The notes beneath the pieces are model-generated. The model saw only the letters and a list, made by a program, of their open reading frames with translations, had not been told where the DNA came from and made no database searches. DNA of 64,000 bases from Spiribacter halobius (lineage in GTDB: Bacteria > Pseudomonadota > Gammaproteobacteria > Nitrococcales > Nitrococcaceae). Positions 1 through 64,000 of this stretch are shown piece after piece. The stretch covers positions 2,294,001-2,358,000 of the forward strand of contig NZ_CP086615.1 of NCBI RefSeq assembly GCF_020883455.1, given 5' to 3'. Within the stretch, counting starts at the first letter, position 1, and each line of letters opens with the position of its first letter. A program made the translations under genes and the position numbers.

Positions 1-634
1 CCGCCGATGGCGCGATCCGCTCGAGCCGGCGCAGGGCGAGCCCGATGCCGCGTGGGGTACTGAGCAGTGGGTAGAGGTCCTGGCGCGGCACCCCGTAGGA
101 GAGCAGGGCCCACTCCAGATTGCCGAACGGGGCGCGTTGCAGCGCGCGCCGGCCCGGGAAACGGTCGGTGTCGAACAGATCCGCTACCCGCCGCGGCCGG
201 ATGCCCGGGAAGGCGCGCCGATCGTAGGCGATAACCGTGGTGTACACGGTATGCGTGATGCCGCAGCGGCTGAACGCGCCGTCGATGAAGTCGCGGCCGG
301 GGGGCAGGCCCTCCGGCGAGGGCGGCGGCAGATCGGCGTCGAGCGGCTGCAGCAGGCCCTCGTCGCAGGCGGCCAGGGTGTCGCTCATGGTCATGTCCAC
401 CACGTCCCAGGCGACCTCGCCCCGTCGGTGCTGGGCGCGCAGCTCCGCCAGCCCGCCATCGTAGCGGGCGATGTCCACCTCGATGCCGGTGCGCTCGGTG
501 AAGGGCTGGAACAGCGCGGCCTGCTGCGCCGCTTCGTAGGCGCCGCCCCAGGTGGCGATCGTGATCCGCGGCGGCGAGGACGCCTCCCCCGAGGCGTCGG
601 CGCTGCCGAAGAGCGCGAGGGTTGCGGCAAGCAT
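1..634 (-). CDS. ABC transporter solute-binding protein, PotD-like (3' end cut by window)
   Basis: Periplasmic binding component of an ABC importer, probably for a polyamine or similar small cation. Only the first 211 residues are in the window; the gene runs off the left edge. After a short hydrophobic N-terminus comes ITIATWGGAYEAAQQAALF, the usual opening of PotD/PotF-type family 1 binding proteins, followed by a segment with GEVAWDVVDMTMSD and a hinge-like TVIAYD. The ATG at 634 is the only standard start after an in-frame stop at about 669. The signal peptide from this ATG is short and lacks a basic N-region, so a non-ATG start slightly upstream is possible. It lies 34 bp after the ClC gene and may be co-transcribed with it. 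The substrate cannot be decided from the sequence. Confidence 0.8.
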   Translation of the reverse strand, partial: MLAATLALFGSADASGEASSPPRITIATWGGAYEAAQQAALFQPFTERTGIEVDIARYDGGLAELRAQHRRGEVAWDVVDMTMSDTLAACDEGLLQPLDADLPPPSPEGLPPGRDFIDGAFSRCGITHTVYTTVIAYDRRAFPGIRPRRVADLFDTDRFPGRRALQRAPFGNLEWALLSYGVPRQDLYPLLSTPRGIGLALRRLERIAPSA

Positions 635-668
635 GGCCCCCGACCAGCGTGCGGGCTTTCTCGCGTCG

Positions 669-2426
669 TCAGCCGGCACCCTGTTCCTCCTCGCGGATCT
701 CCGCGTGTGCCGAGCGCTCTGCCTGGGCGAGCGCGGCGGTGGTGACCACACCCAGGAAACGCCGCCGACCGCGCGCCGCAACCACGGGAAGCGCCTTGGC
801 GCCGACGCCGTGGGCGCGGTGCAGGGCCTCCCAGAGCGAGCTCTCCGGCGTGAGCAGTGGCCAGTCCGGGGTGCTGACCTCGCCGAGGCGCGTCCCCCGG
901 CCGCACGCCCGGAGCGCGGGCGCCGTGACCGTTCCCCGGTAGCGCTCGTCCGCGTCCACCAGAAAGCCCTCCTCGTCGCCGTTGCGCTCGAGTGACGCCA
1001 GGGCCTCCTGTGGCGTGGCCCCGGGGTCGAGCCGCGTGCAGCGCTCGCTGACCAGTGACGCCACCGGCCGCCCCTGGAGCACCGCCTGATCGCGGCCGGC
1101 GGCCAGGTCCAGGCCGCGCCGGTGGAGCTGCACGTCGAACAGGGAACGGCCGAACAGGCGGGCGGCGAGCAGATTGGCGAGCGCGAGGCTGGCCAGCGCC
1201 GCGGTGGTCAGCGTGTAGCTTGCCGTGAGCTCGAAGACGATCAGCAGCGTGGCCAGCGGCGCACCGATGACGGGGGCGGTGACGGCCACCATGCCGCAGA
1301 CCGCATACACCACCATGCTGGCGTGCTCGGCGCCGGGCAGGAAGTCGGCGAAGCCGCCGCAGAGGGCACCGAACAGCGCCCCGATGACGAGCGCCGGGCT
1401 GAACACCCCGCCGCTGAATCCGAAGCCGAGGCAGAGCGCCGTCGCCGCCAGCTTGGCCACCATGATCAGTGCCAGCTCGCCGTCGCCGTAGGCGCCCTCG
1501 ATGGTGGCAAAGCGCAGCGTCGTGCCGCCGATGCCGAGGATATCCGGCAGCCAGAGCGCGGTCAGCCCAATGGCGGCCCCCGCGGCGGCGGGCCGCAGCA
1601 CCGCCGGAATCCGGGTGCGCGGTGCCCAGCGCCCCACCCACAGAATGGCGTGCATGTAGGTGACGGCCAGCAGTGCGCCGACGCCGCCGATGGCGACGAA
1701 CCCTGCGTACTCCCACGCATGCACGATCTCCGCGGAGGCGACGTAGAACAGCGCCTCGCGCTCGAACAGCAGGCCCTCCACGACGTAGCCCATCACCGCC
1801 GCCGCGGCCACCGGCGCGAAGGCCCGCAGCGCGTAGTGACGCAGCACCACCTCGTGGGCGAACAGAATCCCGGCGATGGGCGCCTTGAAGGCGGTGGCAA
1901 TGGCCGCGGCCACCCCGCAGGCGATGGCGATGTTGTCGTCCGAGCGCCCGCAGCGGAACAGCCGCGCCGCGCCGGAGCCGAGGCTGCCGCCGAGGTGCAC
2001 CAGCGGCCCGTACTGGCCGACGGAAGCCCCGGAGCCGAGGGCGATCAGGCTGCTGGCGGCGGAGAGCAGGCCGGGGCGTGCCGCCAGCCGGCCGCGACGG
2101 GTCTGGACCGCCGCGATCACCTCCGCGGGTCCGTGGGCCCGGCGCTCGAGAATGAGCCGGTGCAGCAGCCCCACCAGGAGGCCGCCCGCCGTCGGCACCG
2201 CCACGGTGGCCGCGGTGATCCAGCCGCGGTGCTCGAACATCATCCGCGCCCGCGGCGAGATCAGTAGCCATTCGTTCAGCCACAGCACGATCAGGACGAA
2301 GCTCGCCGCCAGCAGCGAGACCACGCTGCCGACGCCGACCCCGAGCAGGACGATCCCGCCGACGCCGGCGGCGCGCTCCCCGGCCTGCGGGTTGGCTTGG
2401 CTGTCGGCGCTGTCGGCATGCGGCAT
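669..2426 (-). CDS. ClC-family chloride channel with C-terminal CBS pair
   Basis: Inner-membrane ClC protein of 585 residues: about ten hydrophobic segments (residues 20-420) followed by a cytosolic tail with two CBS-like repeats (about 430-580). Family motifs are visible: GSGASVGQYGPLVH near 131-144, KAPIAGILFAHEV near 181-193 and GFSGGVFSP near 336-344. The canonical GREGP is GQYGP here, so Tyr139 replaces the external gating glutamate. The internal proton glutamate (second E of the IIEE segment in E. coli ClcA) aligns with Val193. Known ClC antiporters need these glutamates, so by inference this protein may act as a passive anion channel. CBS pairs in the family often sense nucleotides. 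The next gene on the same strand is the solute-binding protein. Confidence 0.92.
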   Translation of the reverse strand: MPHADSADSQANPQAGERAAGVGGIVLLGVGVGSVVSLLAASFVLIVLWLNEWLLISPRARMMFEHRGWITAATVAVPTAGGLLVGLLHRLILERRAHGPAEVIAAVQTRRGRLAARPGLLSAASSLIALGSGASVGQYGPLVHLGGSLGSGAARLFRCGRSDDNIAIACGVAAAIATAFKAPIAGILFAHEVVLRHYALRAFAPVAAAAVMGYVVEGLLFEREALFYVASAEIVHAWEYAGFVAIGGVGALLAVTYMHAILWVGRWAPRTRIPAVLRPAAAGAAIGLTALWLPDILGIGGTTLRFATIEGAYGDGELALIMVAKLAATALCLGFGFSGGVFSPALVIGALFGALCGGFADFLPGAEHASMVVYAVCGMVAVTAPVIGAPLATLLIVFELTASYTLTTAALASLALANLLAARLFGRSLFDVQLHRRGLDLAAGRDQAVLQGRPVASLVSERCTRLDPGATPQEALASLERNGDEEGFLVDADERYRGTVTAPALRACGRGTRLGEVSTPDWPLLTPESSLWEALHRAHGVGAKALPVVAARGRRRFLGVVTTAALAQAERSAHAEIREEEQGAG

Positions 2427-2460
2427 GAATCGGCCCCTTCGGCCCGGTGGGCCGGTGCGC

Positions 2461-3297
2461 TCAGCCGGCGAGGGCGCCGCGCAGGGCGCGAATCTCCGCC
2501 TGAGCCTCGGCGCGCTCGGCGAGGGGTGCCTCGATCAGATCGAAGCGCGCCATGACCGGGCGCTCGAGCTCGATGGCACGGGTGCCCCGTGCGTGCTCCA
2601 GGCGCGCCGCGAGGATGACGTCCAGCAGATCGGTGCCGCCCTCATGTTCACGGTCGAGCTGGTCCAGCCCGGCCGCTACGCCCACCAGCGAGGGCGGAAA
2701 ATGCCACTGGTCGAGCACGGCCGCGCCGAGGGGCGCCCGCCGGCGTTCGATCAGCGCGTCCAGCGCCGCCCCGTCCGCGGCCAGCGCCGGGTTGCGGGCG
2801 GCGAAATCCAGGATGGGCAGTACCCCGATGTCGTGCAGCAGACCCGCCAGCATGGCCTCATGCGGATCGACGCCACGGGCCTGGCGCGCCAGATAGTGGG
2901 CGATGGCCGCAACCGCAACCGAGGCCTCGTGGTGCGCCCGCAATCGGGCGGCCACGTCGCCACGGTAGCGTTCCATCTGGCGCAGAATGCACAGGCCGGT
3001 GACCAGCGAGCAGGTGAGGCCAAAGCCGATTCGGGCGATGGCCCGGTCCAGTGAGCGGGCTGGCGCGGCACGGCGAGCCGCCGCGGCGTTGGCCACCTTC
3101 ATCAGGCGCGTGCTCATGGCGGCGTCCTGACCGATCAGGCGCGCCAGGGCGTCGCTGCTGGCGTTCTCGGCACTCGCCGCCTGGCGGACTCGCAGGGCCA
3201 TTTCCGGCAGGCCGGGCAGGGGGACGTCACCGCACCCGGTGGCGCGGTCGAGCGCGCGGCACCAGTCCTCCGTCGTCTGGACGCCGGTGGTGGTCAT
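2461..3297 (-). CDS. HDOD domain signalling protein
   Basis: A 278-residue protein consisting essentially of one HDOD domain, a metal-independent relative of HD phosphohydrolases usually linked to signal transduction or motility control. Typical features are LPGLPEMALRVRQ at the domain start, RLIGQDAAMSTRLMKVAN, the IARIGF segment and LAGLLHDIGVLPILDF. No GGDEF, EAL or receiver domain is attached. The start at 3297 (MTTTGVQ) gives the normal domain onset and has a purine-rich AGGGGG sequence upstream; an upstream ATG would add 30 residues unlike the family. No neighbour reveals the partner. The biochemical role of stand-alone HDOD proteins is generally unknown. Confidence 0.85.
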   Translation of the reverse strand: MTTTGVQTTEDWCRALDRATGCGDVPLPGLPEMALRVRQAASAENASSDALARLIGQDAAMSTRLMKVANAAAARRAAPARSLDRAIARIGFGLTCSLVTGLCILRQMERYRGDVAARLRAHHEASVAVAAIAHYLARQARGVDPHEAMLAGLLHDIGVLPILDFAARNPALAADGAALDALIERRRAPLGAAVLDQWHFPPSLVGVAAGLDQLDREHEGGTDLLDVILAARLEHARGTRAIELERPVMARFDLIEAPLAERAEAQAEIRALRGALAG

Positions 3298-3426
3298 GGC
3301 ATCCCCCTGCTGTCCCGTATCCCAGGTTACCGTGCTCTCCGGGGCCCGCAGCGGCCCCAGGGCAACGCCGTGCGGAGCGCCCGGCAACCTGCGATACGCG
3401 ACACTAGCCCGCGGTTCCGGTCCCCG

Positions 3427-3978
3427 CTACCCCCGTGCGAAGTCGGCAAAGCCGGCAACGAACTCGCCGAGGCGTGCCCGCAGGTCCTCGTCGGTGAGCC
3501 GTCCCTCGTCGTCGAAAATTCTGGCCGCTCCGGCGACGGTGAGGCGCCCGCCGGTCCACAGGCGCAGGCCCAGGGTCCGCAGCACCGGCAGCCAGGCCGT
3601 CTGGGCGAGCACGGTCCCGAATCCCCCCGGGGTGGCGCCCACCAGGGCCACCGGGCGATCACGCAGTACGCGGGCCTGGTCGGCCGGCGGCCGCGAGATC
3701 CAGTCGATGGCGTTCTTGAGCACACCGGGAATGCCGTTGTTGTACTCGGGGGTGGCAATGATCAGGCCGTCCGCGGCGGCGATTCGCTCCTTCAGGGCCG
3801 TGACCGCCTCCGGGATGCCGTCCCGCGCCTCGAGGTCGCCGTCGTAGAGCGGGATGCCATGCAGTGTCGCGACCTCGACGCTGACGTCCGCCGGCGCGAG
3901 CTCGGCGGCATTGCGGAGCAGGGCGGCATTGTAGGAGGCGCGGCGCAGGCTGCCTGGGATCGCGAGCAGTCGGGTCAT
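3427..3978 (-). CDS. NAD(P)H-dependent FMN reductase
   Basis: A 183-residue flavodoxin-fold flavin reductase of the ArsH/ChrR/YieF group, expected to transfer electrons from NAD(P)H via FMN to quinones or xenobiotics. The FMN phosphate loop is visible as GSLRRASYNAALLRN near the N-terminus, and PEYNNGIPGVLKNAIDW, the classic isoalloxazine-binding segment of this family, lies near residue 80. GATPGGFGT follows in the middle. The ATG at 3978 is preceded by AGGGAGAG at good spacing. The gene stands alone, divergent from lemA. Physiological substrate unknown; assignment to the family is firm. Confidence 0.93.
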   Translation of the reverse strand: MTRLLAIPGSLRRASYNAALLRNAAELAPADVSVEVATLHGIPLYDGDLEARDGIPEAVTALKERIAAADGLIIATPEYNNGIPGVLKNAIDWISRPPADQARVLRDRPVALVGATPGGFGTVLAQTAWLPVLRTLGLRLWTGGRLTVAGAARIFDDEGRLTDEDLRARLGEFVAGFADFARG

Positions 3979-4138
3979 GGCACTCTCCCTGTCGTCGGTG
4001 GTTCGGTGCCCGCGGCCCGACGGCTGCAGGCGCTGAGCCGTCACCATGCCGCAGACGGCGGAATTCGGGAAGCGGCTCACAGCCGGGGCGGGCCGGGGGC
4101 TTTACCGTTGCGGCGGGTCAAAAGGGGGAATAGTCGGC

Positions 4139-4723
4139 ATGGAATGGATCGTCCTGGCACTCGTCGTCGGCGCGGTGATCGCCGCCGTGCTGATCTACAA
4201 CCGCCTCGTCACCGCGCGCAATCGCTACCGCAACGCCTTTGCCCAGATCGACGTCCAGCTCACCCGCCGGCACGATCTGATCCCGAATCTGGTGAGCGTG
4301 GCCCAGCGCTATCTGGATCATGAGCGTGAGACCCTGGAAGCGGTGACCGCAGCGCGCAACCAGGCCGAGGCTCAGCTGGACGCGGCGCGCCGCGCGCCTG
4401 GGGACACCGGCGCCATGCAGGGCCTGGAGGGCGCGGAATCGGGTCTGACGGCGGCGCTGGGGCGGCTGTTCGCGGTCGCGGAGAGCTATCCCGAGCTCAA
4501 GGCCGACGCCACCATGATGCAGCTCTCCGAGTCCCTCACCAATACCGAGAACCGGGTCGCCTTCGCGCGCCAGGCCTACAACGATGCGGTGCTCGGCTAT
4601 AACAATCTGCGCGAGGTCTTCCCGAACAATCTCCTGAGCGGGCTGTTCCGCTTCCGCCCCGCGCGGCTGCTGACGGTGGACGACCCGGCGAAGCGCGAGG
4701 CGGTGCAGGTCGCCTTCAACTGA
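4139..4723 (+). CDS. lemA: LemA family protein
   Basis: A 194-residue LemA protein: a single N-terminal membrane helix (about residues 3-20, rich in V, L, A) followed by the alpha-helical LemA domain. Signature stretches are YNRLVTARNRY, the LTRRHDLIPNLV motif, AVAESYPELKA and the C-terminal ENRVAFARQAYNDAV. The ATG at 4139 follows AAAGGGGGAA at good distance and places the membrane helix at the very start. It is followed 19 bp later by an M48 peptidase gene; lemA next to a membrane-bound HtpX-like peptidase is a recurring pair in bacteria, suggesting a shared envelope or membrane-quality function. The exact function of LemA is not established. Confidence 0.95.
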   Translation: MEWIVLALVVGAVIAAVLIYNRLVTARNRYRNAFAQIDVQLTRRHDLIPNLVSVAQRYLDHERETLEAVTAARNQAEAQLDAARRAPGDTGAMQGLEGAESGLTAALGRLFAVAESYPELKADATMMQLSESLTNTENRVAFARQAYNDAVLGYNNLREVFPNNLLSGLFRFRPARLLTVDDPAKREAVQVAFN

Positions 4724-4742
4724 GCCGCCGGCGAGGTCCGCC

Positions 4743-6791
4743 ATGGATTTCTTCGGCCGCCAGGACCGTGCGCGCCGCCAGACGCTGTGGCTGCTGGCGC
4801 TGTTCGGGCTCGCCGTGCTGCTCATCATTGGCGTGGTGAGCGTGGCGGCGGTGCTGGTGGCGGGGATCGTGCACCCCCCGCCTGCGGGGGGCTGGCTGGC
4901 GGCCCTGAACGCGCAGCGCGACGTGATCGCCTGGGCGGCGGCGCTCACCGGCGGCGGCATCCTCGCCGCCAGCCTGTGGCGCATGCACCGGCTGCGCCGG
5001 GGGGGCGGCACGGTGGCCTGGGAGCTCGGCGCCGAGGCAGTGGACCCGGACACCCGGGATCCGCTGCGGCGGCGGCTTGTCAACGTCACCGAGGAAATGG
5101 CGCTGGCGGCCGGGATTCCCGTGCCCGGCGTCTACGTGCTGGAAAACGAGCAGTCGATCAACGCCTTTGCCGCCGGGCACGGGCCCGCGGACGCGATCAT
5201 CGCGGTGACCCGCGGGGCGCTGGAGCGGCTTACCCGCTCGGAGCTGCAGGGGGTTGTCGCCCATGAGGTAGCCCACATTGTCCACGGGGATACGCGACTC
5301 AATCTGCGCCTGATGGGCTGGCTGTTCGGCATCACGCGGGTGGCGCGGCTTGGTGTCTTTCTCCTCCGGCCAGGATCACGACGGCGGCGCTATGGCGGGC
5401 GCTCGCATCCGGCGATGCTCGCCATGGGCCTGGTGCTGGTCGCGGTGGGCTATCTCGGGCTGTTCTTGGCCCGCTGCCTGAAGGCCGGGGTCGCGCGCCA
5501 GCGGGAGTTTCTGGCGGATGCCGGCGCCGTGCAGTTCACGCGACTCCCGGACGGCCTCGCCGGCGCCCTGAAAAAGATCGCCGCCCCCGGGGCCAACCGC
5601 CTGCGGGCGGACAGCGAGGAAGTTGCCCACATGCTCTTCGCTGCCGGCCGCGGCGGTCGCCTGCTGGCGAGCCATCCTCCCATCGTCGAGCGCATCCGGG
5701 CCCTGGAGCCTGGCTTCGACCCGGCGGCGCTGGCGGCGCCCCCGCCGGCGGACCGGCAGAGCGAGGCGACGGCGCCCGGGCCGGGCGAGCGCTCCGGGGC
5801 AGGGGCTGCGGGCATCGGCACCTCCGCCGCCACAACCGACGCCGATGCCGCGGAAACACCGGCCGCGGACGCGCTGGCACCGGTGCTGGATCTGCTGCCC
5901 ACGCCGCTGCTGGAGGCTGCCCACAAACCGGAATGGGTGGCGCCGCTGCTCGGCTACCTCCTGCTCGGACAGGGCGCCGACCTGCAGGCCGCGCAGCTGC
6001 TGGCGGTCCAGCGTCACCTCGGCGCGGAGGCCGAGGCGAACGTGCGCTACCTGCTGACGGCGGTACCGGCGCTGGCGCCGGACCTCCGGCTGCCACTGCT
6101 GGATCTCGCCTTTCCGCTGCTGCGCCGGGCGCCCCCGGCCCGCCGGACGGCGCTGCTGGCCCTCGCCGACGAGCTGGCTCGCGGCCAGGGCGGGGCGGAG
6201 GTTCTGCCCTACGCCGTCGCACGCCTGCTGGGTGAGCGGCTGCGGGAGGCCGAGGGACACGGACGCCGCGCGGTGGTGCCCGGCGCGGGCCGGCTGCGGG
6301 CGCTGCGGCAGGTGCTGGCAGTGGTGGCGCAGCAGGGTGCGGAGCCGCCGGAGGCGGCCCGGGCGGCCTATGCCGCCGGCCTGGCCGCGGCGGGCCTGCC
6401 GCCGTCACCGATGCCGGAAGCGGGCGAGCTCTGGCAGCCGCTGCTGGAGAGCGCCCTGCGGCGACTCGATGGGCTGCCGCCGCGGGGCAAGCGGCGGGTG
6501 CTGGAGGGACTCGAGGCCACCGCACGGCACGATCGCACGCGAGCCCGCATATCTCACCGATTCGCGGAGCGAGGGGGTGGAGATGGCGGGCAAGACAAGG
6601 CGCGCGAGAGCTCGGGCGCGCAGGCGTACTCGACAGTACGTCGAGCACCCGAGCCGAGCGCAACGCCGGATTGCCCGGCAGATCCACGCCCGCAGCCGCG
6701 AATCGGTGAGATATGCGGGCTAAATGCCCGTGAGCAGGCGCTGATGCGCGTCATCGCGGCAAGGCTGCATATCCCGATCCCATACCTCTAG
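4743..6791 (+). CDS. M48 family membrane metallopeptidase with repeat-derived C-terminus
   Basis: A 682-residue membrane peptidase of the M48 (HtpX/Ste24-like) family. Two N-terminal hydrophobic segments (about 14-40 and 58-80) precede the zinc site: VVAHEVAHIVHGD near residue 172 gives the HExxH motif, and REFLADAGAV near 257 provides the third ligand glutamate. Two further hydrophobic segments lie between these. The region after residue 330 is Ala/Gly/Pro-rich and then helical, with no assigned domain. From about residue 600 the reading frame runs into a 180-bp palindromic element (6542-6721), so the last 80 residues are element sequence plus downstream DNA. The original stop was probably lost by that insertion. 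Follows lemA by 19 bp, so one operon is likely. Confidence 0.9.
   Translation: MDFFGRQDRARRQTLWLLALFGLAVLLIIGVVSVAAVLVAGIVHPPPAGGWLAALNAQRDVIAWAAALTGGGILAASLWRMHRLRRGGGTVAWELGAEAVDPDTRDPLRRRLVNVTEEMALAAGIPVPGVYVLENEQSINAFAAGHGPADAIIAVTRGALERLTRSELQGVVAHEVAHIVHGDTRLNLRLMGWLFGITRVARLGVFLLRPGSRRRRYGGRSHPAMLAMGLVLVAVGYLGLFLARCLKAGVARQREFLADAGAVQFTRLPDGLAGALKKIAAPGANRLRADSEEVAHMLFAAGRGGRLLASHPPIVERIRALEPGFDPAALAAPPPADRQSEATAPGPGERSGAGAAGIGTSAATTDADAAETPAADALAPVLDLLPTPLLEAAHKPEWVAPLLGYLLLGQGADLQAAQLLAVQRHLGAEAEANVRYLLTAVPALAPDLRLPLLDLAFPLLRRAPPARRTALLALADELARGQGGAEVLPYAVARLLGERLREAEGHGRRAVVPGAGRLRALRQVLAVVAQQGAEPPEAARAAYAAGLAAAGLPPSPMPEAGELWQPLLESALRRLDGLPPRGKRRVLEGLEATARHDRTRARISHRFAERGGGDGGQDKARESSGAQAYSTVRRAPEPSATPDCPADPRPQPRIGEICGLNAREQALMRVIAARLHIPIPYL
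6542..6721. mobile_element. Family A palindromic element, full copy 1 (180 bp)
   Basis: MITE-like element with terminal inverted repeats that read AGCCCGCATATCTCACCGAT on the left and the reverse complement on the right. It has a small central palindrome CTCGACAGTACGTCGAG at 6629-6645 and a body rich in GCGCGAG/CTCGGGC repeats. The same 180 bp recur at 17722-17901 (opposite orientation) and 58743-58922. It encodes no transposase. This copy sits inside the end of the M48 peptidase gene and is read through in frame. Confidence 0.85.
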
Positions 6792-6874
6792 GGAAGCGCT
6801 GGTCAATTTCCGCAGGCCTGTGCGCTCCAGAGCGGCGGCCAGAGGCCCGCGGGAATCGATCAGCGCTTCCCTAG
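6788..6874. repeat. Family C palindromic element (87 bp)
   Basis: A second kind of palindrome: CTAGGGAAGCGCTG at the left end (6788-6801) is matched by CAGCGCTTCCCTAG at the right end (6861-6874), and an inner pair GGCC/GGCC with flanking AATTTCC and GGGAATC gives further stem. It begins inside the stop codon of the M48 gene and could form a long hairpin in RNA, so it may also act as a terminator. No similar copy was seen elsewhere in the window. Confidence 0.7.
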
Positions 6875-6994
6875 GCGCCGGAGGCGGCTCGCAAAAGCCC
6901 GTAGGCAGAAGCACGAATGGCGCCCGTCGGGGCGCACGGACACACTGGCGTCCGTTCGTGGTCAGAGTCTTAACCGCACCACCGGGAGTCGAAC

Positions 6995-9172
6995 ATGTCC
7001 TACGGGAAGCTCATCCTGCCCGTGATCATCGCGGCCGCCATCGGCGCGTTCTTCGCCTTTGATCTCGGCCAGTATCTGTCGCTGGCCTACGTGCAGTCCC
7101 AGCGCGAGACCTTCCAGGCGGTCTATGCGGCGCATCCGGTGGCCACGCTGGCGGCCTTCTTCGCGATCTACGTCGTGGTCACGGCGCTGTCACTCCCGGG
7201 CGCCGCGGTGATGACGCTGGTGGCGGGAGCGCTGTTCGGGCTCGTCACCGGCACCGTGCTGGTGTCCTTCGCCTCCAGCATCGGCGCCACGCTGGCGTTC
7301 CTGGTCGCCCGCCTGCTGCTGCGGGACACGGTGCAACGGCGCTTCGGTCAGAGCCTGCGCAAGGTCAATCGCGGCGTGGAGAAGGACGGGGCGTTCTATC
7401 TGTTCGGGCTGCGGCTGGTGCCGGCGTTTCCGTTCTTCGTCATCAACCTGGTGATGGGGCTGACGCCCATGCGCACCTGGACCTTCTACTGGGTGAGCCA
7501 GGTAGGCATGCTCGCCGGCACCGTCGTCTACGTGAATGCCGGCACCCAGCTCGGGCAGATCAGCTCCGTGGGCGGGCTGCTCTCGCCGGGGCTGATCGCC
7601 TCGTTCACCGCCCTCGGCCTGTTCCCCATCGTCGCCCGCAAGATCCTGCAGACACTGCAGGCGCGCAAGGCGCTGCGCGGCTGGGAGAAGCCCGATAGCT
7701 TCGACCGCGACATGGTGGTCATCGGGGCGGGCTCCGGCGGGCTCGTGAGCGCCTACATCGGTGCAGCCGTCAAGGCCCGGGTCTCGCTCATCGAGAAGGA
7801 CCGTATGGGCGGTGACTGCCTCAACACCGGCTGCGTGCCCTCCAAGGCGCTGCTGCGCTCGGCGCGTTTTGTTGCGCAGCTGGGGCGCTCCGGGGAGTAC
7901 GGCATCCGCTCCGCGAGCGCCGAGTTCGACTTCGCCGAGGTGATGGAGCGGGTCCAGAAGGTGGTGCGGCAGGTGGAGCTCCACGACTCCGTGGAGCGAT
8001 ACGAGGGGCTAGGCGTGGACGTGATCAAGGGCGAGGCCCGGATCACCTCGCCCTGGACGGTGGAGGTCGACGGCCGCACGCTCACCACCCGCAACATCAT
8101 CGTCGCCACGGGTGCCCGCCCGTTCGTGCCGCCGATTCCCGGGCTCGAGGAGGCCGGCTACCTGACCTCGGAGAACCTCTGGGATCTACGCGAGCGCCCG
8201 GAGCGGCTGGTGGTGATCGGCGGCGGGCCCATCGGCAGCGAGCTGACCCAGGCCTTTGCCCGCCTCGGCAGCCACGTGACCCAGGTCGAGCTGGCACCGC
8301 GCCTGCTACCCCGCGAGGACCCGGAGGCAGCGGCCCTGGTGGCGCAGCGCTTCGCCGAGGAAGGCATCGACGTGCGCACCGGCACCCAGGCAAAGGCCGT
8401 GGAGACGGGCGCAGACGGCAGCCGTGCGCTGCTGGTCGAGCGGGACGGCGTCGAGGAGCGCATCCCCTTTGACCAGATCCTGGTCGCCGTGGGCCGCAAG
8501 CCGAACATCACCGGCTTCGGGCTGGAGACGCTGGGGATCCCCACCACCGAGCGCGGCACCATCGAGGTCAACGAGTACCTGCAGACCCGCTATCCCAATA
8601 TCTTTGCCGTCGGCGACGTGGTGGGGCCGTACCAGTTCACCCATGCTGCGGCCCATCAGGCATGGCATGCGGCGGTGAACGCCCTGTTCGGCGGCTTCAA
8701 GCGCTTTGCCGTGGACTACAGCGCACTGCCCTGGAGCACCTTCACCGACCCCGAGGTGGCGCGCGTGGGCCTCAACGAGGACGAGGCCAAGGCACAGGGC
8801 ATCGAGTACGAGGTCACGGTCTACGAGCTCGCGGAGCTGGACCGGGCGATTGCCGAAGGCGCCACCGAGGGCTTCGTGAAGGTGCTCACCGTCCCCGGCA
8901 AGGATCGCGTGCTCGGCGCCACCATCGTCGGCGAGCATGCCGGTGAGCTCATCAGCGAGTACGTCACCGCGATCCGTCACGGTCTCGGCATGAACAAGCT
9001 GCTCTCCACGATCCATGCCTACCCCACGCTCATGGAGGCGAACAAGTTCGCCGCCGGCGAGTGGAAGAAGGCGCACGCGCCCCAGCGGGTGCTGGCCTGG
9101 CTGGCCCGCTACCACGCCTGGCGCAGGGGGCGGCCGGCCGGGGAGAACGCCCAGGCGGCCCAGCAACGCTGA
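6995..9172 (+). CDS. TVP38/TMEM64 membrane domain fused to pyridine nucleotide-disulfide oxidoreductase
   Basis: A 725-residue fusion. Residues 1-225 form a membrane domain of the TVP38/TMEM64 (SNARE-associated, DedA-like) family with about five hydrophobic stretches and the characteristic central region ending FGLRLVPAFPFFVINLVMG. Residues 235-715 form a mercuric-reductase/dihydrolipoamide-dehydrogenase type flavoprotein: FAD loop GAGSGG at 244-249, redox pair GGDCLNTGCVPSK with Cys275 and Cys280, NAD-binding VIGGGPIGSELTQ near 405, FAVGDVVGP near 530 and a C-terminal HAYPTLMEA active-site segment. The vicinal Cys pair at the C-terminus of true MerA is absent, and there is no heavy-metal-associated domain. 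ATG at 6995 with GGGAG upstream. Probably a membrane-tethered thiol or quinone reductase; substrate unknown. Confidence 0.93.
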   Translation: MSYGKLILPVIIAAAIGAFFAFDLGQYLSLAYVQSQRETFQAVYAAHPVATLAAFFAIYVVVTALSLPGAAVMTLVAGALFGLVTGTVLVSFASSIGATLAFLVARLLLRDTVQRRFGQSLRKVNRGVEKDGAFYLFGLRLVPAFPFFVINLVMGLTPMRTWTFYWVSQVGMLAGTVVYVNAGTQLGQISSVGGLLSPGLIASFTALGLFPIVARKILQTLQARKALRGWEKPDSFDRDMVVIGAGSGGLVSAYIGAAVKARVSLIEKDRMGGDCLNTGCVPSKALLRSARFVAQLGRSGEYGIRSASAEFDFAEVMERVQKVVRQVELHDSVERYEGLGVDVIKGEARITSPWTVEVDGRTLTTRNIIVATGARPFVPPIPGLEEAGYLTSENLWDLRERPERLVVIGGGPIGSELTQAFARLGSHVTQVELAPRLLPREDPEAAALVAQRFAEEGIDVRTGTQAKAVETGADGSRALLVERDGVEERIPFDQILVAVGRKPNITGFGLETLGIPTTERGTIEVNEYLQTRYPNIFAVGDVVGPYQFTHAAAHQAWHAAVNALFGGFKRFAVDYSALPWSTFTDPEVARVGLNEDEAKAQGIEYEVTVYELAELDRAIAEGATEGFVKVLTVPGKDRVLGATIVGEHAGELISEYVTAIRHGLGMNKLLSTIHAYPTLMEANKFAAGEWKKAHAPQRVLAWLARYHAWRRGRPAGENAQAAQQR

Positions 9173-9262
9173 CAAGGCCCAATGGGGGATCCGGCGCGCG
9201 GGCGCGCCTCCTGCAGGTAGTCGCTGCCGCCCTGCCCGGGCAGGCCCCGCAGGAGCGGCGCC

Positions 9263-9292
9263 CCCGCCGCGAATCGGTGAGATATGCGGGCT
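9263..9292. repeat. Family A element, single right end
   Basis: Only the right end of the family A element is present: CCGCGAATCGGTGAGATATG followed by CGGGCT, flanked by TAG so that CTAG is formed. The left end and the body are missing. It lies between two convergent genes, and its terminal bases form part of the TAG stop codon of the minus-strand glutamate synthase-like gene. Confidence 0.75.
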
Positions 9293-10898
9293 AGGCCGCG
9301 GGCGCGAAGCGCCGGCCGCTTGCCCGGGGCCAGTAGCGCTGGTAAACGCCGTGGCCCGGCGTCCTGCGCAGCAGCTCGCCAGCTTCCAGAAAGGGGTAGA
9401 GCTCATCGAAGCTGCGCACCTCGCCGTCCGCCGTGCGGCGCAGGAGGTGGCTCGGGCGTATTTGCCACGGCTGCTCCAGGCCCGCCGCCGAGAGCAGCCC
9501 GGCCAGGGCCTTCAGCGTGTTGGCGTGGAAGTTCGCGACGCGGACGGACTTGTCCTTCACGTCCAGCGCACCGGCGCGATAAGGGTCCTGCGTGGCGACG
9601 CCGGTCGGGCAGTGATCGGTATGGCAGCTCAGCGACTGGATGCAGCCCAGAGCGAACATGAAGCCGCGGGCGGCGTTGCACCAGTCGGCGCCGAGAGCCA
9701 TCGTGCGGGCGATCTTGAACGAGCTCGTCACCTTGCCGGCCGCACCGATGTGCAGGCGGTCCCGCAGCCCGGCACCCACCAGGGTGTTGTGCACCAGCAG
9801 CAGGGCGTCGTCCAGCGGCATGCCGAGGCGGTTGATGAACTCCAGCGGCGCCGCGCCGGTACCCCCCTCGCCACCGTCGACGACGATGAAGTCCGGCAGC
9901 TCCTCGGTCTCGAGCATCGCCTTGACGATGGCGAACCACTCCCACGGATGCCCGACCGCCAGCTTGAAGCCCACCGGCTTGCCGCCGGAGGCCTCACGCA
10001 GGCGAGTGATGAAATGCATGAGCTCGATGGGCGTATGGAAGGCCGAGTGGGCCGGTGGCGAGACCACGTCTTCCCCCATCGGCACGTGTCGCGCCTCGGC
10101 GATCTCCGGAGTGACCTTGGCCGCGGGCAGGATGCCGCCGTGGCCGGGCTTAGCCCCCTGGGAGAGCTTGATCTCGATCAGCCGCACCTGCTCGCGGGCG
10201 GCGTTGTCGCGGAACAGGGCCTCGTCGAAGCGACCGTGATCGTCCCGGCAGCCGAAGTACCCGGAGCCGATCTCCCACATCAGGTCGCCGCCGTGGCGGG
10301 TGTGGTAGCGGGAGATCGAGCCCTCCCCGGTGTCGTGGTAGAAGCCACCCATGGCGGCGCCCTTGTTGAGCGCGAGAATGGCGTTGGCCGAGAGCGAGCC
10401 GAAGCTCATCGCCGAGATGTTGAAGACGCTGGCGCGGTAGGGCAGCGGGCAGTCCCGCCCGATGGTCACGCGAAAGGTCTTCGGATCCGGCTCGGTGGGA
10501 GCAACCGAGTGATTGATCCACTCGTAGCCCTCCGCATAGACGTTCTGCAGGGTGCCGAACGGGCGCTTGTCGAGCACGTTCTTGGCCCGCTGGTAGACCA
10601 CCGAGCGCTGCTCGCGGGAGAACGGGCGCTCGTCGGTGTCCGCCTCGATGAAGTACTGCCGGATCTCCGGGCCGATGGACTCCAGGAAATAGCGCAGATG
10701 GGCGAGCACGGGGTAGTTCCGGCTCACGGCCCGGCGCGTCTGCAGCAGATCGTAGATGCCGAGGGCTGTCAGGGCGCCGAAGATGGCCGCGGGCCAGCCC
10801 CACCAGAGGCTCATGGGCAGGCACAGTATCGACGCCAGGAGGCCGACGATGCAGATGCCGAATCCGGCGAAGCGCACGGGTACGTGAATGGTGGACAC
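9291..10898 (-). CDS. FMN-binding glutamate synthase family protein
   Basis: A 535-residue membrane-anchored protein of the glutamate synthase large-subunit-like group (GltB central and FMN domains without the amidotransferase domain). Two hydrophobic segments occupy residues 10-50. The FMN barrel covers about 95-500 with ISAMSFGSLS near 160, DGGEGGTGAAPLEF near 310 and the cysteine cluster GCIQSLSCHTDHCPTG near 415, which matches the 3Fe-4S site spacing of glutamate synthase. The family is widespread, but its reaction is not established; glutamate synthase activity is not implied because ammonia-generating and NADPH modules are missing. The ATG at 10898 sets the hydrophobic N-terminus. The stop codon TAG overlaps the end of a family A repeat. 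Confidence 0.92.
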   Translation of the reverse strand: MSTIHVPVRFAGFGICIVGLLASILCLPMSLWWGWPAAIFGALTALGIYDLLQTRRAVSRNYPVLAHLRYFLESIGPEIRQYFIEADTDERPFSREQRSVVYQRAKNVLDKRPFGTLQNVYAEGYEWINHSVAPTEPDPKTFRVTIGRDCPLPYRASVFNISAMSFGSLSANAILALNKGAAMGGFYHDTGEGSISRYHTRHGGDLMWEIGSGYFGCRDDHGRFDEALFRDNAAREQVRLIEIKLSQGAKPGHGGILPAAKVTPEIAEARHVPMGEDVVSPPAHSAFHTPIELMHFITRLREASGGKPVGFKLAVGHPWEWFAIVKAMLETEELPDFIVVDGGEGGTGAAPLEFINRLGMPLDDALLLVHNTLVGAGLRDRLHIGAAGKVTSSFKIARTMALGADWCNAARGFMFALGCIQSLSCHTDHCPTGVATQDPYRAGALDVKDKSVRVANFHANTLKALAGLLSAAGLEQPWQIRPSHLLRRTADGEVRSFDELYPFLEAGELLRRTPGHGVYQRYWPRASGRRFAPAA

Positions 10899-11367
10899 TG
10901 GGGGGCCTCTCTTCCCGCCTGCGGACGTGGTCTACCCTCGCCGGCCGCGTCACCAACTGCAATAGGGAACGGCCCTGACCCATCCTGCCGGTGCGGACGG
11001 GGCCGGCCCGGTCCGCCGGCAGAGAGGGCGGATGTGAATTCCCGGTCCGGGGTCGCCCGGGCGGCCGGCAGCCAGGTGCTGCTGGTCTCCGGGCAGGCGC
11101 TGGCGAAAACGATGCTCGAGATCCGCGGTCAGGGAGCGCAGGCGTTCGTCCCGGAACGTCATCGTCGTTTGCCGAGGCTACGAAGCTGTTGCCTGCCACT
11201 TTGGAGTCAGATGGGACAGCGACACCCGGCCGGCCACCTCCCGGATGCCGGGCCGGCAGGCGTGCGCGCTGCGACCGCCATCCGGCATGAGGATCGCGCC
11301 GCCGGCGAGCGCGTATCCCGGAGGACTCGGCGGGGCCCGGGCAGGGCTCCCGCCGATGGTGCGTCCG
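10899..11367. other. Intergenic region without a recognised gene
   Basis: This 469-bp stretch lies upstream of the glutamate synthase-like gene and downstream of the FAD oxidase, both on the minus strand. It must hold the promoter of the former. Short open frames are present on both strands but none has a ribosome binding site or a recognisable protein. I see no repeat or RNA structure that stands out. Confidence 0.5.
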
Positions 11368-12807
11368 CTACGCCGCCGCTTCCGGCGCCTGCGGGGGTAT
11401 GTTCAGGTTCGAGCGGAAGAGGTTGCGCGGATCGACCCGCTGCTTCACGGCCTGGAGTCGCGCATAATTTACGCCGTAGGCGGCCTGGGTGCGCTCACCT
11501 TCGTCCTCGGTGAGGAAGTTCACGTAGCCCCCGCCGGTGCCGTGGGGCGCCGCCGCGGAGAATGTCCGCCGTGCCCAGTCGCGGACCGCGTCGTCCTGTT
11601 CCGGGCGGCTCCAGCGCCCGTGCACGTTCATGATGTAGTGGGCGTCGCGGCCGGCGTAGGCGGTGTCGGTCGGGGCCACTCGGGCCATGGCGCCGCCCAC
11701 GTGGGCGATGAAGACCTCGCATTCCGGGTCCGGCAGCGTCGCGGCCGCGTTGATGACCAGGTCCAGTACTGCGTTATTAAGCGTGCTGAAGCTGTTGGAT
11801 TTCCAATAGTTCCGCCCGCCGGGCGTGAGCAGCGGATCGAACGCCTGCTGGAATGCGGCATAGGGCTGGATGCCGAGGGCGCTGCCCACCGGCTCGCCGA
11901 AGCCGAGCACGGGCGCCGCGGCGCGCTCGCCGTCGGCGGGGTCACCGCAATGCACGAGCGGGAAGACCACCACCTCGTGACCGTGCACCGATTCCGGCAG
12001 GAAGGGCAGGGGCGGGGCCTTGCGCAGCACGGTCCAGACCGTGAGCGCTTCGGGCGCGGTGGCGGTGAAGTCCCGCCAGGCGCGCAGCACCTGCTCCGCC
12101 TGCGCGAACGGGTAGACCACCAGGCCGCTGTAGACCATCGGACCCACCGGATGCAGGCGGAACTCGAAGGCCGTCACCACCCCGAAGTTGCCGCCACCGC
12201 CCTGCAAGGCCCACAAGAGCTCCGGGTCGCGCTCGCCCGAGACGGTGCGTCGCTCACCGTCGGCGGTGACGAGGTCCGCCGAGACGAGGTTGTCGATGGT
12301 CATGCCGTAGCGCCGGCTGAGCCAGCCGAAACCGCCCCCGAGGCACAGGCCGGCGACGCCGGTGGTGGAGTTGATGCCGAGCGGCGTGGCCAGCCCGAAG
12401 GCCTGTGCCTCATGGTCGAAGTCGGCGAGCAGGGCGCCGGGGCCGACGCGTGCGCTGCGTCGCTCCGGGTCCACGTGGACGTCACGCATGGCTGAGCAGT
12501 CGATCACCAGCCCCTGGTCGGCCACGGCGTTTCCGGCAATGTGATGGCCGCCACCACGAACGCTGGTGAGCAGTCCGTGCTCCGCGGCGAAGCGCACGAC
12601 GGTCTGCACGTCCCGCGCGCCGCGGCAGCGGGCGATCAGCGTGGGGTGGCGGTCCACCATGCCGTTCCACACGGCGCGGGCCTCGTCGTAGCCGGGGTGA
12701 TCGGCGGCGACGATGTCGCCGCGGAGGGCGCCGGCGAAGGCGTCGACGGTGGGGGCATCCACGGTGGTGGTGCCGCCGTCCAGGGTGCGGAACGTGTAGC
12801 TGTTCAT
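11368..12807 (-). CDS. FAD-linked oxidase, berberine-bridge/6-hydroxynicotine oxidase type
   Basis: A 479-residue flavin oxidoreductase of the vanillyl-alcohol oxidase/PCMH fold. The FAD domain (about 35-210) contains RGGGHHIAGNA, where the second His region corresponds to the histidine that carries FAD covalently in 6-hydroxy-D-nicotine oxidase. GVAGLCLGGGFGWLSRRYG and LWALQGGGGNFGVVT, the typical pyrophosphate and substrate-pocket loops, follow. The C-terminus NYARLQAVKQRVDPRNLFR is the berberine-bridge (BBE) tail. Such enzymes oxidise secondary alcohols, sugars or alkaloid-like compounds with oxygen; the substrate here is unknown. The ATG at 12807 begins the family-like N-terminus. It is divergent from an HxlR regulator 202 bp away, which likely controls it. 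Confidence 0.93.
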   Translation of the reverse strand: MNSYTFRTLDGGTTTVDAPTVDAFAGALRGDIVAADHPGYDEARAVWNGMVDRHPTLIARCRGARDVQTVVRFAAEHGLLTSVRGGGHHIAGNAVADQGLVIDCSAMRDVHVDPERRSARVGPGALLADFDHEAQAFGLATPLGINSTTGVAGLCLGGGFGWLSRRYGMTIDNLVSADLVTADGERRTVSGERDPELLWALQGGGGNFGVVTAFEFRLHPVGPMVYSGLVVYPFAQAEQVLRAWRDFTATAPEALTVWTVLRKAPPLPFLPESVHGHEVVVFPLVHCGDPADGERAAAPVLGFGEPVGSALGIQPYAAFQQAFDPLLTPGGRNYWKSNSFSTLNNAVLDLVINAAATLPDPECEVFIAHVGGAMARVAPTDTAYAGRDAHYIMNVHGRWSRPEQDDAVRDWARRTFSAAAPHGTGGGYVNFLTEDEGERTQAAYGVNYARLQAVKQRVDPRNLFRSNLNIPPQAPEAAA

Positions 12808-13009
12808 GACGAGGTGCTCTTGTTGGTTCTGATGCCAGGCCCGATGCGCCCAGTGTGAAGTCGCCCTTGTTCGGTCGGCCTGCACCATGCTGCTGGCCGC
12901 CGGTCGGGTAGGGACGGGTAAACCACCGGACTGGCGAGGATTCTGCGCCGTTGCCGTGGGCAAACAACTGCAGATTCTGTATCGTGAAAATCCCGCCAGG
13001 AGCGAATCC
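12808..13009. promoter_or_regulatory. Divergent promoter region between FAD oxidase and HxlR gene
   Basis: 202 bp shared between head-to-head genes. A perfect ribosome binding site AGGAG lies at 12998-13002 before the regulator ATG. A possible promoter toward the regulator is TTGCCG near 12951 with a -10-like AT-rich patch around 12973-12985. I could not define an operator. The arrangement suggests that the HxlR protein regulates both directions. Confidence 0.4.
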
Positions 13010-13723
13010 ATGAGCGGAGCACAGTCAGGTAGTTACGGTCAGTTCTGCCCGGTCGCCATGGCCTCGGAGGTGCTCTGCCGCCGCTGGACCACGCTGATCC
13101 TGCGCGAGCTGCTCTGCGGCAGCACCCGCTTCAACGAGCTGCAGAAGGGCATGCCCCGAATCTCCCCGGGGCTGCTCTCCGAGCGGTTGCGGGAGCTGGA
13201 AGCCCACGGGCTGGTGCGGCGCGAGCCGACCGGCACCGGCCACGCCTATCGCCTGAGCGAGGCGGGGGAGGCCCTGCGCCCGCTGGTCACGGCGATGGGT
13301 GAGTGGGGCCACCGCTGGGTCGAGAGCACGGCTTCCCTCGCCAATCTGGACCCCTCCCTGTTGATGTGGGACATGCGCCGAAATCTGGACCCGACGCCGA
13401 TGCCGCCGCGCCGCTGCGTGATTCAGTTTCTGTACCCGGATCTTGCGCCCGGCAGCCGGCGCTGGTGGCTGGTGGTGGAGCCCGGGACCGGGGTAAGCCT
13501 CTGCTACACGGACCCGGGCTTCGACGTGGATCTGCACGTCTCCTCCAGCCTGCGGACCATGACCGCCATCTGGATGGGCTACACGACCCTGGCGGCCGAG
13601 GTGGCGTCCGGCATGGTGCACCTCACCGGGGACGACGCCCTGCGCCGCAGCATCGACGCCTGGCTTGGCCTGAGCCCGTTCGCCCGCAACACCGTCAACC
13701 GTGCGGCCGCCGAGGGGGCCTGA
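13010..13723 (+). CDS. HxlR-family transcriptional regulator
   Basis: A 237-residue regulator with an N-terminal HxlR winged helix (about residues 8-100): FCPVAMASEVLCRRWTTLIL at the domain start, FNELQKGMPRISPGLLSERL as recognition region and the wing GLVRREPTGTGHAYRLSEAG. Residues 120-230 form an additional C-terminal alpha/beta domain seen in a longer HxlR subgroup and resembling SCP2-like ligand-binding domains; this may sense a small hydrophobic molecule (inference). Cys13 and Cys24 lie near the DNA-binding domain; in some HxlR proteins such cysteines sense electrophiles. The ATG at 13010 has AGGAG at ideal distance. Divergent from the FAD-linked oxidase, its probable target. Confidence 0.92.
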   Translation: MSGAQSGSYGQFCPVAMASEVLCRRWTTLILRELLCGSTRFNELQKGMPRISPGLLSERLRELEAHGLVRREPTGTGHAYRLSEAGEALRPLVTAMGEWGHRWVESTASLANLDPSLLMWDMRRNLDPTPMPPRRCVIQFLYPDLAPGSRRWWLVVEPGTGVSLCYTDPGFDVDLHVSSSLRTMTAIWMGYTTLAAEVASGMVHLTGDDALRRSIDAWLGLSPFARNTVNRAAAEGA

Positions 13724-13843
13724 CGGGAGCATACGCGCCACGGCGGGCGTGGGCGGCAGCGACAGCATGGGGCGCTGAACTCTGACAATGCCCCTGAGAC
13801 CATTAGTATGCTCTGACCGCAGGAAGCGATCAGGAGCCGCACC

Positions 13844-14557
13844 GTGAGCCGCAACGGCCTGTACCGCCTCTACTATTCCCCGGACAGCGCGAACCTGGTG
13901 GTGCGGTTGGCGCTCGAGCTTCTGCGCGCGCCCTACGAGGCGGTACTGGTGGACCGCGGCCGGCGCGAGCAGCATTCCCCCGCCTACCGTCGCCTCAACC
14001 CCCAGGGCCTGATCCCCGTGCTCGTGGACGGCGATGCCGTGCTATTCGAGACCGGCGCCATCCTGCTCTATCTGGCCGACCGGCATCCCGGCCTTGCGCC
14101 GCCGCCGGCAGCCGCCGCGCGGGGCGACTGCCTGAAGTGGCTGTTCTTCCTCTCCAACACCCTGCACGCCGATCTGCGCATCGCCTTCTACCGCGAGCGG
14201 TATGCGGACGAGCCCGATGCCCGGGAGCGCGTCGGGCGTACCGCCCAGCGGCGGGCGCTCGGGCATTTCCGGCTGCTGGAGCGGCAGCTCGCGGCGCGAG
14301 AGGGCGTGTGGCTGCTGCCCTGGGGCCGCAGCGTCTGCGATGTCTACCTGGCCGGCTGCGCGCGCTGGGCGCGGCTCTATCCGCAGGGCTCGCCCCTGGC
14401 CGCCGACGCCCTCGACGACTGCCCGCAGCTGCTCGCGCTCTGCGCCGCCCTGGAAGCCGATCCGGCCGTGGCGCGCGCCTGCGAAGCCGAGGGCATCCCG
14501 GCGCCGTTCTTCAGCCGGCCGCGGCCGGCGGAGCCGGAGGTGGGGAGTGTGCTGTGA
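13844..14557 (+). CDS. Glutathione S-transferase family protein
   Basis: A 237-residue cytosolic GST. The N-terminal thioredoxin-like domain (1-80) shows LYYSPDSANLVVRLALELL with a serine in the usual catalytic position region, RLNPQGLIPVLVDGD (the cis-proline loop) and FETGAILLYLADRHP (the glutathione gamma-glutamyl site). The remaining residues form the helical C-domain. Starts with GTG at 13844, supported by CAGGAG upstream; no ATG gives the same complete domain. Substrate unknown. The upstream 120 bp hold a promoter-like CTGACA/TATGCT pair around 13785-13812, although the spacing is long. Confidence 0.9.
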   Translation: MSRNGLYRLYYSPDSANLVVRLALELLRAPYEAVLVDRGRREQHSPAYRRLNPQGLIPVLVDGDAVLFETGAILLYLADRHPGLAPPPAAAARGDCLKWLFFLSNTLHADLRIAFYRERYADEPDARERVGRTAQRRALGHFRLLERQLAAREGVWLLPWGRSVCDVYLAGCARWARLYPQGSPLAADALDDCPQLLALCAALEADPAVARACEAEGIPAPFFSRPRPAEPEVGSVL

Positions 14558-14731
14558 GGGCCCCTATCCAGCGGCGTGGGTTCCGTTGGGGCTCGCGGGG
14601 TCACTCGACGCCTCATCGAGGGGGCTCCCTGTTCCCGGGTCGGGTGTGGCCCGCTGGGGGCTTTTCCGGCGCGGCTGGGCAGGCAAAGACGGCCATCCAC
14701 GTCGCCCAGCGCGGCACGACGGGGGTAGATC

Positions 14732-15205
14732 GTGAAGCTGCGCCGATACCGGGAGGCCGACGTCGCGGCCCTCGTGCATCTGTTCACCGAGTCCGTTCAC
14801 AGCCTGGCGGCCCCTGACTACGCTGCCGAGCAGCGTCAGGCCTGGGCGCCGATTCCGCCCGATCTCGCGGCATGGCGGGCGCGGTTCCGGGAGCTGGACA
14901 CCATCGTTGCAGAGGCAGAGGACAGGGTTCTGGGCTTCCTCTCCTATGAACCGAACGGTCATATCGAGCTGCTTTACACGGCACCGCATGCCGCGCGTAA
15001 AGGCGTCGCATCGGCACTGCTACAAGAGGCAGCCGGATGCCTGGCCCGGGTCAAGGGTACGGGGGAGCTGTTTACGGAAGCCAGCCTGACGGCGGTACCC
15101 TTCTTCCTGAAGCAGGGCTTCGAAGTTACCGCCGAGCAGACCGTGCGCAGGCGTGGCGTGAGCTTCCGCCGCTTCGCCATGCGCAGGCCCGCCGGGCCGC
15201 GTTGA
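14732..15205 (+). CDS. GNAT family N-acetyltransferase
   Basis: A 157-residue single-domain GNAT acetyltransferase. The start is GTG at 14732 (MKLRRYREADVAALVHLF), preceded by GGGGGTAG. The domain order is normal: N-terminal helix pair, strand 4 VLGFLSYEPNGHIELLYTAP, the acetyl-CoA pyrophosphate loop AARKGVASALLQEA near residues 90-104 (R/Q-x-x-G-x-A pattern) and the final strand with FFLKQGFEVTAEQTV. It resembles the small YafP-like branch. The acceptor substrate cannot be predicted. It is separated by 174 bp from the GST gene, which holds only G/C-rich sequence with no clear feature. Confidence 0.9.
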   Translation: MKLRRYREADVAALVHLFTESVHSLAAPDYAAEQRQAWAPIPPDLAAWRARFRELDTIVAEAEDRVLGFLSYEPNGHIELLYTAPHAARKGVASALLQEAAGCLARVKGTGELFTEASLTAVPFFLKQGFEVTAEQTVRRRGVSFRRFAMRRPAGPR

Positions 15206-15348
15206 TGTGGGTGGCTACGACATATCGCGGAAGATCCCTACCGAAAACCACTGCCGTTCGAGAAACTGGTGGCTGACCTGGCCGGCGCCTGCTCACGTCC
15301 GATCAGTTCGAGGCATGCCGGCATCTACACAGACAGGGGCGTCGAGAC

Positions 15349-15945
15349 ATGCATAGGATCCAGTGCATGTGTGGCTCGGTGGGAGGCCGCATCGAGGGCT
15401 CGGGGCTGCACAACCGTGGTATCTGCCACTGCACGGACTGCCGCGCGTTCGCGCGCTTTCTAGGCAAGGGCGAGGAGGTGCTGGATGCGCAAGGCGGCAC
15501 GGAGATCGTGCAGCTGGCGCAGTGGCGGCTGCGATTCGAGCGCGGAGAGGAGCACCTGGCGGCCGTTCGGCTCAGCACTAAGGGGATTCTCCGCTGGTAC
15601 GCCGCTTGCTGCCGCACGCCCATCGGCAACACCCTGCCGACGCGGCGGGTCTCGGTGATCGGGCTGGTGCATGCCTGCCTCGACGCCCAGAGGCTGGATG
15701 AAGACTTCGGCAACGGCGTCGCCATCGTCCACGCCGGCAGCGCCCTCGGCAGCCCCAAGCCCAGAAGCCATGGGATGCTCGGCGCCAGCGCGCGGCTGAT
15801 CGGGATCATCGGCGCGGCGCTGATCACCGGACGCTACCGACGGTCTCCACTGTTCGACGACTCGGGCGCGCCGCGCGTGGTGCCGAGGGTGCTCACTGCG
15901 GAAGAACTGGCCGAGCTGAAGGCGGATCCAGGCGCTCCGGCATAA
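15349..15945 (+). CDS. DUF6151 family, GFA-like zinc-fold protein
   Basis: A 198-residue protein with the zinc-binding pattern of the glutathione-dependent formaldehyde-activating (GFA/CENP-V) fold: CMCG near residue 6, CHCTDCRAFARFLG near 26-40 and a Cys pair in RWYAACCRTPIGNT near 90. The general look is that of the DUF6151 family, whose members have no proven activity. The C-terminal third (120-198) departs from standard GFA enzymes and has a hydrophobic stretch RLIGIIGAALITG. ATG at 15349. A catalytic role in formaldehyde chemistry should not be assumed. Another GFA-type fragment lies at 33092-33229. Confidence 0.8.
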   Translation: MHRIQCMCGSVGGRIEGSGLHNRGICHCTDCRAFARFLGKGEEVLDAQGGTEIVQLAQWRLRFERGEEHLAAVRLSTKGILRWYAACCRTPIGNTLPTRRVSVIGLVHACLDAQRLDEDFGNGVAIVHAGSALGSPKPRSHGMLGASARLIGIIGAALITGRYRRSPLFDDSGAPRVVPRVLTAEELAELKADPGAPA

Positions 15946-16029
15946 CAGAGACTGTCGGGTGACCGGCGCACCCGGTTTGACGCCCGGGGAGGACCCAAGC
16001 CGGGTGCGCTAGCAACAGAGAGCAGTGGT

Positions 16030-16692
16030 GTGCGCACGAGGGTAAAGGTCTGCTGCATCCAGAGCATCGCCGAGGCCCGGTTGGCGGTAGCCATGGGTGC
16101 GGACGCGCTCGGTCTCGTCGGTGCGATGCCAAGCGGCCCGGGTCCGATCCCCGACGCGGCGATCGCCGGGATCGCCCGCTCGGCGCCGCCGGCGGTCGCC
16201 ACCTTTCTGCTCACGAGCCGGGCATCGCCGGACGCCGTAGCGCAGCACGTCCTCGACTGCCAGCCGACGGTGGTACAGCTAGTGGATGCCGTGCCAGCCG
16301 CAACCTACAGCGCCTTGCGTGAGCGCTGCCCCGGGGTGCGCATAGTGCAGGTGATTCACGTGGAGGACGGTCGGGCGCCGGATCAGGCGGCGGCCGCGTC
16401 CAGACACGTGGACGGTCTGCTGCTCGATTCCGGACGCCCAGCGGCGGCCGTCCGGGAGCTCGGCGGGACCGGGCGGGTGCATGACTGGACGCTGAGCCGG
16501 CGGATCGTGGAAGCCGTGGATGTCCCGGTGTTTCTCGCCGGAGGCCTCCGACCCGGGAACGTGGCGGCGGCGATACGCGAGGTCACCCCCTTCGCCGTCG
16601 ATCTCTGCTCGGGCGTGCGGACGGACGGGGCGTTGGATCGCGAGAAGTTGAAGGCCTTCATGCTGGCGGTCCGCAGCGCGGATCAACGGTGA
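16030..16692 (+). CDS. Phosphoribosylanthranilate isomerase-like protein (TrpF paralogue)
   Basis: A 220-residue beta/alpha barrel related to TrpF. It starts with GTG at 16030: MRTRVKVCCIQSIAEAR, where TrpF proper has the KICGI motif. The catalytic cysteine of TrpF (Cys7) and the general acid Asp (LLLDSG) are retained, and GGTGRVHDW and FLAGGLRPGNV are typical. The SPR segment that binds substrate in TrpF is replaced by SGPGPI. There are no other tryptophan genes nearby. It belongs to a conserved subgroup with VKxCCI that occurs apart from trp operons; whether it isomerises phosphoribosylanthranilate or another phosphoribosyl compound is open. Confidence 0.8.
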   Translation: MRTRVKVCCIQSIAEARLAVAMGADALGLVGAMPSGPGPIPDAAIAGIARSAPPAVATFLLTSRASPDAVAQHVLDCQPTVVQLVDAVPAATYSALRERCPGVRIVQVIHVEDGRAPDQAAAASRHVDGLLLDSGRPAAAVRELGGTGRVHDWTLSRRIVEAVDVPVFLAGGLRPGNVAAAIREVTPFAVDLCSGVRTDGALDREKLKAFMLAVRSADQR

Positions 16693-16707
16693 CGGCGCGG
16701 CCGGCGG

Positions 16708-17103
16708 TCAGCCGCAAGGCTGCTGCAGCAGCCGCTCCAGCGCCTCGGCCCGCATCTCGAGCTCGAAATGCACGGGATCGGTAGTCGTGAAGATCAGGTA
16801 GCGGACCTCGGCGGAGTAGCTCGCCTCTCGCGCCTCGCGGTGATGCGCTACCAGCTTGTTGGCGATGTTGAGGAGGCGGTCGCGGGCCAGGTCATCCACC
16901 TCCACGGTGCCCTCGGCCTGCCGCTGGAGCTCGGCGAAGAACCACTCGTAGACGGCACAGCGCTCCGCCCGGCGCTCGACATCCGGTGGGCCTGCGAGCC
17001 AGGACGGGACGGCGGCGGCGCTGGTCATCACCAGCACCGCGAGCAAGGCGCAGGGGAGCGGGATGGCGAGTCGTGCGAGCACATGCTGGAGGCTTCGATG
17101 CAT
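16708..17103 (-). CDS. Hypothetical secreted protein
   Basis: A 131-residue protein I do not recognise. Residues 1-32 look like a signal peptide (basic start MHRSLQHVLARL, hydrophobic core with ALLAVLVM, then SAAAVPSWLAG as a cleavage-like region). The mature part is helical and charged, with two cysteines (Cys49 and a C-terminal PCG), which could form a disulfide in the periplasm. It is convergent with the TrpF-like gene, whose stop lies 15 bp away. Base composition is like its neighbours, and the signal peptide supports a real gene. Confidence 0.6.
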   Translation of the reverse strand: MHRSLQHVLARLAIPLPCALLAVLVMTSAAAVPSWLAGPPDVERRAERCAVYEWFFAELQRQAEGTVEVDDLARDRLLNIANKLVAHHREAREASYSAEVRYLIFTTTDPVHFELEMRAEALERLLQQPCG

Positions 17104-17130
17104 CGGCCGCGTTCACCGCGATCCATCGGC

Positions 17131-17150
17131 GAGTGATATTATAGTCGCAC
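17131..17150 (+). promoter_or_regulatory. Probable promoter of the Phd/ParE operon
   Basis: An AT-rich island in otherwise GC-rich DNA: TATTATA at 17137-17143, a good -10 hexamer, 33 bp before the antitoxin ATG. The matching -35 is weak. Antitoxins of this type repress their own promoter, so an operator should overlap here; I see only a short imperfect symmetry around the -10. Confidence 0.5.
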
Positions 17151-17175
17151 TTCTGGCGGTGTCCCGGGTGATTGG

Positions 17176-17433
17176 ATGAAGGTCGAACTGGTGACGACCC
17201 TGAAGCGCCAGGCCACGAAGATCCTGGCCGAGCTGCATGAATCCAAGGAGCCCGTGCTGATCACCGAGCACGGCAAGCCGTCTGCCTATCTCGTTGATGT
17301 GCAGGACTATGAGCTCATGCAGCGCAGGCTTGATCTGCTGGAGGGGCTCTCCCGGGGAGAGCGGGCTGTCCTGGAAGGGCGAACGTACAGCCAGAACGAG
17401 GCCAGGGAAAGGCTCGGTAAGTGGCTGAAGTAA
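17176..17433 (+). CDS. Type II antitoxin, Phd/YefM family
   Basis: An 85-residue antitoxin. The N-terminal Phd/YefM fold binds DNA and dimerises: TTLKRQATKILAELHESKEP followed by the signature EPVLITEHGKPSAYLVDVQDYE. The C-terminal tail (about 55-85), charged and probably unstructured until bound, is expected to wrap the toxin. The ATG at 17176 has no strong Shine-Dalgarno. The last 13 bases overlap the toxin gene, indicating translational coupling in one operon. Expected to neutralise the ParE/RelE-type toxin encoded directly after it and to repress the operon. Confidence 0.92.
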   Translation: MKVELVTTLKRQATKILAELHESKEPVLITEHGKPSAYLVDVQDYELMQRRLDLLEGLSRGERAVLEGRTYSQNEARERLGKWLK

Positions 17434-17723
17434 TCTGGACGGAGCCCGCCGTCCAGGACCTCGATTCGATCGCCGAGTACATCGCACTCCACAATCCGCC
17501 TGCCGCCAGACGCCTGATTGAGAACGTGTTCGAGAAGACCGGGCGGCTGGCGCGTTTCCCGCACTCGGGGCGCGTCCCGCCCGAGCTGCCGGATTCGGTC
17601 TTCCGCGAAATGGTCGTGCCGCCCTGCCGCGTCTTCTACCGCACGGAGCAGGGCCGTGTGCTCATTCTCCATGTGATGCGGGAGGAGCGACGGCTGCGTG
17701 CCTACCTGCTGGAAGGCGACTAG
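17421..17723 (+). CDS. Type II toxin, RelE/ParE family
   Basis: A 100-residue toxin of the ParE/RelE fold: VIWTEPAVQDLDSIAEYIA at the N-terminus, the helix pair ending in GRLARFPHSGRVPPEL, then EMVVPPCRVFYRTEQGRVLI and the C-terminal HVMREERRLRAYLL. The conserved R-hydrophobic-FY strand and terminal basic residues are present, so the toxin looks intact. ParE-type members poison DNA gyrase whereas RelE types cut mRNA; the sequence resembles the ParE side but this is not certain. Overlaps the antitoxin by 13 bp. The stop codon TAG at 17721-17723 is formed partly by the first bases of a family A element. Confidence 0.92.
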   Translation: MAEVIWTEPAVQDLDSIAEYIALHNPPAARRLIENVFEKTGRLARFPHSGRVPPELPDSVFREMVVPPCRVFYRTEQGRVLILHVMREERRLRAYLLEGD

Positions 17724-17901
17724 CCCGCACATCCCACCGATTCGTGGCTGCGGGCGCGGATCTGGCCGACAGTCCTGCGTTGCGCTCGGCCCGGGTGCTC
17801 GACGTACTGTCGAGTACGCCTGCGCGCCCGGGCTCTCGCGCGCCTTGTCCTGCCCGCCATCTCCACGCCCTCGCTTCGCGAATCGGTGAGATATGCGGGC
17901 T
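17722..17901. mobile_element. Family A palindromic element, full copy 2 (180 bp, inverted)
   Basis: Same length and sequence family as 6542-6721 and 58743-58922 but in the opposite orientation. Its left terminus AGCCCGCACATCCCACCGAT carries two mismatches to the consensus; the right terminus is intact (TCGGTGAGATATGCGGGCT). The central CTCGACGTACTGTCGAG palindrome is present. It begins within the toxin stop codon and ends directly at a hairpin before the large FAD/Fe-S dehydrogenase gene. Confidence 0.85.
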
Positions 17902-17950
17902 GGCCAGCCGCCGAGTTGCCGCGCCGACCCTGCCAACTCGGCTGCTGGCC
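17902..17950. promoter_or_regulatory. 17-bp inverted repeat, candidate operator or leader hairpin
   Basis: Arms GGCCAGCCGCCGAGTTG (17902-17918) and CAACTCGGCTGCTGGCC (17934-17950) match at 16 of 17 positions with a 15-nt loop. A -10-like TATGAT follows at 17953-17958, so the repeat overlaps the expected -35 region of the dehydrogenase gene at 18006. That position fits a repressor site better than a terminator, because no T tract follows. Confidence 0.5.
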
Positions 17951-18005
17951 AGTATGATGGCAGCGAGCGTCCTCCATCGAAGCCACCCGGAGCCCTCCGC
18001 CCCCG

Positions 18006-21000
18006 ATGACCAGCACCGCCCGCATTCGTGAGATCCCCTACAACTACACCTCGTTCTCCGACCGCGAGATCGTCCTGCGCTATATGGGCGAGGACGGCTG
18101 GGACACGCTGAACGACCTGCGCGGCGAGCGCCGCACGGGCATCTCCGCGCGCATGCTCTTCGAGGTACTGGGGGATCTCTGGGTGGTGGGGCGCAACCCC
18201 TATATCCAGGAGGACCTGCTCGCCAACCCGAAGCGCCGCGAGGCGCTGGTGGGGGCGATGGACCACAGGCTGGACCAGATCGTCGCCCGGGCCAACGGCA
18301 ACGAGCGGGCACTGCAGCTCGCCGGCCGCGCCCGCGAGGCGGTGCGCCAGTTCGAGGCCTGGTTCCCGGAGACGGCCAAGCGCCGCGAGCGGGCGCGCAA
18401 GGCCTTCGCCCGGCACACCGCCGAGCACAACGTCTGCTTCGACGGGCTCACCCGCGTCGCCCACCAGACCGACGCCACCGACTGGCGCGTGGCCGTGCCC
18501 TTCGTCGTGCTCACGCCGGACACCGAGGCGGAGATGGCCGGGCTGGTCGCCACCGCCGTGGAGCTCGGGCTCACGGTCATCCCCCGCGGCGGCGGCACCG
18601 GCTACACCGGCGGCGCGGTGCCGCTGGACGAGGCCTGCGCCATCATCAACACCGAGAAGCTGGAGGGCCTCGGCGCCGTGGAGCGCCGGGAGCTGCCGGG
18701 CGTGGCCGAGCCCGTCGCCACCATCCGCGCCGAGGCGGGGGTGGTCACCCGCCGGGTGGAGGATCTGGCGGACCGCTTCGGTTACGTCTTCGCCGTGGAC
18801 CCCACCTCCCGCGATGCCAGCACCATCGGCGGCAACGTGGCCATGAACGCCGGCGGCAAGAAGGCCGTGCTCTGGGGTACGACCCTGGACAACCTCGCGG
18901 CCTGGCGCATGGTCACCCCGGAGGCGGACTGGATCGACGTCGAGCGCCTCGACCACAACCTTGGCAAGATCCACGAGCAGGAGACGGTGCGCTTCCGCAT
19001 CACCCGCTACGGCCCGGACGGGAAGACGCCGAAGGGCGAGCCCGAGGAGCTGGCCTTCCCCGGGGCGAGCTTCCGCACCGTGGGCCTCGGCAAGGACGTC
19101 ACCGACAAGTTCCTGCACGGCCTGCCCGGCGTGCAGAAGGAGGGCTGCGACGGGCTCATCACCTCGGCGCGCTTCATCCTGCACGTGATGCCGAAGCACA
19201 TGCGCACCGTGTGCCTCGAGTTCTACGGCACCGACCTGCACCAGGCCGTGCCCGCCATCGTCGAGATCATCGACGACATCAAGGCCGACGACGCGGTAAA
19301 GCTCGCGGGCCTCGAGCACCTGGACGAGCGCTACGTGCGCGCCGTGGACTACGCCCCCAAGGGCGAGCGCGGCGAGAAGCCGAAGATGCTGCTGGTGGGC
19401 GACCTCGCGAGCGACGACGAGGCCGCCTGCCAGGCCGCCGCCGAGCGCATCGTGGCGCTGGTCTCCCGGCGCAATGCCGACGGCTTCATCGCCGCCTCGG
19501 CGGAGGCGCGCAAGACCTTCTGGGCGGACCGCTCGCGCACCGCCGCCATCGCCGCCCACACCAACGCCTTCAAGATCAACGAGGACGTGGTCATCCCGCT
19601 GGACCGCCTCGCGGACTACAGCGAGGGCGTGGAGCGGATCAACATCGTCCAGTCCCTGCGCAACAAGCTCGCCATGGTGGATGCCCTGCGCGAGCATCTG
19701 CGCGGCCCCATGCCGGAGCTCCGCCACCGCTCGGACTACCTGGAGCGGGAGGACTTCGAGGCGAGCGAGGAGGGCGGCAACATCCTCGCCCGCAAGCGCG
19801 AGACCGCGATCACCCATCTCGATGCGGTGGAGCAGCGCTGGCGCGCCATCCTCGCCGCCATGGACGAGGACGCCGCCGCCCACGACGCCCTGCTGGACGA
19901 CAGCGCCCGCGCCGACCGCCGGGAGGGCGATACCCTGGCGCAGCTGCTGCTGCGGCGCAGCCTGCGCATCTCCTACCGGGCCGAGGTGGAGCGCAAGCTC
20001 AAGGAGATCTTCGACGGCCGCGACCTCGAGCCCGTGCGCCGGCGCATCGACGAGATCCACCAGGACATCCTGCAGAGCCGGCTGTTCGTCGCCCTGCACA
20101 TGCATGCCGGCGACGGCAACATCCACACCAACATCCCGGTGAACTCCAACGATTACGCCATGATGCGCGAGGCCGATGCCATCGTGGATCAGGTCATGGC
20201 GCTGGCGCGGCGGCTGAACGGCGTGATCTCCGGCGAGCACGGCATCGGGCTGACCAAGATGCAGTACCTGGACGAGGGCCAGGTGCGCCGATTCACCGAC
20301 TACAAGGCCAAGGTGGACCCGGAGGGCCGCTTCAACCGCGGCAAGCTGGTGGCGGGCTCGGGCCTCGGCGACGCCTACACGCCGTCGCTCCGCCTGGTGC
20401 AGCAGGAGGCGATCATCCTCGAGCAGAGCGAGCTCGGCGAGCTCAACAACGACATCAAGGACTGCCTGCGCTGCGGCAAGTGCAAGCCCGTGTGCACCAC
20501 CCACGTGCCCCGGGCGAACCTGCGCTACTCGCCGCGGGACAAGATCCTCGGCACCAACCTGCTGGTGGAGGCCTTCCTCTACGAGGAGCAGACGCGGCGG
20601 GGGCTGTCACTCAAGCACTGGGCGGAGATGAACGACATCGCCGACCACTGCACCATCTGCCACCGCTGCGTGACCCCCTGCCCGGTGAATATCGACTTCG
20701 GCGAGGTCACCATCAAGATGCGCCACGCGCTGAAGAAGCGCGGCCGCCGCCGGGAGGCGCCGGTGTCGAAGGTCTCCATGGCGTTCCTGAACGTGAAGGA
20801 CGCGCGCACGATCAAGATCATGCGCAAGGGCATGATCGAGTGGGGCTACGGCGCCCAGCGCCTCAGCCACTACGTGGCGCGCAGCGTCGGCATGGCCGGC
20901 ACGAAGGACACCATCCCGGACTCGGACATCAAGCGCCGCCCGAAGCCCACCCGGGATCTCTCCAGCATCCCGGCCCAGGTGGTGCACTTCGTGAAGAAGC

Positions 21001-21899
21001 CCATGCCGGGCGGGCTGCCCAACCAGACCATGCGCCAGCTCCTGGGCGCCGAGGACCCCACCCACGTCCCCATCCTGCGCGACCCGGAGCGCACCGACGA
21101 GAACTCGGACGCCGTCTTCTACTTCCCCGGCTGTGGCTCCGAGCGGCTGTTCAGCCAGATCGGCCTGGCGACCCTCGCCATGCTCTACGACGCCGGCGCC
21201 CAGACCGTGCTGCCGCCGGGGTACCTCTGCTGCGGCTACCCCCAGACCTCCAGCGGCGACATCGAGAAGGGCCAGGAGATCACCACCGAGAACCGCGTGC
21301 TCTTCCACCGCGTGGCCAACACGCTGAACTACCTCGACATCAAGACCGTCATCGTCTCCTGCGGCACCTGCATGGATCAGCTGCTGAAGTACGAGTTCGA
21401 GCAGATCTTCCCCGGCTGCCGCCTGCTCGACATCCACGAGTACCTGCTCGAGAAGGGCTACAAGGTCGATAACGTGGACGGCGTGCAGTACATGTACCAC
21501 GAGCCCTGCCACACTCCGATGAAGACCCGCGAGGGCCACAAGGTGGCGAGCGAGCTCATGGGCAGGGAAGTGCCGCTCAACGACCGCTGCTGCGGCGAGG
21601 CCGGCACTTTCGCCGTCAGCCGCCCGGACATCGCGAGCCAGGTCCGCTTCCGCAAGGAGGAGGAGATCAACACCGGCGTCACCGAGCTCACCGGCGAGCC
21701 CACCGCCGAAAAGGGCAAGGTGAAGATGCTCACCTCCTGCCCCGCCTGCCTCCAGGGCCTCTCCCGCTACCGCGAGGACACCGGCGTCGAGGCCGACTAC
21801 ATCGTCATCGAGATGGCCAAGCACATCCTCGGCGAGGACTGGTCGAAGCAGTTCGTGGAGCGGGCGAAGGCCGGTGGGGTTGAGAAGGTGTTGCTGTAG
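18006..21899 (+). CDS. Large FAD-linked oxidase with two 4Fe-4S clusters and CCG domains (DUF3683 family)
   Basis: A 1297-residue cytosolic or membrane-associated dehydrogenase related to D-lactate/glycolate dehydrogenases. Domains in order: DUF3683-type N-terminus (about 1-135, [20 protein letters not shown]), FAD-binding PCMH domain (about 160-400, [19 protein letters not shown] and [14 protein letters not shown]), FAD-oxidase C domain (about 420-790, with [10 protein letters not shown] and [11 protein letters not shown]), then two ferredoxin-like motifs [11 protein letters not shown] near 820 and [12 protein letters not shown] near 883, and two CCG repeats (CCGYP near 1075, CCGEAG near 1195) like those of GlpC/GlcF heterodisulfide-type subunits. 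It thus unites in one chain what is split into GlcD and GlcF elsewhere. Likely oxidises a 2-hydroxy acid and passes electrons to quinone; substrate not proven. Confidence 0.92.
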
Positions 21900-21939
21900 C
21901 GGGCGGAGCCGGGTAGGGCGGCATGCGATACACGGTGAT

Positions 21940-21969
21940 CCTCATGCTATCGGTGATAGCGTCATGAGG
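21940..21969. promoter_or_regulatory. Palindromic operator upstream of the FitA antitoxin gene
   Basis: A 30-bp near-perfect palindrome: CCTCATGCTATC on the left and GATAGCGTCATGAGG on the right, around a short GGT centre. It ends 20 bp before the GTG start at 21990. FitA/VapB antitoxins are ribbon-helix-helix repressors that bind such palindromes in their own promoter, so this is the likely autoregulatory site. Confidence 0.6.
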
Positions 21970-21989
21970 GTGTCAACCGGAGCAACGTC

Positions 21990-22229
21990 GTGGCCAATCT
22001 CATCGTTCGCAACGTCGATGACCGAATCGCGCAGGCCCTGAAGGAGCAGGCCGCCCGTCACGGCCGCAGCGCCGAGGCGGAGCATCGGGCGATTCTGGAG
22101 CAGGCGCTGGTCGGGACCCGCCGGCGAAGCCTGGCCGACGTGCTCGCCTCCACGCCGGATGTGGGTCGCGACGAGGATTTCGAACGTGTCGACGAGCAGG
22201 GAAGCGAAGCGCGACGTGTATTTGATTGA
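21990..22229 (+). CDS. FitA/VapB-type antitoxin (ribbon-helix-helix)
   Basis: A 79-residue antitoxin starting with GTG. The N-terminal ribbon-helix-helix MANLIVRNVDDRIAQALKEQ is followed by RHGRSAEAEHRAILEQAL, the FitA/StbC hallmark. The C-terminal DFERVDEQGSEARRVFD is the toxin-binding tail typical of partners of PIN-domain toxins. The toxin gene begins at 22216, overlapping the end of this gene, but is broken, so the antitoxin is probably an orphan here. It may still repress its promoter through the palindrome at 21940-21969, or act on a related toxin elsewhere. Confidence 0.88.
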   Translation: MANLIVRNVDDRIAQALKEQAARHGRSAEAEHRAILEQALVGTRRRSLADVLASTPDVGRDEDFERVDEQGSEARRVFD

Positions 22230-22485
22230 TACCAATGTCATCAGCGAGGCGAGAAAGGGACAGCGCGCGAATCCGGGCGTGCGAACCTCCTTCGCGGAGG
22301 CCGCCAGGAAAGACCACGCCCTCTTCCTCTCGGTGGTGATGATCGGAGAGCTCCGCCGCGGCGTTGAGCTGATACGCCACCGCGGCGACAGCGCTGATCC
22401 ACGATCTGACAGTGGTGACCCGCAGCGAGTCGGATTACTTCGGCACCGCGGCACCGGTGCTCATCCCGTCGGCAGCTAAACTTCG
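22216..22485 (+). pseudogene. VapC/FitB-type PIN toxin, inactivated by internal deletion
   Basis: The gene opens normally with GTG: VYLIDTNVISEARKG (first catalytic Asp), then LSVVMIGELRRGVELIRHRGD (the conserved Glu). After RHRGD the frame breaks. The other half of a PIN toxin, ATALIHDLTVVTRSESDYFG and PVLIP, continues immediately in another frame. About 55-60 residues that should lie between, including the Asp before IAATA needed for metal binding, are missing. CCACCGCGGCGACA at the junction suggests deletion between short repeats. The protein cannot form the four-acidic-residue active site. Confidence 0.85.
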
Positions 22486-22690
22486 ATTCATCAGCTTGCC
22501 GGGCCTTCTTATTCGTGAGGCGATTGAATTTCATCTCGAGGGGCTGAACGAGCAGAGAGAGACGATCCCGCAACCGCGCCCAAAGACCAATGCCGCCGAG
22601 ATCGGTGCCAACTGGAGGCGTTGAGGGGCGACAGCCGTGCCGTGAGTGCGCTAGCCTGCTGTCATGTCCAGATCTAACTCCTGCACTCAC
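22455..22690. repeat. Diverged direct repeat, copy 1 (VapC tail plus hicB tail)
   Basis: This stretch recurs, with many substitutions and a small gap, at about 27976-28200 in the same orientation. Shared blocks include GTGCTCATCC at the start, GAGGCGATTGAATTTCAT in the middle, and CTGTCA near the end. The two copies flank about 5.3 kb holding the ATPase gene and the ECF42 cluster. Confidence 0.7.
22508..22624 (+). pseudogene. HicB antitoxin C-terminal remnant, copy 1
   Basis: An open frame reading LLIREAIEFHLEGLNEQRET then IPQPRP and a stop. This is the typical C-terminal helix of HicB antitoxins (REAIEFHLEGL followed by E-x-IP-x-P). No start codon, no HicB core and no HicA toxin are nearby, so it is a fragment. 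It follows directly on the frame of the broken PIN toxin. A homologous fragment is found at 28020-28127. Confidence 0.7.
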
Positions 22691-22718
22691 CTGCACCTGA
22701 CCAAATTGGAGACGGTTT

Positions 22719-24194
22719 ATGCGGTTTAGTGAGTTGACGTTCGGTGCGCCGGCCGCCGAACGTGATGTCGCATCCGGCCTTTTAGATTATTTTGTGGAAT
22801 CCAATGCTTACCACCGTGTAGCAAGCGGAAAAAAAACGATTCTCTTGGGCAACAGGGGAGTCGGCAAGAGCGCAATTTTTAAGGTGTTGGCTAATAAAGC
22901 ACATAAAGACGGTGCCTTAGTGCTTGAGTTGACGCCAGAAGACTATTCTTACGAAATGCTTGCCACTTCCCTGCGGTCTGAGAAGGAGGGTTCCTGGGCG
23001 AAGTTCGGCGCCTATACCTCATCATGGAAGTATCTCTTGCTTATTCTTGCAATGAAGGTTTATGCCGATTCAGGCCCGAAGCTCAAGCGTGGAAGCCAAA
23101 GCAGAATCTACTCATTCCTTCGAGATCGATACGTTGGCCATCAAGAAAACCCTATTGCAATGTTGATCTCGTATCTAAAGAGAATCGAAGGAGTGAAAGT
23201 AGGAGGCTATGGGGCGTCTCTGAGAACTCAAGAGCTCCAAAGTCTTTACAAGCTGGACGAGTTGACCCCGTACATGGATGATTTGAGGTATCTCTGCCAA
23301 CAGAGACCTATTTATATATTTGTGGACGAGTTGGACCGTGGTTGGGATAGCTCGGAAGACGCTAAGGCTTTTGTCGCCGGACTATTCCAAGCCTCCTTGT
23401 CGTTAAATAACTTATCGGACGGGTTCCGTGTATATGTCTCTCTGCGACGGGAATTATCAGACAGTATTCCGGAGCTATTCGATGATATTCAGAAGTATCG
23501 AGATATCATAGAAACAATCAGTTGGGATGAGAGTAGTCTGCTCGCATTGGTTGCTAAGAGAATTAAATACAGCTTGCCGGAGCTGGGTGACGCGGATGAC
23601 GAAGAAGCGTGGAACGAAATATTCTTAGAAACAATACAGTACCGGAAGTCGAAGAGCTTTAATTATATTGTGGATAGAACTCTATACCGTCCGCGCGAGG
23701 TTATCCAGTTTTGCACTGATTGTGTGGAAGCCGCGAAGGCGGCGGACAATTTTCCTGTAGATTACCCCGTGATAAGTTCAGCGGAGCTTGGGTACTCGGA
23801 GAATCGCACGCGCGACATCGCGGCAGAGTATCGGTTTCAATATCCTGGGTTAATGAGTGTTTTTGAAGCATTTCGTGGGCGCTCATACAGCATGGATCGT
23901 GTAGACCTAGAATTGGTTTGTTTGTCGATTGCAACTGGAGAGATAACGGTTGACGAAGTAGCCGGAAGTTGGACGGATGGGATAGACCCGGACTCGCTAA
24001 TTGAAATTCTTTGGCGGATTGGGTTTCTCCGTGCGTACGCCGTTGGCGGGGTGAAAGCAGTTCGGCGCAGTGGAAGTTCGTATGTGGGGCCGCACCAAGT
24101 ATCGCACTTGAATGTTCATGATGTGCAGAGATTTCATGTCCATCCAATGTTTAGAGCCTTTTTGGGACTGAAGGAAGCGAAGAGTGGTGATTAG
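22719..24194 (+). CDS. P-loop ATPase, Sll1717-like (candidate defence or signalling ATPase)
   Basis: A 491-residue protein with a clear P-loop: ILLGNRGVGKSAIFK (Walker A, residues 41-55) and YIFVDELDRGWD (Walker B with following acidic residue, about 198-209), then SLRRELSD as a sensor-like segment. The first 40 residues (FGAPAAERD, LLDYFVES) match the start of ATPases known as the Sll1717 family. The C-terminal third (370-490) looks like helical winged-helix repeats and ends HVHPMFRAFLGL. No nuclease or membrane domain is visible. The ATG at 22719 has TTGGAGA upstream. The gene is clearly poorer in G+C and uses many A/T-ending codons, unlike its neighbours, which indicates transfer. Relatives often sit in genomic islands; function unproven. 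Confidence 0.8.
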   Translation: MRFSELTFGAPAAERDVASGLLDYFVESNAYHRVASGKKTILLGNRGVGKSAIFKVLANKAHKDGALVLELTPEDYSYEMLATSLRSEKEGSWAKFGAYTSSWKYLLLILAMKVYADSGPKLKRGSQSRIYSFLRDRYVGHQENPIAMLISYLKRIEGVKVGGYGASLRTQELQSLYKLDELTPYMDDLRYLCQQRPIYIFVDELDRGWDSSEDAKAFVAGLFQASLSLNNLSDGFRVYVSLRRELSDSIPELFDDIQKYRDIIETISWDESSLLALVAKRIKYSLPELGDADDEEAWNEIFLETIQYRKSKSFNYIVDRTLYRPREVIQFCTDCVEAAKAADNFPVDYPVISSAELGYSENRTRDIAAEYRFQYPGLMSVFEAFRGRSYSMDRVDLELVCLSIATGEITVDEVAGSWTDGIDPDSLIEILWRIGFLRAYAVGGVKAVRRSGSSYVGPHQVSHLNVHDVQRFHVHPMFRAFLGLKEAKSGD

Positions 24195-24412
24195 CGAGTA
24201 CTGATTTAGAGGGCGGGAGCTGGGCGGGGGTGGGAAGAGAGGGGCGAGGGGTCAAGTCATTGACATGACACTTCCCAAATCGGCGGACGGTTGGGGATGT
24301 TTCGGGTTGAGATTGGGGGCTCCGGAGACCACGAACCTTGAGCGCGAGCGAGTTCCGGCGCTGACCCTGAGTGTTTCGGTATAATTAGGGGTGAACACGG
24401 TCCGGTCTGTCG
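24195..24412. promoter_or_regulatory. Intergenic region with a TATAAT promoter
   Basis: 218 bp after the ATPase gene. GGGGTCAAGTCATTGACATG near 24248-24267 followed by ACACTT has the look of the sequence blocks that accompany REP-associated or IS200-like transposases, so it may be a mobile-element remnant. A consensus -10 hexamer TATAAT at 24380-24385, in extended form (CGGTATAAT), lies 28 bp before the ATG at 24413; no good -35 is visible. Confidence 0.45.
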
Positions 24413-24637
24413 ATGGTCACGCCAATGGCGGAGCAACAGGAATTGACCCGCTCAGGCAGGCGAACGCAGAAAGCCCTGCTGTGCCTTATCGGCGGATTCG
24501 GTGCCGGCATCGCTGTCGGGGTCGCAATCGGATTCACGGTCTCGACGCCCGCGGTGGGCGTGGCGCTGGGCATCAGCCTCGGCGCTGGCATGGGGGGTGT
24601 TCCGGCGTCGCTCTACTATTTCGGTGACCTCGAGTGA
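24413..24637 (+). CDS. Small glycine-rich membrane protein
   Basis: A 74-residue protein with two hydrophobic, glycine-zipper-like segments, LCLIGGFGAGIAVGVAIGFT and VGVALGISLGAGMGG, joined by a short loop, and a charged N-terminus (QQELTRSGRRTQK). It ends with YYFGDLE. I do not recognise a characterised family. The promoter TATAAT just upstream supports expression; a second ATG at 24425 is an alternative start. Glycine zippers are found in membrane-oligomerising peptides, but there is no evidence here for a toxin role. It lies between the transferred ATPase gene and the ECF42 cluster. Confidence 0.6.
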   Translation: MVTPMAEQQELTRSGRRTQKALLCLIGGFGAGIAVGVAIGFTVSTPAVGVALGISLGAGMGGVPASLYYFGDLE

Positions 24638-24845
24638 GTCCGATGAACATCCACCTCGGGCCTAACGAGCGCGCGAAGGGCAACGCTGCTCACTAGGGTG
24701 CGTCCGCCAGCTCTCGACGACATGCGAATGGTGCTGTAGGCGCCGTTGCCTTGCTGAACGGCGCGAGACGGCACGACGCATCCGACCTGCACTACACTCC
24801 CCGCTGTCCCTGCACCACCCGGGACGACCGTTGCCCGTGTAGACA

Positions 24846-26075
24846 ATGGAAGATCGCCTCGCCGAGCTCTACCGCACGGACGGCCAGCGGGTGCGCGCGA
24901 CGCTCATCCGGCTGCTGGGTGATTTCGACCTGGCCGAGGAGGCGTTGCAGGAGGCATTCGCGGCGGCGCTGGTGCAGTGGCCCCGGGAAGGCATGCCGGA
25001 GAATCCCCGGGCCTGGCTGGTTTCCACGGGGCGGTTCCGGGCCATCGACGAGCTGCGCCGGCGCGCGCGGTTCGACGCATCCGTGCGCGCACTGGCGGCG
25101 GATCTGGAGGGCGCGGTGCAGGAGCCGTTGCCCCTGGAAGACTCGGCCATCCCGGACGACCGCCTCCGGCTGATCTTCACCTGCTGCCATCCCATCCTTT
25201 CCACCGAGGCGCAGCTCGCCCTCACGCTCCGGGAGATGTGCGGGCTCACCACCGAGGAGGTGGCGCGCGCGTTCCTCGTACGGCCGGCGACGGTGGCGCA
25301 GCGCATCGTGCGCGCGAAGGCCCGGCTCCGGGACGGACACGTGCCCTACGAAGTGCCGGAACCGGCGCAGCTCCCGGAACGGCTGTCCGCCGTGCTGCAC
25401 GTCATCTACCTGCTGTTCAATGAAGGCTATGCGGCCACCGCCGGCGAGGCGATGGTGCGGGCCGACCTGGCGGGCGAGGCCATCCGCCTCGGGCGCGTGC
25501 TGGTGGAGCTGCTGCCCGAGCCGGAGGCATTGGGCCTGCTGGCGCTGATGCTGCTGCACCACTCGCGGCGGCATGCCCGCACCGATGATGCCGGAGACCT
25601 GGTGCTTCTGGAGGACCAGGACCGCGCCCTCTGGGACCGGGAGGCCATTGCCGAGGGCCTGGACCTGGTGGAACGCGCTCTCGACAGCGGTCGCGTCGGC
25701 CCGATGACCGTGCAGGCCGCCATCGCGGCGGCGCACGCCCGGGCGCCCACGGCGGAGCACACTGACTGGCGCGGGATCGTCGCGCTCTATTCCGCGCTCC
25801 ACGCCATGTCGCCGTCACCGGTGGTGGCGCTGAACCGGGCCGTCGCGGTGGCCATGCGGGACGGCCCCGAGGCCGGCCTCGAAGCGGTGGACGCCGTCCT
25901 CGGGGGCGGGGGGCTCGATGGCTATCCCCTGGCCCATGCGGCGCGGGCCGATCTGTGCCGGCGGCTGGGGCGCGTCGACGAGGCACGCGCGGCCTACCGG
26001 CGGGCCCTGGAGCTGACCCGTCAGGAACCCGAGCGGCGCTTCCTGGAACGCCGGCTGACGGAGCTGGAAGCGTGA
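24846..26075 (+). CDS. ECF sigma factor, ECF42 type, with C-terminal TPR-like extension
   Basis: A 409-residue RNA polymerase sigma factor. Sigma2 covers about 5-75 (LLGDFDLAEEALQEAFAAAL and NPRAWLVSTGRFRAIDELRR), sigma4 about 110-165 (CCHPILSTEAQLALTLREMC, EEVARAFLVRPATVAQRIVR). The DUF6596 plus TPR-like extension (180-409, with YLLFNEGYAAT and ALNRAVAVAMRDGPEAGLEA) is the hallmark of the ECF42 group. Members of this group lack a separate anti-sigma factor, are regulated through their own C-terminal extension, and transcribe adjacent DGPF/YCII genes. That is the arrangement here: DUF4440-like, DGPF-PhnB fusion and DGPF genes follow in the same direction. Confidence 0.93.
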   Translation: MEDRLAELYRTDGQRVRATLIRLLGDFDLAEEALQEAFAAALVQWPREGMPENPRAWLVSTGRFRAIDELRRRARFDASVRALAADLEGAVQEPLPLEDSAIPDDRLRLIFTCCHPILSTEAQLALTLREMCGLTTEEVARAFLVRPATVAQRIVRAKARLRDGHVPYEVPEPAQLPERLSAVLHVIYLLFNEGYAATAGEAMVRADLAGEAIRLGRVLVELLPEPEALGLLALMLLHHSRRHARTDDAGDLVLLEDQDRALWDREAIAEGLDLVERALDSGRVGPMTVQAAIAAAHARAPTAEHTDWRGIVALYSALHAMSPSPVVALNRAVAVAMRDGPEAGLEAVDAVLGGGGLDGYPLAHAARADLCRRLGRVDEARAAYRRALELTRQEPERRFLERRLTELEA

Positions 26076-26159
26076 CCCACGGATTTTTTCACCGGGCCTG
26101 TCGATTTCGCCCACCTTCCTTCGACTACTCAGTGCAAGCCGATAGGAAGGAGACCCCTC

Positions 26160-26606
26160 ATGAGTACCCCAGCCCGCAACGATAACGCCGAGTCCGGCAT
26201 CCGCACCCTGATGGACGGCTGGCTCACCGCGTTCCTGGCCCGCGACGTACCCGGCATCATGCGCTACTACACGCCGGACGTGCGCGCCTTCGACGCCGTC
26301 GCCAGGCTGCAGTTCGAGGGCCGCGACGACTACGCCCGCCACTGGGTGGAGAGCATGGAGAGCTGCCAGGGCCAGCTGATCGTCTCGATCGAAGACATGC
26401 GCGTGGAGAGCAGCGGCGACCTGGGCCTGTGCCACTACCTCGTCCGCTGCGGCATGGTGGATGCCGACGGCAACGAGAGGGCCTCCTGGATGCGCGGAAC
26501 CCTGGGTCTGCGCCGGGTGGACGGCCACTGGCGGGTCGCCCACGAGCACGTGTCCGTGCCCTTCGACATGAACACGGGCGCCGCTCTGTTCGATCTCCAG
26601 CCCTGA
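26160..26606 (+). CDS. SnoaL-like/DUF4440 family protein
   Basis: A 148-residue single-domain protein of the NTF2-like fold (SgcJ/YybH/DUF4440 type): RTLMDGWLTAFLARDVPGIM, then YYTPDVRAFDAVARLQFEG and the C-terminal strand region GTLGLRRVDGHWRVAHEHVSV with the FDMNTG ending often seen in this group. The ATG at 26160 has a strong AGGAAGGAG. Such proteins commonly bind or convert small molecules, but no activity can be named. It is the first gene after the ECF42 sigma factor and is probably part of its regulon. Confidence 0.88.
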   Translation: MSTPARNDNAESGIRTLMDGWLTAFLARDVPGIMRYYTPDVRAFDAVARLQFEGRDDYARHWVESMESCQGQLIVSIEDMRVESSGDLGLCHYLVRCGMVDADGNERASWMRGTLGLRRVDGHWRVAHEHVSVPFDMNTGAALFDLQP

Positions 26607-26630
26607 TCCGCACCGGGAGGTACCGCACCC

Positions 26631-27479
26631 ATGCAATTCATCATCCAGCGAATGGCGGACCCGGCCACCGAGGCGGGCGAGCTGCCGACGGACGAGCTGC
26701 TGACGGCCATGGCGGAGTACAACCGGGCCCTGGCGGATGCCGGCGTGTTCGTGGACGGCATGGGGCTCAAGCCCAGCTCCGCGGGCGCCCGCGTGCACTT
26801 TGCGGACGGTGTGCCCGTGGTCACCGACGGTCCCTTCGCCGAGACCCGGGAACTGGTCGCCGGCTTCACCGTTATCGAGACGGACTCCCGCGAGGAAGCG
26901 CTCGCGTGGGCGAGGCGCTGGCCCGCCCTGGACGGCGACGGCCAGGTGAAGCTGGAGCTGCGCCAGGTCTTCGAGCTGGAAGACTTCCAGTCCGGCCCGG
27001 GCGTCGACGCCCATGCTGCTCTGGGCGAACGCCTCCGGCGCCAGCCGACGGAGATCTCCCCCCGCCTTGCATTCAGCGGCGACTGCCGCGAGGCGTTCGA
27101 ATACTACGCCGATGCCCTGGGCGGGCACATCGAGGCCATGGTCACCCACGGTGAGACCCCGGCCGCGGACAACGTCCCCCGCGACTGGCAGGACCGGATC
27201 ATCCACGCGAGGCTGCGTGTGGGGCGCTGGATCCTTCAGGGCGGGGACATGACCGCCGAGTGCTACCAGCGTCCCCGGGGCTTTTCGGTGCAGATCGACA
27301 TGGACGATCCGGCCCGGGCGGAGGACGCGTTCGGGCGCCTTGCCGACGGCGGCGAGATCACCATGCCCATCGCGGAGACCTTCTGGGCCCGTCGCTTCGG
27401 CATGCTGGTGGACCGCTTCGGCATCCCCTGGATCATCAACTGCAACAAGCCGGAGACGGAGGGCGGCGACCCGGCCTGA
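26631..27479 (+). CDS. DGPF (YCII) domain fused to PhnB-like VOC domain
   Basis: A 282-residue two-domain protein. Residues 1-115 form a YCII/DGPF domain with the eponymous VVTDGPFAETRELVAGF and a preceding GLKPSSAGARVHF. Residues 130-270 form a PhnB-like glyoxalase/bleomycin-resistance (VOC) domain: LAFSGDCREAFEYYADALGG, DRIIHARLRVGRWILQGGD and the end RFGMLVDRFGIPWIINC. Both parts also exist as separate ECF42-linked proteins, so this is a fusion of two regulon members. Starts 24 bp after the previous stop with GGGAGG upstream. Biochemical role unknown; the VOC part could bind a metal and a small substrate. Confidence 0.9.
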   Translation: MQFIIQRMADPATEAGELPTDELLTAMAEYNRALADAGVFVDGMGLKPSSAGARVHFADGVPVVTDGPFAETRELVAGFTVIETDSREEALAWARRWPALDGDGQVKLELRQVFELEDFQSGPGVDAHAALGERLRRQPTEISPRLAFSGDCREAFEYYADALGGHIEAMVTHGETPAADNVPRDWQDRIIHARLRVGRWILQGGDMTAECYQRPRGFSVQIDMDDPARAEDAFGRLADGGEITMPIAETFWARRFGMLVDRFGIPWIINCNKPETEGGDPA

Positions 27480-27512
27480 TGGGCCGCTGCCCCCGGGAGG
27501 AAGGTGAACGCC

Positions 27513-27929
27513 ATGAAGTACGTGGCGCTGGTCTACTACGACGAGCGGATCATGAAGGCCATGAGCCAGCAGCAGTGGGACGCGCTCAACCGGGAGTGCC
27601 TGGGGTGCGTGGAGTCGCTGAGCCAGAGCGGCAGCTTCCTCGCCGGGCAGGCCCTGGAGAACGTGGACCACGCCGCCACCGTGCGGGTCCGGGAGGGCGA
27701 GGTCACGGTCACCGACGGCCCGTTCGCGGAGACCCGGGAGCAGCTCGCCGGCTTCTACCTGCTGGAGGCCCGGGACCTCAACGACGCCATCCGTATCGCG
27801 GGCCGTATACCCCCGGCCCGCCACGGCAGCGTGGAGGTGCGCCCGGTACGCGAGGTGCGCCCCGAGGGAAACTCCGCCGGCGGGCAGGCCTCCGAGACGG
27901 ACGCGGATCCCGGGACCACGGCCCCCTGA
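27513..27929 (+). CDS. DGPF (YCII-related) protein
   Basis: A 138-residue YCII-related protein with the DGPF motif: VALVYYDERIMKAMSQQQW at the start, VREGEVTVTDGPFAETREQL in the centre and LNDAIRIAGRIPPARHGSVEVRPV at the end, the normal layout. The last 25 residues are polar and unconserved in appearance. The start at 27513 (MKYVALV) follows GGGAGGAAGG; a GTG at 27504 would add three residues. YCII proteins have a His-Asp pair in catalytically active members; their role in ECF42 regulons is not known. It is the last gene of the cluster, 34 bp after the fusion gene. Confidence 0.9.
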   Translation: MKYVALVYYDERIMKAMSQQQWDALNRECLGCVESLSQSGSFLAGQALENVDHAATVRVREGEVTVTDGPFAETREQLAGFYLLEARDLNDAIRIAGRIPPARHGSVEVRPVREVRPEGNSAGGQASETDADPGTTAP

Positions 27930-27975
27930 CCCGGATTTCGTTGGCACCGGAGCCCGGGTGCTCAGTCCCTTCGGC

Positions 27976-28200
27976 GGCTGACCCTGTGCTCATCCGCTCG
28001 TCGGGGGCTGTTCAAGCGCGAGGCGATTGAATTTCATATTGAGGGGCGGAGCGAACAGAGACAGGCGATCCCGAAATCGCGCCCGCAGAGCCACGTCGCC
28101 GGGATCGCTGCCACGTGGAGGCACTGAGGGGTGAACTGTGCGGTGAGGACGCTATCCTCCTGTCACGTCAAGATTCGACCCCAGCACTCTCGCGTTCCGC
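27976..28200. repeat. Diverged direct repeat, copy 2 (with hicB remnant)
   Basis: Second copy of the repeat at 22455-22690, same orientation. It starts with GACCCTGTGCTCATCC, comparable to the PVLIP codons of the broken toxin, and continues through the HicB-like frame into non-coding sequence ending in CCTCCTGTCACGTCAAGATT. Together the copies frame the ATPase/ECF42 segment. The 316 bp between 27930 and 28245 contain nothing else I can recognise. Confidence 0.65.
28020..28127 (+). pseudogene. HicB antitoxin C-terminal remnant, copy 2
   Basis: Frame reading EAIEFHIEGRSEQRQAIP and ending SHVAGIAATWRH before TGA at 28125-28127. It aligns residue by residue with the fragment at 22508-22624, including the shared end (A-A/G-x-W-R). 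No upstream HicB core or start codon exists, so it is a decayed copy. Confidence 0.65.
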
Positions 28201-28245
28201 CGCTCCCCCGGGGCTAGCGCTGAAAGAGCGCGCTATCCGGCCCCA

Positions 28246-29271
28246 TTACCCCGCAAGGCGATCGCCGGAATGACAGGCCGGCCCGCCGCCAGCGCCGCTC
28301 ATTGACGTACGCCACTCGGTAGGCGCCATACCGGTGCCGCGTTTGAAGGCGCGGCCGAAGGACGCCTCCGACTCATAGCCAACGCCTTCGGCGACCTGAG
28401 CGATCGTCAGCGCGCTCGACGTCAGCAAGCCCGCCGCGATCTGCATCCTCCAGGCGGCGAGATAGGCCATCGGTGGCATGCCGAGGTGCTCGGCGAAGCG
28501 CTGGGCAAGGGTGCTGCGCGAGGCACAGGCTTCGCGGGCGAGGTCTCCCAGCGTCCAGGCGCGTCGCGGATCGGCGTGAAGTGCGCGCAGCGCACGGCCC
28601 ACGATCGGCTCGCGCAGGCCGACCAGCCAGCTGCGCGCCTCGCCGGGCTGGGTTTCCGTATACCGGCGGATTGCCTCGATGAATATCAGCTCGGCGAGCT
28701 TCGATAGCACGCCGCCGCCGCCGATCCTCTTCGTCTCGCTCTCACGCACCGTCGCCTCGATCAGCGTGCCAAGAAGCCCGCCCTCGGCGTTGACACCATC
28801 GGCGACGTGCAGCAACCGCGGCAGTGCCTGCAGCAGCGGGTTGAACGGCCCGGCATCGCAGCCGAGGAAGCCGCAGATGATCCGCGCGCTCTTCGGCCCG
28901 TCGCCACCGGGGTTGAGGTAGAACGGCCGCGGGTTCTCCGGCGTGCCAGGGGCGAAGTTCGAGAGATCCGGGATGGCGCGCGAGTTGGGTTGGCTCGACA
29001 TCGCGTGGGCATCGCCGCGCGGGAAGATCAGGATGCTGCCGGGGAGGAGTTGGAGCGGAGGCTGGCTGCCGTCGGTAAGCGTGGCCCAGCAGGAGCCGCT
29101 GACCATCACGTGGTACTCGATCAGGTGTTGGGCCTCGGGCATGACCAGCGCGCGGATCTCGCGGCTGTGCGGCGCCGCAGAGGCCCAGGGACTCGCGGCA
29201 TGGACATCGAAGAAGACCGCCCCCGAAATGTGCACTGCGCGCAGGACGTCAGTGAGGATGTCGCCTTGCAT
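28246..29271 (-). CDS. AraC family transcriptional regulator (cupin type)
   Basis: A 341-residue regulator. The N-terminal half (1-200) is a cupin-like AraC ligand domain of the kind beginning DILTDVLRAVHISGAVFFDV, with a double-stranded beta-helix segment LIEYHVMVSGSCWATLTDG and PGSILIFPRGDAHAM. The C-terminal HTH pair occupies about 225-320: WTLGDLAREACASRSTLAQRF, then IAQVAEGVGYESEASFGRAF and GMAPTEWR. The RDAHxM-type cupins in this family sense small organic inducers. It is divergent from a secreted beta-propeller gene at 29568, with 296 bp between them. Target genes are not evident. Confidence 0.93.
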   Translation of the reverse strand: MQGDILTDVLRAVHISGAVFFDVHAASPWASAAPHSREIRALVMPEAQHLIEYHVMVSGSCWATLTDGSQPPLQLLPGSILIFPRGDAHAMSSQPNSRAIPDLSNFAPGTPENPRPFYLNPGGDGPKSARIICGFLGCDAGPFNPLLQALPRLLHVADGVNAEGGLLGTLIEATVRESETKRIGGGGVLSKLAELIFIEAIRRYTETQPGEARSWLVGLREPIVGRALRALHADPRRAWTLGDLAREACASRSTLAQRFAEHLGMPPMAYLAAWRMQIAAGLLTSSALTIAQVAEGVGYESEASFGRAFKRGTGMAPTEWRTSMSGAGGGPACHSGDRLAG

Positions 29272-29567
29272 CGTCCTGCGGGCCCTCGCTCGAGCTGTCC
29301 CGGAAGAACAGCAGCCTGTTCTGGACGCCTGGCAATTCCGCGAACCCGCGAACGCTCGTAGGCTTCATCCGGGCCTGCAGCAATGAACGCGGCAGGTGAC
29401 GACAGCGATGGCGCGCATCAGTCCTTCGGGATCCGCCTTCTGAGAATAGCATCAACGCCTAAGCGGAATATGCGACGCCCGGTCCCGATCGGACCTCGCG
29501 CCCCAGCCGGCGACGCGCGGCTCTGCTGATCGCGCCGCCTCGACCACCGAAACAGTGAGACCCGACC
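29272..29567. promoter_or_regulatory. Divergent intergenic region
   Basis: 296 bp between the AraC regulator and the beta-propeller gene. It must contain both promoters. A moderately AT-rich patch, GAGAATAGCATCAACGCCTA near 29440-29460, may mark one of them. I see no clear palindrome, repeat or small gene. Confidence 0.35.
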
Positions 29568-30713
29568 ATGCACAGCTACGTACGCAACATTTTGGCGACC
29601 AGCGCCCTTGCCCTCGCCACCGGGGCCGCCGCGGCGGGACAGACCGCGCTGGTACTCTACGAGACGAAAGGTGCCGACCAGACCCGACGGCAGGACGGTA
29701 TCGCATTCATCGAACTCGATCCGGCTGCGCCTGACTACGGACAGATCCTCGCGCAGATCCCTCTGCCCCCGGCGTTCCACTCGCACCACATCTTCTACAA
29801 CCCGGCGCGGGACAGGGCATACGTCACCTCCCTCGCCACCCCGGAGTTGCGCGTCTTCGATGTCAGCACCTTCCCCTACCGCTACCACTCCGTCGAGGTG
29901 ACGGGCTGCGAGGTCGGCGAGGATGTGTCGTTCTCGCAGGCGCAGGGCAAGTGGTATCTCACCTGCATGGGCTCTTCCGTCGTCATCGTCGGCGATGCCG
30001 ACACCGACGAGGTGCTGGAAACCCTGGTGATGCCGGCACCCTGGCCACACGGGATTGCCACCCACGACGGCATCGACCGCCAGCTCGTGACCAGCACCGT
30101 CAACCCCTCGGACCCGAGCGAGTGGGGCGAGGAGATCATCGTGCTGCAGCCCAGCACCGGCGCCGTCCTGTCCACGCACAAGGTCTCGAAAAAGCCGTCA
30201 CCCTCCGGAGCGGGGCCGGTCGAGGCGTTCTTCGTGCCCGGTGTCGAGCCGCCGCTGGTCTACATCACCAACATGGAGGGCAGCCTCTGGCTCGCTGAGT
30301 GGCAGTCGGCTACCACAAGTTTCGCCTTCCGGGAGGCGTTCCGATTCGACGAGCTGGGCCAGGGCATGACCCTCGAGGTCTACTTCAGTGCCGACGGCGA
30401 CAGGGCTTACATTACCTCGGCCAACCCGGGGCATCTTAACGCTTTCGACATCACTGAGCCGCGGGCGCCGAAGCATCTCTGGGCCGTCGAAACGGCCGGT
30501 GGGGCACACCACCTGGTGTTCTCCGAAGACGGCAGCCGAGCCTACGTGCAGAACAGCCTTCTGAACATCGACGGGATGAACGACGGCTCCATTTCGGTGG
30601 TGGATCTGCAGACTGGCAAAAAAATCGACAGCATCGACACGTTCAAGAATGCCGGGCTCACGATCAATACGATCGTGCTCACCCCCGAGGCCGAGGACTT
30701 TCACAGCCACTGA
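29568..30713 (+). CDS. Secreted YVTN-type beta-propeller protein
   Basis: A 381-residue protein with a signal peptide (MHSYVRNILATSALALATG then AAAAGQ, probable cleavage near residue 23). The mature part consists of repeated beta-sheet blades, each with an N-P-ARDRAYVTS- or DGDRAYITSANPG-like strand and phrases such as LRVFDVSTFPY, LNAFDITEPRAPKH and ISVVDLQTGKK. This is the pattern of seven-bladed YVTN/lactonase-like propellers in the periplasm. One His pair, HSHHIFYNP, could bind metal. No catalytic function can be assigned. It is divergent from an AraC regulator. Start at 29568 gives a full signal peptide. Confidence 0.82.
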   Translation: MHSYVRNILATSALALATGAAAAGQTALVLYETKGADQTRRQDGIAFIELDPAAPDYGQILAQIPLPPAFHSHHIFYNPARDRAYVTSLATPELRVFDVSTFPYRYHSVEVTGCEVGEDVSFSQAQGKWYLTCMGSSVVIVGDADTDEVLETLVMPAPWPHGIATHDGIDRQLVTSTVNPSDPSEWGEEIIVLQPSTGAVLSTHKVSKKPSPSGAGPVEAFFVPGVEPPLVYITNMEGSLWLAEWQSATTSFAFREAFRFDELGQGMTLEVYFSADGDRAYITSANPGHLNAFDITEPRAPKHLWAVETAGGAHHLVFSEDGSRAYVQNSLLNIDGMNDGSISVVDLQTGKKIDSIDTFKNAGLTINTIVLTPEAEDFHSH

Positions 30714-30949
30714 CGCCAACGAAGGCGAGTGGAGGCTGATCCAGGTGGTGGCCGGATCGATCCCGTCTAAGTCGACGATGCGTAAGCGCGCCAGGTCCCC
30801 CAAAGCGCCCCGAAATTCCAGGAGCGCTATCTCCGGACGGCCCTGGATCCTGGCACGATCACCCCCGCACGCTGGCGCGAATGCTATCTGTTGCGCTGCC
30901 TCGCCTCGCGGCAATCTCTGGTTTCCCCAATCAACATGAGGAAACCGAT

Positions 30950-31225
30950 ATGAAGCGCTACATCATCGAACGCAACATTCCCGAGGTCGAGAAGCTCGAG
31001 GGTGAGGCGCTGCGGAACGCAGCCGCCACGTCCAACGAGGCGCTGGCGAGGCTGGGCGGAAAGGTGCAGTGGGTTGAAAGCTTCGTGGCCGACGACAAGA
31101 CCTTCTGCGTCTATCTGGCGGAAGACGAGGATGCGGTGCTCGAGCACGCCCGCATCAGCGGTTTTCCCGCCAACCGCATCACCCAGGTGCACCGCACCAT
31201 CGATCCGATGACGGCGGTTGCGTGA
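30950..31225 (+). CDS. DUF4242 (SCO4226-like) small protein
   Basis: A 91-residue protein matching the DUF4242 pattern: MKRYIIERNIPEVEKLEGEA, then VQWVESFVADDKTFCVYLAE and HARISGFPANRITQVHRTIDP. The Streptomyces member SCO4226 is a ferredoxin-fold nickel-binding protein; here the N-terminal I-E-R-N-I-P and the central ESFV/D..CVYLA features are kept, but metal binding is inferred only. The ATG at 30950 follows CATGAGGAAACCGAT with a usable GAGG. The preceding 236 bp (30714-30949) show no gene. A VOC gene and a GlxA-like regulator follow in the same direction. Confidence 0.85.
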   Translation: MKRYIIERNIPEVEKLEGEALRNAAATSNEALARLGGKVQWVESFVADDKTFCVYLAEDEDAVLEHARISGFPANRITQVHRTIDPMTAVA

Positions 31226-31273
31226 TCGGATGGCACCGGCCGGCGCGGGCCGGCCGGTGCCCTGAAGAGGGGG

Positions 31274-31693
31274 ATGACGGCGATGGCACATCCTGAACCC
31301 GGGGGGTGCTGCTGGATCGATCTGGCCGCCGCTGATGCCGGATCAGCGGCGGCCTTCTACTCCGGACTGTTTGGCTGGGAAGTGTCGGCGGGGCGCCTGG
31401 CAGGCGGTGATCTCCTGCGGCTCGAACATCGCGGGCGGCCGTTGGGATCGATCTATCAGTTGGATCGCCGGCAGCTCGAGGCCGGCGCCCCTTCGCACTG
31501 GACGCCATACATTGCCGTGGATTGTCTGGAGCAGGCCATACTCCAGGCTGAGGAGCTGGGTGGGCGCGTGCTTGTTCGATGCTTTGAAGCACCCGGACAG
31601 GTCCGCGTCGGCCTGGTGATGGACCCCGTCGGTGCCCTGATCGGTCTCTGGGAACCCGCGGCCCGCGCCAGGCAGGAGGACCACGTCCCATGA
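31274..31693 (+). CDS. VOC family (glyoxalase/bleomycin resistance-like) protein
   Basis: A 139-residue single VOC module: GGCCWIDLAAADAGSAAAFY then SGLFGWEVSAGR at the N-terminus and VGLVMDPVGALIGLWEP at the C-terminus, the classic beta-alpha-beta-beta-beta halves. The metal-ligand positions are not all evident, so it may be a binding protein rather than an enzyme. The start is either ATG 31274 or ATG 31283 (MAHPEPGG); the GAAGAGGGGG sequence is too close to the first and a little far from the second. Its stop overlaps the GlxA-like regulator start (ATGATG at 31690), so the two are translationally coupled. Confidence 0.85.
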   Translation: MTAMAHPEPGGCCWIDLAAADAGSAAAFYSGLFGWEVSAGRLAGGDLLRLEHRGRPLGSIYQLDRRQLEAGAPSHWTPYIAVDCLEQAILQAEELGGRVLVRCFEAPGQVRVGLVMDPVGALIGLWEPAARARQEDHVP

Positions 31694-32700
31694 TGGACGT
31701 AACCGTCGTGCTGCTGGGCGGCAACTATGCCTCCACGGCCCTGGCGCCGGTGGAGGTGTTTCATTCGGCGGGGCAGCTGTGGCCCGCGCTGACGGGCGGC
31801 GCCGGCGAGCCGGCTTTTCGCGTCACCATGGCCTCCATCGATGGCGGGCCGGTGACCACCGCCTACGGTCTGGAGCTCACGCCCCGGGCAGCGCTGGCCG
31901 ACGTCGCGCATTCCGACATCGTCATGGTCCCGGCTTCGGGACTGGAGCTGGATGCCCAGATCGCGCGCTACCGCGAGCTCTTTCCGTGGCTGCGCGAATG
32001 CCAGGCACGCGGCAGCTTCATTGCCGGCGTGTGCACAGGCACGGCCTATCTGGCCGAGGCCGGTTTGCTCGACGGCCGTCAGGCCACCACGCACTGGGCG
32101 CTGGGCGATGCCTATCGGGCCCGCTACCCGCAGGTGGACTGGCGGCCGGAGCTGTTCATTACCGAGGACCGGCATGTGCTCTGCGCGGGCGGGGTATTCG
32201 CCGCGGTCGATCTCAGCCTGTACCTGGTCGAGAAGTTCTGCGGGCGGGAGTTGGCACGCCAGTGCGCGCGCTCGCTGCTGGTCGACATGCCGCGTACCAG
32301 TCAGTCCGGCTATGCCGTGCTGCCGCTGTCGCGGCCGCATGGTGACGAGCGCATCCGCGAGGTCGAGCGCTACCTGGCGGAGAACTGCGCACGGGATCTG
32401 CCGGTCAAGCATCTGGCCGAGCGCGCGTGCATGAGTCCGCGCACCTTCGTCCGCCGCTTCAAGGCGGCGACGGGACGCATGCCCGGGCAGTACCTGCAGC
32501 TGCAGCGCATCGGCCTCGCGCGCGAGATGCTGGAAGCCTCAACGCTGACCGTCCAGCAGGTCAGCGAACGCGTCGGCTACGAGGACGTTGCCTTCTTCCG
32601 GCGGCTGTTCCGTCGCGTGACCGGCATGAGCCCGGCCGAATACCGAATGCGCTTTGCCGGGCGTCCGGCCGTGAGCAATCCGCCGGCAGTGGCGTCCTGA
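31690..32700 (+). CDS. GlxA-type transcriptional regulator (DJ-1/PfpI domain plus AraC HTH)
   Basis: A 336-residue regulator. Residues 1-190 form a DJ-1/PfpI-like amidotransferase fold with the nucleophile-elbow segment SFIAGVCTGTAYLAEAGLLD and RQATTHWALGDAYRARYPQV. In this position GlxA proteins sense ligands rather than hydrolyse. Residues 220-320 contain two helix-turn-helix motifs: LPVKHLAERACMSPRTFVRR and VQQVSERVGYEDVAFFRRLF, ending MSPAEYRMRF. The start overlaps the VOC gene by four bases. It probably controls its own cluster with the VOC and DUF4242 genes. Confidence 0.93.
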   Translation: MMDVTVVLLGGNYASTALAPVEVFHSAGQLWPALTGGAGEPAFRVTMASIDGGPVTTAYGLELTPRAALADVAHSDIVMVPASGLELDAQIARYRELFPWLRECQARGSFIAGVCTGTAYLAEAGLLDGRQATTHWALGDAYRARYPQVDWRPELFITEDRHVLCAGGVFAAVDLSLYLVEKFCGRELARQCARSLLVDMPRTSQSGYAVLPLSRPHGDERIREVERYLAENCARDLPVKHLAERACMSPRTFVRRFKAATGRMPGQYLQLQRIGLAREMLEASTLTVQQVSERVGYEDVAFFRRLFRRVTGMSPAEYRMRFAGRPAVSNPPAVAS

Positions 32701-33091
32701 TGCAGGGTGTCTCCATGAACAAGGGGGGTGGCCCTGGATTCTTCTGGGTAAGATTTCTCGGGGTCAGAGTAAGAGCGCCGGAGACGCCCGACCTCGAGTG
32801 TCAGGGAGTGCCTGCTCTAGACACCGAGTATTGCTGAAGCCGTGGCAAGGGCCGCTCAGCCAAAGCGGGGGATTTGCTCGCGGCGTGATCGCAAAAAGGG
32901 CATTGGGGGGGGGGTACAGCGCAGCATCCTGGCGACGGTCGGCTTCGCCGTCTAGCCTGCGGAGCCTGTAGCGGATCGCGCGGCGCACGACCGCGCGCTC
33001 GGGGAGGCCGGGGAGGCGTCCGTCATCAACTGCGAGCGGGCGCGCCTGATCCGGGTGGGCGGGGAGCGCCCCGCCGCACGCATCGAGCACA
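32701..33091. other. Gene-free stretch with possible mobile-element debris
   Basis: No convincing gene. TTCTTCTGGGTAAGATTTCT then CGGGGTCAGAGTAAG near 32739-32772 resembles the sequence blocks often found beside REP-associated tyrosine transposase genes. A run of ten G residues lies near 32905-32914. The stretch ends at a GFA-family gene fragment. Together these suggest a region of gene decay. Confidence 0.4.
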
Positions 33092-33229
33092 ATGTCTTGG
33101 CGCGCGCCGGATCAGTTACGGCCCAACTACGAGCTCTGGACCGTCCGGCGGGAGTCCTGGCTGCCGCCTTTTCCAGTTGCGACGCGTTATGACCGGGATC
33201 GCGAAGGCACGGATCGGTCGGAACCGTAG
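33092..33229 (+). pseudogene. C-terminal fragment of a GFA-family (CENP-V/GFA) protein
   Basis: A 45-residue frame with PDQLRPNYELWTVRRESWLP followed by PFPVATRYDRDREG. This is the usual end of GFA-family proteins (PxYELW, RRExWLPP, then a YDRDR tail). The zinc-binding N-terminal two-thirds, with the CxCG and CHCxxC motifs, are not found upstream in any frame. It is therefore a remnant, not a working gene. Confidence 0.6.
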
Positions 33230-33377
33230 CTATGCCGGTGTCCTGGCTGGGATGTTGGTGCCCCGGGGTGCTATTGAATACCGATGCCGGGGGTGCGCGC
33301 AGGTGGAAGAGGGCGGGTTTTGCCGAAGCCGTTAACGGCACCCGGCCTGCTGTGCGGCATCAGGTGAAAGGCTGACC

Positions 33378-34037
33378 ATGGAACCGGAATTCTGGCAGCA
33401 GCGCTGGAGAGACAACCGAATCGCTTTCCATGAGGGTCGGGTCAATCGCCACCTCGAGGCGTTCTGGCCGGGCCTGGGTGGCACGGAAGGCGAGTTGGTC
33501 TTCGTCCCGCTTTGCGGCAAGGCCTTCGACCTTGCCTGGCTGGGCAGCCGTGGCCACCGCGTGATCGGCGTCGAGCTGAGTGAGCGGGCGTGCCGGGCAT
33601 TCTTCGCCGAGCGCGGGATCGAGCCGACCGTGACGGAACAAGGCCAATTCGTCCGCTTCTCGCATGACCGTATCGAGCTGCTGTGTGGCGATTTCTTCGA
33701 TCTCGGGCCGGAGTATGTGCAGGGCGCCAGGCTGCTCTATGACCGCGCGGCGCTGATCGCCCTGCCGGCGGAGCTTCGCCCGCGTTACTGTGAACACCTG
33801 ACCCGGCTGATGGGGGCAGGCACGAGGGGCCTGCTGATCACGCTGAACTACCCGCCCCAGGACTTCCATGGCCCACCCTTCGCGGTCGACGAGTCCGAGG
33901 TGCGTGGGCACCTGCACCGGCATTTCGACCTGCAGCGCCTCTACATGGGCCCACTGGGCCCCGATGACCCCTTGCTGGCTCGTGGGCTGGTGGGCGGTAG
34001 CGAGTCCGTGTACCGGCTCGACGCACTGGAACGCTGA
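33378..34037 (+). CDS. tpm: Thiopurine S-methyltransferase
   Basis: A 219-residue SAM-dependent methyltransferase of the TPMT family. Recognisable features: FWQQRWRDNRIAFHEGRVNR at the N-terminus, VFVPLCGKAFDLAWLGSRGH as the SAM-binding motif I, GVELSERACRAFFAERG, and LLYDRAALIALPAELRPRYC with the conserved D-R-A. Bacterial TPMT enzymes methylate thiols and selenium or tellurium species and confer tolerance to them. Length and order of motifs are normal. The start ATG at 33378 follows a GTGAAAGGCTG sequence. It stands alone, and no operon partner is evident. Confidence 0.95.
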   Translation: MEPEFWQQRWRDNRIAFHEGRVNRHLEAFWPGLGGTEGELVFVPLCGKAFDLAWLGSRGHRVIGVELSERACRAFFAERGIEPTVTEQGQFVRFSHDRIELLCGDFFDLGPEYVQGARLLYDRAALIALPAELRPRYCEHLTRLMGAGTRGLLITLNYPPQDFHGPPFAVDESEVRGHLHRHFDLQRLYMGPLGPDDPLLARGLVGGSESVYRLDALER

Positions 34038-34207
34038 TGCGATAGCACATGCAATCGAGACTGCAGGCGCATGTTCAGCAAGGTCACCCCGATCACGGGC
34101 CGCCACGCCGGCGCCGACCTGATCGTTGCGACGGAACCCGGTGATTGCGTCTACAACAATTCACGTCACGGCCAATGTCCCGGGAAAGCGGGCTGCTGGG
34201 TTGGCGC

Positions 34208-34954
34208 CTATCCCGCAGGCATCATGACCCACCCGCCCGCGGCGACCAGCGCGCTGCCGGTGAACCGGGTCAGCCAGGCGCAGTGCCTCGCCGGAAGCGT
34301 CTTCTCGGCGACGATCACCGCCGTCAGCACGGCCATCCAGGCCACGCTCATCACCCCGAAGACGAACATCAGCAGCATCAGCGCCCAGCAGCAGCCGATG
34401 CAGTAGAGCCCCTGGCGCAGCCCGAGCCCCAGGGCGGCAACGGAGCCGTTGGGGCCGCCGCCGATGATCAGGCCCATGGGGCTGCGGCAGCGGCGCAGGC
34501 ACTGGGTCTTGTAGGGCGTCCACTGGAATAGCCCCGCGGCGACAAGCAAGCCGCCCGCCACCATGGGGGCCTCCAGGCGCATCATGGGCGAGAGCAGGGC
34601 AATGTCGTGGAGCGCGCGCTGCCCCAGGGTGGCAACGGCGGAGAAGCCGATCCACGCCAGCAGGTACCCGCCGGCGTAGTGGTACGGGATCGCGCCGGCG
34701 GTGCCGCGCCGGCGGCGTTCCAGCGCGAGCAGCGCCGCCATCCCCGGGACCAGGCCGGGCAGCATCATGGCGGCCATCATCACCGACCACATCAGGAAGG
34801 TGGGGCCCAGCGGCACGCCGCCCCCGGCCATGGCGGACGGCATCGCGGCCATGCGGATCAGGTACAGCCAGGCGAGCGCCGTCACCAGCAGGACGGCGCC
34901 GAAGAGCAGGGCGGGCTCGCGCCGCGAGCCGCCCGGGGATGTTGCTGCCAGCAT
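34208..34954 (-). CDS. DUF2182 integral membrane protein
   Basis: A 248-residue membrane protein with about six hydrophobic helices. The family signature is the Met-rich segment MWSVMMAAMMLPG near residues 54-66, followed by YHYAGGYLLAW and a cysteine-containing region PYKTQCLRRCRSPMG and GLYCIGCCWALMLLMFVFG. DUF2182 proteins are described as predicted metal-binding membrane proteins and often sit next to DUF1326 genes, as here (25 bp downstream of one on the same strand). Copper or another soft metal is plausible from the Met/Cys content. No enzyme activity is known. Confidence 0.92.
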   Translation of the reverse strand: MLAATSPGGSRREPALLFGAVLLVTALAWLYLIRMAAMPSAMAGGGVPLGPTFLMWSVMMAAMMLPGLVPGMAALLALERRRRGTAGAIPYHYAGGYLLAWIGFSAVATLGQRALHDIALLSPMMRLEAPMVAGGLLVAAGLFQWTPYKTQCLRRCRSPMGLIIGGGPNGSVAALGLGLRQGLYCIGCCWALMLLMFVFGVMSVAWMAVLTAVIVAEKTLPARHCAWLTRFTGSALVAAGGWVMMPAG

Positions 34955-34978
34955 GGTGATTGCCTCCCGGCTCGCGGG

Positions 34979-35584
34979 TTAGGCGGCTGCGTACTGGAAC
35001 CGCGCGTAGTAGGCCACCCGGTGGCTCACGTCCAGCTCGATGCCGTGGCCATGGTAGGAGACGCGCTGCGAGCTGGCGACCACCAGGTCGTTGCCCGGGG
35101 AGACCGCCACCGGGTGGCCGGAGATCCGGGCCTCGCCGCCGCCCTGGCCCTCGATGGCCTCGATCCGGGCATCGCCGCGGTCGCCGATGCGCACGCCCAG
35201 CCGGCGTCCCTCCTCCGTGAAGGCCAGCGGCACGGACTCCACCGCCATCACCTCGCCGACGAAGGCCGCAAGGGCCGCGGGATGGCCGCCGGCCTGTCCG
35301 CCGAAGATCTGCACCAGCGCGTCCTTCTGCCGGGCGTCGGCGGTGTCGTCGACATAGACCACCACCTTCCAGTCGCCCGCGGTCATGTTGCCGGGGGCAT
35401 GCAGCGCCATGGCGAGGCTCAGCCCGTCGAGTCGCACGTCCTGGTAGTGGCCGTGGTCAATGTGCCAGGCGACCAGTGCGTCGCAGGTCTTCTCCGTCGG
35501 GTCGCCCCCGAAGAGGCAGGGGCAGGCGCCGGTGCAGGTGCAGGCCTCGAAATAGGTGCCGTCGAGTTGCCAGCCAGTCGTCAT
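34979..35584 (-). CDS. DUF1326 domain protein
   Basis: A 201-residue protein covering the DUF1326 domain. It opens WQLDGTYFEACTCTGACPCL with three closely spaced cysteines, followed by DPTEKTCDALVAWHIDHGHY; these could bind a metal. The rest is beta-rich, with HAPGNMTAGDWKVVVYVDD and the final DVSHRVAYYARF. Start at 35584 (MTTGWQL) after a GGGAGGAC; an upstream ATG would add 27 residues not seen in the family. Co-directional and adjacent to the DUF2182 membrane gene, a pair that recurs in proteobacteria and suggests a joint function. Confidence 0.92.
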   Translation of the reverse strand: MTTGWQLDGTYFEACTCTGACPCLFGGDPTEKTCDALVAWHIDHGHYQDVRLDGLSLAMALHAPGNMTAGDWKVVVYVDDTADARQKDALVQIFGGQAGGHPAALAAFVGEVMAVESVPLAFTEEGRRLGVRIGDRGDARIEAIEGQGGGEARISGHPVAVSPGNDLVVASSQRVSYHGHGIELDVSHRVAYYARFQYAAA

Positions 35585-35700
35585 GATGTCGTCCTCCCGG
35601 TCTTGCGGTACGGAACCGCGTGGCTCATCGTCCCTGGGTATAGCCCGCGCCGTTGCCGCCGGCATGAGCGGGGGATGAGGAAATCATGAGAACGGTCGCT

Positions 35701-35758
35701 AGCCCGCATGTCTCACCGATCCGCGCCCGCAGCCGTGAATCGGTGAGCTATGCGGGCT
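35701..35758. mobile_element. Family A element, internally deleted copy (58 bp)
   Basis: Both ends of family A are present (AGCCCGCATGTCTCACCGAT and the complementary GTGAATCGGTGAGCTATG ending CGGGCT), joined across a short GCGCCCGCAGCC core; about 122 bp of the body are missing. The result is a compact, almost perfect hairpin flanked by CTAG and CTAA. It lies between the divergently oriented DUF1326 and STAND regulator genes. Confidence 0.8.
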
Positions 35759-35815
35759 AACAGGTCCGCAGCGGGCGGTGGACGCCCTGCGGTGAGCAGT
35801 CGCGAGGTGCGCACC

Positions 35816-37759
35816 ATGGAGGTCAACGCTCCGGCGCCCACCTCCCGGGCGGCCGTCGTGGGCGGGCGGGACGACGAGCTGGCAGCGCTGGCACGCCTGC
35901 TGGAGGAAGACGGTCCGCGCATCGCCCACGTTTACGGCATCGCGGGCATCGGCAAGTCCACCCTGCTGCGCCTGTTCCGGGACGGCCCGGGCGCGAACGC
36001 CGCGCTGGTCGTGCTGATGGACTGCCGGGGCGTGGAGCCCACGCCGTCGGGGTTCCTCGCCGCGCTGGCCCGGACCGCCGGGGCGGAGGCGGATTCCCGG
36101 GACGCCCTGCTGCGCCGGCTGGGGGCGGCTCCGGGGCCGGTGATCGTGGCGCTGGATACCTTCGAGGTCTTCCGGCTCATGGACACCTGGCTGCGGACCT
36201 CCCTGGTGCCCTGTCTGCCCGGCAACCTGCGGCTCATCATTGCCGGGCGCCATGCGCCCGCACCGGCCTGGTTTGCCGGCGGGCTGGCGGAGCAGACCGT
36301 CACGCTGCCGCTGGCCGGCCTCGCGGCCGACGCGGCTGCGGCGCTGCTGCGCCGGTCGGGCCTCGCGCCGCGGCGCTGCGCGGCGATGGCGGCGAGGCTG
36401 CATGGCCATCCGCTGGCGCTGCAGCTGGCGGCGTCGGCGCTCGGCGCGCACCGTGACTTCGAGCTCGCCGAGGCACCGCTGCACCGGGTCATGGACAGCC
36501 TCACGGGCATCCACCTCGCGGAGGTCGACGACCCGGCCCTGCGCCGGGTGATCGACGCGACCGCGGTGGTCCGGCGGGTGTCGGTGCCGCTGCTAGCGAG
36601 CATGTTCCCCGACATGGATGCCGACGCCGCCTACGACGCCCTCAAGAACCTGCCGTTTGCCGAGGTCGCGGGCGACGGCCTGCGCCTGCATGAGGCCGTC
36701 CGCGATGCGGTGGCGCAGACCCTGCGGGTGCGGGACCCGGCCCGCCATCTGGACTACCGCCGCCGGGCCTGGCGGGCCCTGGCGCGGGAGGCGAGGGCGG
36801 CGCCGGGAACGGATCTCTGGCGCTATACCGCGGACATGCTCTATCTGGTGGAGAACCCGGTGTGCCGGGAGGCGTTCTTCCCCTCCGGCGCCAGCGGGCT
36901 CAACGTGGAGCACCTGGGGGCCGAGGATGTCGGCGCGGTGGCCCGGATCGCCCGTGCCCACGAGGGGCCGGAGGCGACGGCCTGCCTGGAGCGGTGGCTC
37001 GCCACCCAGCCGGGGGCCTTCATGCTGGCCCGGGACGCGCGGCAGACGTGCGTGGGTTTCTGCTGCCGCTTCGACCCCGACACCGTGCCCGCAGAGCACC
37101 TCGCGGCGGACCCGGTCACGGCGGCCTGGCAGGCGGATCTCCGGGCGAGACCCCTGCCGGCGGGCCAGCGCGCCCTGTTCATACGGCGCTGGCTCGGCCT
37201 GGATGACGGCGAGGGCCCCGGGGCGGTGCAGGCGGCCACCTGGCTCGACCTCAAGCGCACCTACATGGAGATGCGGCCCTGCCTCGGCCGCGTCTATCTC
37301 ACGGTGACGGATCTGGCGCCCTACGCCGCGGTCGCCGAGGAGCTCGGGTTTCGGGTCCTCCCCGACAGTGCCGTGACGCTTGACGGCCGCACCTACCACA
37401 GCGCCGCCCTGGACTTCGGGCCGAAGTCCGTGGACGGCTGGCTGGCGCATCTGGCCGCCACGGAGCTCGGCCTGACCGCGGCCGACGACCTCCTCGACCG
37501 GGAGGCCCGAGAGCTGCGGGTGGACGGCCGCCGCGTGTCCCTGACGCCTCTCGAGTTCGCCCTGCTGGCCTACCTCCAGGCCAATCCGGGCCGGGCCGTC
37601 TCCCGCGAGGAGCTGCTGCGGGAGGTCTGGGGCAGCGGGTACACGGGCTGGAGCAACAAGGTCGATGCGGTGGTCGCCGCCCTGCGCCGCAAGCTTGGCG
37701 GCCACGCCGGGTGTCTGCAGACGGTGACCGGCGTCGGCTACCGCTATCGCGCGGAGTGA
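35816..37759 (+). CDS. STAND-like ATPase with GNAT-like middle and OmpR-type winged helix
   Basis: A 647-residue multidomain protein. Residues 15-340 form an AAA/NTPase module: VVGGRDDELAAL, Walker A GIAGIGKST (41-49), Walker B VIVALDTFE (109-117) and a winged-helix-like region with HGHPLALQLAASAL. A middle part (about 370-545) resembles a GNAT acetyltransferase fold, with ARIARAHEGPEATACLERWL and the late pair RVYLTVTDLAPY and AEELGFRVLP. The C-terminus (about 555-647) is an OmpR/PhoB-type DNA-binding domain: RVSLTPLEFALLAYLQANPG, VWGSGYTGWSNKVDAVVAAL and GVGYRYR. This is the reverse of AfsR/SARP order. Probably a cytosolic, nucleotide-gated transcription regulator; targets unknown. The start is uncertain: ATG 35816 preceded by GAGGTG; a GTG at 35792 is possible. 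Confidence 0.85.
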   Translation: MEVNAPAPTSRAAVVGGRDDELAALARLLEEDGPRIAHVYGIAGIGKSTLLRLFRDGPGANAALVVLMDCRGVEPTPSGFLAALARTAGAEADSRDALLRRLGAAPGPVIVALDTFEVFRLMDTWLRTSLVPCLPGNLRLIIAGRHAPAPAWFAGGLAEQTVTLPLAGLAADAAAALLRRSGLAPRRCAAMAARLHGHPLALQLAASALGAHRDFELAEAPLHRVMDSLTGIHLAEVDDPALRRVIDATAVVRRVSVPLLASMFPDMDADAAYDALKNLPFAEVAGDGLRLHEAVRDAVAQTLRVRDPARHLDYRRRAWRALAREARAAPGTDLWRYTADMLYLVENPVCREAFFPSGASGLNVEHLGAEDVGAVARIARAHEGPEATACLERWLATQPGAFMLARDARQTCVGFCCRFDPDTVPAEHLAADPVTAAWQADLRARPLPAGQRALFIRRWLGLDDGEGPGAVQAATWLDLKRTYMEMRPCLGRVYLTVTDLAPYAAVAEELGFRVLPDSAVTLDGRTYHSAALDFGPKSVDGWLAHLAATELGLTAADDLLDREARELRVDGRRVSLTPLEFALLAYLQANPGRAVSREELLREVWGSGYTGWSNKVDAVVAALRRKLGGHAGCLQTVTGVGYRYRAE

Positions 37760-37793
37760 TCGGTCCCCCTCGGCGTCTCCCAGCCCGCATATC

Positions 37794-39812
<2,019 letters not shown>

Positions 39813-39896
39813 CCCCGGAGTATTCGGTGCCCGGCAGGGGCGGTCAAACCCCTGGCCGAGCGCCAGGACCTGGCCCTGACCGAGCGGGATTCGCCT

Positions 39897-40508
39897 TCAA
39901 GTGCGATGGGTAAAGATCGGCAGCGAGAGGTTCCAGCGCATGGCGGCGAGGCGCAGCGACAGGGCTACCAGGAGACCACACCAGACCGCCAGCGGCGCCC
40001 CGGCATCGATGGCCAGTAGGGTCACGGTCGTCGCCGCGCCGGCCAGCGCGGCTGTGGCGTAGAGCTCGCGGCGCAGCACCCGGGGCACCTCGCCGGTGAG
40101 GACGTCGCGGATCATGCCGCCGGCGACGCCGGTCATCACCCCCATCAGCACGGCGATATCCGGGGCCGCACCGGCCGCCGCCGCACGCTCGGCGCCGATG
40201 ACGCAGAAGGTCGCGAGCCCCAGCGCGTCCGCCAGCGGCAGCAGCCGCCCGGGCAGGATTCCTGCCCGGGTCAGGAGCACCGTCACGATCCCGGCCGCGG
40301 CGGCGACCCACAGATAGACCGGTTGTGAGATCCAGAATACGGGTGTCAGCCCCAGGGTGAGATCACGCAGGGTGCCGCCGCCGATGGCGGTGACCATGCC
40401 GAGAACCAGCACACCGAACAGATCGAGATCCTTGCGCCCGGCGGCCAGCGCCCCGGTGGCGGCGAACACGGCGGTGCCGAAGAGGTCGAGCAGGAAGATT
40501 ACTGACAT
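39897..40508 (-). CDS. TRIC/UPF0126 family membrane protein
   Basis: A 203-residue membrane protein made of two copies of a three-helix UPF0126 unit, the bacterial TRIC cation channel type. First repeat: FLLDLFGTAVFAATGALAAG and VTAIGGGTLRDLTLGLTPVF; second repeat: DALGLATFCVIGAERAAAAG and VMTGVAGGMIRDVLTGEVPR. The GGGTLRD and GGMIRD motifs are the conserved kinked-helix glycines followed by Arg-Asp. Start at 40508 (MSVIFLLD). Bacterial homologues form trimeric potassium-permeable channels; physiology unclear. It follows a LysR gene by 114 bp on the same strand, not obviously an operon. Confidence 0.92.
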   Translation of the reverse strand: MSVIFLLDLFGTAVFAATGALAAGRKDLDLFGVLVLGMVTAIGGGTLRDLTLGLTPVFWISQPVYLWVAAAAGIVTVLLTRAGILPGRLLPLADALGLATFCVIGAERAAAAGAAPDIAVLMGVMTGVAGGMIRDVLTGEVPRVLRRELYATAALAGAATTVTLLAIDAGAPLAVWCGLLVALSLRLAAMRWNLSLPIFTHRT

Positions 40509-40622
40509 TGCCGGTGCCGCCGAGGGGGCTTGGGGGTAGTCCGCATCCTGCCACTGTGGCCTGGGCCCTGCGAGGCGGCTGGCCACGGGGGCCGTTGTCA
40601 GGCAACACGCCCGCCCGGCTTC

Positions 40623-41582
40623 TCAGGACCCGGGCGGCGGGCCGACGTCCGTTCGGGCCAGCGTCTCGCGCAGGAACTGCCGGAACGCCCGCACCCGTGC
40701 CGGCGCCTCGCGTCCTGCGAGGCTGATGGCGTGGAGCTTGCCGGTGGCGAGCTGCCAGTCCGGGAGGACGGGTCGCAGATCGCCCGCTGCCACCGAAGCG
40801 TCCGCCGCCAGCGTCGGCAGGGGGGCAATGCCGCCGCCGGCGAGGGCGATGCGATGGGCACTGGCGTAGTCACCGGTGCGGATCGTCGGCCGCGTCAGCA
40901 CGCGCTCGCGGCGCCGTCCCTGGTGCAGGACGAGCTCGGTGGCGCCCACCTCCTGCCGTGCGATCACCAGGTCGTGGACGGTGAGCTCCGCGGGGGCGGC
41001 AGGCGCCCCATGCGCGTCGAGATAGTCAGGCGCGGCGTAGAGGCGGATAGCAAAGGTCAGCACCGTGGCAGCCCGGTAGCCCATATCCGGGAGGTCGGCG
41101 ACGCCGGCCCGCAGGGCCAGGTCGACGCGCATGGCGGCGAGATCCAGCGGTGCGTCGGTGACCAGCAGCTCCACGGTGATCTGCGGGTACAGCGCCCGGA
41201 AGCGCACCAGCAGCGCCGGCAGAACGTCGACCCCAAGATCCGTCGGTGCCGTGAGCCGCAGCTGTCCGCGGGGAACCGATCGTGCCGCCTGGGCGCTGGC
41301 GGTGGCATCGTCGAGCAGGGTCAGCGCCTCGCGCGCCTTGTGGTAGAACGTCGTGCCCTCCTCCGTAGGCGAGACCGCGCGCGGATGGCGGGCCAGCAGC
41401 GTCACGCCGAGCCGCTGCTCGAGGCGGGAGATGCGCCGGCTGACACTGCCTTTCGTTTCGCCGAGCTGGCGCGCGGCCGCGGCCAGCGTGCCGAGCTCCA
41501 CCACCGTGCAGAACGCCCGCACGTCCTCCACCGCTCCCGTTATCGTTTCCGATTCGGCAACCATAAGTTCGGATTCTGCCAT
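40623..41582 (-). CDS. LysR family transcriptional regulator
   Basis: About 319 residues. The N-terminal HTH reads VEDVRAFCTVVELGTLAAAA then RQLGETKGSVSRRISRLEQR, the usual LysR domain; residues 100-300 form the effector-binding domain (DLGVDVLPALLVRFRALYPQ, LPDMGYRAATVLTFAIRLYA). Start is uncertain: ATG 41609, 41582 and 41564 and GTG 41531 are all in frame. Typical LysR proteins begin shortly before the VEDVRAF segment, so one of the later starts may be true. It is divergent from a doxX gene, its likely target; an inverted repeat lies in the overlap (41542-41604). Confidence 0.9.
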   Translation of the reverse strand: MAESELMVAESETITGAVEDVRAFCTVVELGTLAAAARQLGETKGSVSRRISRLEQRLGVTLLARHPRAVSPTEEGTTFYHKAREALTLLDDATASAQAARSVPRGQLRLTAPTDLGVDVLPALLVRFRALYPQITVELLVTDAPLDLAAMRVDLALRAGVADLPDMGYRAATVLTFAIRLYAAPDYLDAHGAPAAPAELTVHDLVIARQEVGATELVLHQGRRRERVLTRPTIRTGDYASAHRIALAGGGIAPLPTLAADASVAAGDLRPVLPDWQLATGKLHAISLAGREAPARVRAFRQFLRETLARTDVGPPPGS

Positions 41583-41604
41583 CTTCCAAGCAAAAGGAAA
41601 CGAT
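41542..41604. promoter_or_regulatory. Inverted repeat ATCGTTTCC/GGAAACGAT around the LysR start
   Basis: Perfect 9-bp arms: ATCGTTTCC at 41542-41550 and GGAAACGAT at 41596-41604, 45 bp apart. Between them, GATTCGGCAACC and GATTCTGCCATC form an imperfect direct repeat. The distance fits the extended footprint of LysR tetramers between divergent genes, but part of it may be coding depending on the LysR start. Confidence 0.4.
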
Positions 41605-41666
41605 CGCATGCTCTGTTCCGTAGACGGCGCGATGGTCGCGCCGCCCCGGAAGAGAGGACCGAAGCC

Positions 41667-42137
41667 ATGACCGATACCACCACCGCCAGTGTCACCCCGA
41701 CCACCGACCGCGCCGCCGCTGTCGAGCGACTGCAGACCCTGAGCTACCCCTTGGTGCGCATCACCGCCGGCCTGCTGCTGGTGCCCCACGGGGCGCAGAA
41801 GCTCTTCGGCTGGTTCGGCGGCTACGGCCTCGCCGGCACGGGCCAGTTCTTCGGCGAGACGCTGGGCATGGAGCCGGGCATTCTGTTTGCCTTCCTCGCC
41901 GGGTTCGTGGAGTTCTTCGGCGGACTCGCCATCGCGCTGGGGCTGTTCACGCGGCCGGCCGCGCTCGCCGCCGCGGTACTGCTTGCGGTGGCCCTGACGG
42001 TGCACGTGCCGAACGGCTTGTTCTGGACCAGCGGCGGCATCGAGTATCCGCTGATGTGGGCGCTGATCGCGGTCGCCATAGTGCTCCGCGGCGGCGGCGC
42101 CTATTCGCTGGACGCCCGCCTGCGGCTCCCGTTCTAG
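41667..42137 (+). CDS. DoxX family membrane protein
   Basis: A 156-residue four-helix membrane protein of the DoxX family: SYPLVRITAGLLLVPHGAQK then LFGWFGGYGLAGTGQFF, which is the family signature, followed by FLAGFVEFFGGLAIALGLFT and a last helix MWALIAVAIVLRGGG. Family members are linked to redox stress and quinone metabolism in bacteria, but no single biochemical role is agreed. Start at ATG 41667 with AGAGAGGACC upstream. Divergent from a LysR gene, an arrangement that recurs for doxX. Confidence 0.92.
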   Translation: MTDTTTASVTPTTDRAAAVERLQTLSYPLVRITAGLLLVPHGAQKLFGWFGGYGLAGTGQFFGETLGMEPGILFAFLAGFVEFFGGLAIALGLFTRPAALAAAVLLAVALTVHVPNGLFWTSGGIEYPLMWALIAVAIVLRGGGAYSLDARLRLPF

Positions 42138-42182
42138 CCAGGCCGTCGCGTAGCCTCGCGGTCGACCATGTGCCGTCGAAGA

Positions 42183-42232
42183 CCCCACCCTGACCCGTCA
42201 TCGGACAGGTGCCGTGTCGGGTCACGGTGGGG
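42183..42232. terminator. 15-bp stem-loop downstream of doxX
   Basis: Arms CCCCACCCTGACCCG (42183-42197) and CGGGTCACGGTGGGG (42218-42232) pair with a single mismatch around a 20-nt loop. It starts 46 bp after the doxX stop. There is no T tract, so it would be an unusual intrinsic terminator; it could equally be a protein-binding palindrome. The rest of the 331-bp gap before the MOSC gene contains a family A end and no gene. Confidence 0.45.
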
Positions 42233-42324
42233 CGAACTGGTGCTGATGGTAGAGCTCGCTCGCCGGGCGCTTGATCGGTACCGATTCCTGGCCTGGATGC
42301 CGTTAGCGTTCTGGCAGCATGCCT

Positions 42325-42363
42325 GGCCCGCATATCTCACCGGTTCGCGAATCGAGGGCGTGG
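42325..42363. repeat. Family A element, single left end
   Basis: GGCCCGCATATCTCACCGGT followed by TCGCGAATCGAGGGCGTGG, matching the left end and first bases of the body of the full copies (6542 and 58743). The rest of the element is absent. It lies 105 bp upstream of the MOSC gene. Confidence 0.65.
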
Positions 42364-42468
42364 TGCCGTTTGCGCAGTGTCAGGCAGGCTGTGCCCCGTC
42401 CGAGCCGCGGTCACGCCACTGGTATCATGCCGCCCCTCCAACGCGAATCAAGCCCATACGAGGACGGC

Positions 42469-43038
42469 ATGCGAGAGGTCGAGCAGGCGGTGTTTCCCAC
42501 GCTGGAGCATCTCGAGGCGAAGAAGCCGTGGGTGCTGGACGCGCCGAAGGACGCTGCACCGATTCTCTCGCTCTGCGTGCGCCCGGCGGAGGGCGAGCGG
42601 CAGTTCGTCGGGCGTATCCGTTTCGATCCGGAGCAGGGTGTCGTCGGCGACCGCTGGCGCTGGAAGACCTGGATGCATCTGCCGGACGGCAGCCCGGACC
42701 CGCGTATCCAGGTCTGCATGCTCGGTAGCCGGGTGCTGCAGTTGGTCCGCCGGGAGGGCACGGCGATGATCCATCCCGGCGACACGATCATCGCGGACAT
42801 GGACTTCTCGGAGGCGAACCTGCCCGCGGGCCAGCGGCTGCAGGTGGGCACGGCGGTGCTGGAGGTCTCGGACGTATTCAACACGGGTTGCGCCAAGTGG
42901 CAGCAGCGTTACGGCCCCGCCGCCCTGCGCTGGATCAACCGGCCGGAGAACCGGCCGCTACGGCTGCGGGGCATTCTCGCCCGGGTAGTCACGGCGGGCG
43001 AGGCCAGGCTGGGCGACGTGGTGCGGAAGCTGGGTTGA
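42469..43038 (+). CDS. MOSC domain protein
   Basis: A 189-residue protein with a MOSC (MOCO sulfurase C-terminal) fold core: ILSLCVRPAEGERQFVGRIR, FDPEQGVVGDRWRWKTW and the end region VFNTGCAKWQQRYGP then ALRWINRP with the single conserved cysteine in NTGC. MOSC domains bind molybdenum cofactor or handle sulfur; the Cys is the expected reactive residue. Start at 42469 after ACGAGGA. It is longer at the N-terminus than minimal MOSC proteins (LEHLEAKKPWVLDAPKD). Convergent with the membrane-protein gene at 43078; a repeat end lies between them. Confidence 0.88.
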   Translation: MREVEQAVFPTLEHLEAKKPWVLDAPKDAAPILSLCVRPAEGERQFVGRIRFDPEQGVVGDRWRWKTWMHLPDGSPDPRIQVCMLGSRVLQLVRREGTAMIHPGDTIIADMDFSEANLPAGQRLQVGTAVLEVSDVFNTGCAKWQQRYGPAALRWINRPENRPLRLRGILARVVTAGEARLGDVVRKLG

Positions 43039-43044
43039 GAGGCA

Positions 43045-43079
43045 AGCCGGCAGCCGTGTAGCGGTCAGATATGCGGGCT
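43045..43079. repeat. Family A element, single right end
   Basis: GCCGGCAGCCGTGTAGCGGT then CAGATATGCGGGCT, a degenerate right end of family A, followed by AG so that CTAG is formed. It sits in the 39-bp gap between convergent genes, and its last bases form the TAG stop codon of the minus-strand membrane gene. Confidence 0.65.
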
Positions 43080-43542
43080 AGAAATAGCCGACAAGGCGCC
43101 CGAGCAGCAGCGTGAGGAGCCAGCCGGCCAGGGAGACGGCGGCGGTGGTTCTGCCCGGCAGACGGGCCCTGGCGGTGGGCGTCGCGCGTCGTGCGCGCAG
43201 CCGCCAGGCCAGGGCATTGGCGACCCCGACCCCCACCAGGCCCATCTTGCCGAGGAACCAGGGCGAGGCGGCGTACTCCGTCGCACGGGCGCAGAAGAGC
43301 AGCAGACCCGCAATGGCGGCAAGGAGCAGTCCGCTGGCGGCGACGGGGACGAGCACCCGGGCCAGGCCTTCCGCGGGTTCGGTCGCCCACACGCCGAGCA
43401 GGCGCAGGTCGAGGGGCACGATGGCGCCCACCAGCAGGGCGAAACCGAGGATATGAGCGGCGTTCACCAGCGGATAGGCCCAGACCGACTGGCGCAGGGC
43501 GGTGGCCAGCGGCGAGCCCTCCAGGGCGGCCAGCAGCTCCAT
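43078..43542 (-). CDS. Small integral membrane protein (DUF6644/DUF2214-like)
   Basis: A 154-residue protein with four hydrophobic helices: AYPLVNAAHILGFALLVGAI, PVAASGLLLAAIAGLLLFC, the third around FLGKMGLVGVGVANALAWRL and the last AVSLAGWLLTLLLGRLVGYF. A His in HILGF and the general layout recall cytochrome-like or copper-resistance-D-like membrane proteins; I match it tentatively to the DUF6644/DUF2214 group. Start 43542 (MELLAAL). It lies 10 bp after a DUF6152 secreted protein gene, so both are likely one transcript. Function unknown. Confidence 0.7.
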   Translation of the reverse strand: MELLAALEGSPLATALRQSVWAYPLVNAAHILGFALLVGAIVPLDLRLLGVWATEPAEGLARVLVPVAASGLLLAAIAGLLLFCARATEYAASPWFLGKMGLVGVGVANALAWRLRARRATPTARARLPGRTTAAVSLAGWLLTLLLGRLVGYF

Positions 43543-43552
43543 GCCGACGGCC

Positions 43553-43906
43553 TCAGCGGCCGGGGTAGAGCACGTAGTCCTCGCCGTCGATGACCACGCG
43601 CACGGCCTTGATGCGGGCATCCTCCGGCGCGGCCGCGCCGTGCACGGTGATCGTCCGGCCCTCGCTGAGCAGCTCGGCGGTCAGGCCCGCGCGATCGTTA
43701 CGCCAGGGCTGGCCGACCTCCACGTTCCAGGCGGTGCCGTCGACGTCGAGCGTGAGCTCGCCGTGGGGGTTGCCGAGCCGCGCCTCGGTGATGCTGCCGG
43801 TGACGCTGTAGTCGTCCTCCGTGGCCCATGCCCAGCCGTGGTGGGCAACGGCTGGTGCGGTGGCGAGCGTGGCCAGAAGGAGCAGGTACTTCAGTGGGTT
43901 GCGCAT
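43553..43906 (-). CDS. DUF6152 family periplasmic protein
   Basis: A 117-residue protein with a signal peptide (MRNPLKYLLLLATLATAPAV, cleavage after AVA) and a mature part starting HHGWAWATEDD. The remainder is a small beta-rich OB-like domain: YSVTGSITEARLGNPHGELT and ITVHGAAAPEDARIKAVRVV. This matches the DUF6152 pattern, whose N-terminal HHGW could bind copper like the N-terminal His brace of other proteins (inference). Start at 43906 with GAGGAAG upstream. The following gene encodes a small membrane protein, a pairing suggesting an envelope metal- or redox-related role. Confidence 0.82.
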   Translation of the reverse strand: MRNPLKYLLLLATLATAPAVAHHGWAWATEDDYSVTGSITEARLGNPHGELTLDVDGTAWNVEVGQPWRNDRAGLTAELLSEGRTITVHGAAAPEDARIKAVRVVIDGEDYVLYPGR

Positions 43907-44053
43907 GGTTTCTTCCTCACCGCGGTAGAAGCCCCTGGGGGATAGACGCCGGCGCCACCGACAACGTTTCACCCCCGCTGCCACCTGCCGACGGATGGTA
44001 TCGCTTGAACTCATGGCTGCCACGCGCGATCGTTGCGGCACCCGCGAACCTGC

Positions 44054-44929
44054 ATGATGACGCCCCCCATGCCTCTCGAAAGCTTCTGGCCGGCCCTGAT
44101 CGGCAATCGCATGCTTAGCTCGCTGGCGCTGATCCTGGCGCTGATGGCCCTGCGCTACCTTGCTGCCCGAATTATCCGCCGCGACCAGGTCATTCTGACC
44201 GGTGACCGCCGCGCCTGGCTCGCCCGCATCCGGAATATCGCCGTGATTCTCGGCGTGGTGGGCCTGGTTCTCATCTGGCTGCCGTCGCTGCACACCTTCG
44301 CCCTCTCCATCACGGCCTTCGCGCTCGCGCTGGTGGTGGCCACCAAGGAGCTCATCCTCTGTCTGTCCGGCACGGTGCTCCGGGCCATCAACCGGCCCTT
44401 CGACATCGGCGACTGGATCGAGGTGGGCACCCTGCGCGGCGAGGTGGTGGACCAGACAATACTCGCCACTCGCCTGCAGGAGATCGGCGGCCCCGTCGGG
44501 CACTACGAGTATTCCGGCAAGACCATCACGCTGCCCAACAGCATCCTCCTCACCACGCCGGTGCAGAATCAGCAGTTCTTCCGGAAGTGGGTGTTTCTGG
44601 AGGTGGAGACGGTGCTGGAGCCGGACGTCGACATGACCCGGGCACTGCCCGAGATCGAGTCCCAGGTGGCCGGCCTGTATGCGCCGCATGCCGAGCTTGG
44701 GGAGCGCTATACCGCCCTCATAGAGAAGCGCAGCGGCATCGATATTGCCGAGCCGCAGCCGCGGGTGAGTCTGGCCACCAGTGACATCGGCAAGCAGCGC
44801 GTCCTGGTCACCCTGTTCTGTCCGACCCCGAAGGCCTTCGAGATGGAGCGGGCGATCAATACCCTGGTGCTCCAGCAGTACTGGCAGCGGCGGGCGGGCA
44901 CGGCGGTGCCCGCGGCGGGCGGGGCCTGA
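44054..44929 (+). CDS. MscS-type mechanosensitive ion channel
   Basis: A 291-residue channel with three to four hydrophobic helices (about 15-110) and the MscS core: FALSITAFALALVVATKELI as pore helix with small residues, then RPFDIGDWIEVGTLRGEVVD (beta domain) and KTITLPNSILLTTPVQN. The C-terminal alpha/beta domain follows. Shorter than MscK types and near the size of YnaI/MscS. The start is unclear: ATG 44054, 44057 or 44069, none with a strong Shine-Dalgarno. It is followed after 3 bp by the nitronate monooxygenase gene, so both are probably translated from one mRNA. Confidence 0.9.
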   Translation: MMTPPMPLESFWPALIGNRMLSSLALILALMALRYLAARIIRRDQVILTGDRRAWLARIRNIAVILGVVGLVLIWLPSLHTFALSITAFALALVVATKELILCLSGTVLRAINRPFDIGDWIEVGTLRGEVVDQTILATRLQEIGGPVGHYEYSGKTITLPNSILLTTPVQNQQFFRKWVFLEVETVLEPDVDMTRALPEIESQVAGLYAPHAELGERYTALIEKRSGIDIAEPQPRVSLATSDIGKQRVLVTLFCPTPKAFEMERAINTLVLQQYWQRRAGTAVPAAGGA

Positions 44930-44932
44930 GCC

Positions 44933-46012
44933 ATGGCCGCGGGTGCCGCCAACCCTCGCCGGCGCGCCGAGCGCTTCTGCGCGGACTACGGCCTCGCCCG
45001 GCCCATTCTGCTCGCGCCGATGGCCGGAGCCTGCCCCGTGGCACTGTCCGTGGCGGTGGCCAATGCCGGAGGCATGGGTGCTCTGGGCGCGCTAATGACC
45101 CAGCCGGCGGGTATCGGTGAATGGGTGCAGGCCTTCCGCGAAGCCAGTCAGGGCCCGCTGCAGATCAACCTCTGGATCCCTGATCCGCCGCCGCCTCGGG
45201 ACGCCGGTGCCGAGGCCGTGGTGCGTCGCTTCCTCGCCCGGTTCGGCCCTGAGCCGCCCCCGGACGCGGCGGACGCCTCGCTGCCGGACTTCGCCGCGCA
45301 GTGCGCTGCACTGCTGGACGCGGAGCCGACCGTAATCTCATCGATCATGGGGCTTTACCCACCGGAATTCGTGCGGCGCATGAAGGATCGCGGGATCCGC
45401 TGGTTTGCCACCGCCACCACCTTGAGCGAGGCGCTGGCGGCGGAAGCGGCGGGGGCGGACGCCGTTGTGGCCCAGGGTGCCGAGGCCGGGGGGCACCGCG
45501 GAGCCTTCGAGGCCGAGGGCGCGGAGCGTCGCGCCGTCGGGCTGTTCGCGCTGCTGCCGCGCCTCGCGGACCGGCTCACCGTGCCGGTGATCGCTGCCGG
45601 CGGCATTGCCGATGGCCGCGGCGTCGCCGCCGCGCTGACGCTCGGCGCCAGCGCCGTCAGCGTCGGTACCGGCTTCCTGCGCTGCCCCGAGGCCGGTATC
45701 CCTCACGCCTGGGCGGCGGCGCTGGGTCGCTGCGAGCCGGAGGGCACGCGGCTCACCCGCGCTTTCAGCGGCCGCCCCGGGCGTGCCCTCGCCACGGACT
45801 TCGTCGAGGCCGCGGCCGCTCCGGACGCCCCGGCACCGGCCCCTTACCCGGTGCAGCGCGCATTGACCGCCGCCATGAGGCGGGAGGCTGCCGATACCGG
45901 GGACGTGCAGCGCATGCAGGCCTGGGCCGGGCAGGCCGCGGCCCTGGCGCGGGCGGAGCCGGCGGGCGATGTCGTGCGCAGGCTCTGGGACGAGGCCGAG
46001 GCGCACCTGTAG
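44933..46012 (+). CDS. Nitronate monooxygenase family protein
   Basis: A 359-residue FMN barrel of the 2-nitropropane dioxygenase/nitronate monooxygenase type: [20 protein letters not shown] at the N-terminus (substrate and FMN entry), [19 protein letters not shown] near residue 175 (FMN phosphate site with the catalytic-region His) and [20 protein letters not shown] with [13 protein letters not shown]. The enzyme oxidises alkyl nitronates such as propionate 3-nitronate with oxygen, detoxifying them. Length is normal. It begins 3 bp after the mscS stop. The exact substrate class (class I or II) is not determined. Confidence 0.92.
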
Positions 46013-46025
46013 TCCGCGCCGCCGG

Positions 46026-46853
46026 TCACGGCGGCAGCACCCGATCGAGGAACGCGTCGAGTGCCCTGCGGTAGGCCTGCTCGGAGGTCAGGAAGGCGTC
46101 GTCGTGGCCGCCGTCGAGCAGGATGTAGTCCACCGCGTTGGGCGCCGCTTCGAACAGGGCCTCGCCATGAGCGGGCGGAACGATGGTGTCATCGCGGCCG
46201 TGCACCACCAGCACCGGCTGCTGGACGGATTGCAGATTCGCCTGGGTGTCGTAGCGATGCCGTAGCAGTGGCCGCACCGGGAACATCGGGTACTGGCGGG
46301 CGGCGAGGTCGGTGACGGAGGTGAAGGCCGCCTCGAGGATAACGCCGGCGAGCGGGCGCTCCGTCGCAAGTCGTGCGGCGACGGCGCTGCCGAGGGAACG
46401 GCCGAGGGCCACGATGCGCTCCGCCGGAATGCCGCGCTCGTCGGTGAGATGCGCCCAGGCCGCCCGCGCGTCGGCATAGAGGCCCTCTTCACCCGGGGTG
46501 CCCGTGCTCTCGCCGTAGCCGCGGTAGTCGATGATGAGCACCTGCACGCCGAGGTCGATGAGCAGGCTCAGGCTGTCCAGGCGGTGGGAGATGTTGCCGG
46601 CATTGCCGTGCAGGAACAGCACCGTGCCCCGTGCCTTGGGGTCCGGCAGGAACCACCCGTGCAGGCGCTCGCCATCGGCGGTGTCGATGCGTACCGTCTC
46701 GTAGTCGAGCCCGCGCGCCGCTGGCGTGGCCTCGAGGCTGCGCCCCGGGACGTGGGGCAGGTGGATCAGACGCCCCTGCATGACCCACAGTGCCGCCAGC
46801 ACGGCGGCGTAGAGCAGAACGGCGCTACCCAGCAGCTTGGCAAGCAGAGGCAT
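46026..46853 (-). CDS. Membrane-anchored alpha/beta hydrolase (YfhR/ABHD13-like)
   Basis: A 275-residue hydrolase with one N-terminal membrane segment (LLGSAVLLYAAVLAALWVM). The alpha/beta core carries the oxyanion element LFLHGNAGNISHR, IIDYRGYGESTGTPGEEG, the nucleophile elbow ALGRSLGSAVA (Ser in G-R-S-L-G), the Asp in VVHGRDDTIVPP and the His in DGGHDDAF. All triad positions are present, so it should be active as an esterase or peptidase-like hydrolase; substrate unknown. It is convergent with the nitronate monooxygenase gene, 13 bp between stops. Confidence 0.9.
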   Translation of the reverse strand: MPLLAKLLGSAVLLYAAVLAALWVMQGRLIHLPHVPGRSLEATPAARGLDYETVRIDTADGERLHGWFLPDPKARGTVLFLHGNAGNISHRLDSLSLLIDLGVQVLIIDYRGYGESTGTPGEEGLYADARAAWAHLTDERGIPAERIVALGRSLGSAVAARLATERPLAGVILEAAFTSVTDLAARQYPMFPVRPLLRHRYDTQANLQSVQQPVLVVHGRDDTIVPPAHGEALFEAAPNAVDYILLDGGHDDAFLTSEQAYRRALDAFLDRVLPP

Positions 46854-46968
46854 GGGACGTGCCTCGGTGACCGCAGGCGCCTATACGGTACCGCCTCGCA
46901 GGGGATTGCGCAGTGTGCCGGCGGCTGACAGCCCGTGGGCTGCCTCCGCCGTGCCCGGGAGGAGACGC

Positions 46969-47865
46969 ATGACGGCAGTTCCGGCCCAGCCCGTGACTCT
47001 GACGCTACCGGCGCCGCTGGACTTCGCGGCGACGCTGGCACCGCTGCGAAGCCACGGCGACGACGGCCTCGACCGCTGGGCCGACGGCCGGCTGCTGCGG
47101 GCTGCCACCGTGGCGGCGGGCGGCGTTGCCTACTGCGCGCGACCGCGGCCGGAGGAACGGCGCCCGGTGGTCGAGGTGCACGCCCAGGGTCCGGGCGCCG
47201 CGGCGGCGCCGGAGCTGGTCGCGCGGGCGTTCGCGCCGACCCCGGGAGGGTGGTCCGAGCTGCTGGCACGAGACCCGCTGCTGGCGCGGCTCGCCGGCGA
47301 GTTCCCGGGCTGGCGCCCGTTGCGCCAGCCGGACCTGTTCGCGGCGCTGGTCCGGGCGATCAGCGCGCAGCAGGTGAACCTGCGCTGGGCGGCGACCACC
47401 CGGCGGCGGCTCGCAGAGGCCTTCGGCGAGCCCTGGGTAATCGGTGGCGAGACGGTCTATCGTCTCGACCCGACGACGTTCGCCGCGCTGGATCCCGCCC
47501 GCATTCGGGCACTGCAGTTCACGACCCGGAAGGCCGAATACATCGTCGGCGTGGCGGCGGAAATCGCCCGGGGCCGGCTGAGCCTCCCGGCGCTGGAGGT
47601 GCTGGACGACACGGCGGTGATCGAGCGTCTCGCCGCTCTGCGGGGCATCGGACGCTGGACGGCGGAGTGGATTCTGGTGCGCACCCTCGGCCGCCCGCGG
47701 GTGGTGGCCGGGGATCTCGGGGTACGCAAGGCAGTGGGTCTCGCCTACGGTAGCGGCGACCCGCCCGCGGAGGCGGAGGTGCGCCGGCTGACGGCGCACT
47801 GGGGCCCCTGTGCCGAGCTCGCCCAGGGGCTGCTGCTCCAGGGCCTGGCGAGCGACCTGCTGTAG
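46969..47865 (+). CDS. alkA: DNA-3-methyladenine glycosylase II (AlkA-type)
   Basis: A 298-residue base excision repair glycosylase. The N-terminal AlkA domain (1-100) is followed by the helix-hairpin-helix core: QPDLFAALVRAISAQQVNLR, LAALRGIGRWTAEWILVRTL (HhH) and VVAGDLGVRKAVG, in which the Asp of AGDL is at the catalytic position of AlkA Asp238. It removes alkylated bases such as 3-methyladenine. No Ada domains are fused. Start 46969 with GGGAGGAG at good distance. It stands in tandem with the SatD gene 47 bp later, which probably has a different role. Confidence 0.93.
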   Translation: MTAVPAQPVTLTLPAPLDFAATLAPLRSHGDDGLDRWADGRLLRAATVAAGGVAYCARPRPEERRPVVEVHAQGPGAAAAPELVARAFAPTPGGWSELLARDPLLARLAGEFPGWRPLRQPDLFAALVRAISAQQVNLRWAATTRRRLAEAFGEPWVIGGETVYRLDPTTFAALDPARIRALQFTTRKAEYIVGVAAEIARGRLSLPALEVLDDTAVIERLAALRGIGRWTAEWILVRTLGRPRVVAGDLGVRKAVGLAYGSGDPPAEAEVRRLTAHWGPCAELAQGLLLQGLASDLL

Positions 47866-47912
47866 CCGCCTGGGGTGCTACCCTCGGCGCAATCGACGGA
47901 GGGCATTGGCAC

Positions 47913-48572
47913 ATGGGGGAGCTCTACGCCGTCCTGACCGGCGATCTGGTGCGCTCAGGCGGTCGCTCGGCGGCGGCGCTGGGTGCTGCTCAGGCGGCCC
48001 TGCAGGGGGCGGCCGAGCGCCTGGAGCGGGCCCCGTGGGGCGAAGGTGCCGCACCCGCCGGGCCACTCGAGATCTTCCGCGGGGACGCCTGGCAGCTCGT
48101 GCTCGGTGGGCCGCGGTGGGCGTTGCGCAGCGCGCTGTGCCTGCGGGCGTCGCTGCTTGCCAGCGGCCACGGCGATACCCGCATTGCTATCGGCATCGAC
48201 CGGATCGGGCGGCTGGACTCCGAGCGGCCGTCACGCTCCACGGGGCCGGCCTTCGAGCGCTCCGGGCGGGCGCTGGACACGATGCCGCGGCGCTTCCGCA
48301 TGACCCTGGACGTGGATCCGGCGCGTTTTCCGGATGCCCGGTGGCAGGCTCTTGCAGCGCATCTGTGTGATGCCGTCGTGCGCCGCTGGCGGGGGCGGCA
48401 GGCGGAGGCGATCCGCCTGGCCCTGCTGTACCCGGACGATACCCACGCTGCCCTGGCGCAGCGACTGCGGCCGGCAGTGAGCCAGCAGGCCGTCAGCAAG
48501 GCGCTGGCGGGCGCCGGCTGGGCGGCGCTGGCCGAGTTGCTGGCAATGCTGGAGGCGGGTGCGGCGGAGTAA
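47913..48572 (+). CDS. SatD family protein
   Basis: A 219-residue protein resembling the SatD family: LYAVLTGDLVRSGGRS at the N-terminus (SatD proteins have a TGDIV/SR-type start), IFRGDAWQLVLGGPRWAL, then RIAIGIDRIGRLDSERPS with STGPAFERSG. This nucleotidyl-cyclase-like layout is followed by a C-terminal winged helix, THAALAQRLRPAVSQQAVSK. The combination suggests a regulator or sensor for the downstream DUF3307 membrane protein; SatD and DUF3307 are a recurrent gene pair. ATG at 47913. A promoter and palindrome lie between the two genes. Confidence 0.8.
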   Translation: MGELYAVLTGDLVRSGGRSAAALGAAQAALQGAAERLERAPWGEGAAPAGPLEIFRGDAWQLVLGGPRWALRSALCLRASLLASGHGDTRIAIGIDRIGRLDSERPSRSTGPAFERSGRALDTMPRRFRMTLDVDPARFPDARWQALAAHLCDAVVRRWRGRQAEAIRLALLYPDDTHAALAQRLRPAVSQQAVSKALAGAGWAALAELLAMLEAGAAE

Positions 48573-48577
48573 CGTAC

Positions 48578-48604
48578 TTGAAAGGTTGTGTTCTCTTATA
48601 CAAT
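48578..48604 (+). promoter_or_regulatory. Promoter with palindromic operator before the DUF3307 gene
   Basis: AT-rich stretch in the 47-bp gap: -35-like TTGAAA at 48578-48583 and -10-like TACAAT at 48599-48604 with a short 15-bp spacer. Overlapping it is the imperfect palindrome TTGTGT-N6-ATACAA (48586-48603). This looks like a regulated internal promoter, a likely target of the winged helix in the SatD protein just upstream. Confidence 0.5.
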
Positions 48605-48619
48605 CTCTTGGAGTTGTGA

Positions 48620-49381
48620 ATGCCGCTGGCCGCCGTGGAGACGCTGACCCTGCTGGTCGCCGCGCATTTGCTGGCGGACTTCGCCCTGCAACCCGCGGCC
48701 CTGCTGCGGCGCAAGCGCCGCCCGGGCTTCCTGCTGCTGCACGTTGCCGTCGTCACGGTGGCGGCGGCCGTGGTGGTGGGCACCCTGGCGCCGCTGCTGC
48801 TGCTCGTGCTGGCCGTCACTCATGGCGCCATGGATGCGCTCAAGGTCTATCGCCTGCCGGACGGCTTCCATGCCTTCGCCGGGGACCAGCTGGTGCACCT
48901 GCTGGTGCTGGTGGGCCTGGCGCTGGTCTGGCCCGAGGCCGCCCGGGACGGCGTCTGGCCGGGGCTGCTGGGCCCCGAGGGCTGGCGGCTCTGGCTGCAG
49001 GGCTGGACCCTCGCCGCCGGGGTGCTGCTGGCGCTGCCGGTGGCCGGGGTGGCCCTGGAGCTCGCGTTGCGCCCGCTGGCCGGCGCGCTGGCACCCGCCG
49101 AGAGCCCGGAGCACGGGCTCCCGGGCGGCGGGCGGCTTATCGGCCTCTGCGAGCGCGCGCTCGCGTTCGTGCTCTTTGTCGCCGGCGCCCAGGCGGCCAT
49201 CGGCTTCGTCATCGCCGCCAAGTCCATCCTCCGTTTCGGCGAGATCAGCGACAGCAGCCACCGCCGGCTTGCCGAGTACATCCTCATCGGCAGCTTCTTC
49301 AGCTTTGCCTGGGCCCTCACCGCCGCCTGGCTGACGGCGGGCGCCCTTGCGCTTTGGGGCGCCTGGCCCGCGAGCGGATGA
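48620..49381 (+). CDS. DUF3307 membrane protein
   Basis: A 253-residue membrane protein with about six helices. The N-terminal half is the DUF3307 domain: LVAAHLLADFALQPAALLRR, LLHVAVVTVAAAVVVGTLA, and VTHGAMDALKVYRLPDGFHA then AFAGDQLVHLLVLVGLALVW, including the conserved D-F-x-L-Q, H-x-x-x-D and D-Q-x-x-H polar residues inside membrane helices, which resemble those of metal-dependent membrane hydrolases. C-terminal helices follow, with EISDSSHRRLAEYILIGSFF. Start 48620 after CTTGGAG. Function unknown; its pairing with SatD is widespread. Confidence 0.85.
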   Translation: MPLAAVETLTLLVAAHLLADFALQPAALLRRKRRPGFLLLHVAVVTVAAAVVVGTLAPLLLLVLAVTHGAMDALKVYRLPDGFHAFAGDQLVHLLVLVGLALVWPEAARDGVWPGLLGPEGWRLWLQGWTLAAGVLLALPVAGVALELALRPLAGALAPAESPEHGLPGGGRLIGLCERALAFVLFVAGAQAAIGFVIAAKSILRFGEISDSSHRRLAEYILIGSFFSFAWALTAAWLTAGALALWGAWPASG

Positions 49382-49440
49382 ACCACCGCCGGCGACTGCC
49401 GGTCTGGACGGCAGGGTAGTTGTCGTCAGGGAGCGGAATC

Positions 49441-50520
49441 ATGCGTTGGCTGCGGCGGTGGGCGTTCCTGGAGGATGGGCGTGGCGGGCGGCCCTCGTGG
49501 CGGTTCCTTGCGGCTGCCGTGCTGGTCGGTGCACTGCTTGGCCCGACGGCGACCTTCGCCGATGGGGGCGGGCTGCAGCGGGTGGCCGAGCGGGCGGAGC
49601 GCTTCCCGACCCTGCGCACGCTGCACGTCGCCGTCGGCGGCGAGGTGCGCCTGGCGCGTGCCTACAACGGAGCCCGGCTCGAGGCGCCGACCAACATCAA
49701 GTCGGCCTCCAAGACCTTGGTCGCGGCCCTGGTGGGCATGGCCATCGACCGCGGCGTGCTGGCCGGTACCGATCAGGCCATTGCGCCACTGCTCGCGGAT
49801 GCCCTTCCGCCGGATCCGGATCCGCGGCTGCGCGCGATCACCATCGGCCATCTGCTGTCCATGCGGGCTGGCCTGGAGCGCACCTCCGGCGGCAACTACG
49901 GCGCCTGGGTCGCTAGCGACAACTGGGTGGAAGCGGCGCTGGCCATGCCCTTCGACGCCGAGCCGGGTGGCCGCATGCTCTATTCCACCGGCAGCAGCCA
50001 TCTGCTCTCGGCCATCCTCACCCGCAAGACCGGCCGCGACACCCATGCACTGGCCAATGACTGGCTCGCGCCCGCCGGCATTCGCGTCACGAGCTGGTTG
50101 CGCGACCCGCAGGGTATCCCCCTCGGCGGCAATCAGGTCGCCATGCGGCCGCGGTCGCTGCTCGCCCTCGGCGAGCTCTACCGGCGCGGCGGCGTGACCG
50201 CTGACGGCGAGCGCCTGCTGCCGGAGCGCTGGGTGCGCGAGAGCTGGACGCCCCGGGCGCAGTCCCGCTTTACCGGGGACGGCTACGGCTACGGCTGGTT
50301 CGTGCGCGACTTCGGTGGCTACCGGGGCTATTACGGCTGGGGGTACGGCGGGCAGATGCTGTACGTGGTGCCGGCGCTGGCGCTCACCGTGGCGATCACC
50401 TCCGGCACCGACCGCCCATCCGGGCGCACCGGCTACCGCGAGGCGCTGCATCGGTTTCTCGCCGGCGAGGTCATCCCGTCGGTGCGCGCACCACGCCTCT
50501 CCCGCGGCCCCGATCAGTGA
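49441..50520 (+). CDS. Class C beta-lactamase-like serine hydrolase
   Basis: A 359-residue penicillin-binding-protein-like hydrolase. A membrane or signal segment lies at 20-40 (WRFLAAAVLVGALLG). The catalytic SxxK motif is S88-A-S-K91 in INIKSASKTLVAALVG-like context, the second motif is the Tyr of GGRMLYSTGSSHLL, and a G-Y-G-G-Q motif in YYGWGYGGQMLYVVP takes the place of the KTG/HxG triad. Such proteins act as esterases, peptidases or amidases more often than as true beta-lactamases. Start at 49441 with AGGGAGCGG. Its 3' end overlaps that of the convergent aceE by 7 bp. Confidence 0.88.
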   Translation: MRWLRRWAFLEDGRGGRPSWRFLAAAVLVGALLGPTATFADGGGLQRVAERAERFPTLRTLHVAVGGEVRLARAYNGARLEAPTNIKSASKTLVAALVGMAIDRGVLAGTDQAIAPLLADALPPDPDPRLRAITIGHLLSMRAGLERTSGGNYGAWVASDNWVEAALAMPFDAEPGGRMLYSTGSSHLLSAILTRKTGRDTHALANDWLAPAGIRVTSWLRDPQGIPLGGNQVAMRPRSLLALGELYRRGGVTADGERLLPERWVRESWTPRAQSRFTGDGYGYGWFVRDFGGYRGYYGWGYGGQMLYVVPALALTVAITSGTDRPSGRTGYREALHRFLAGEVIPSVRAPRLSRGPDQ

Positions 50521-53183
50521 GGCGACTGGTACTGCCTTAGCGCCTCCTCGAGCCGCTTGCGCGGCAGCTGCCCCTGCTCGGCGAGCGCGTCCAGGGCGGT
50601 GACGACGATGTGCGCGCGGTCGACGCCGAAATACCGCCGCAGGTTGGCGCGGGTGTCCGAGCGGCCGAAGCCGTCGGTGCCGAGGACGTGGAACGGGGCC
50701 TCCAGGTAGGGCGCGATAAGCCCGGGCCAGGCGCGCACGTAGTCGCTCACTGCCACCACCGGATCGCAGCCGGGCAGACAGCGCGCGAGGTGACTCCCGC
50801 GGGACGTCGCACCCGGCACAAGCCGGGCCTGGCGCGCTGCGCGGGCGTCGCGCTCGAGCTCGCTGTAGCTGGTCGCGCTCCAGACCTCTGCGGCCACGCC
50901 CCAGTCCTCGCGCAGCAGCGCGGCGGCGGCCTCGGCCTCCGGGAGCAGGGCGCCGGAGCCGAGCAGCCGCACCCGCGGGCCATCGCCGGTCGCGGGCTCC
51001 GGGTCGCGACGGTAGAGCCCGGCCAGGATATCCTCCCGGCGCACGTGGGCCGGGAGGCTCGGCTGGGGGTGGCTCTCGTTCATCACCGTGATGTAGTAGA
51101 AGACGTCCTCGCCCGCCTCGAGCATGGCGTGCAGGCCGGCATCCAGGATCACCGCCACCTCGTAGGCATAGGCCGGGTCGTAGCTGCGGCAGTTGGGCAG
51201 GGTCGCCATGTAGACGTGGCTCGAGCCGTCCTGGTGCTGCAGGCCCTCGCCGGAGAGGGTGGTACGCCCGGAGGTGGCGCCGATGAGGAAGCCACGGCTG
51301 CGCTGCTCGGCGGCGGCCCACATCAGGTCGCCCACGCGCTGGAAGCCGAACATGGAGTAGTACACGTACATCGGCAGCATGGGCTCGTCGCTCACCGAGT
51401 AGGCGGTGCCGGCGGCGATCCAGGAGGCCAGCGCCCCGGCTTCGGTGATGCCTTCCTCGAGGAGCTGCCCGTCACGGCTCTCCCGGTAGGCGAGCAGCGA
51501 GCCTGCGTCCTCCGGCTCGTAGAGCTGGCCGAGGGGCGAGTAGATGCCGATCTGGCGGAACAGGTTGGCGATGCCGAAGGTGCGTGCCTCGTCGGCCACG
51601 ATGGGCACGATGCGCGGGCCGAGCTCGCGCTCTCGCAGCAGCTGGCTCAGGATCCGCGCCCAGGCCATGGTGGTGGACATCTCCTTGCCGTCCGCCGCCA
51701 GCGCGAAGCGCGCATAGCGCTCCAGCGGCGGCACTGCGAGCGCGCGGGACGCGCTTCGGCGCACCGGCACATAGCCCCGCAGCACCCGCCGGCGCTCGTG
51801 CAGATAGCGCATCTCGGCGCTGTTCTCGTCCGGGCGGTGGTAGCGCAGGGCACGCACGTCGTCGTCGTCCAGCGGCACGTCGAAGCGGTCGCGGAAGGCA
51901 AGCAGGGCCTCCTCGTCCAGCTTCTTCTGCTGATGGCTGGTCATCCGCCCCTGGCCCCAGTGGCCCATGCCGAAGCCCTTCTTGGTCTTGGCGAGCACCA
52001 CGGTGGGTTGGCCGCGATGGTGCAGGGCGTGGTGATAGGCGGCGTGAATCTTCACCGGATCGTGCCCGCCGCGGTGCAGGGCGTCGATCTCCTCGTCGCT
52101 CATGTGGGCGACCAGCTGATGCAGGTGCGAGTCGCGGGCGAAGAAGTGCTCGCGGTTGAAGCGACCGTCGGTGGCGGCGAGGGTCTGGAACTGGCCGTCC
52201 GTGGTCGCGTGCAGGTGCTCCAGCAGCCGGCCCTCGCGGTCCCGGGCGAACAGGGCGTCCCAGTCCGAGCCCCAGAGGACCTTGACCACGTTCCAGCCGG
52301 CGCCGCGGAACAGGGCCTCCAGCTCCTGGATGATCTGACCGTTGCCGCGCACGGGTCCGTCCAGGCGCTGCAGGTTGCAGTTGATCACGAAGGTGACGTT
52401 GTCGAGGCGCTCGCGGGCCGCGACGCCCAGCGCTGCGAGAGACTCCGGCTCGTCCATCTCGCCGTCGCCGAAGATGCCCCAGACATGACGGTCCCCCGCC
52501 GGGCGGATGCCGCGATGCTCCAGGTAGCGCAGAAAGCGCGCCTGGTAGATTGCCTGCAGCGGCCCCAGCCCCATTGAGCCGGTGGGGAACTGCCAGAAAT
52601 TCGGCATGAGCCAGGGGTGCGGATAGGAGGACAGGCCGTCGCCGCCGGTCTCGCGGCGGTAGCGATCGAGGTGCGCCTCGCTCAGCCGCCCCTCGAGGAA
52701 GGCGCGGGCATAGACACCCGGCGCGGAATGGGGCTGGAGGAAGACCAGATCGCCGTTGCCGGAGCCGTCGTCGGCGCGGAAGAAGTGGTTGAAACCCACC
52801 TCGAAGAGATCCGCGGCGGAGGCGTAGCTCGCGATGTGCCCGCCGAGCTCCGGGTGCGCCCGGTTGGCGCGCACCACCATGGCCAGGGCGTTCCAGCGGA
52901 TGATGGCACCGAGCCGCGCCTCAAGGCTGCGGTCGCCGGGGTAGGGCGGCTGCGCCTCGAGCGGGATGGTATTGCGATAGGGCGTGGTGAGCGCGGCCTC
53001 GGTGGTGAGCCCGAGCCGTGGCGCAAGCTCCAGCAGCCGGCCCAGCAGGAACTGGGCGCGCTCCGCCCCGCCGTGCTCGACGGCAGCCGTCAGTGCCTCC
53101 AGCCATTCCCGGGTCTCCTCCGGGTCCGCATCGGGGGTGCGTCCCTGTAGCACCGAGTGAAGTGCCGCCTTGTCCACTGCCAT
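50514..53183 (-). CDS. aceE: Pyruvate dehydrogenase E1 component, homodimeric
   Basis: An 889-residue thiamine-diphosphate enzyme of the homodimeric pyruvate dehydrogenase E1 type. ThDP site: HVWGIFGDGEMDEPESLAAL through VTFVINCNLQRLDGPVRGNG; the segment SYPHPWLMPNFWQFPTGSMG and the GMGHWGQG inner loop are typical. The catalytic His-containing loops (HLHQLVAH, QDGSSH) are present. Normal partner genes aceF (E2) and lpd (E3) are not next to it, so it is either the main E1 in a dispersed arrangement or a paralogue. It is flanked by unrelated genes. The ATG at 53183 is preceded by GGGAGGAGAG. Tail-to-tail overlap with the hydrolase gene at 50514-50520. Confidence 0.95.
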   Translation of the reverse strand: MAVDKAALHSVLQGRTPDADPEETREWLEALTAAVEHGGAERAQFLLGRLLELAPRLGLTTEAALTTPYRNTIPLEAQPPYPGDRSLEARLGAIIRWNALAMVVRANRAHPELGGHIASYASAADLFEVGFNHFFRADDGSGNGDLVFLQPHSAPGVYARAFLEGRLSEAHLDRYRRETGGDGLSSYPHPWLMPNFWQFPTGSMGLGPLQAIYQARFLRYLEHRGIRPAGDRHVWGIFGDGEMDEPESLAALGVAARERLDNVTFVINCNLQRLDGPVRGNGQIIQELEALFRGAGWNVVKVLWGSDWDALFARDREGRLLEHLHATTDGQFQTLAATDGRFNREHFFARDSHLHQLVAHMSDEEIDALHRGGHDPVKIHAAYHHALHHRGQPTVVLAKTKKGFGMGHWGQGRMTSHQQKKLDEEALLAFRDRFDVPLDDDDVRALRYHRPDENSAEMRYLHERRRVLRGYVPVRRSASRALAVPPLERYARFALAADGKEMSTTMAWARILSQLLRERELGPRIVPIVADEARTFGIANLFRQIGIYSPLGQLYEPEDAGSLLAYRESRDGQLLEEGITEAGALASWIAAGTAYSVSDEPMLPMYVYYSMFGFQRVGDLMWAAAEQRSRGFLIGATSGRTTLSGEGLQHQDGSSHVYMATLPNCRSYDPAYAYEVAVILDAGLHAMLEAGEDVFYYITVMNESHPQPSLPAHVRREDILAGLYRRDPEPATGDGPRVRLLGSGALLPEAEAAAALLREDWGVAAEVWSATSYSELERDARAARQARLVPGATSRGSHLARCLPGCDPVVAVSDYVRAWPGLIAPYLEAPFHVLGTDGFGRSDTRANLRRYFGVDRAHIVVTALDALAEQGQLPRKRLEEALRQYQSPH

Positions 53184-53264
53184 GACTGATCTCTCCTCCC
53201 GGGCTAGTCTTGCACAGGTTGCGACGATGGATGGCGATTGGCGGCGCGTGTATCCACCGCGCCG

Positions 53265-54533
53265 TTACCGGGGAGTCCGGCCTTCCCGGAGCTCGCCCGG
53301 CAAAGCCGGACGGCCGCCCGCCTCGATGAGCTCCGGCAGCTCAGGCCGTAGCCGCTTCCAGAACGCGAAGAAGCCGGCAGTCGCATGAGGCCAGGCACGC
53401 CGGTCCCATTCCCGCAGAACGCGCACGAGGGCGATACCCTCGGCGCGCAGCCGGGGTTCGAGGCGGTCCACCACCTCGCGGGCCGGGCCGACTGGCACCC
53501 AGGGCGTGACCAGCTGCCCGACGCCGGCCGTGCGGGCGGTGTCCACCAGGCGGTCCATTCCGGTCTCACTGGCGTCAACGCGCAGGCTGATGGCGGCAGG
53601 GTTACGGTCCAGCGCGTCGTCAAGCGCTCCGGCGGTGAAGTCGGTGACCCGATCCGACACCGGCAGCGGCGAGCGCCGATCGGTCGCCTGCAGAGCGACC
53701 GCCAGTGGCCAGCCGCCCGGCGTCTGCAGGAGCCCCTCCGGCAGCGCGTCGTCCTCGGTCACGAGCAGGCCGGTGCGGGCATAGGGGTCCGGAGCATCGC
53801 CGGCGGGCGGGTCGCCCAGGGGCGGGCGCACCGCCTCGGCCACTGGCTCCGCCCGCGGCGCGAGCTGGCCTTCGGGGCTGAAGCGGCCATCGGTGTACTT
53901 GGCGATGTTGCCGGCCCGTGCCAGGTAGGTCTTGCCCCGCGTCTGCAGGCCCGCCACCCAGCGCCAGGAGAGCGTGTTGGAGGCCGGGTCGCCGTCCAGC
54001 AGGTGGCGCAGGAAGAAGTCGGCGCCGAGCGCCCAGGGCAGTTTCAGGGTGAAGATCCAGATGCTCGCAAACCACATGCGGGCGTGGTTGTGCAGGTAGC
54101 CGGTGTCCACCAGCTCCCGCACCCAGTGGTCGAAGCACTCGATCCCGCTGCGCCCGTTGACCGCTGCCTCGTAGGCGGCAGCCTCGCGGCCGCCGCGGTC
54201 CACGGGTTCCAGTGCTCCCTCCACCGCCGCCCGGTAGTCCCGCCAGGCGCCGGGTCGGCGCTCGAGCCAGCCTTTCCAGTAGGTGCGCCAGCAGGTCTCC
54301 TGGATGAACTTCTCCGCCGCCGGGAGGCCGTGGTGCGCCAGCGTCGCGGCCACGACCTCGGACTCGGCGAGCAGCCGGTGCCGCAGCCAGGGCGAGAGCC
54401 GGGAGACGTTATCGTGCTGCCCGGGACCGAGGTCGTAGTTGCGGCGGCGCGCGTAATCGCGCCCGGCGTGGGGCAGAAAGCGCTCGAGCGCGGCCGCCCC
54501 GGCGGCGCGCGTCGGTATCCAGTCAGGCTCCAT
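53265..54533 (-). CDS. Photolyase/cryptochrome-like protein with reversed domain order
   Basis: A 422-residue protein with the photolyase FAD-binding domain at the N-terminus instead of the C-terminus. Residues 15-235 show the conserved FAD and DNA contacts: YLHNHARMWFASIWIFTLKL, LRHLLDGDPASNTLSWRWVA and the end GLQTRGKTYLARAGNIAKYT. Residues 255-420 resemble the alpha/beta antenna domain that normally precedes it: REVVDRLEPRLRAEGIALVR and TAGFFAFWKRLRPELPEL, like the VFTPFWKRW segment. So the chain looks circularly permuted. The Trp-rich and Asn positions suggest flavin binding, but activity on DNA is not known. Start at 54533 with GGGAG. Confidence 0.78.
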   Translation of the reverse strand: MEPDWIPTRAAGAAALERFLPHAGRDYARRRNYDLGPGQHDNVSRLSPWLRHRLLAESEVVAATLAHHGLPAAEKFIQETCWRTYWKGWLERRPGAWRDYRAAVEGALEPVDRGGREAAAYEAAVNGRSGIECFDHWVRELVDTGYLHNHARMWFASIWIFTLKLPWALGADFFLRHLLDGDPASNTLSWRWVAGLQTRGKTYLARAGNIAKYTDGRFSPEGQLAPRAEPVAEAVRPPLGDPPAGDAPDPYARTGLLVTEDDALPEGLLQTPGGWPLAVALQATDRRSPLPVSDRVTDFTAGALDDALDRNPAAISLRVDASETGMDRLVDTARTAGVGQLVTPWVPVGPAREVVDRLEPRLRAEGIALVRVLREWDRRAWPHATAGFFAFWKRLRPELPELIEAGGRPALPGELREGRTPR

Positions 54534-54603
54534 GACGGCTCCCGGCAGTGGTGATTCCCTGTTGGCCGACCCGCTGGCTGCCGCGGAGTTCACCGTGCCG
54601 GGT

Positions 54604-54769
54604 TAGGAGTCTGCGCCGTAGAAATCTTCCGGGCGAGGCGCTTCCACTGCGAGGCGATTTGGCCGCTCGTGCGAGGCGCATAGTGGTCACTATGTAACGA
54701 GCGCGAGCGGTCAAGGCGCCCGCAGTGGGGCCGCCGCAGCCGGGAGACGTTCTACGGCGCAGATTCCTA
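54604..54769. mobile_element. Family B palindromic element (166 bp)
   Basis: Terminal inverted repeats TAGGAGTCTGCGCCGTAGAA (left) and TTCTACGGCGCAGATTCCTA (right), 19 of 20 matching. Inner arms GGCCGCTCG/CGAGCGGTC and a central CATAGTGGTCACTATG palindrome. No coding capacity. Unrelated in sequence to family A but of the same size and design. The right end includes the TAG stop codon of the minus-strand MscS gene. Confidence 0.75.
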
Positions 54770-57280
54770 TTCCGGGGCGTCGCCGGATTCCGGGCCACCA
54801 CCGCTCGCGCCCGCTGGCCGTGACGGCGCGGATGTCGTCCCGGGGGGCGGGCCGTGGTCTTGCCCGCCCTGCAGGTGCACGTCCCGCTGCGGGAAGGGCA
54901 TGACGATACCGGCCTCGCGGAAGGCCTGATCCACGGCGAAATGCAGGTCGCTTCGCACGTCCAGGTAGCGGTCGGTATCGCCGATGAAGCAGCGCAGCTC
55001 GAAGTTCAGGCAGGAGTCGCCGAAACCCAGAAACAGCGCCGTCGGTGCCGGGTGGCGAAGCACGTCGCGATTCTCCCGCGCGCAGCGGTGCAGCGTCTCG
55101 GCCACGGCAGCGGTGTCGCTGCCGTAGGCGACGCGCACCGGCACGATGACGCGGGCGATGCGGTTCTTGTGGGTCCAGTTGGTCACCGGCAGCGAGATCA
55201 GATCCGAGTTCGGGACGATCACCGAGGAGCGGTCGAAGGTCTCGATCTCCGTGGAGCGCACGGAGATGTGCTTCACCGTGCCCTCGTTGCCGCCGACGAT
55301 GATCCAGTCCCCCACCTTGATCGGCCGCTCGATGAGCAGCAGCAGCCCGGCGGCGAAGTTCTGCACCACGTTCTGCAGGCCGAAACCGATGCCCACCGAG
55401 AGCGCACCCGCGACGATGGCGAGGTTGGAGAAGTCCACCCCGAGGGTGGCCACGGCGAGAACGAGCGCGAGGCCCACGCCGAGATAGCCTGCCCCGGCGG
55501 CGACCGAGTTGCGTGCGCCGATGTCGAGGCGGGTGTGGGGCAGGACCCGGTTGCTGAGCCAACGGCGGAAGAGGTTGGTCAGGAACAGTCCGGTGACGAG
55601 CACCGTGATGGCAGCGATGAGATCTGCCAGCGACAGCGTGAAGTTGCCGATGCTGATGCCGGTGAGCAGCTGGGTGGTCCAGAGCGTGATCGTGGTGAGC
55701 GGCACCCCGAACAGCAGCATCACCGCATAGGCGATGGGCAGCAGGAGCAGCAGATCGAGCACGAAGCCGGCCCAGAAGACGGCGATGCGGACGCCGCCCT
55801 CGGTGGTATCGCCGCTAAGCCCGAACTGGCGCCGGCGGCGCATGAAAAAGCGCTCCAGCATCTCGCGGGCCGCGAGCCGCAGCAGCACCGCCAGGGCGGC
55901 GATCAGGCCGAGACCCAGCAGCCGCGACTGCACGAAGAAGGCGAGACGGCCGAAGCCCGCGAGGGCCAGCAGCGGCGCCGCCATCACCACCAGACGCACC
56001 AGGCCACGGATCCGGTCCGGCCACGAGCGTGCCTCGCGGGCGTCCGCGGGGGGCTCGCTGGCGGCCGCGGTCGCGTCCGTCTCCGCGCCTTCCGCGCTTG
56101 CCTCCTGGGAGGCCTCGACCGACACCGTCCAGAAGCGTGGCGACAGAATCCAGCCGGCGAGGATGGCCACTGCGGTGGTGCTGGCGAGGAAGACGGTCGC
56201 CTCCAGGGCGTCGGTCATGTGGCCGGAGAAGAAAGCCGTCACGAGCACGGTCAGCGACACCGCCATGACCGCGGTAAGCAGCCGGATCGCGGTCAGCAGG
56301 GCGCCGATGTGCTCCGGGCGTACGGGCAGGATGCGCCAGGCGATCCGGTGCGGTGAGAGCGCCGCCCGGGCTACCCCGAGGACGAGCACGAAGCCCGCCA
56401 CCGCGCCGCCCACCGTGTAGGCCATGAGGCCGAACAGCCCCGTCATCAGCCCCTGCCAGGCGAGGACCAGCAGCACGGCTGCGAGCACGACCACCGGCAG
56501 CACCGCATTCGCCAGCCCGTCCGCCAGCGCGGCGATCAGCCGGCGGGCGTAGCTCGGATCGGTATCCTCCGGATCGCGGCCGTAGCGGCGGAGCAGCCAT
56601 AGCCGTAGCGGCCAGGCGAGAAGCAGGCCGCCGAGTGCCACGCCGCCGACCAGCGCCAGCTGCTGCCATGAGGTGCCGGCCTCGACCCGTGCCTGCCACC
56701 AGCGCAGCGGTGCCGAGATCACCTCCGCGGCGAGGGCGACGCCGTCGCGGCCCGCCGCCAGCCACACCGAGGGCCACACCGGTGCGGGCTTGCGCTCCAG
56801 GATGGCGGCGCGGAACCGGGCCCGCTCCCAGGCGGCGATTTCCTGCAGCAGCTTCTCGCCGTTCTCCTCCACGAGGCGTGCCTCGGTGGCCATGGCCTCG
56901 TGGCGGGACGCGTCGCGCTGCATCTGCGCGCGCAGCTCGGCGATGCGCGCATTCTCCGGCGGCGCATCCTCCCCCGGCGGCTCGCCCAGGCTCTCAAGCT
57001 GCTGCTCCGCGGCCGCAAGCCGCGCCTCCGCCGACCGCCGGGCGGCCGCGGCGGCAGAGATCATCTCCCGGAGGTCCCCTTTCACGCTCTCGAGATCCCG
57101 CCCCCGGAAGTCATTCGCGAGGGCGGTACTGGCCCGCTCGTTGACGGCCTCCCACTCGGCGATGCGCGTCTCGAGGTCGGGGCGTTCGGCCTCCTGGGCC
57201 GGCGCTGCCACGGTCAGCGCCAGTGCCGTCAGCAGCAGCAGGAGCCGAAGCGGAAAGAAAGGGAATTGCTGCGCTCGCAT
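54767..57280 (-). CDS. Large MscS/MscK-type mechanosensitive channel
   Basis: An 837-residue protein: signal peptide (residues 1-29, cut near APAQEA), a periplasmic coiled-coil region (about 35-160, many Ala, Glu, Arg heptads), about ten hydrophobic helices (190-620), and the MscS domain (about 600-790). The pore helix AIVAGALSVGIGFGLQNVVQ is Gly/Ala rich, followed by ERPIKVGDWIIVGGNEGTVK and the beta domain with VIVPNSDLIS. A Pro/Ser/Gly-rich tail ends the protein. It resembles MscK/YbiO-like channels that release solutes on osmotic downshock. Start 57280 with GGGGAG; the stop TAG is part of the family B repeat. Confidence 0.92.
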   Translation of the reverse strand: MRAQQFPFFPLRLLLLLTALALTVAAPAQEAERPDLETRIAEWEAVNERASTALANDFRGRDLESVKGDLREMISAAAAARRSAEARLAAAEQQLESLGEPPGEDAPPENARIAELRAQMQRDASRHEAMATEARLVEENGEKLLQEIAAWERARFRAAILERKPAPVWPSVWLAAGRDGVALAAEVISAPLRWWQARVEAGTSWQQLALVGGVALGGLLLAWPLRLWLLRRYGRDPEDTDPSYARRLIAALADGLANAVLPVVVLAAVLLVLAWQGLMTGLFGLMAYTVGGAVAGFVLVLGVARAALSPHRIAWRILPVRPEHIGALLTAIRLLTAVMAVSLTVLVTAFFSGHMTDALEATVFLASTTAVAILAGWILSPRFWTVSVEASQEASAEGAETDATAAASEPPADAREARSWPDRIRGLVRLVVMAAPLLALAGFGRLAFFVQSRLLGLGLIAALAVLLRLAAREMLERFFMRRRRQFGLSGDTTEGGVRIAVFWAGFVLDLLLLLPIAYAVMLLFGVPLTTITLWTTQLLTGISIGNFTLSLADLIAAITVLVTGLFLTNLFRRWLSNRVLPHTRLDIGARNSVAAGAGYLGVGLALVLAVATLGVDFSNLAIVAGALSVGIGFGLQNVVQNFAAGLLLLIERPIKVGDWIIVGGNEGTVKHISVRSTEIETFDRSSVIVPNSDLISLPVTNWTHKNRIARVIVPVRVAYGSDTAAVAETLHRCARENRDVLRHPAPTALFLGFGDSCLNFELRCFIGDTDRYLDVRSDLHFAVDQAFREAGIVMPFPQRDVHLQGGQDHGPPPGTTSAPSRPAGASGGGPESGDAPE

Positions 57281-57510
57281 GCCGGCTCCCCAGCCAGGCG
57301 TGTAGGGTCGGGTGGCGCGCAGGCCGCCCGCGCTGGCCGGGATGATAGGCAGACCGCGGGCCGCTGGCCATGGATCGGGTGAGCGGCAGTCGCTGACGCG
57401 TCCTGGCCGTGGTGTAATCCGGCCTCGGCGCGTGCCGAGCGCGCCCTGTTGGCGGGAGGCGACATGCAGCTGGCAAACCCTGAGCTTACGGCAACGGACG
57501 GGATACGCCC

Positions 57511-58719
57511 ATGAGCAAGGTGAATCCCACCACACCCGTGCGCCGCAACCTGGCGCTTCTCGCCCTGTGTCAGGCCGTGTTGATGACCGGCAGCTCGTTG
57601 CTGATCGCCACCTCGGCGCTGGTGGGCGGGCTGCTCGGTGGCGGCCCCGCCCTCGCGACGGTCCCGCTCGGGCTGCAGTTCCTCGCCATGACCGGCACCG
57701 CGATCCCGGCGTCGCTCTTCATGCAGCGCTTCGGGCGCCGGGCGGGATTCCTGCTCGGCATGAGCCTGGGCCTGGTCGGCGTTGCCCTTGCCGCCACCGC
57801 GATCCTGGCGGGCTCCTATGCCCTGTTCTGCGTGGCCTCGGTACTGCTCGGCGCCTTCAACGGCACGGGGCAGTTCTTCCGTTTCGCCGCCGCCGACGTG
57901 GCGCCGCCCGAGCGACGGGGGCGGGCGATCTCCCTGGTGCTCGCCGGCGGCATCGTGGCGGGTTTCCTGGGTCCCAACCTGGGCAGCTGGACCGAGGGCC
58001 TGCTGGGCGTGCCGTTCGCTGCCAGCTACCTGGTGCTTGGCGGCATCTACGTCATCGGCCTCGGCGCCATCGCAGCGCTGCGGATTCCGCCGCCGGCACC
58101 CGCGGCCCGCCACGGCGGCGGCCGCCCGCTGGGCCTGATCGCGCGCCAGCCGCGTTTTCTGGTGGCCGTGCTCAGCGCCACGATCGGCTATGGCGCCATG
58201 AACCTGATCATGGTCGCCACGCCGCTGGCGATGCAGGCGGGCCGGCTGCCGTTCAGCGATACCGCCTTCGTCATCCAGTGGCACGTGGTGGCGATGTTCC
58301 TGCCCTCGTTCTTCACCGGTGAGCTGATCCGCCGCTTCGGGGTGCTCGGCGTCATCGTCGCCGGCGTCGTGCTGATGCTCGCCTGCGTCGGCGTCAATGC
58401 CAGCGGCAGCACTGTCTGGCATTACTGGGCTGCGCTCATCGCTCTGGGCGTGGGCTGGAATTTCCTGTTCGTGGGGGGCACCACGCTGCTCACGGAGACC
58501 CATGCCGAAGCCGAAAAGGGCAAGGTCCAGGCCTGCAATGACTTCGTCGTCTTCGGCACGGTAACGGTCACGGCCCTCTCCGCCGGTGCCGTGCTCGATG
58601 CCATCGGCTGGCTGCCGCTGAATCTGCTGGTGCTGCCGTTCCTCGCAGTCGTGTTTCTGGGGGCCGTCGGCGTCGCCCTCGGGGCGCGTCGGCGCCCGGT
58701 CAGCAGCGGGATAGCCTGA
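57511..58719 (+). CDS. Major facilitator superfamily transporter
   Basis: A 402-residue MFS carrier with twelve hydrophobic segments in two halves separated by a short loop (RIPPPAPAARHGGGRP). The A-like motif between helices 2 and 3 is FMQRFGRRAGFLLGMSLG (G-x-x-x-D/R-R-x-G-R type), and ERRGRAISLVLAGGIVAGFL follows. It resembles drug-efflux or sugar-like MFS proteins of the YcaD/DHA branch, but the substrate is not inferable. Start 57511; the promoter region of 230 bp is shared with the divergent MscS gene. A family A element follows 23 bp after the stop. Confidence 0.9.
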   Translation: MSKVNPTTPVRRNLALLALCQAVLMTGSSLLIATSALVGGLLGGGPALATVPLGLQFLAMTGTAIPASLFMQRFGRRAGFLLGMSLGLVGVALAATAILAGSYALFCVASVLLGAFNGTGQFFRFAAADVAPPERRGRAISLVLAGGIVAGFLGPNLGSWTEGLLGVPFAASYLVLGGIYVIGLGAIAALRIPPPAPAARHGGGRPLGLIARQPRFLVAVLSATIGYGAMNLIMVATPLAMQAGRLPFSDTAFVIQWHVVAMFLPSFFTGELIRRFGVLGVIVAGVVLMLACVGVNASGSTVWHYWAALIALGVGWNFLFVGGTTLLTETHAEAEKGKVQACNDFVVFGTVTVTALSAGAVLDAIGWLPLNLLVLPFLAVVFLGAVGVALGARRRPVSSGIA

Positions 58720-58742
58720 AGCGGCGGCCTGGGTGGTGGGCT

Positions 58743-58922
58743 AGCCCGCATATCTCACCGATTCGCGAAGCGAGGGCGTGGAGATGGCGGGCAGGACAAG
58801 GCGCGGGAGAGTCCGGGCGCGCAGGCGTACTCGACAGTACGTCGAGCACCCGGACCGAGCGCAACGCAGGACTGCCCGCCAGATCCGCGCCCGCAGCCGT
58901 GAATCGGTGAGATATGCGGGCT
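58743..58922. mobile_element. Family A palindromic element, full copy 3 (180 bp)
   Basis: Best preserved copy: left end CCCGCATATCTCACCGATTC and its exact inverse at the right, preceded and followed by CTAG, which may be a target duplication. Body and CTCGACAGTACGTCGAG centre match the other copies, orientation like copy 1. It lies between convergent MFS and DUF938 genes, and its right end forms the TAG stop of the DUF938 gene. Confidence 0.88.
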
Positions 58923-59607
58923 AGTCCGCGAGCGCCAGCACCAGCAGGCGGTTGTCCGCGGGCATCGGCACCACTTCCTTCAATGCGAGGCCGGCGGCGG
59001 ACGCCGCGTCGGTGACGTCGTCGAGATCGCGTACGCCCCAGCGCGGGTCGCGGGCGCGCAGGCTCGCATCGAAGGCGGCGTTGCTCTCCGTCAGATGCCT
59101 GCCGTGGATGCGCAGGCACCCGTAGATGAACAGGTGACCCTCACTGGCCAGCCGTTCGGCGGCGCCCTGCAGCAGGCCGAGGGTCGCGGCCCAGGGGCTG
59201 ATGTGCAGCAGGTTGCTGGCGAGGATGGCGACGAGCCCGTCGGGCACCGCCTCCTGCCAGCCGGTGTGGGTGAGGTCCAGGTCCCTGGGCGGCAGGACGT
59301 TGGCGTGGCCGCCCGCACGGACCCAGGCCGCTATGCTGCGGCGGGCGTCGGGGGAGGGATCGCTCGGCAGCCAGGTAATGCCCGGATGGTTCGCGGCGAA
59401 GGTGACGACGTGCTGGCCGGTGCCGCTCGCGACCTCCAGCGCGGTGCCTGCGGCCGGCAGATAGCGCGCGAGCACCTGGGCGATAGGGACTACGGTGCGC
59501 TCGGCGCTCGGCGCGCGCTGGCGCTCGTCCGCCCCCATGGCGGGGTCCACGGCGGCGAAATCGGGCGAGCGCTCCGTGTGCGGCCGGCGGCGTTGCTGGT
59601 CGTCCAT
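58921..59607 (-). CDS. DUF938 SAM-dependent methyltransferase-like protein
   Basis: A 228-residue methyltransferase-like protein of the DUF938 family: FAAVDPAMGADERQRAPSAE at the start, VLEVASGTGQHVVTFA-like motif I (seen as ALEVASGTGQHVVTFAANHP), LPSDPSPDARRSIAAW and the conserved AILASNLLHISPWAATLGLL. The SAM pocket is preserved, and the His in NLLHIS is typical. Substrate unknown. The ATG at 59607 follows a purine-rich GGGACC. It lies 14 bp after an ATP-grasp gene on the same strand, so the two may form an operon. The stop codon is shared with the family A repeat end. Confidence 0.9.
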   Translation of the reverse strand: MDDQQRRRPHTERSPDFAAVDPAMGADERQRAPSAERTVVPIAQVLARYLPAAGTALEVASGTGQHVVTFAANHPGITWLPSDPSPDARRSIAAWVRAGGHANVLPPRDLDLTHTGWQEAVPDGLVAILASNLLHISPWAATLGLLQGAAERLASEGHLFIYGCLRIHGRHLTESNAAFDASLRARDPRWGVRDLDDVTDAASAAGLALKEVVPMPADNRLLVLALAD

Positions 59608-59621
59608 CGGCTGGTGGTCCC

Positions 59622-60926
59622 TCAGTCGTAGTTGGTCTCGACGCGGCTCGAGAAGCGGAAGTCCAGCAGCCGCATGGCCTCGTGAAAGCGCTCGGTGAGC
59701 TCGTCCCGGCTGTCGCCGCCGAGGAAGATCTCGCCGATCTCGAAGCTGTAGCTGTCCTGGTCCGGCAGCTCCGAGAGCCGCTGGCCCTCGCGCACGTGGA
59801 TCGCCAGCTGCGCGTCCGGGAAGCGGCGGCGCAGCCGCGCTACGTCGTCCTCCTTGGGCACGCGGGTGACCTCCGCGTCACCGTACACCCGGGGCATGAA
59901 CTTCGCGGCATAGCGGTACTCGCCTTCGCTGCGGGGGAACTCGGGCCTTCGGCCGAGGGCGACGTCAATGGCCACCTCATGATGCGAGGCCCCGTCCACC
60001 AGCTCGAACAGCGGCGAATGGGACTTGGAGATGCGCGGGTTGATCTCCAGCAGCTTGATGTCGTCGTTCGCCTCGTCCCAGAAGAACTCGATGTTGAACG
60101 GCGAATGCTCGAGCCCGATGTGACGGATGATGCGCCGCGTCGTCTCCTTCATGCGCTCGGAGACCCGCTCCGGCAGCTCCGAAGGATAGTGGTACCCGAC
60201 GAAGCTGACGCCGTTGGGCCCTCGCAGCGAGTCGATCACGGCATAGATGTGGGGCTCGCCGTCCAGGACGTAGCCTTCCAGCGTGCAGCCGCGCCCGCCG
60301 ATGATGCCCTCGGCGATGCAGTAGCCGCCGGCGAGGGAGGCGCGGCGGGCGCCCAGCCGTGCCCGCTGCAGCAGTGCGTCGAAGGGCTCGGCGAAGCGGC
60401 CGATGGCCGGGCGGATGCGCGCCAGCGCATGACGCAGATCGCCGCGGTCGTCGATACGGAAGCCCAGCGTGCTGGAGAAGGCCACGACGGGCTTCAGCCA
60501 GAAGGGATAGGGCAGGGGCGGGTCGTCCAGCACGGCATCGTCCTGTGGGTCCACGAGGGCGAAGGGCGGCGTCGCGTCCGGGGTCGCCTCCGCCTGCTCC
60601 GCGCGCGTCCAGTACTTGTTCTCGCAGCGCAGTACCGCCTCCAGGCTCGGGCCCGGCAGACCCGCGTGAGCCTGCAACAGGGGCAGCAGGCTGGTGGTGG
60701 GGAAGTCCCAGTGGCCGATGATCGCGTCCACGGTACCGGGAAAGCGGTCCAGCTCGCGCTGCGCGTCGTGCAGCAGATCCTCCAGTGGATAGCTTTCCGG
60801 GTTGACGATGCGGTCGTAGGGGATCAGGCCGTGGAAGCGGTAGTGCTCGGCGCCGCGGACGGTCTGCAGCAGGCGGCGGTGGAAATCGTCCAGGCCGATG
60901 ACGAAAATGTTGCGTTCGTTCTCCAT
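59622..60926 (-). CDS. ATP-grasp domain protein
   Basis: A 434-residue ligase-like protein. The N-terminal domain (1-110: NIFVIGLDDFHRRLLQTVRG and PGTVDAIIGHWDFPTTSLLP) precedes the ATP-grasp fold: VLRCENKYWTRAEQAEA, PFWLKPVVAFSSTLGFRID with the phosphate-binding Lys, IAEGIIGGRGCTLEGYVLDG and the metal site NIEFFWDEANDDIKLLEINP then RISKSHS. The Glu and Asn residues that hold Mg are present. Such enzymes join a carboxylate to an amine or thiol; substrate unknown. The start at 60926 has CGGAGAAAAA upstream. Downstream, 14 bp away, is the DUF938 methyltransferase-like gene, maybe acting on the same product. Confidence 0.88.
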   Translation of the reverse strand: MENERNIFVIGLDDFHRRLLQTVRGAEHYRFHGLIPYDRIVNPESYPLEDLLHDAQRELDRFPGTVDAIIGHWDFPTTSLLPLLQAHAGLPGPSLEAVLRCENKYWTRAEQAEATPDATPPFALVDPQDDAVLDDPPLPYPFWLKPVVAFSSTLGFRIDDRGDLRHALARIRPAIGRFAEPFDALLQRARLGARRASLAGGYCIAEGIIGGRGCTLEGYVLDGEPHIYAVIDSLRGPNGVSFVGYHYPSELPERVSERMKETTRRIIRHIGLEHSPFNIEFFWDEANDDIKLLEINPRISKSHSPLFELVDGASHHEVAIDVALGRRPEFPRSEGEYRYAAKFMPRVYGDAEVTRVPKEDDVARLRRRFPDAQLAIHVREGQRLSELPDQDSYSFEIGEIFLGGDSRDELTERFHEAMRLLDFRFSSRVETNYD

Positions 60927-61098
60927 GGGTTTTTCTCCGTGGCCATCTGCCCGGCCGGCGCGGTTCGCGTCCTGGCCGGGGCGGAGTTCGGTTCCAGCTT
61001 TGCTGGATGAGATGGGGTCGGGAACGCTGGGCTGTAAAGGGTTGGCATTGCCCTCGGCTGTGCGATGCTGGGTGCGGTTCCAGTAAAGGGAGGCTGGG

Positions 61099-61857
61099 GT
61101 GGCGCGACTGCTGGAGATCCTCGCCATCGAGCTGCTGCCGGTGCTGGGTGGACTGGTCGGGCTGCTGCTGGCGCTGCTGATCTGGCGGCGGTGGCGGCGT
61201 CGGCAGCCGACCGGTGTGCGCCCGCGCCGGGCGCGTCGCAAGTCGATCCTCAACGAGCCTGGGCGGGCGTTCCTGGACGCCCTGGACCGGGCAATCGGCC
61301 GCGAGTATCGGGTATTCGTGCGGGTCCCGGCGGCCGAGGTGGTCCAGGTGCTGGGAGAGGGGAACGCCGAGCGGCGTAAAGCCGAGGAGGACAGGCTCGT
61401 GCGGCAGCGCTTCGACTTCCTGCTCTGCGACCCGGACACGCTGGCCCCGCTCTGCGCCATCCAGATGGACGCCCGCGACCGCGACGGTGGCCAGAGCGTC
61501 TTCATTGGCGAGCTCTGCCGGGAGATCGGCCTGCCGCTGCTGCGGGTGCCCGAGCGACCCGCCTATGCGGTGAGCCGCCTGCGCAATCTGATCCGCGAGC
61601 GTGTGGCGGCGGCCGAGGTGCCCGGCGTCGATGCGAGCCGCGAGCCGTGGATCGGCGAGGCCACGGAGCCGGTGGAGGACACGGAAACCGGCACCGCCGG
61701 AGCGGCCCCGGCGGACGGCCCGAGCTGCCCGCGCTGCGGCAGCGGGATGACGGCGCGGGCGGTGACCACCGGCGCCCACGCCGGGCGGCGGGTCTGGCGT
61801 TGCGCGCGCTATCCCGAGTGCCCGGCCGTGGTCACGGACGCCCGCGCCCGGGAGTGA
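61099..61857 (+). CDS. Membrane-anchored DUF2726 protein with zinc ribbon
   Basis: A 252-residue protein starting with GTG. One N-terminal membrane helix (IELLPVLGGLVGLLLALLIW) is followed by a basic cluster, then a DUF2726 domain (about 45-165): RKSILNEPGRAFLDALDRAI, VRQRFDFLLCDPDTLAPLCA and IQMDARDRDGGQ..., a fold with nuclease-like acidic residues (D in FDFLLCD, Q-x-D). The C-terminus (220-250) is a topoisomerase-type zinc ribbon: CPRCGSGMTARAV and VWRCARYPECPAVV. The combination implies binding to nucleic acid at the membrane. It is 3 bp before a LysR gene, perhaps one transcript. Function unknown. Confidence 0.85.
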   Translation: MARLLEILAIELLPVLGGLVGLLLALLIWRRWRRRQPTGVRPRRARRKSILNEPGRAFLDALDRAIGREYRVFVRVPAAEVVQVLGEGNAERRKAEEDRLVRQRFDFLLCDPDTLAPLCAIQMDARDRDGGQSVFIGELCREIGLPLLRVPERPAYAVSRLRNLIRERVAAAEVPGVDASREPWIGEATEPVEDTETGTAGAAPADGPSCPRCGSGMTARAVTTGAHAGRRVWRCARYPECPAVVTDARARE

Positions 61858-61860
61858 CGC

Positions 61861-62745
61861 TTGCCATTCAACGTGTCCATTCGTCATCTGAAGACGCTGA
61901 TCGCCGTCTCCGAGCACGGTTCCTTCGCGGCGGCCGCCGATGCGGTATGCCTGACCCAGTCCGCGGTCAGCCAGCAGATGAAGGCACTGGAGGAGCAGCT
62001 CGGGGTCGAGCTCTTCGACCGGCACCGGCGACCGCCGGAGCTGAATCCGCGGGGCCGGGCGCTCATACAGCGTGCCCGCCAGCTGGTCTATCTCTACGAG
62101 CGCCTGCATGACGAGGCCGGCGGCGAGTCCGAGCTGACGGGGCTGCTGGAGATCGGCGCCGTACCGACCACCCTGACCGGCATGGTGCCTCGCGCGCTCG
62201 TCCGCCTGCGGGCCAGCCAACCCACGCTCCAGGTACGCGTCTCCAGCGGCCTTTCGGCTGAGCTGCTCGCCCGCCTCGACCGTGGCGACCTGGACGCGGC
62301 GGTGGTCAGCGAGCCCAAGCCCGTGCCCACCGGCATGCTCTGGCACCCTGTGGCCGAGGAGCCGCTGATGGTGATCGCGCCGGCGGACTGCAGTGGTGAC
62401 GATTACCGGGCGCTGCTCACCGAGCTGCCTTTCATCCGTTTCAGTCGCAATGCCTGGGTCGGGCACAGTATCCAGCGCAAGCTCCTGGACCTCGGGGTTC
62501 ACGTCAACGAGGCGATGGAGCTGGATTCCCTGGAGGCAATACGACAGATGGTGCGGCACGGCCTGGGGGTATCCATCGTGCCGGTGCCGGCGGTGACACC
62601 GGAGGACGCCGGTGGTCTGCGGACGCTCCCCTTTGGCGATCCGCCTCAGTCCCGGGGTGTTGGGCTGCTGGAGCGACAGGAGCACCTGAAGATGGGGCTG
62701 ACGGCGGCCCTGCTAAGGGAACTTCAGGCGGTGGCCGAGCCCTGA
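61861..62745 (+). CDS. LysR family transcriptional regulator
   Basis: A 294-residue regulator starting with TTG: IRHLKTLIAVSEHGSFAAAA, then CLTQSAVSQQMKALEEQLGV, the classic LysR HTH. The effector domain follows (IGAVPTTLTGMVPRALVRL, LDAAVVSEPKPVPTGMLWHP and a final RQEHLKMGLTAALL). The start three bases after the upstream stop suggests coupling with the DUF2726 gene, although an internal promoter cannot be excluded. The next gene, a TauE/SafE exporter 150 bp on, is a plausible target. The intergenic sequence 62746-62895 includes TTCTTAAGAT, a small palindrome, but no clear LysR box. Confidence 0.92.
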   Translation: MPFNVSIRHLKTLIAVSEHGSFAAAADAVCLTQSAVSQQMKALEEQLGVELFDRHRRPPELNPRGRALIQRARQLVYLYERLHDEAGGESELTGLLEIGAVPTTLTGMVPRALVRLRASQPTLQVRVSSGLSAELLARLDRGDLDAAVVSEPKPVPTGMLWHPVAEEPLMVIAPADCSGDDYRALLTELPFIRFSRNAWVGHSIQRKLLDLGVHVNEAMELDSLEAIRQMVRHGLGVSIVPVPAVTPEDAGGLRTLPFGDPPQSRGVGLLERQEHLKMGLTAALLRELQAVAEP

Positions 62746-62895
62746 GTGGGCGGCGCCTTCCCCGCAGCGGGGTTTGTTCAGCGGTTTCTTAAGATCCAGT
62801 TCAGTAATTGTCGACCTCCCGGGCACCCGGTTGCCGTACCTTGAGGGGCTCTGCGGCGTCCTTGCCGTGGTGCATTCGCTCGCCGGGGGAGGGTT

Positions 62896-63651
62896 ATGGA
62901 CTGGCTGCCTTTTGCACCGGAGCTCACGGCCCTGGTGGCCATCGCGCTGTTTCTGGGTGGTGCGGTCAAGGGGACGGTGGGCGTAGGGCTGCCGCTCGTG
63001 GTGGTCTCACTGCTCGGGAGCTTCCTCGACCCGAAGCTCGCCGTGGTGCTGGTGACGGTGCCGGTGGTGGTGAGCAACGTCTGGCAAAGCCTGCGCTCGG
63101 GCATCGTGCTGGGGGCCGCACGCCGGTTCTGGCCGCTGATTCTGCCGTTCGTGCTCTGCACCTGGCTGGGGGCGCAGCTGCTCGCCTCCATGCATACGGC
63201 GCTGCTCCTGGGGTTCCTCGGCGCACTGGTGATCGGCTTCTCCATGCTCAACCTGGCGCAGCCGCAGTGGCGCCTCGCCCCCCGCTACGAGCCGTTCGCC
63301 GGACCCGGCGTCGGTGCCGTGGCGGGTGTGCTCAACGGCGTCTCCACCGTGAATGGGCCGCCGCTGATCATGTATCTGGTCTCCCTGGGACTGCAGAAGA
63401 ACGACTTCGTCGGCAGCTACGGGCTGATCGCGCTCGCAGGCTCGATCCCGCTGGTGCTGTCCTATATCGGCGTCGGACTGATGGGGCCGGCAGAGTTCGG
63501 TGCCTCGGCGCTGGCGCTGGTGCCGGTGCTGGCAGGGCTGCTGACCGGCGAGCGGCTGCGCCGGCGGATTGATCCGGACCTCTTCCGCAAGGTGCTGCTG
63601 GTGGTTCTGATCGTGCTCGGCCTGAACCTTATCCGGCGCGCCCTCTACTGA
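62896..63651 (+). CDS. TauE/SafE family membrane transporter
   Basis: A 251-residue membrane protein with about eight hydrophobic helices and the two-fold repeat of TauE/SafE permeases: LGGAVKGTVGVGLPLVVVSL in the first half and VAGVLNGVSTVNGPPLIMYL in the second, the repeated G-x-x-x-G-x-(G/N)G-x-P substrate-site segment. Members move sulfoacetate, sulfite or similar organic anions, usually outward. Start at 62896 (MDWLPFAPE) following GGGGGAGGG. It is downstream of a LysR gene, likely its regulator, and convergent with a fumarate reductase-like flavoprotein gene, which may handle the same type of organic acid. Confidence 0.93.
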   Translation: MDWLPFAPELTALVAIALFLGGAVKGTVGVGLPLVVVSLLGSFLDPKLAVVLVTVPVVVSNVWQSLRSGIVLGAARRFWPLILPFVLCTWLGAQLLASMHTALLLGFLGALVIGFSMLNLAQPQWRLAPRYEPFAGPGVGAVAGVLNGVSTVNGPPLIMYLVSLGLQKNDFVGSYGLIALAGSIPLVLSYIGVGLMGPAEFGASALALVPVLAGLLTGERLRRRIDPDLFRKVLLVVLIVLGLNLIRRALY

Positions 63652-63670
63652 GCCCCGGTTTGGCCCGGCG

Positions 63671-64000
63671 TCAACCGGTGATCGGTTCGGACTCCAGCAG
63701 GCTTCCTCCGGGGGCGACCCGCGTGAAGCGGACCGGCTCCCGCGTGACCTCCAGGCGCTCGCCCTCGGTCAGGCGCACCAGCGTGAACTCCGAGCCCTCT
63801 AGGCTACCGGTGTCCGGGAAGTCCTCCCGATAGTGCGCGCCCCGGGAGTTTTCCCGCGCCAGCGCCGCCGTGACGATCGCGCGGCTGACCAGGATCTGGT
63901 TGCGCAGGTTCAGCCAGTCGTGCCAGGTGAGGTTGAAGGCGAGGTCTTCGCCGCCGGCGATGCCAGTGGTGGCAAGCTCAGCGTCCAGGGTGGCCAGGCT
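63671..64000 (-). CDS. Fumarate reductase/succinate dehydrogenase-type flavoprotein (C-terminal part)
   Basis: Only the last 109 residues are in the window; the gene enters from the right edge. The sequence NLRNQILVSRAIVTAALARE followed by NSRGAHYREDFPDTG is the C-terminal helix bundle and tail of fumarate reductase/succinate dehydrogenase flavoprotein subunits, with SRGAHYR being the conserved Arg/His patch. The end (LESEPITG) is short. Whether it is SdhA, FrdA, L-aspartate oxidase or a tricarballylate-like enzyme cannot be told from this part. Next to a TauE transporter, a role in organic acid oxidation is likely (inference). Confidence 0.85.
   Translation of the reverse strand, partial: SLATLDAELATTGIAGGEDLAFNLTWHDWLNLRNQILVSRAIVTAALARENSRGAHYREDFPDTGSLEGSEFTLVRLTEGERLEVTREPVRFTRVAPGGSLLESEPITG

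Follow-up and report, generated by a model that had tools for sequence, protein, structure and literature searches.

A probable NewPHL/SPL photolyase of Spiribacter halobius with an N-terminal FAD domain and a C-terminal domain of predicted antenna-like fold

A gene on the minus strand of the 64,000-nucleotide stretch of the S. halobius genome analyzed here (the window; contig NZ_CP086615.1, positions 2,294,001 to 2,358,000) very probably encodes a cyclobutane pyrimidine dimer (CPD) photolyase of the NewPHL/SPL class, in which the flavin would be bound by the FAD domain, served by a tryptophan dyad and covered by the C-terminal Z-domain as a lid, with CPDs in single-stranded DNA as the substrate. 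The class, named NewPHL or SPL, has its domains in inverted topology and repairs CPDs in single-stranded DNA (PMC13274461); its representatives in D. shibae and M. mesophilicum are single-strand CPD photolyases with an N-terminal FAD domain and a C-terminal Z-domain (PMC9426592). An earlier note on this DNA suggested that the domain order would be an unusual rearrangement. The reversed order is real, but it is the hallmark of a class with exactly this arrangement, published in 2020 (doi 10.1093/nar/gkaa1147) and described in PMC9426592 and PMC13274461, and the window gene is probably one more gammaproteobacterial member.

Gene, start site and domain order

The open reading frame, which in its longest form spans 53265-54593 on the minus strand, could encode up to 442 residues. 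Translation probably begins at the ATG at 54533, since a ribosome-binding-like GGGAG lies 5 bases upstream and most homologue N-termini fall within a few residues of it, and the interval assigned to the gene in the earlier note fits the resulting form (Table 1). A hidden antenna domain upstream of this ATG was considered and rejected, as the longest start adds only 20 residues, which is too few; a sequencing or annotation artefact, a frameshift or a gene fusion was also rejected, as the same architecture is found in relatives from many genomes. Relative to the related proteins, four residues are inserted in the window protein directly after GFFxF, and its C-terminal tail is longer than in most of them. 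The flanking genes in the window, identified by eye as pyruvate dehydrogenase E1 and an MscS-like channel, found no match at the relatives' loci by tblastn, so that the gene context gives no functional hint.

Table 1. Positions in the window of the photolyase gene, the domains of its product and selected residues
Feature	Residues	Position	Strand	Basis
Probable NewPHL/SPL photolyase gene	422 aa	53265..54533	minus	ATG start at 54533, stop 53265-53267
Catalytic FAD-binding helical domain, N-terminal	1-222	53868..54533	minus	PF03441, E=1.7e-20; structure match Z <=17.9
Interdomain linker without helix or strand	223-252	53778..53867	minus	DSSP of AlphaFold2 model; low conservation
Putative alpha/beta Z-domain with antenna-like fold, C-terminal	253-407	53313..53777	minus	AlphaFold2, Foldseek, VIA, profile match
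Middle tryptophan, equivalent of E. coli photolyase W359	W167	54033..54035	minus	Alignment
Proximal tryptophan, equivalent of E. coli photolyase W382	W190	53964..53966	minus	Alignment, invariant 50/50
GFFAFWKRLRPEL, stretch named in the earlier note	387-399	53337..53375	minus	Conserved Z-domain motif WPHATxGFFxFK

The FAD domain comes first and the alpha/beta domain last, which confirms the order given in the earlier note. FAD_binding_7 (PF03441) matches residues 96-232 of the 442-residue form at profile positions 1-134 of 203, and the DNA_photolyase antenna domain (PF00875) has no Pfam match in the window protein. In a search of PDB sequences, the alignment pairs residue 7 of the window protein with residue 207 of class I photolyases. 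The 200-residue part that normally comes first is thus absent, and as no more than about 6 residues lie ahead of the aligned region, there is no N-terminal antenna domain. The AlphaFold2 model, built with 49 relatives, has a pLDDT of 94.1 and a pTM of 0.92, with residues 1-235 structurally similar to the photolyase and cryptochrome catalytic domain (Z 15 to 17.9). A PDB sequence search returned no solved structure of the NewPHL class. All 49 relatives that were aligned in full share the domain order.

The FAD domain ends after the equivalent of the E. coli FDHEG, and its last third (PF03441 positions 135-203) is without a match. The circular permutation proposed in the earlier note consequently holds only approximately: the FAD-then-alpha/beta order and the antenna-like C-terminal domain stand, whereas the absent last third of the FAD domain and the Z-domain's own motifs do not fit, and the window protein is not a strict permutation, with all canonical parts in rotated order.

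Flavin and lesion residues, class membership and predicted function

Residues equivalent to E. coli Y222, S235, S238, E274, W277, R278, N341, R344, M345, W359, D372, D374, N378, W382 and W384 are conserved in 49 or all 50 of the aligned members. Because the equivalents of W382 and W359 are kept and the counterpart of the distal W306 is absent from the family alignment, the protein has a tryptophan dyad rather than a triad; a dyad has also been reported for the D. shibae NewPHL (PMC8948257). The position of E. coli R342 is an invariant His in the NewPHL-like group and that of T234 is mostly Val, and lesion and flavin contacts may accordingly differ from those in E. coli, judging from the alignment. 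These two substitutions relative to class I would also be in keeping with a photoreceptor of the cryptochrome type, or with a flavoprotein that does not repair DNA, but the residues aligned to the E. coli CPD contacts E274, W277, N341, M345 and W384 are invariant (50/50) and the characterized NewPHLs repair CPDs (PMC13274461, PMC9426592), and we regard a non-repair function as highly improbable.

The window protein combines an N-terminal FAD domain that no antenna domain precedes, a tryptophan dyad, and a C-terminal Z-domain agreeing in position and kind with the description in PMC9426592; no tested feature differs from the NewPHL/SPL class. This probable membership rests on the architecture, the dyad and the relatives, rather than on direct alignment to A8LJA9 (D. 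shibae) or M7YZC8 (M. mesophilicum). Canonical photolyases (class I/II/III and DASH) have PF00875 before the FAD domain, which the window protein lacks. Class I CPD photolyases (E. coli PhrB, Synechococcus 1owl) resemble it in the FAD and CPD-contact residues and in the FAD-domain fold (Z about 17) but differ in having an N-terminal antenna domain, a tryptophan triad and a full-length FAD domain, and cryptochrome DASH resembles it in the expected substrate, CPDs in single-stranded DNA, and in the FAD-domain fold (Z 17.9) but has the canonical domain order. Picocyanobacterial Phr4/Phr5 and Phr6 share the reverse order with the FAD domain first; Phr4 and Phr6 have Fe-S cluster cysteines and a recognizable photolyase domain (PMC9426592), whereas the 422-residue translation contains only two cysteines, C81 and C133, and not the four [4Fe-4S] cysteines of the Fe-S bacterial photolyase/Phr4-Phr6 type. 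In a tree of FAD domains, the window protein groups with a Spiribacter relative, in one clade with Roseobacter-group relatives (support 99/99), apart from the class I and Fe-S types; the deeper joins are unsure, as the tree includes long branches and its bootstrap had not converged.

The most likely function would be light-driven CPD repair on single-stranded DNA, with no antenna pigment involved. The N-terminal helical domain would hold FAD, and the flavin would be photoreduced through the two-tryptophan chain of W190 and W167; the reduced flavin, excited by blue or UV-A light, would then pass an electron to a CPD flipped into the active site, where the dimer would split and the electron return. 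The Z-domain, which takes the place of the final third that the FAD domain lacks, would probably close the flavin pocket, and an antenna chromophore is not expected in it. We infer both the single-strand repair and the sealing role from the published NewPHL class. With CPDs in single-stranded DNA as its likely substrate, the enzyme would complement the genome's class I-like and Fe-S photolyases and take over from a DASH enzyme, for which no gene over the cut-off was found.

Emmerich et al. (2020) are said to have introduced the NewPHL/SPL class with its inverted domain order, and reportedly described the Z-domain as sealing the flavin and suggested that, on single-stranded DNA, NewPHLs take over the role of DASH enzymes. 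The Z-domain's own invariant residues (G349, D377, W381, G387 and F389) are consistent with a sealing role. The genome, a single contig (C1) of 4.17 Mb, carries four photolyase/cryptochrome genes, at C1:408222-409643, 551013-552398, 1486321-1487001 and 2347268-2348533, listed as class I-like, a second photolyase/cryptochrome, Fe-S type and NewPHL; the second photolyase/cryptochrome lies below the cut-offs of the NCBIfam photolyase and cryptochrome models. No DASH photolyase in the genome scores over the curated cut-off, and this, with the other photolyases present, fits the suggested substitution.

Fold and origin of the Z-domain

In the AlphaFold2 model, assigned by DSSP, the Z-domain has strands at 254-259, 275-282, 313-320, 340-344 and 368-372 with helices between them, and when modeled alone it reaches a pLDDT of 90. 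It is predicted to have the antenna (HUP-like) fold. The earlier note's reading of this region as antenna-like was borne out in so far as antenna domains are among the best structure matches of the domain folded alone, although the matches are weak and universal stress proteins are tied. VIA gives the highest score to the antenna domain of 8ijy, a 6-4 photolyase (Z 8.6, rmsd 2.9, 113 residues), in a tie with the universal stress protein 2pfs (Z 8.5, rmsd 4.2 over 110 residues); below these two come many photolyases and cryptochromes, some matching over the whole domain, as does 7x0x (Z 7.1, model 17-172 on chain 5-167). Foldseek places class II photolyases at the top with E about 1e-3, no match reaching E 1e-3. 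A search with the Z-domain against PDB sequences gave nothing below E 0.1, and a single E. coli sequence gave no signal against the Z-domain profile, an antenna profile being needed. Matches to PF04273 (BLH_phosphatase) were seen in 5 of 50 Z-domains, the best with E 4e-5.

The Z-domain may well be homologous to the antenna domain, short of proof. The evidence leans slightly towards relocation, in which the ancestral antenna domain left the N-terminus for the C-terminus and lost its chromophore, either through a tandem duplication whose outer domains disappeared or because the gene was split and fused again; this concerns only the origin of the Z-domain and is compatible with a NewPHL/SPL CPD photolyase. 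Photolyase antenna domains head the structure-match lists, and an HMM profile of 50 Z-domains scores 31.4 (P 2.5e-4) against 61 antenna sequences, nearly all of them class I-like, compared with 20.5 for the best of 150 column shuffles, 16.0 for the reversed control and 28.1 for the accepted antenna pair of class I and Fe-S types by the same method. At a relaxed threshold this alignment is colinear from the first strand to the FTPF region, with WPHATxGFFxF close to YxVFTPF; the motif thus comes to lie close to the FTPF motif at the end of canonical antenna domains, though not precisely over it. Two relatives match PF00875 below threshold, in the register expected for an antenna domain. Against relocation, the universal stress proteins are tied structurally and score 24.8 by profile, the Foldseek matches fall short of E 1e-3, the one PF04273 match examined among the relatives has an E of 8e-5 (below the curated cut-off), and the additional loss of the last third of the FAD domain does not fit a simple permutation. 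Comparisons with other antenna types gave 20.1 for the Fe-S antenna (PF04244), little above the shuffles, and 17.4 for class II, within the shuffles and from a single class II sequence.

The nearly equal scores of universal stress protein domains would also suit the recruitment of an unrelated HUP/Rossmann-like domain, added at the C-terminus to seal the FAD pocket, its likeness to the antenna reflecting convergence or distant ancestry. The conserved Z-domain motifs TEDD, RSP, VGP and WPHATxGFF, which by eye are absent from the canonical antenna sequences compared, point the same way. The match to the class I antenna profile, however, exceeds that to universal stress proteins and spans the whole domain in order, and we consider recruitment possible but somewhat doubtful.

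The point that merits specialist attention is whether the Z-domain arose by relocation of an antenna domain, as this bears on proposals about SPL ancestry. Antenna-less SPLs have been proposed to be ancestral to the photolyase/cryptochrome superfamily. We see an even balance for the broader claim that the Z-domain of the class is a relocated antenna domain and not an unrelated lid, which would make the class a rearranged one rather than an antenna-less ancestor. If relocation is correct, an antenna domain stopped binding its chromophore and came to cover the flavin, and the argument that antenna-less SPLs came first would be weakened by the presence of the antenna domain at the other end.

Distribution of relatives

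More than 580 genome stretches among GTDB genomes encode relatives, some of which are possibly other photolyases. The 80 relatives retained, which align over almost the entire length with 45-56% identity, are mainly from Alphaproteobacteria, with others from Gammaproteobacteria and Actinomycetota and one from an Acidobacterium; many in this identity range come from bacteria of the Roseobacter group, to which D. shibae belongs. A relative is present in 16 of 23 genomes from the family of S. halobius itself. Among 200 genomes spread over the phylum, eight pass E 1e-30, one of them by the FAD domain only.

One related open reading frame (L198; genome G069, C1:4066476-4067036) lacks a Z-domain and ends soon after its FAD domain in a cysteine-rich tail, CRVCPHYGRCPF; in appearance it is a FAD-only Fe-S form resembling picocyanobacterial Phr4. 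On the megaplasmid of Ruegeria sp. TM1040 (L199, 2968-5570), the NewPHL gene is annotated only as 'FAD-binding domain-containing protein', and a gene of the AarF/ABC1/UbiB kinase family lies 20 bases downstream on the same strand.
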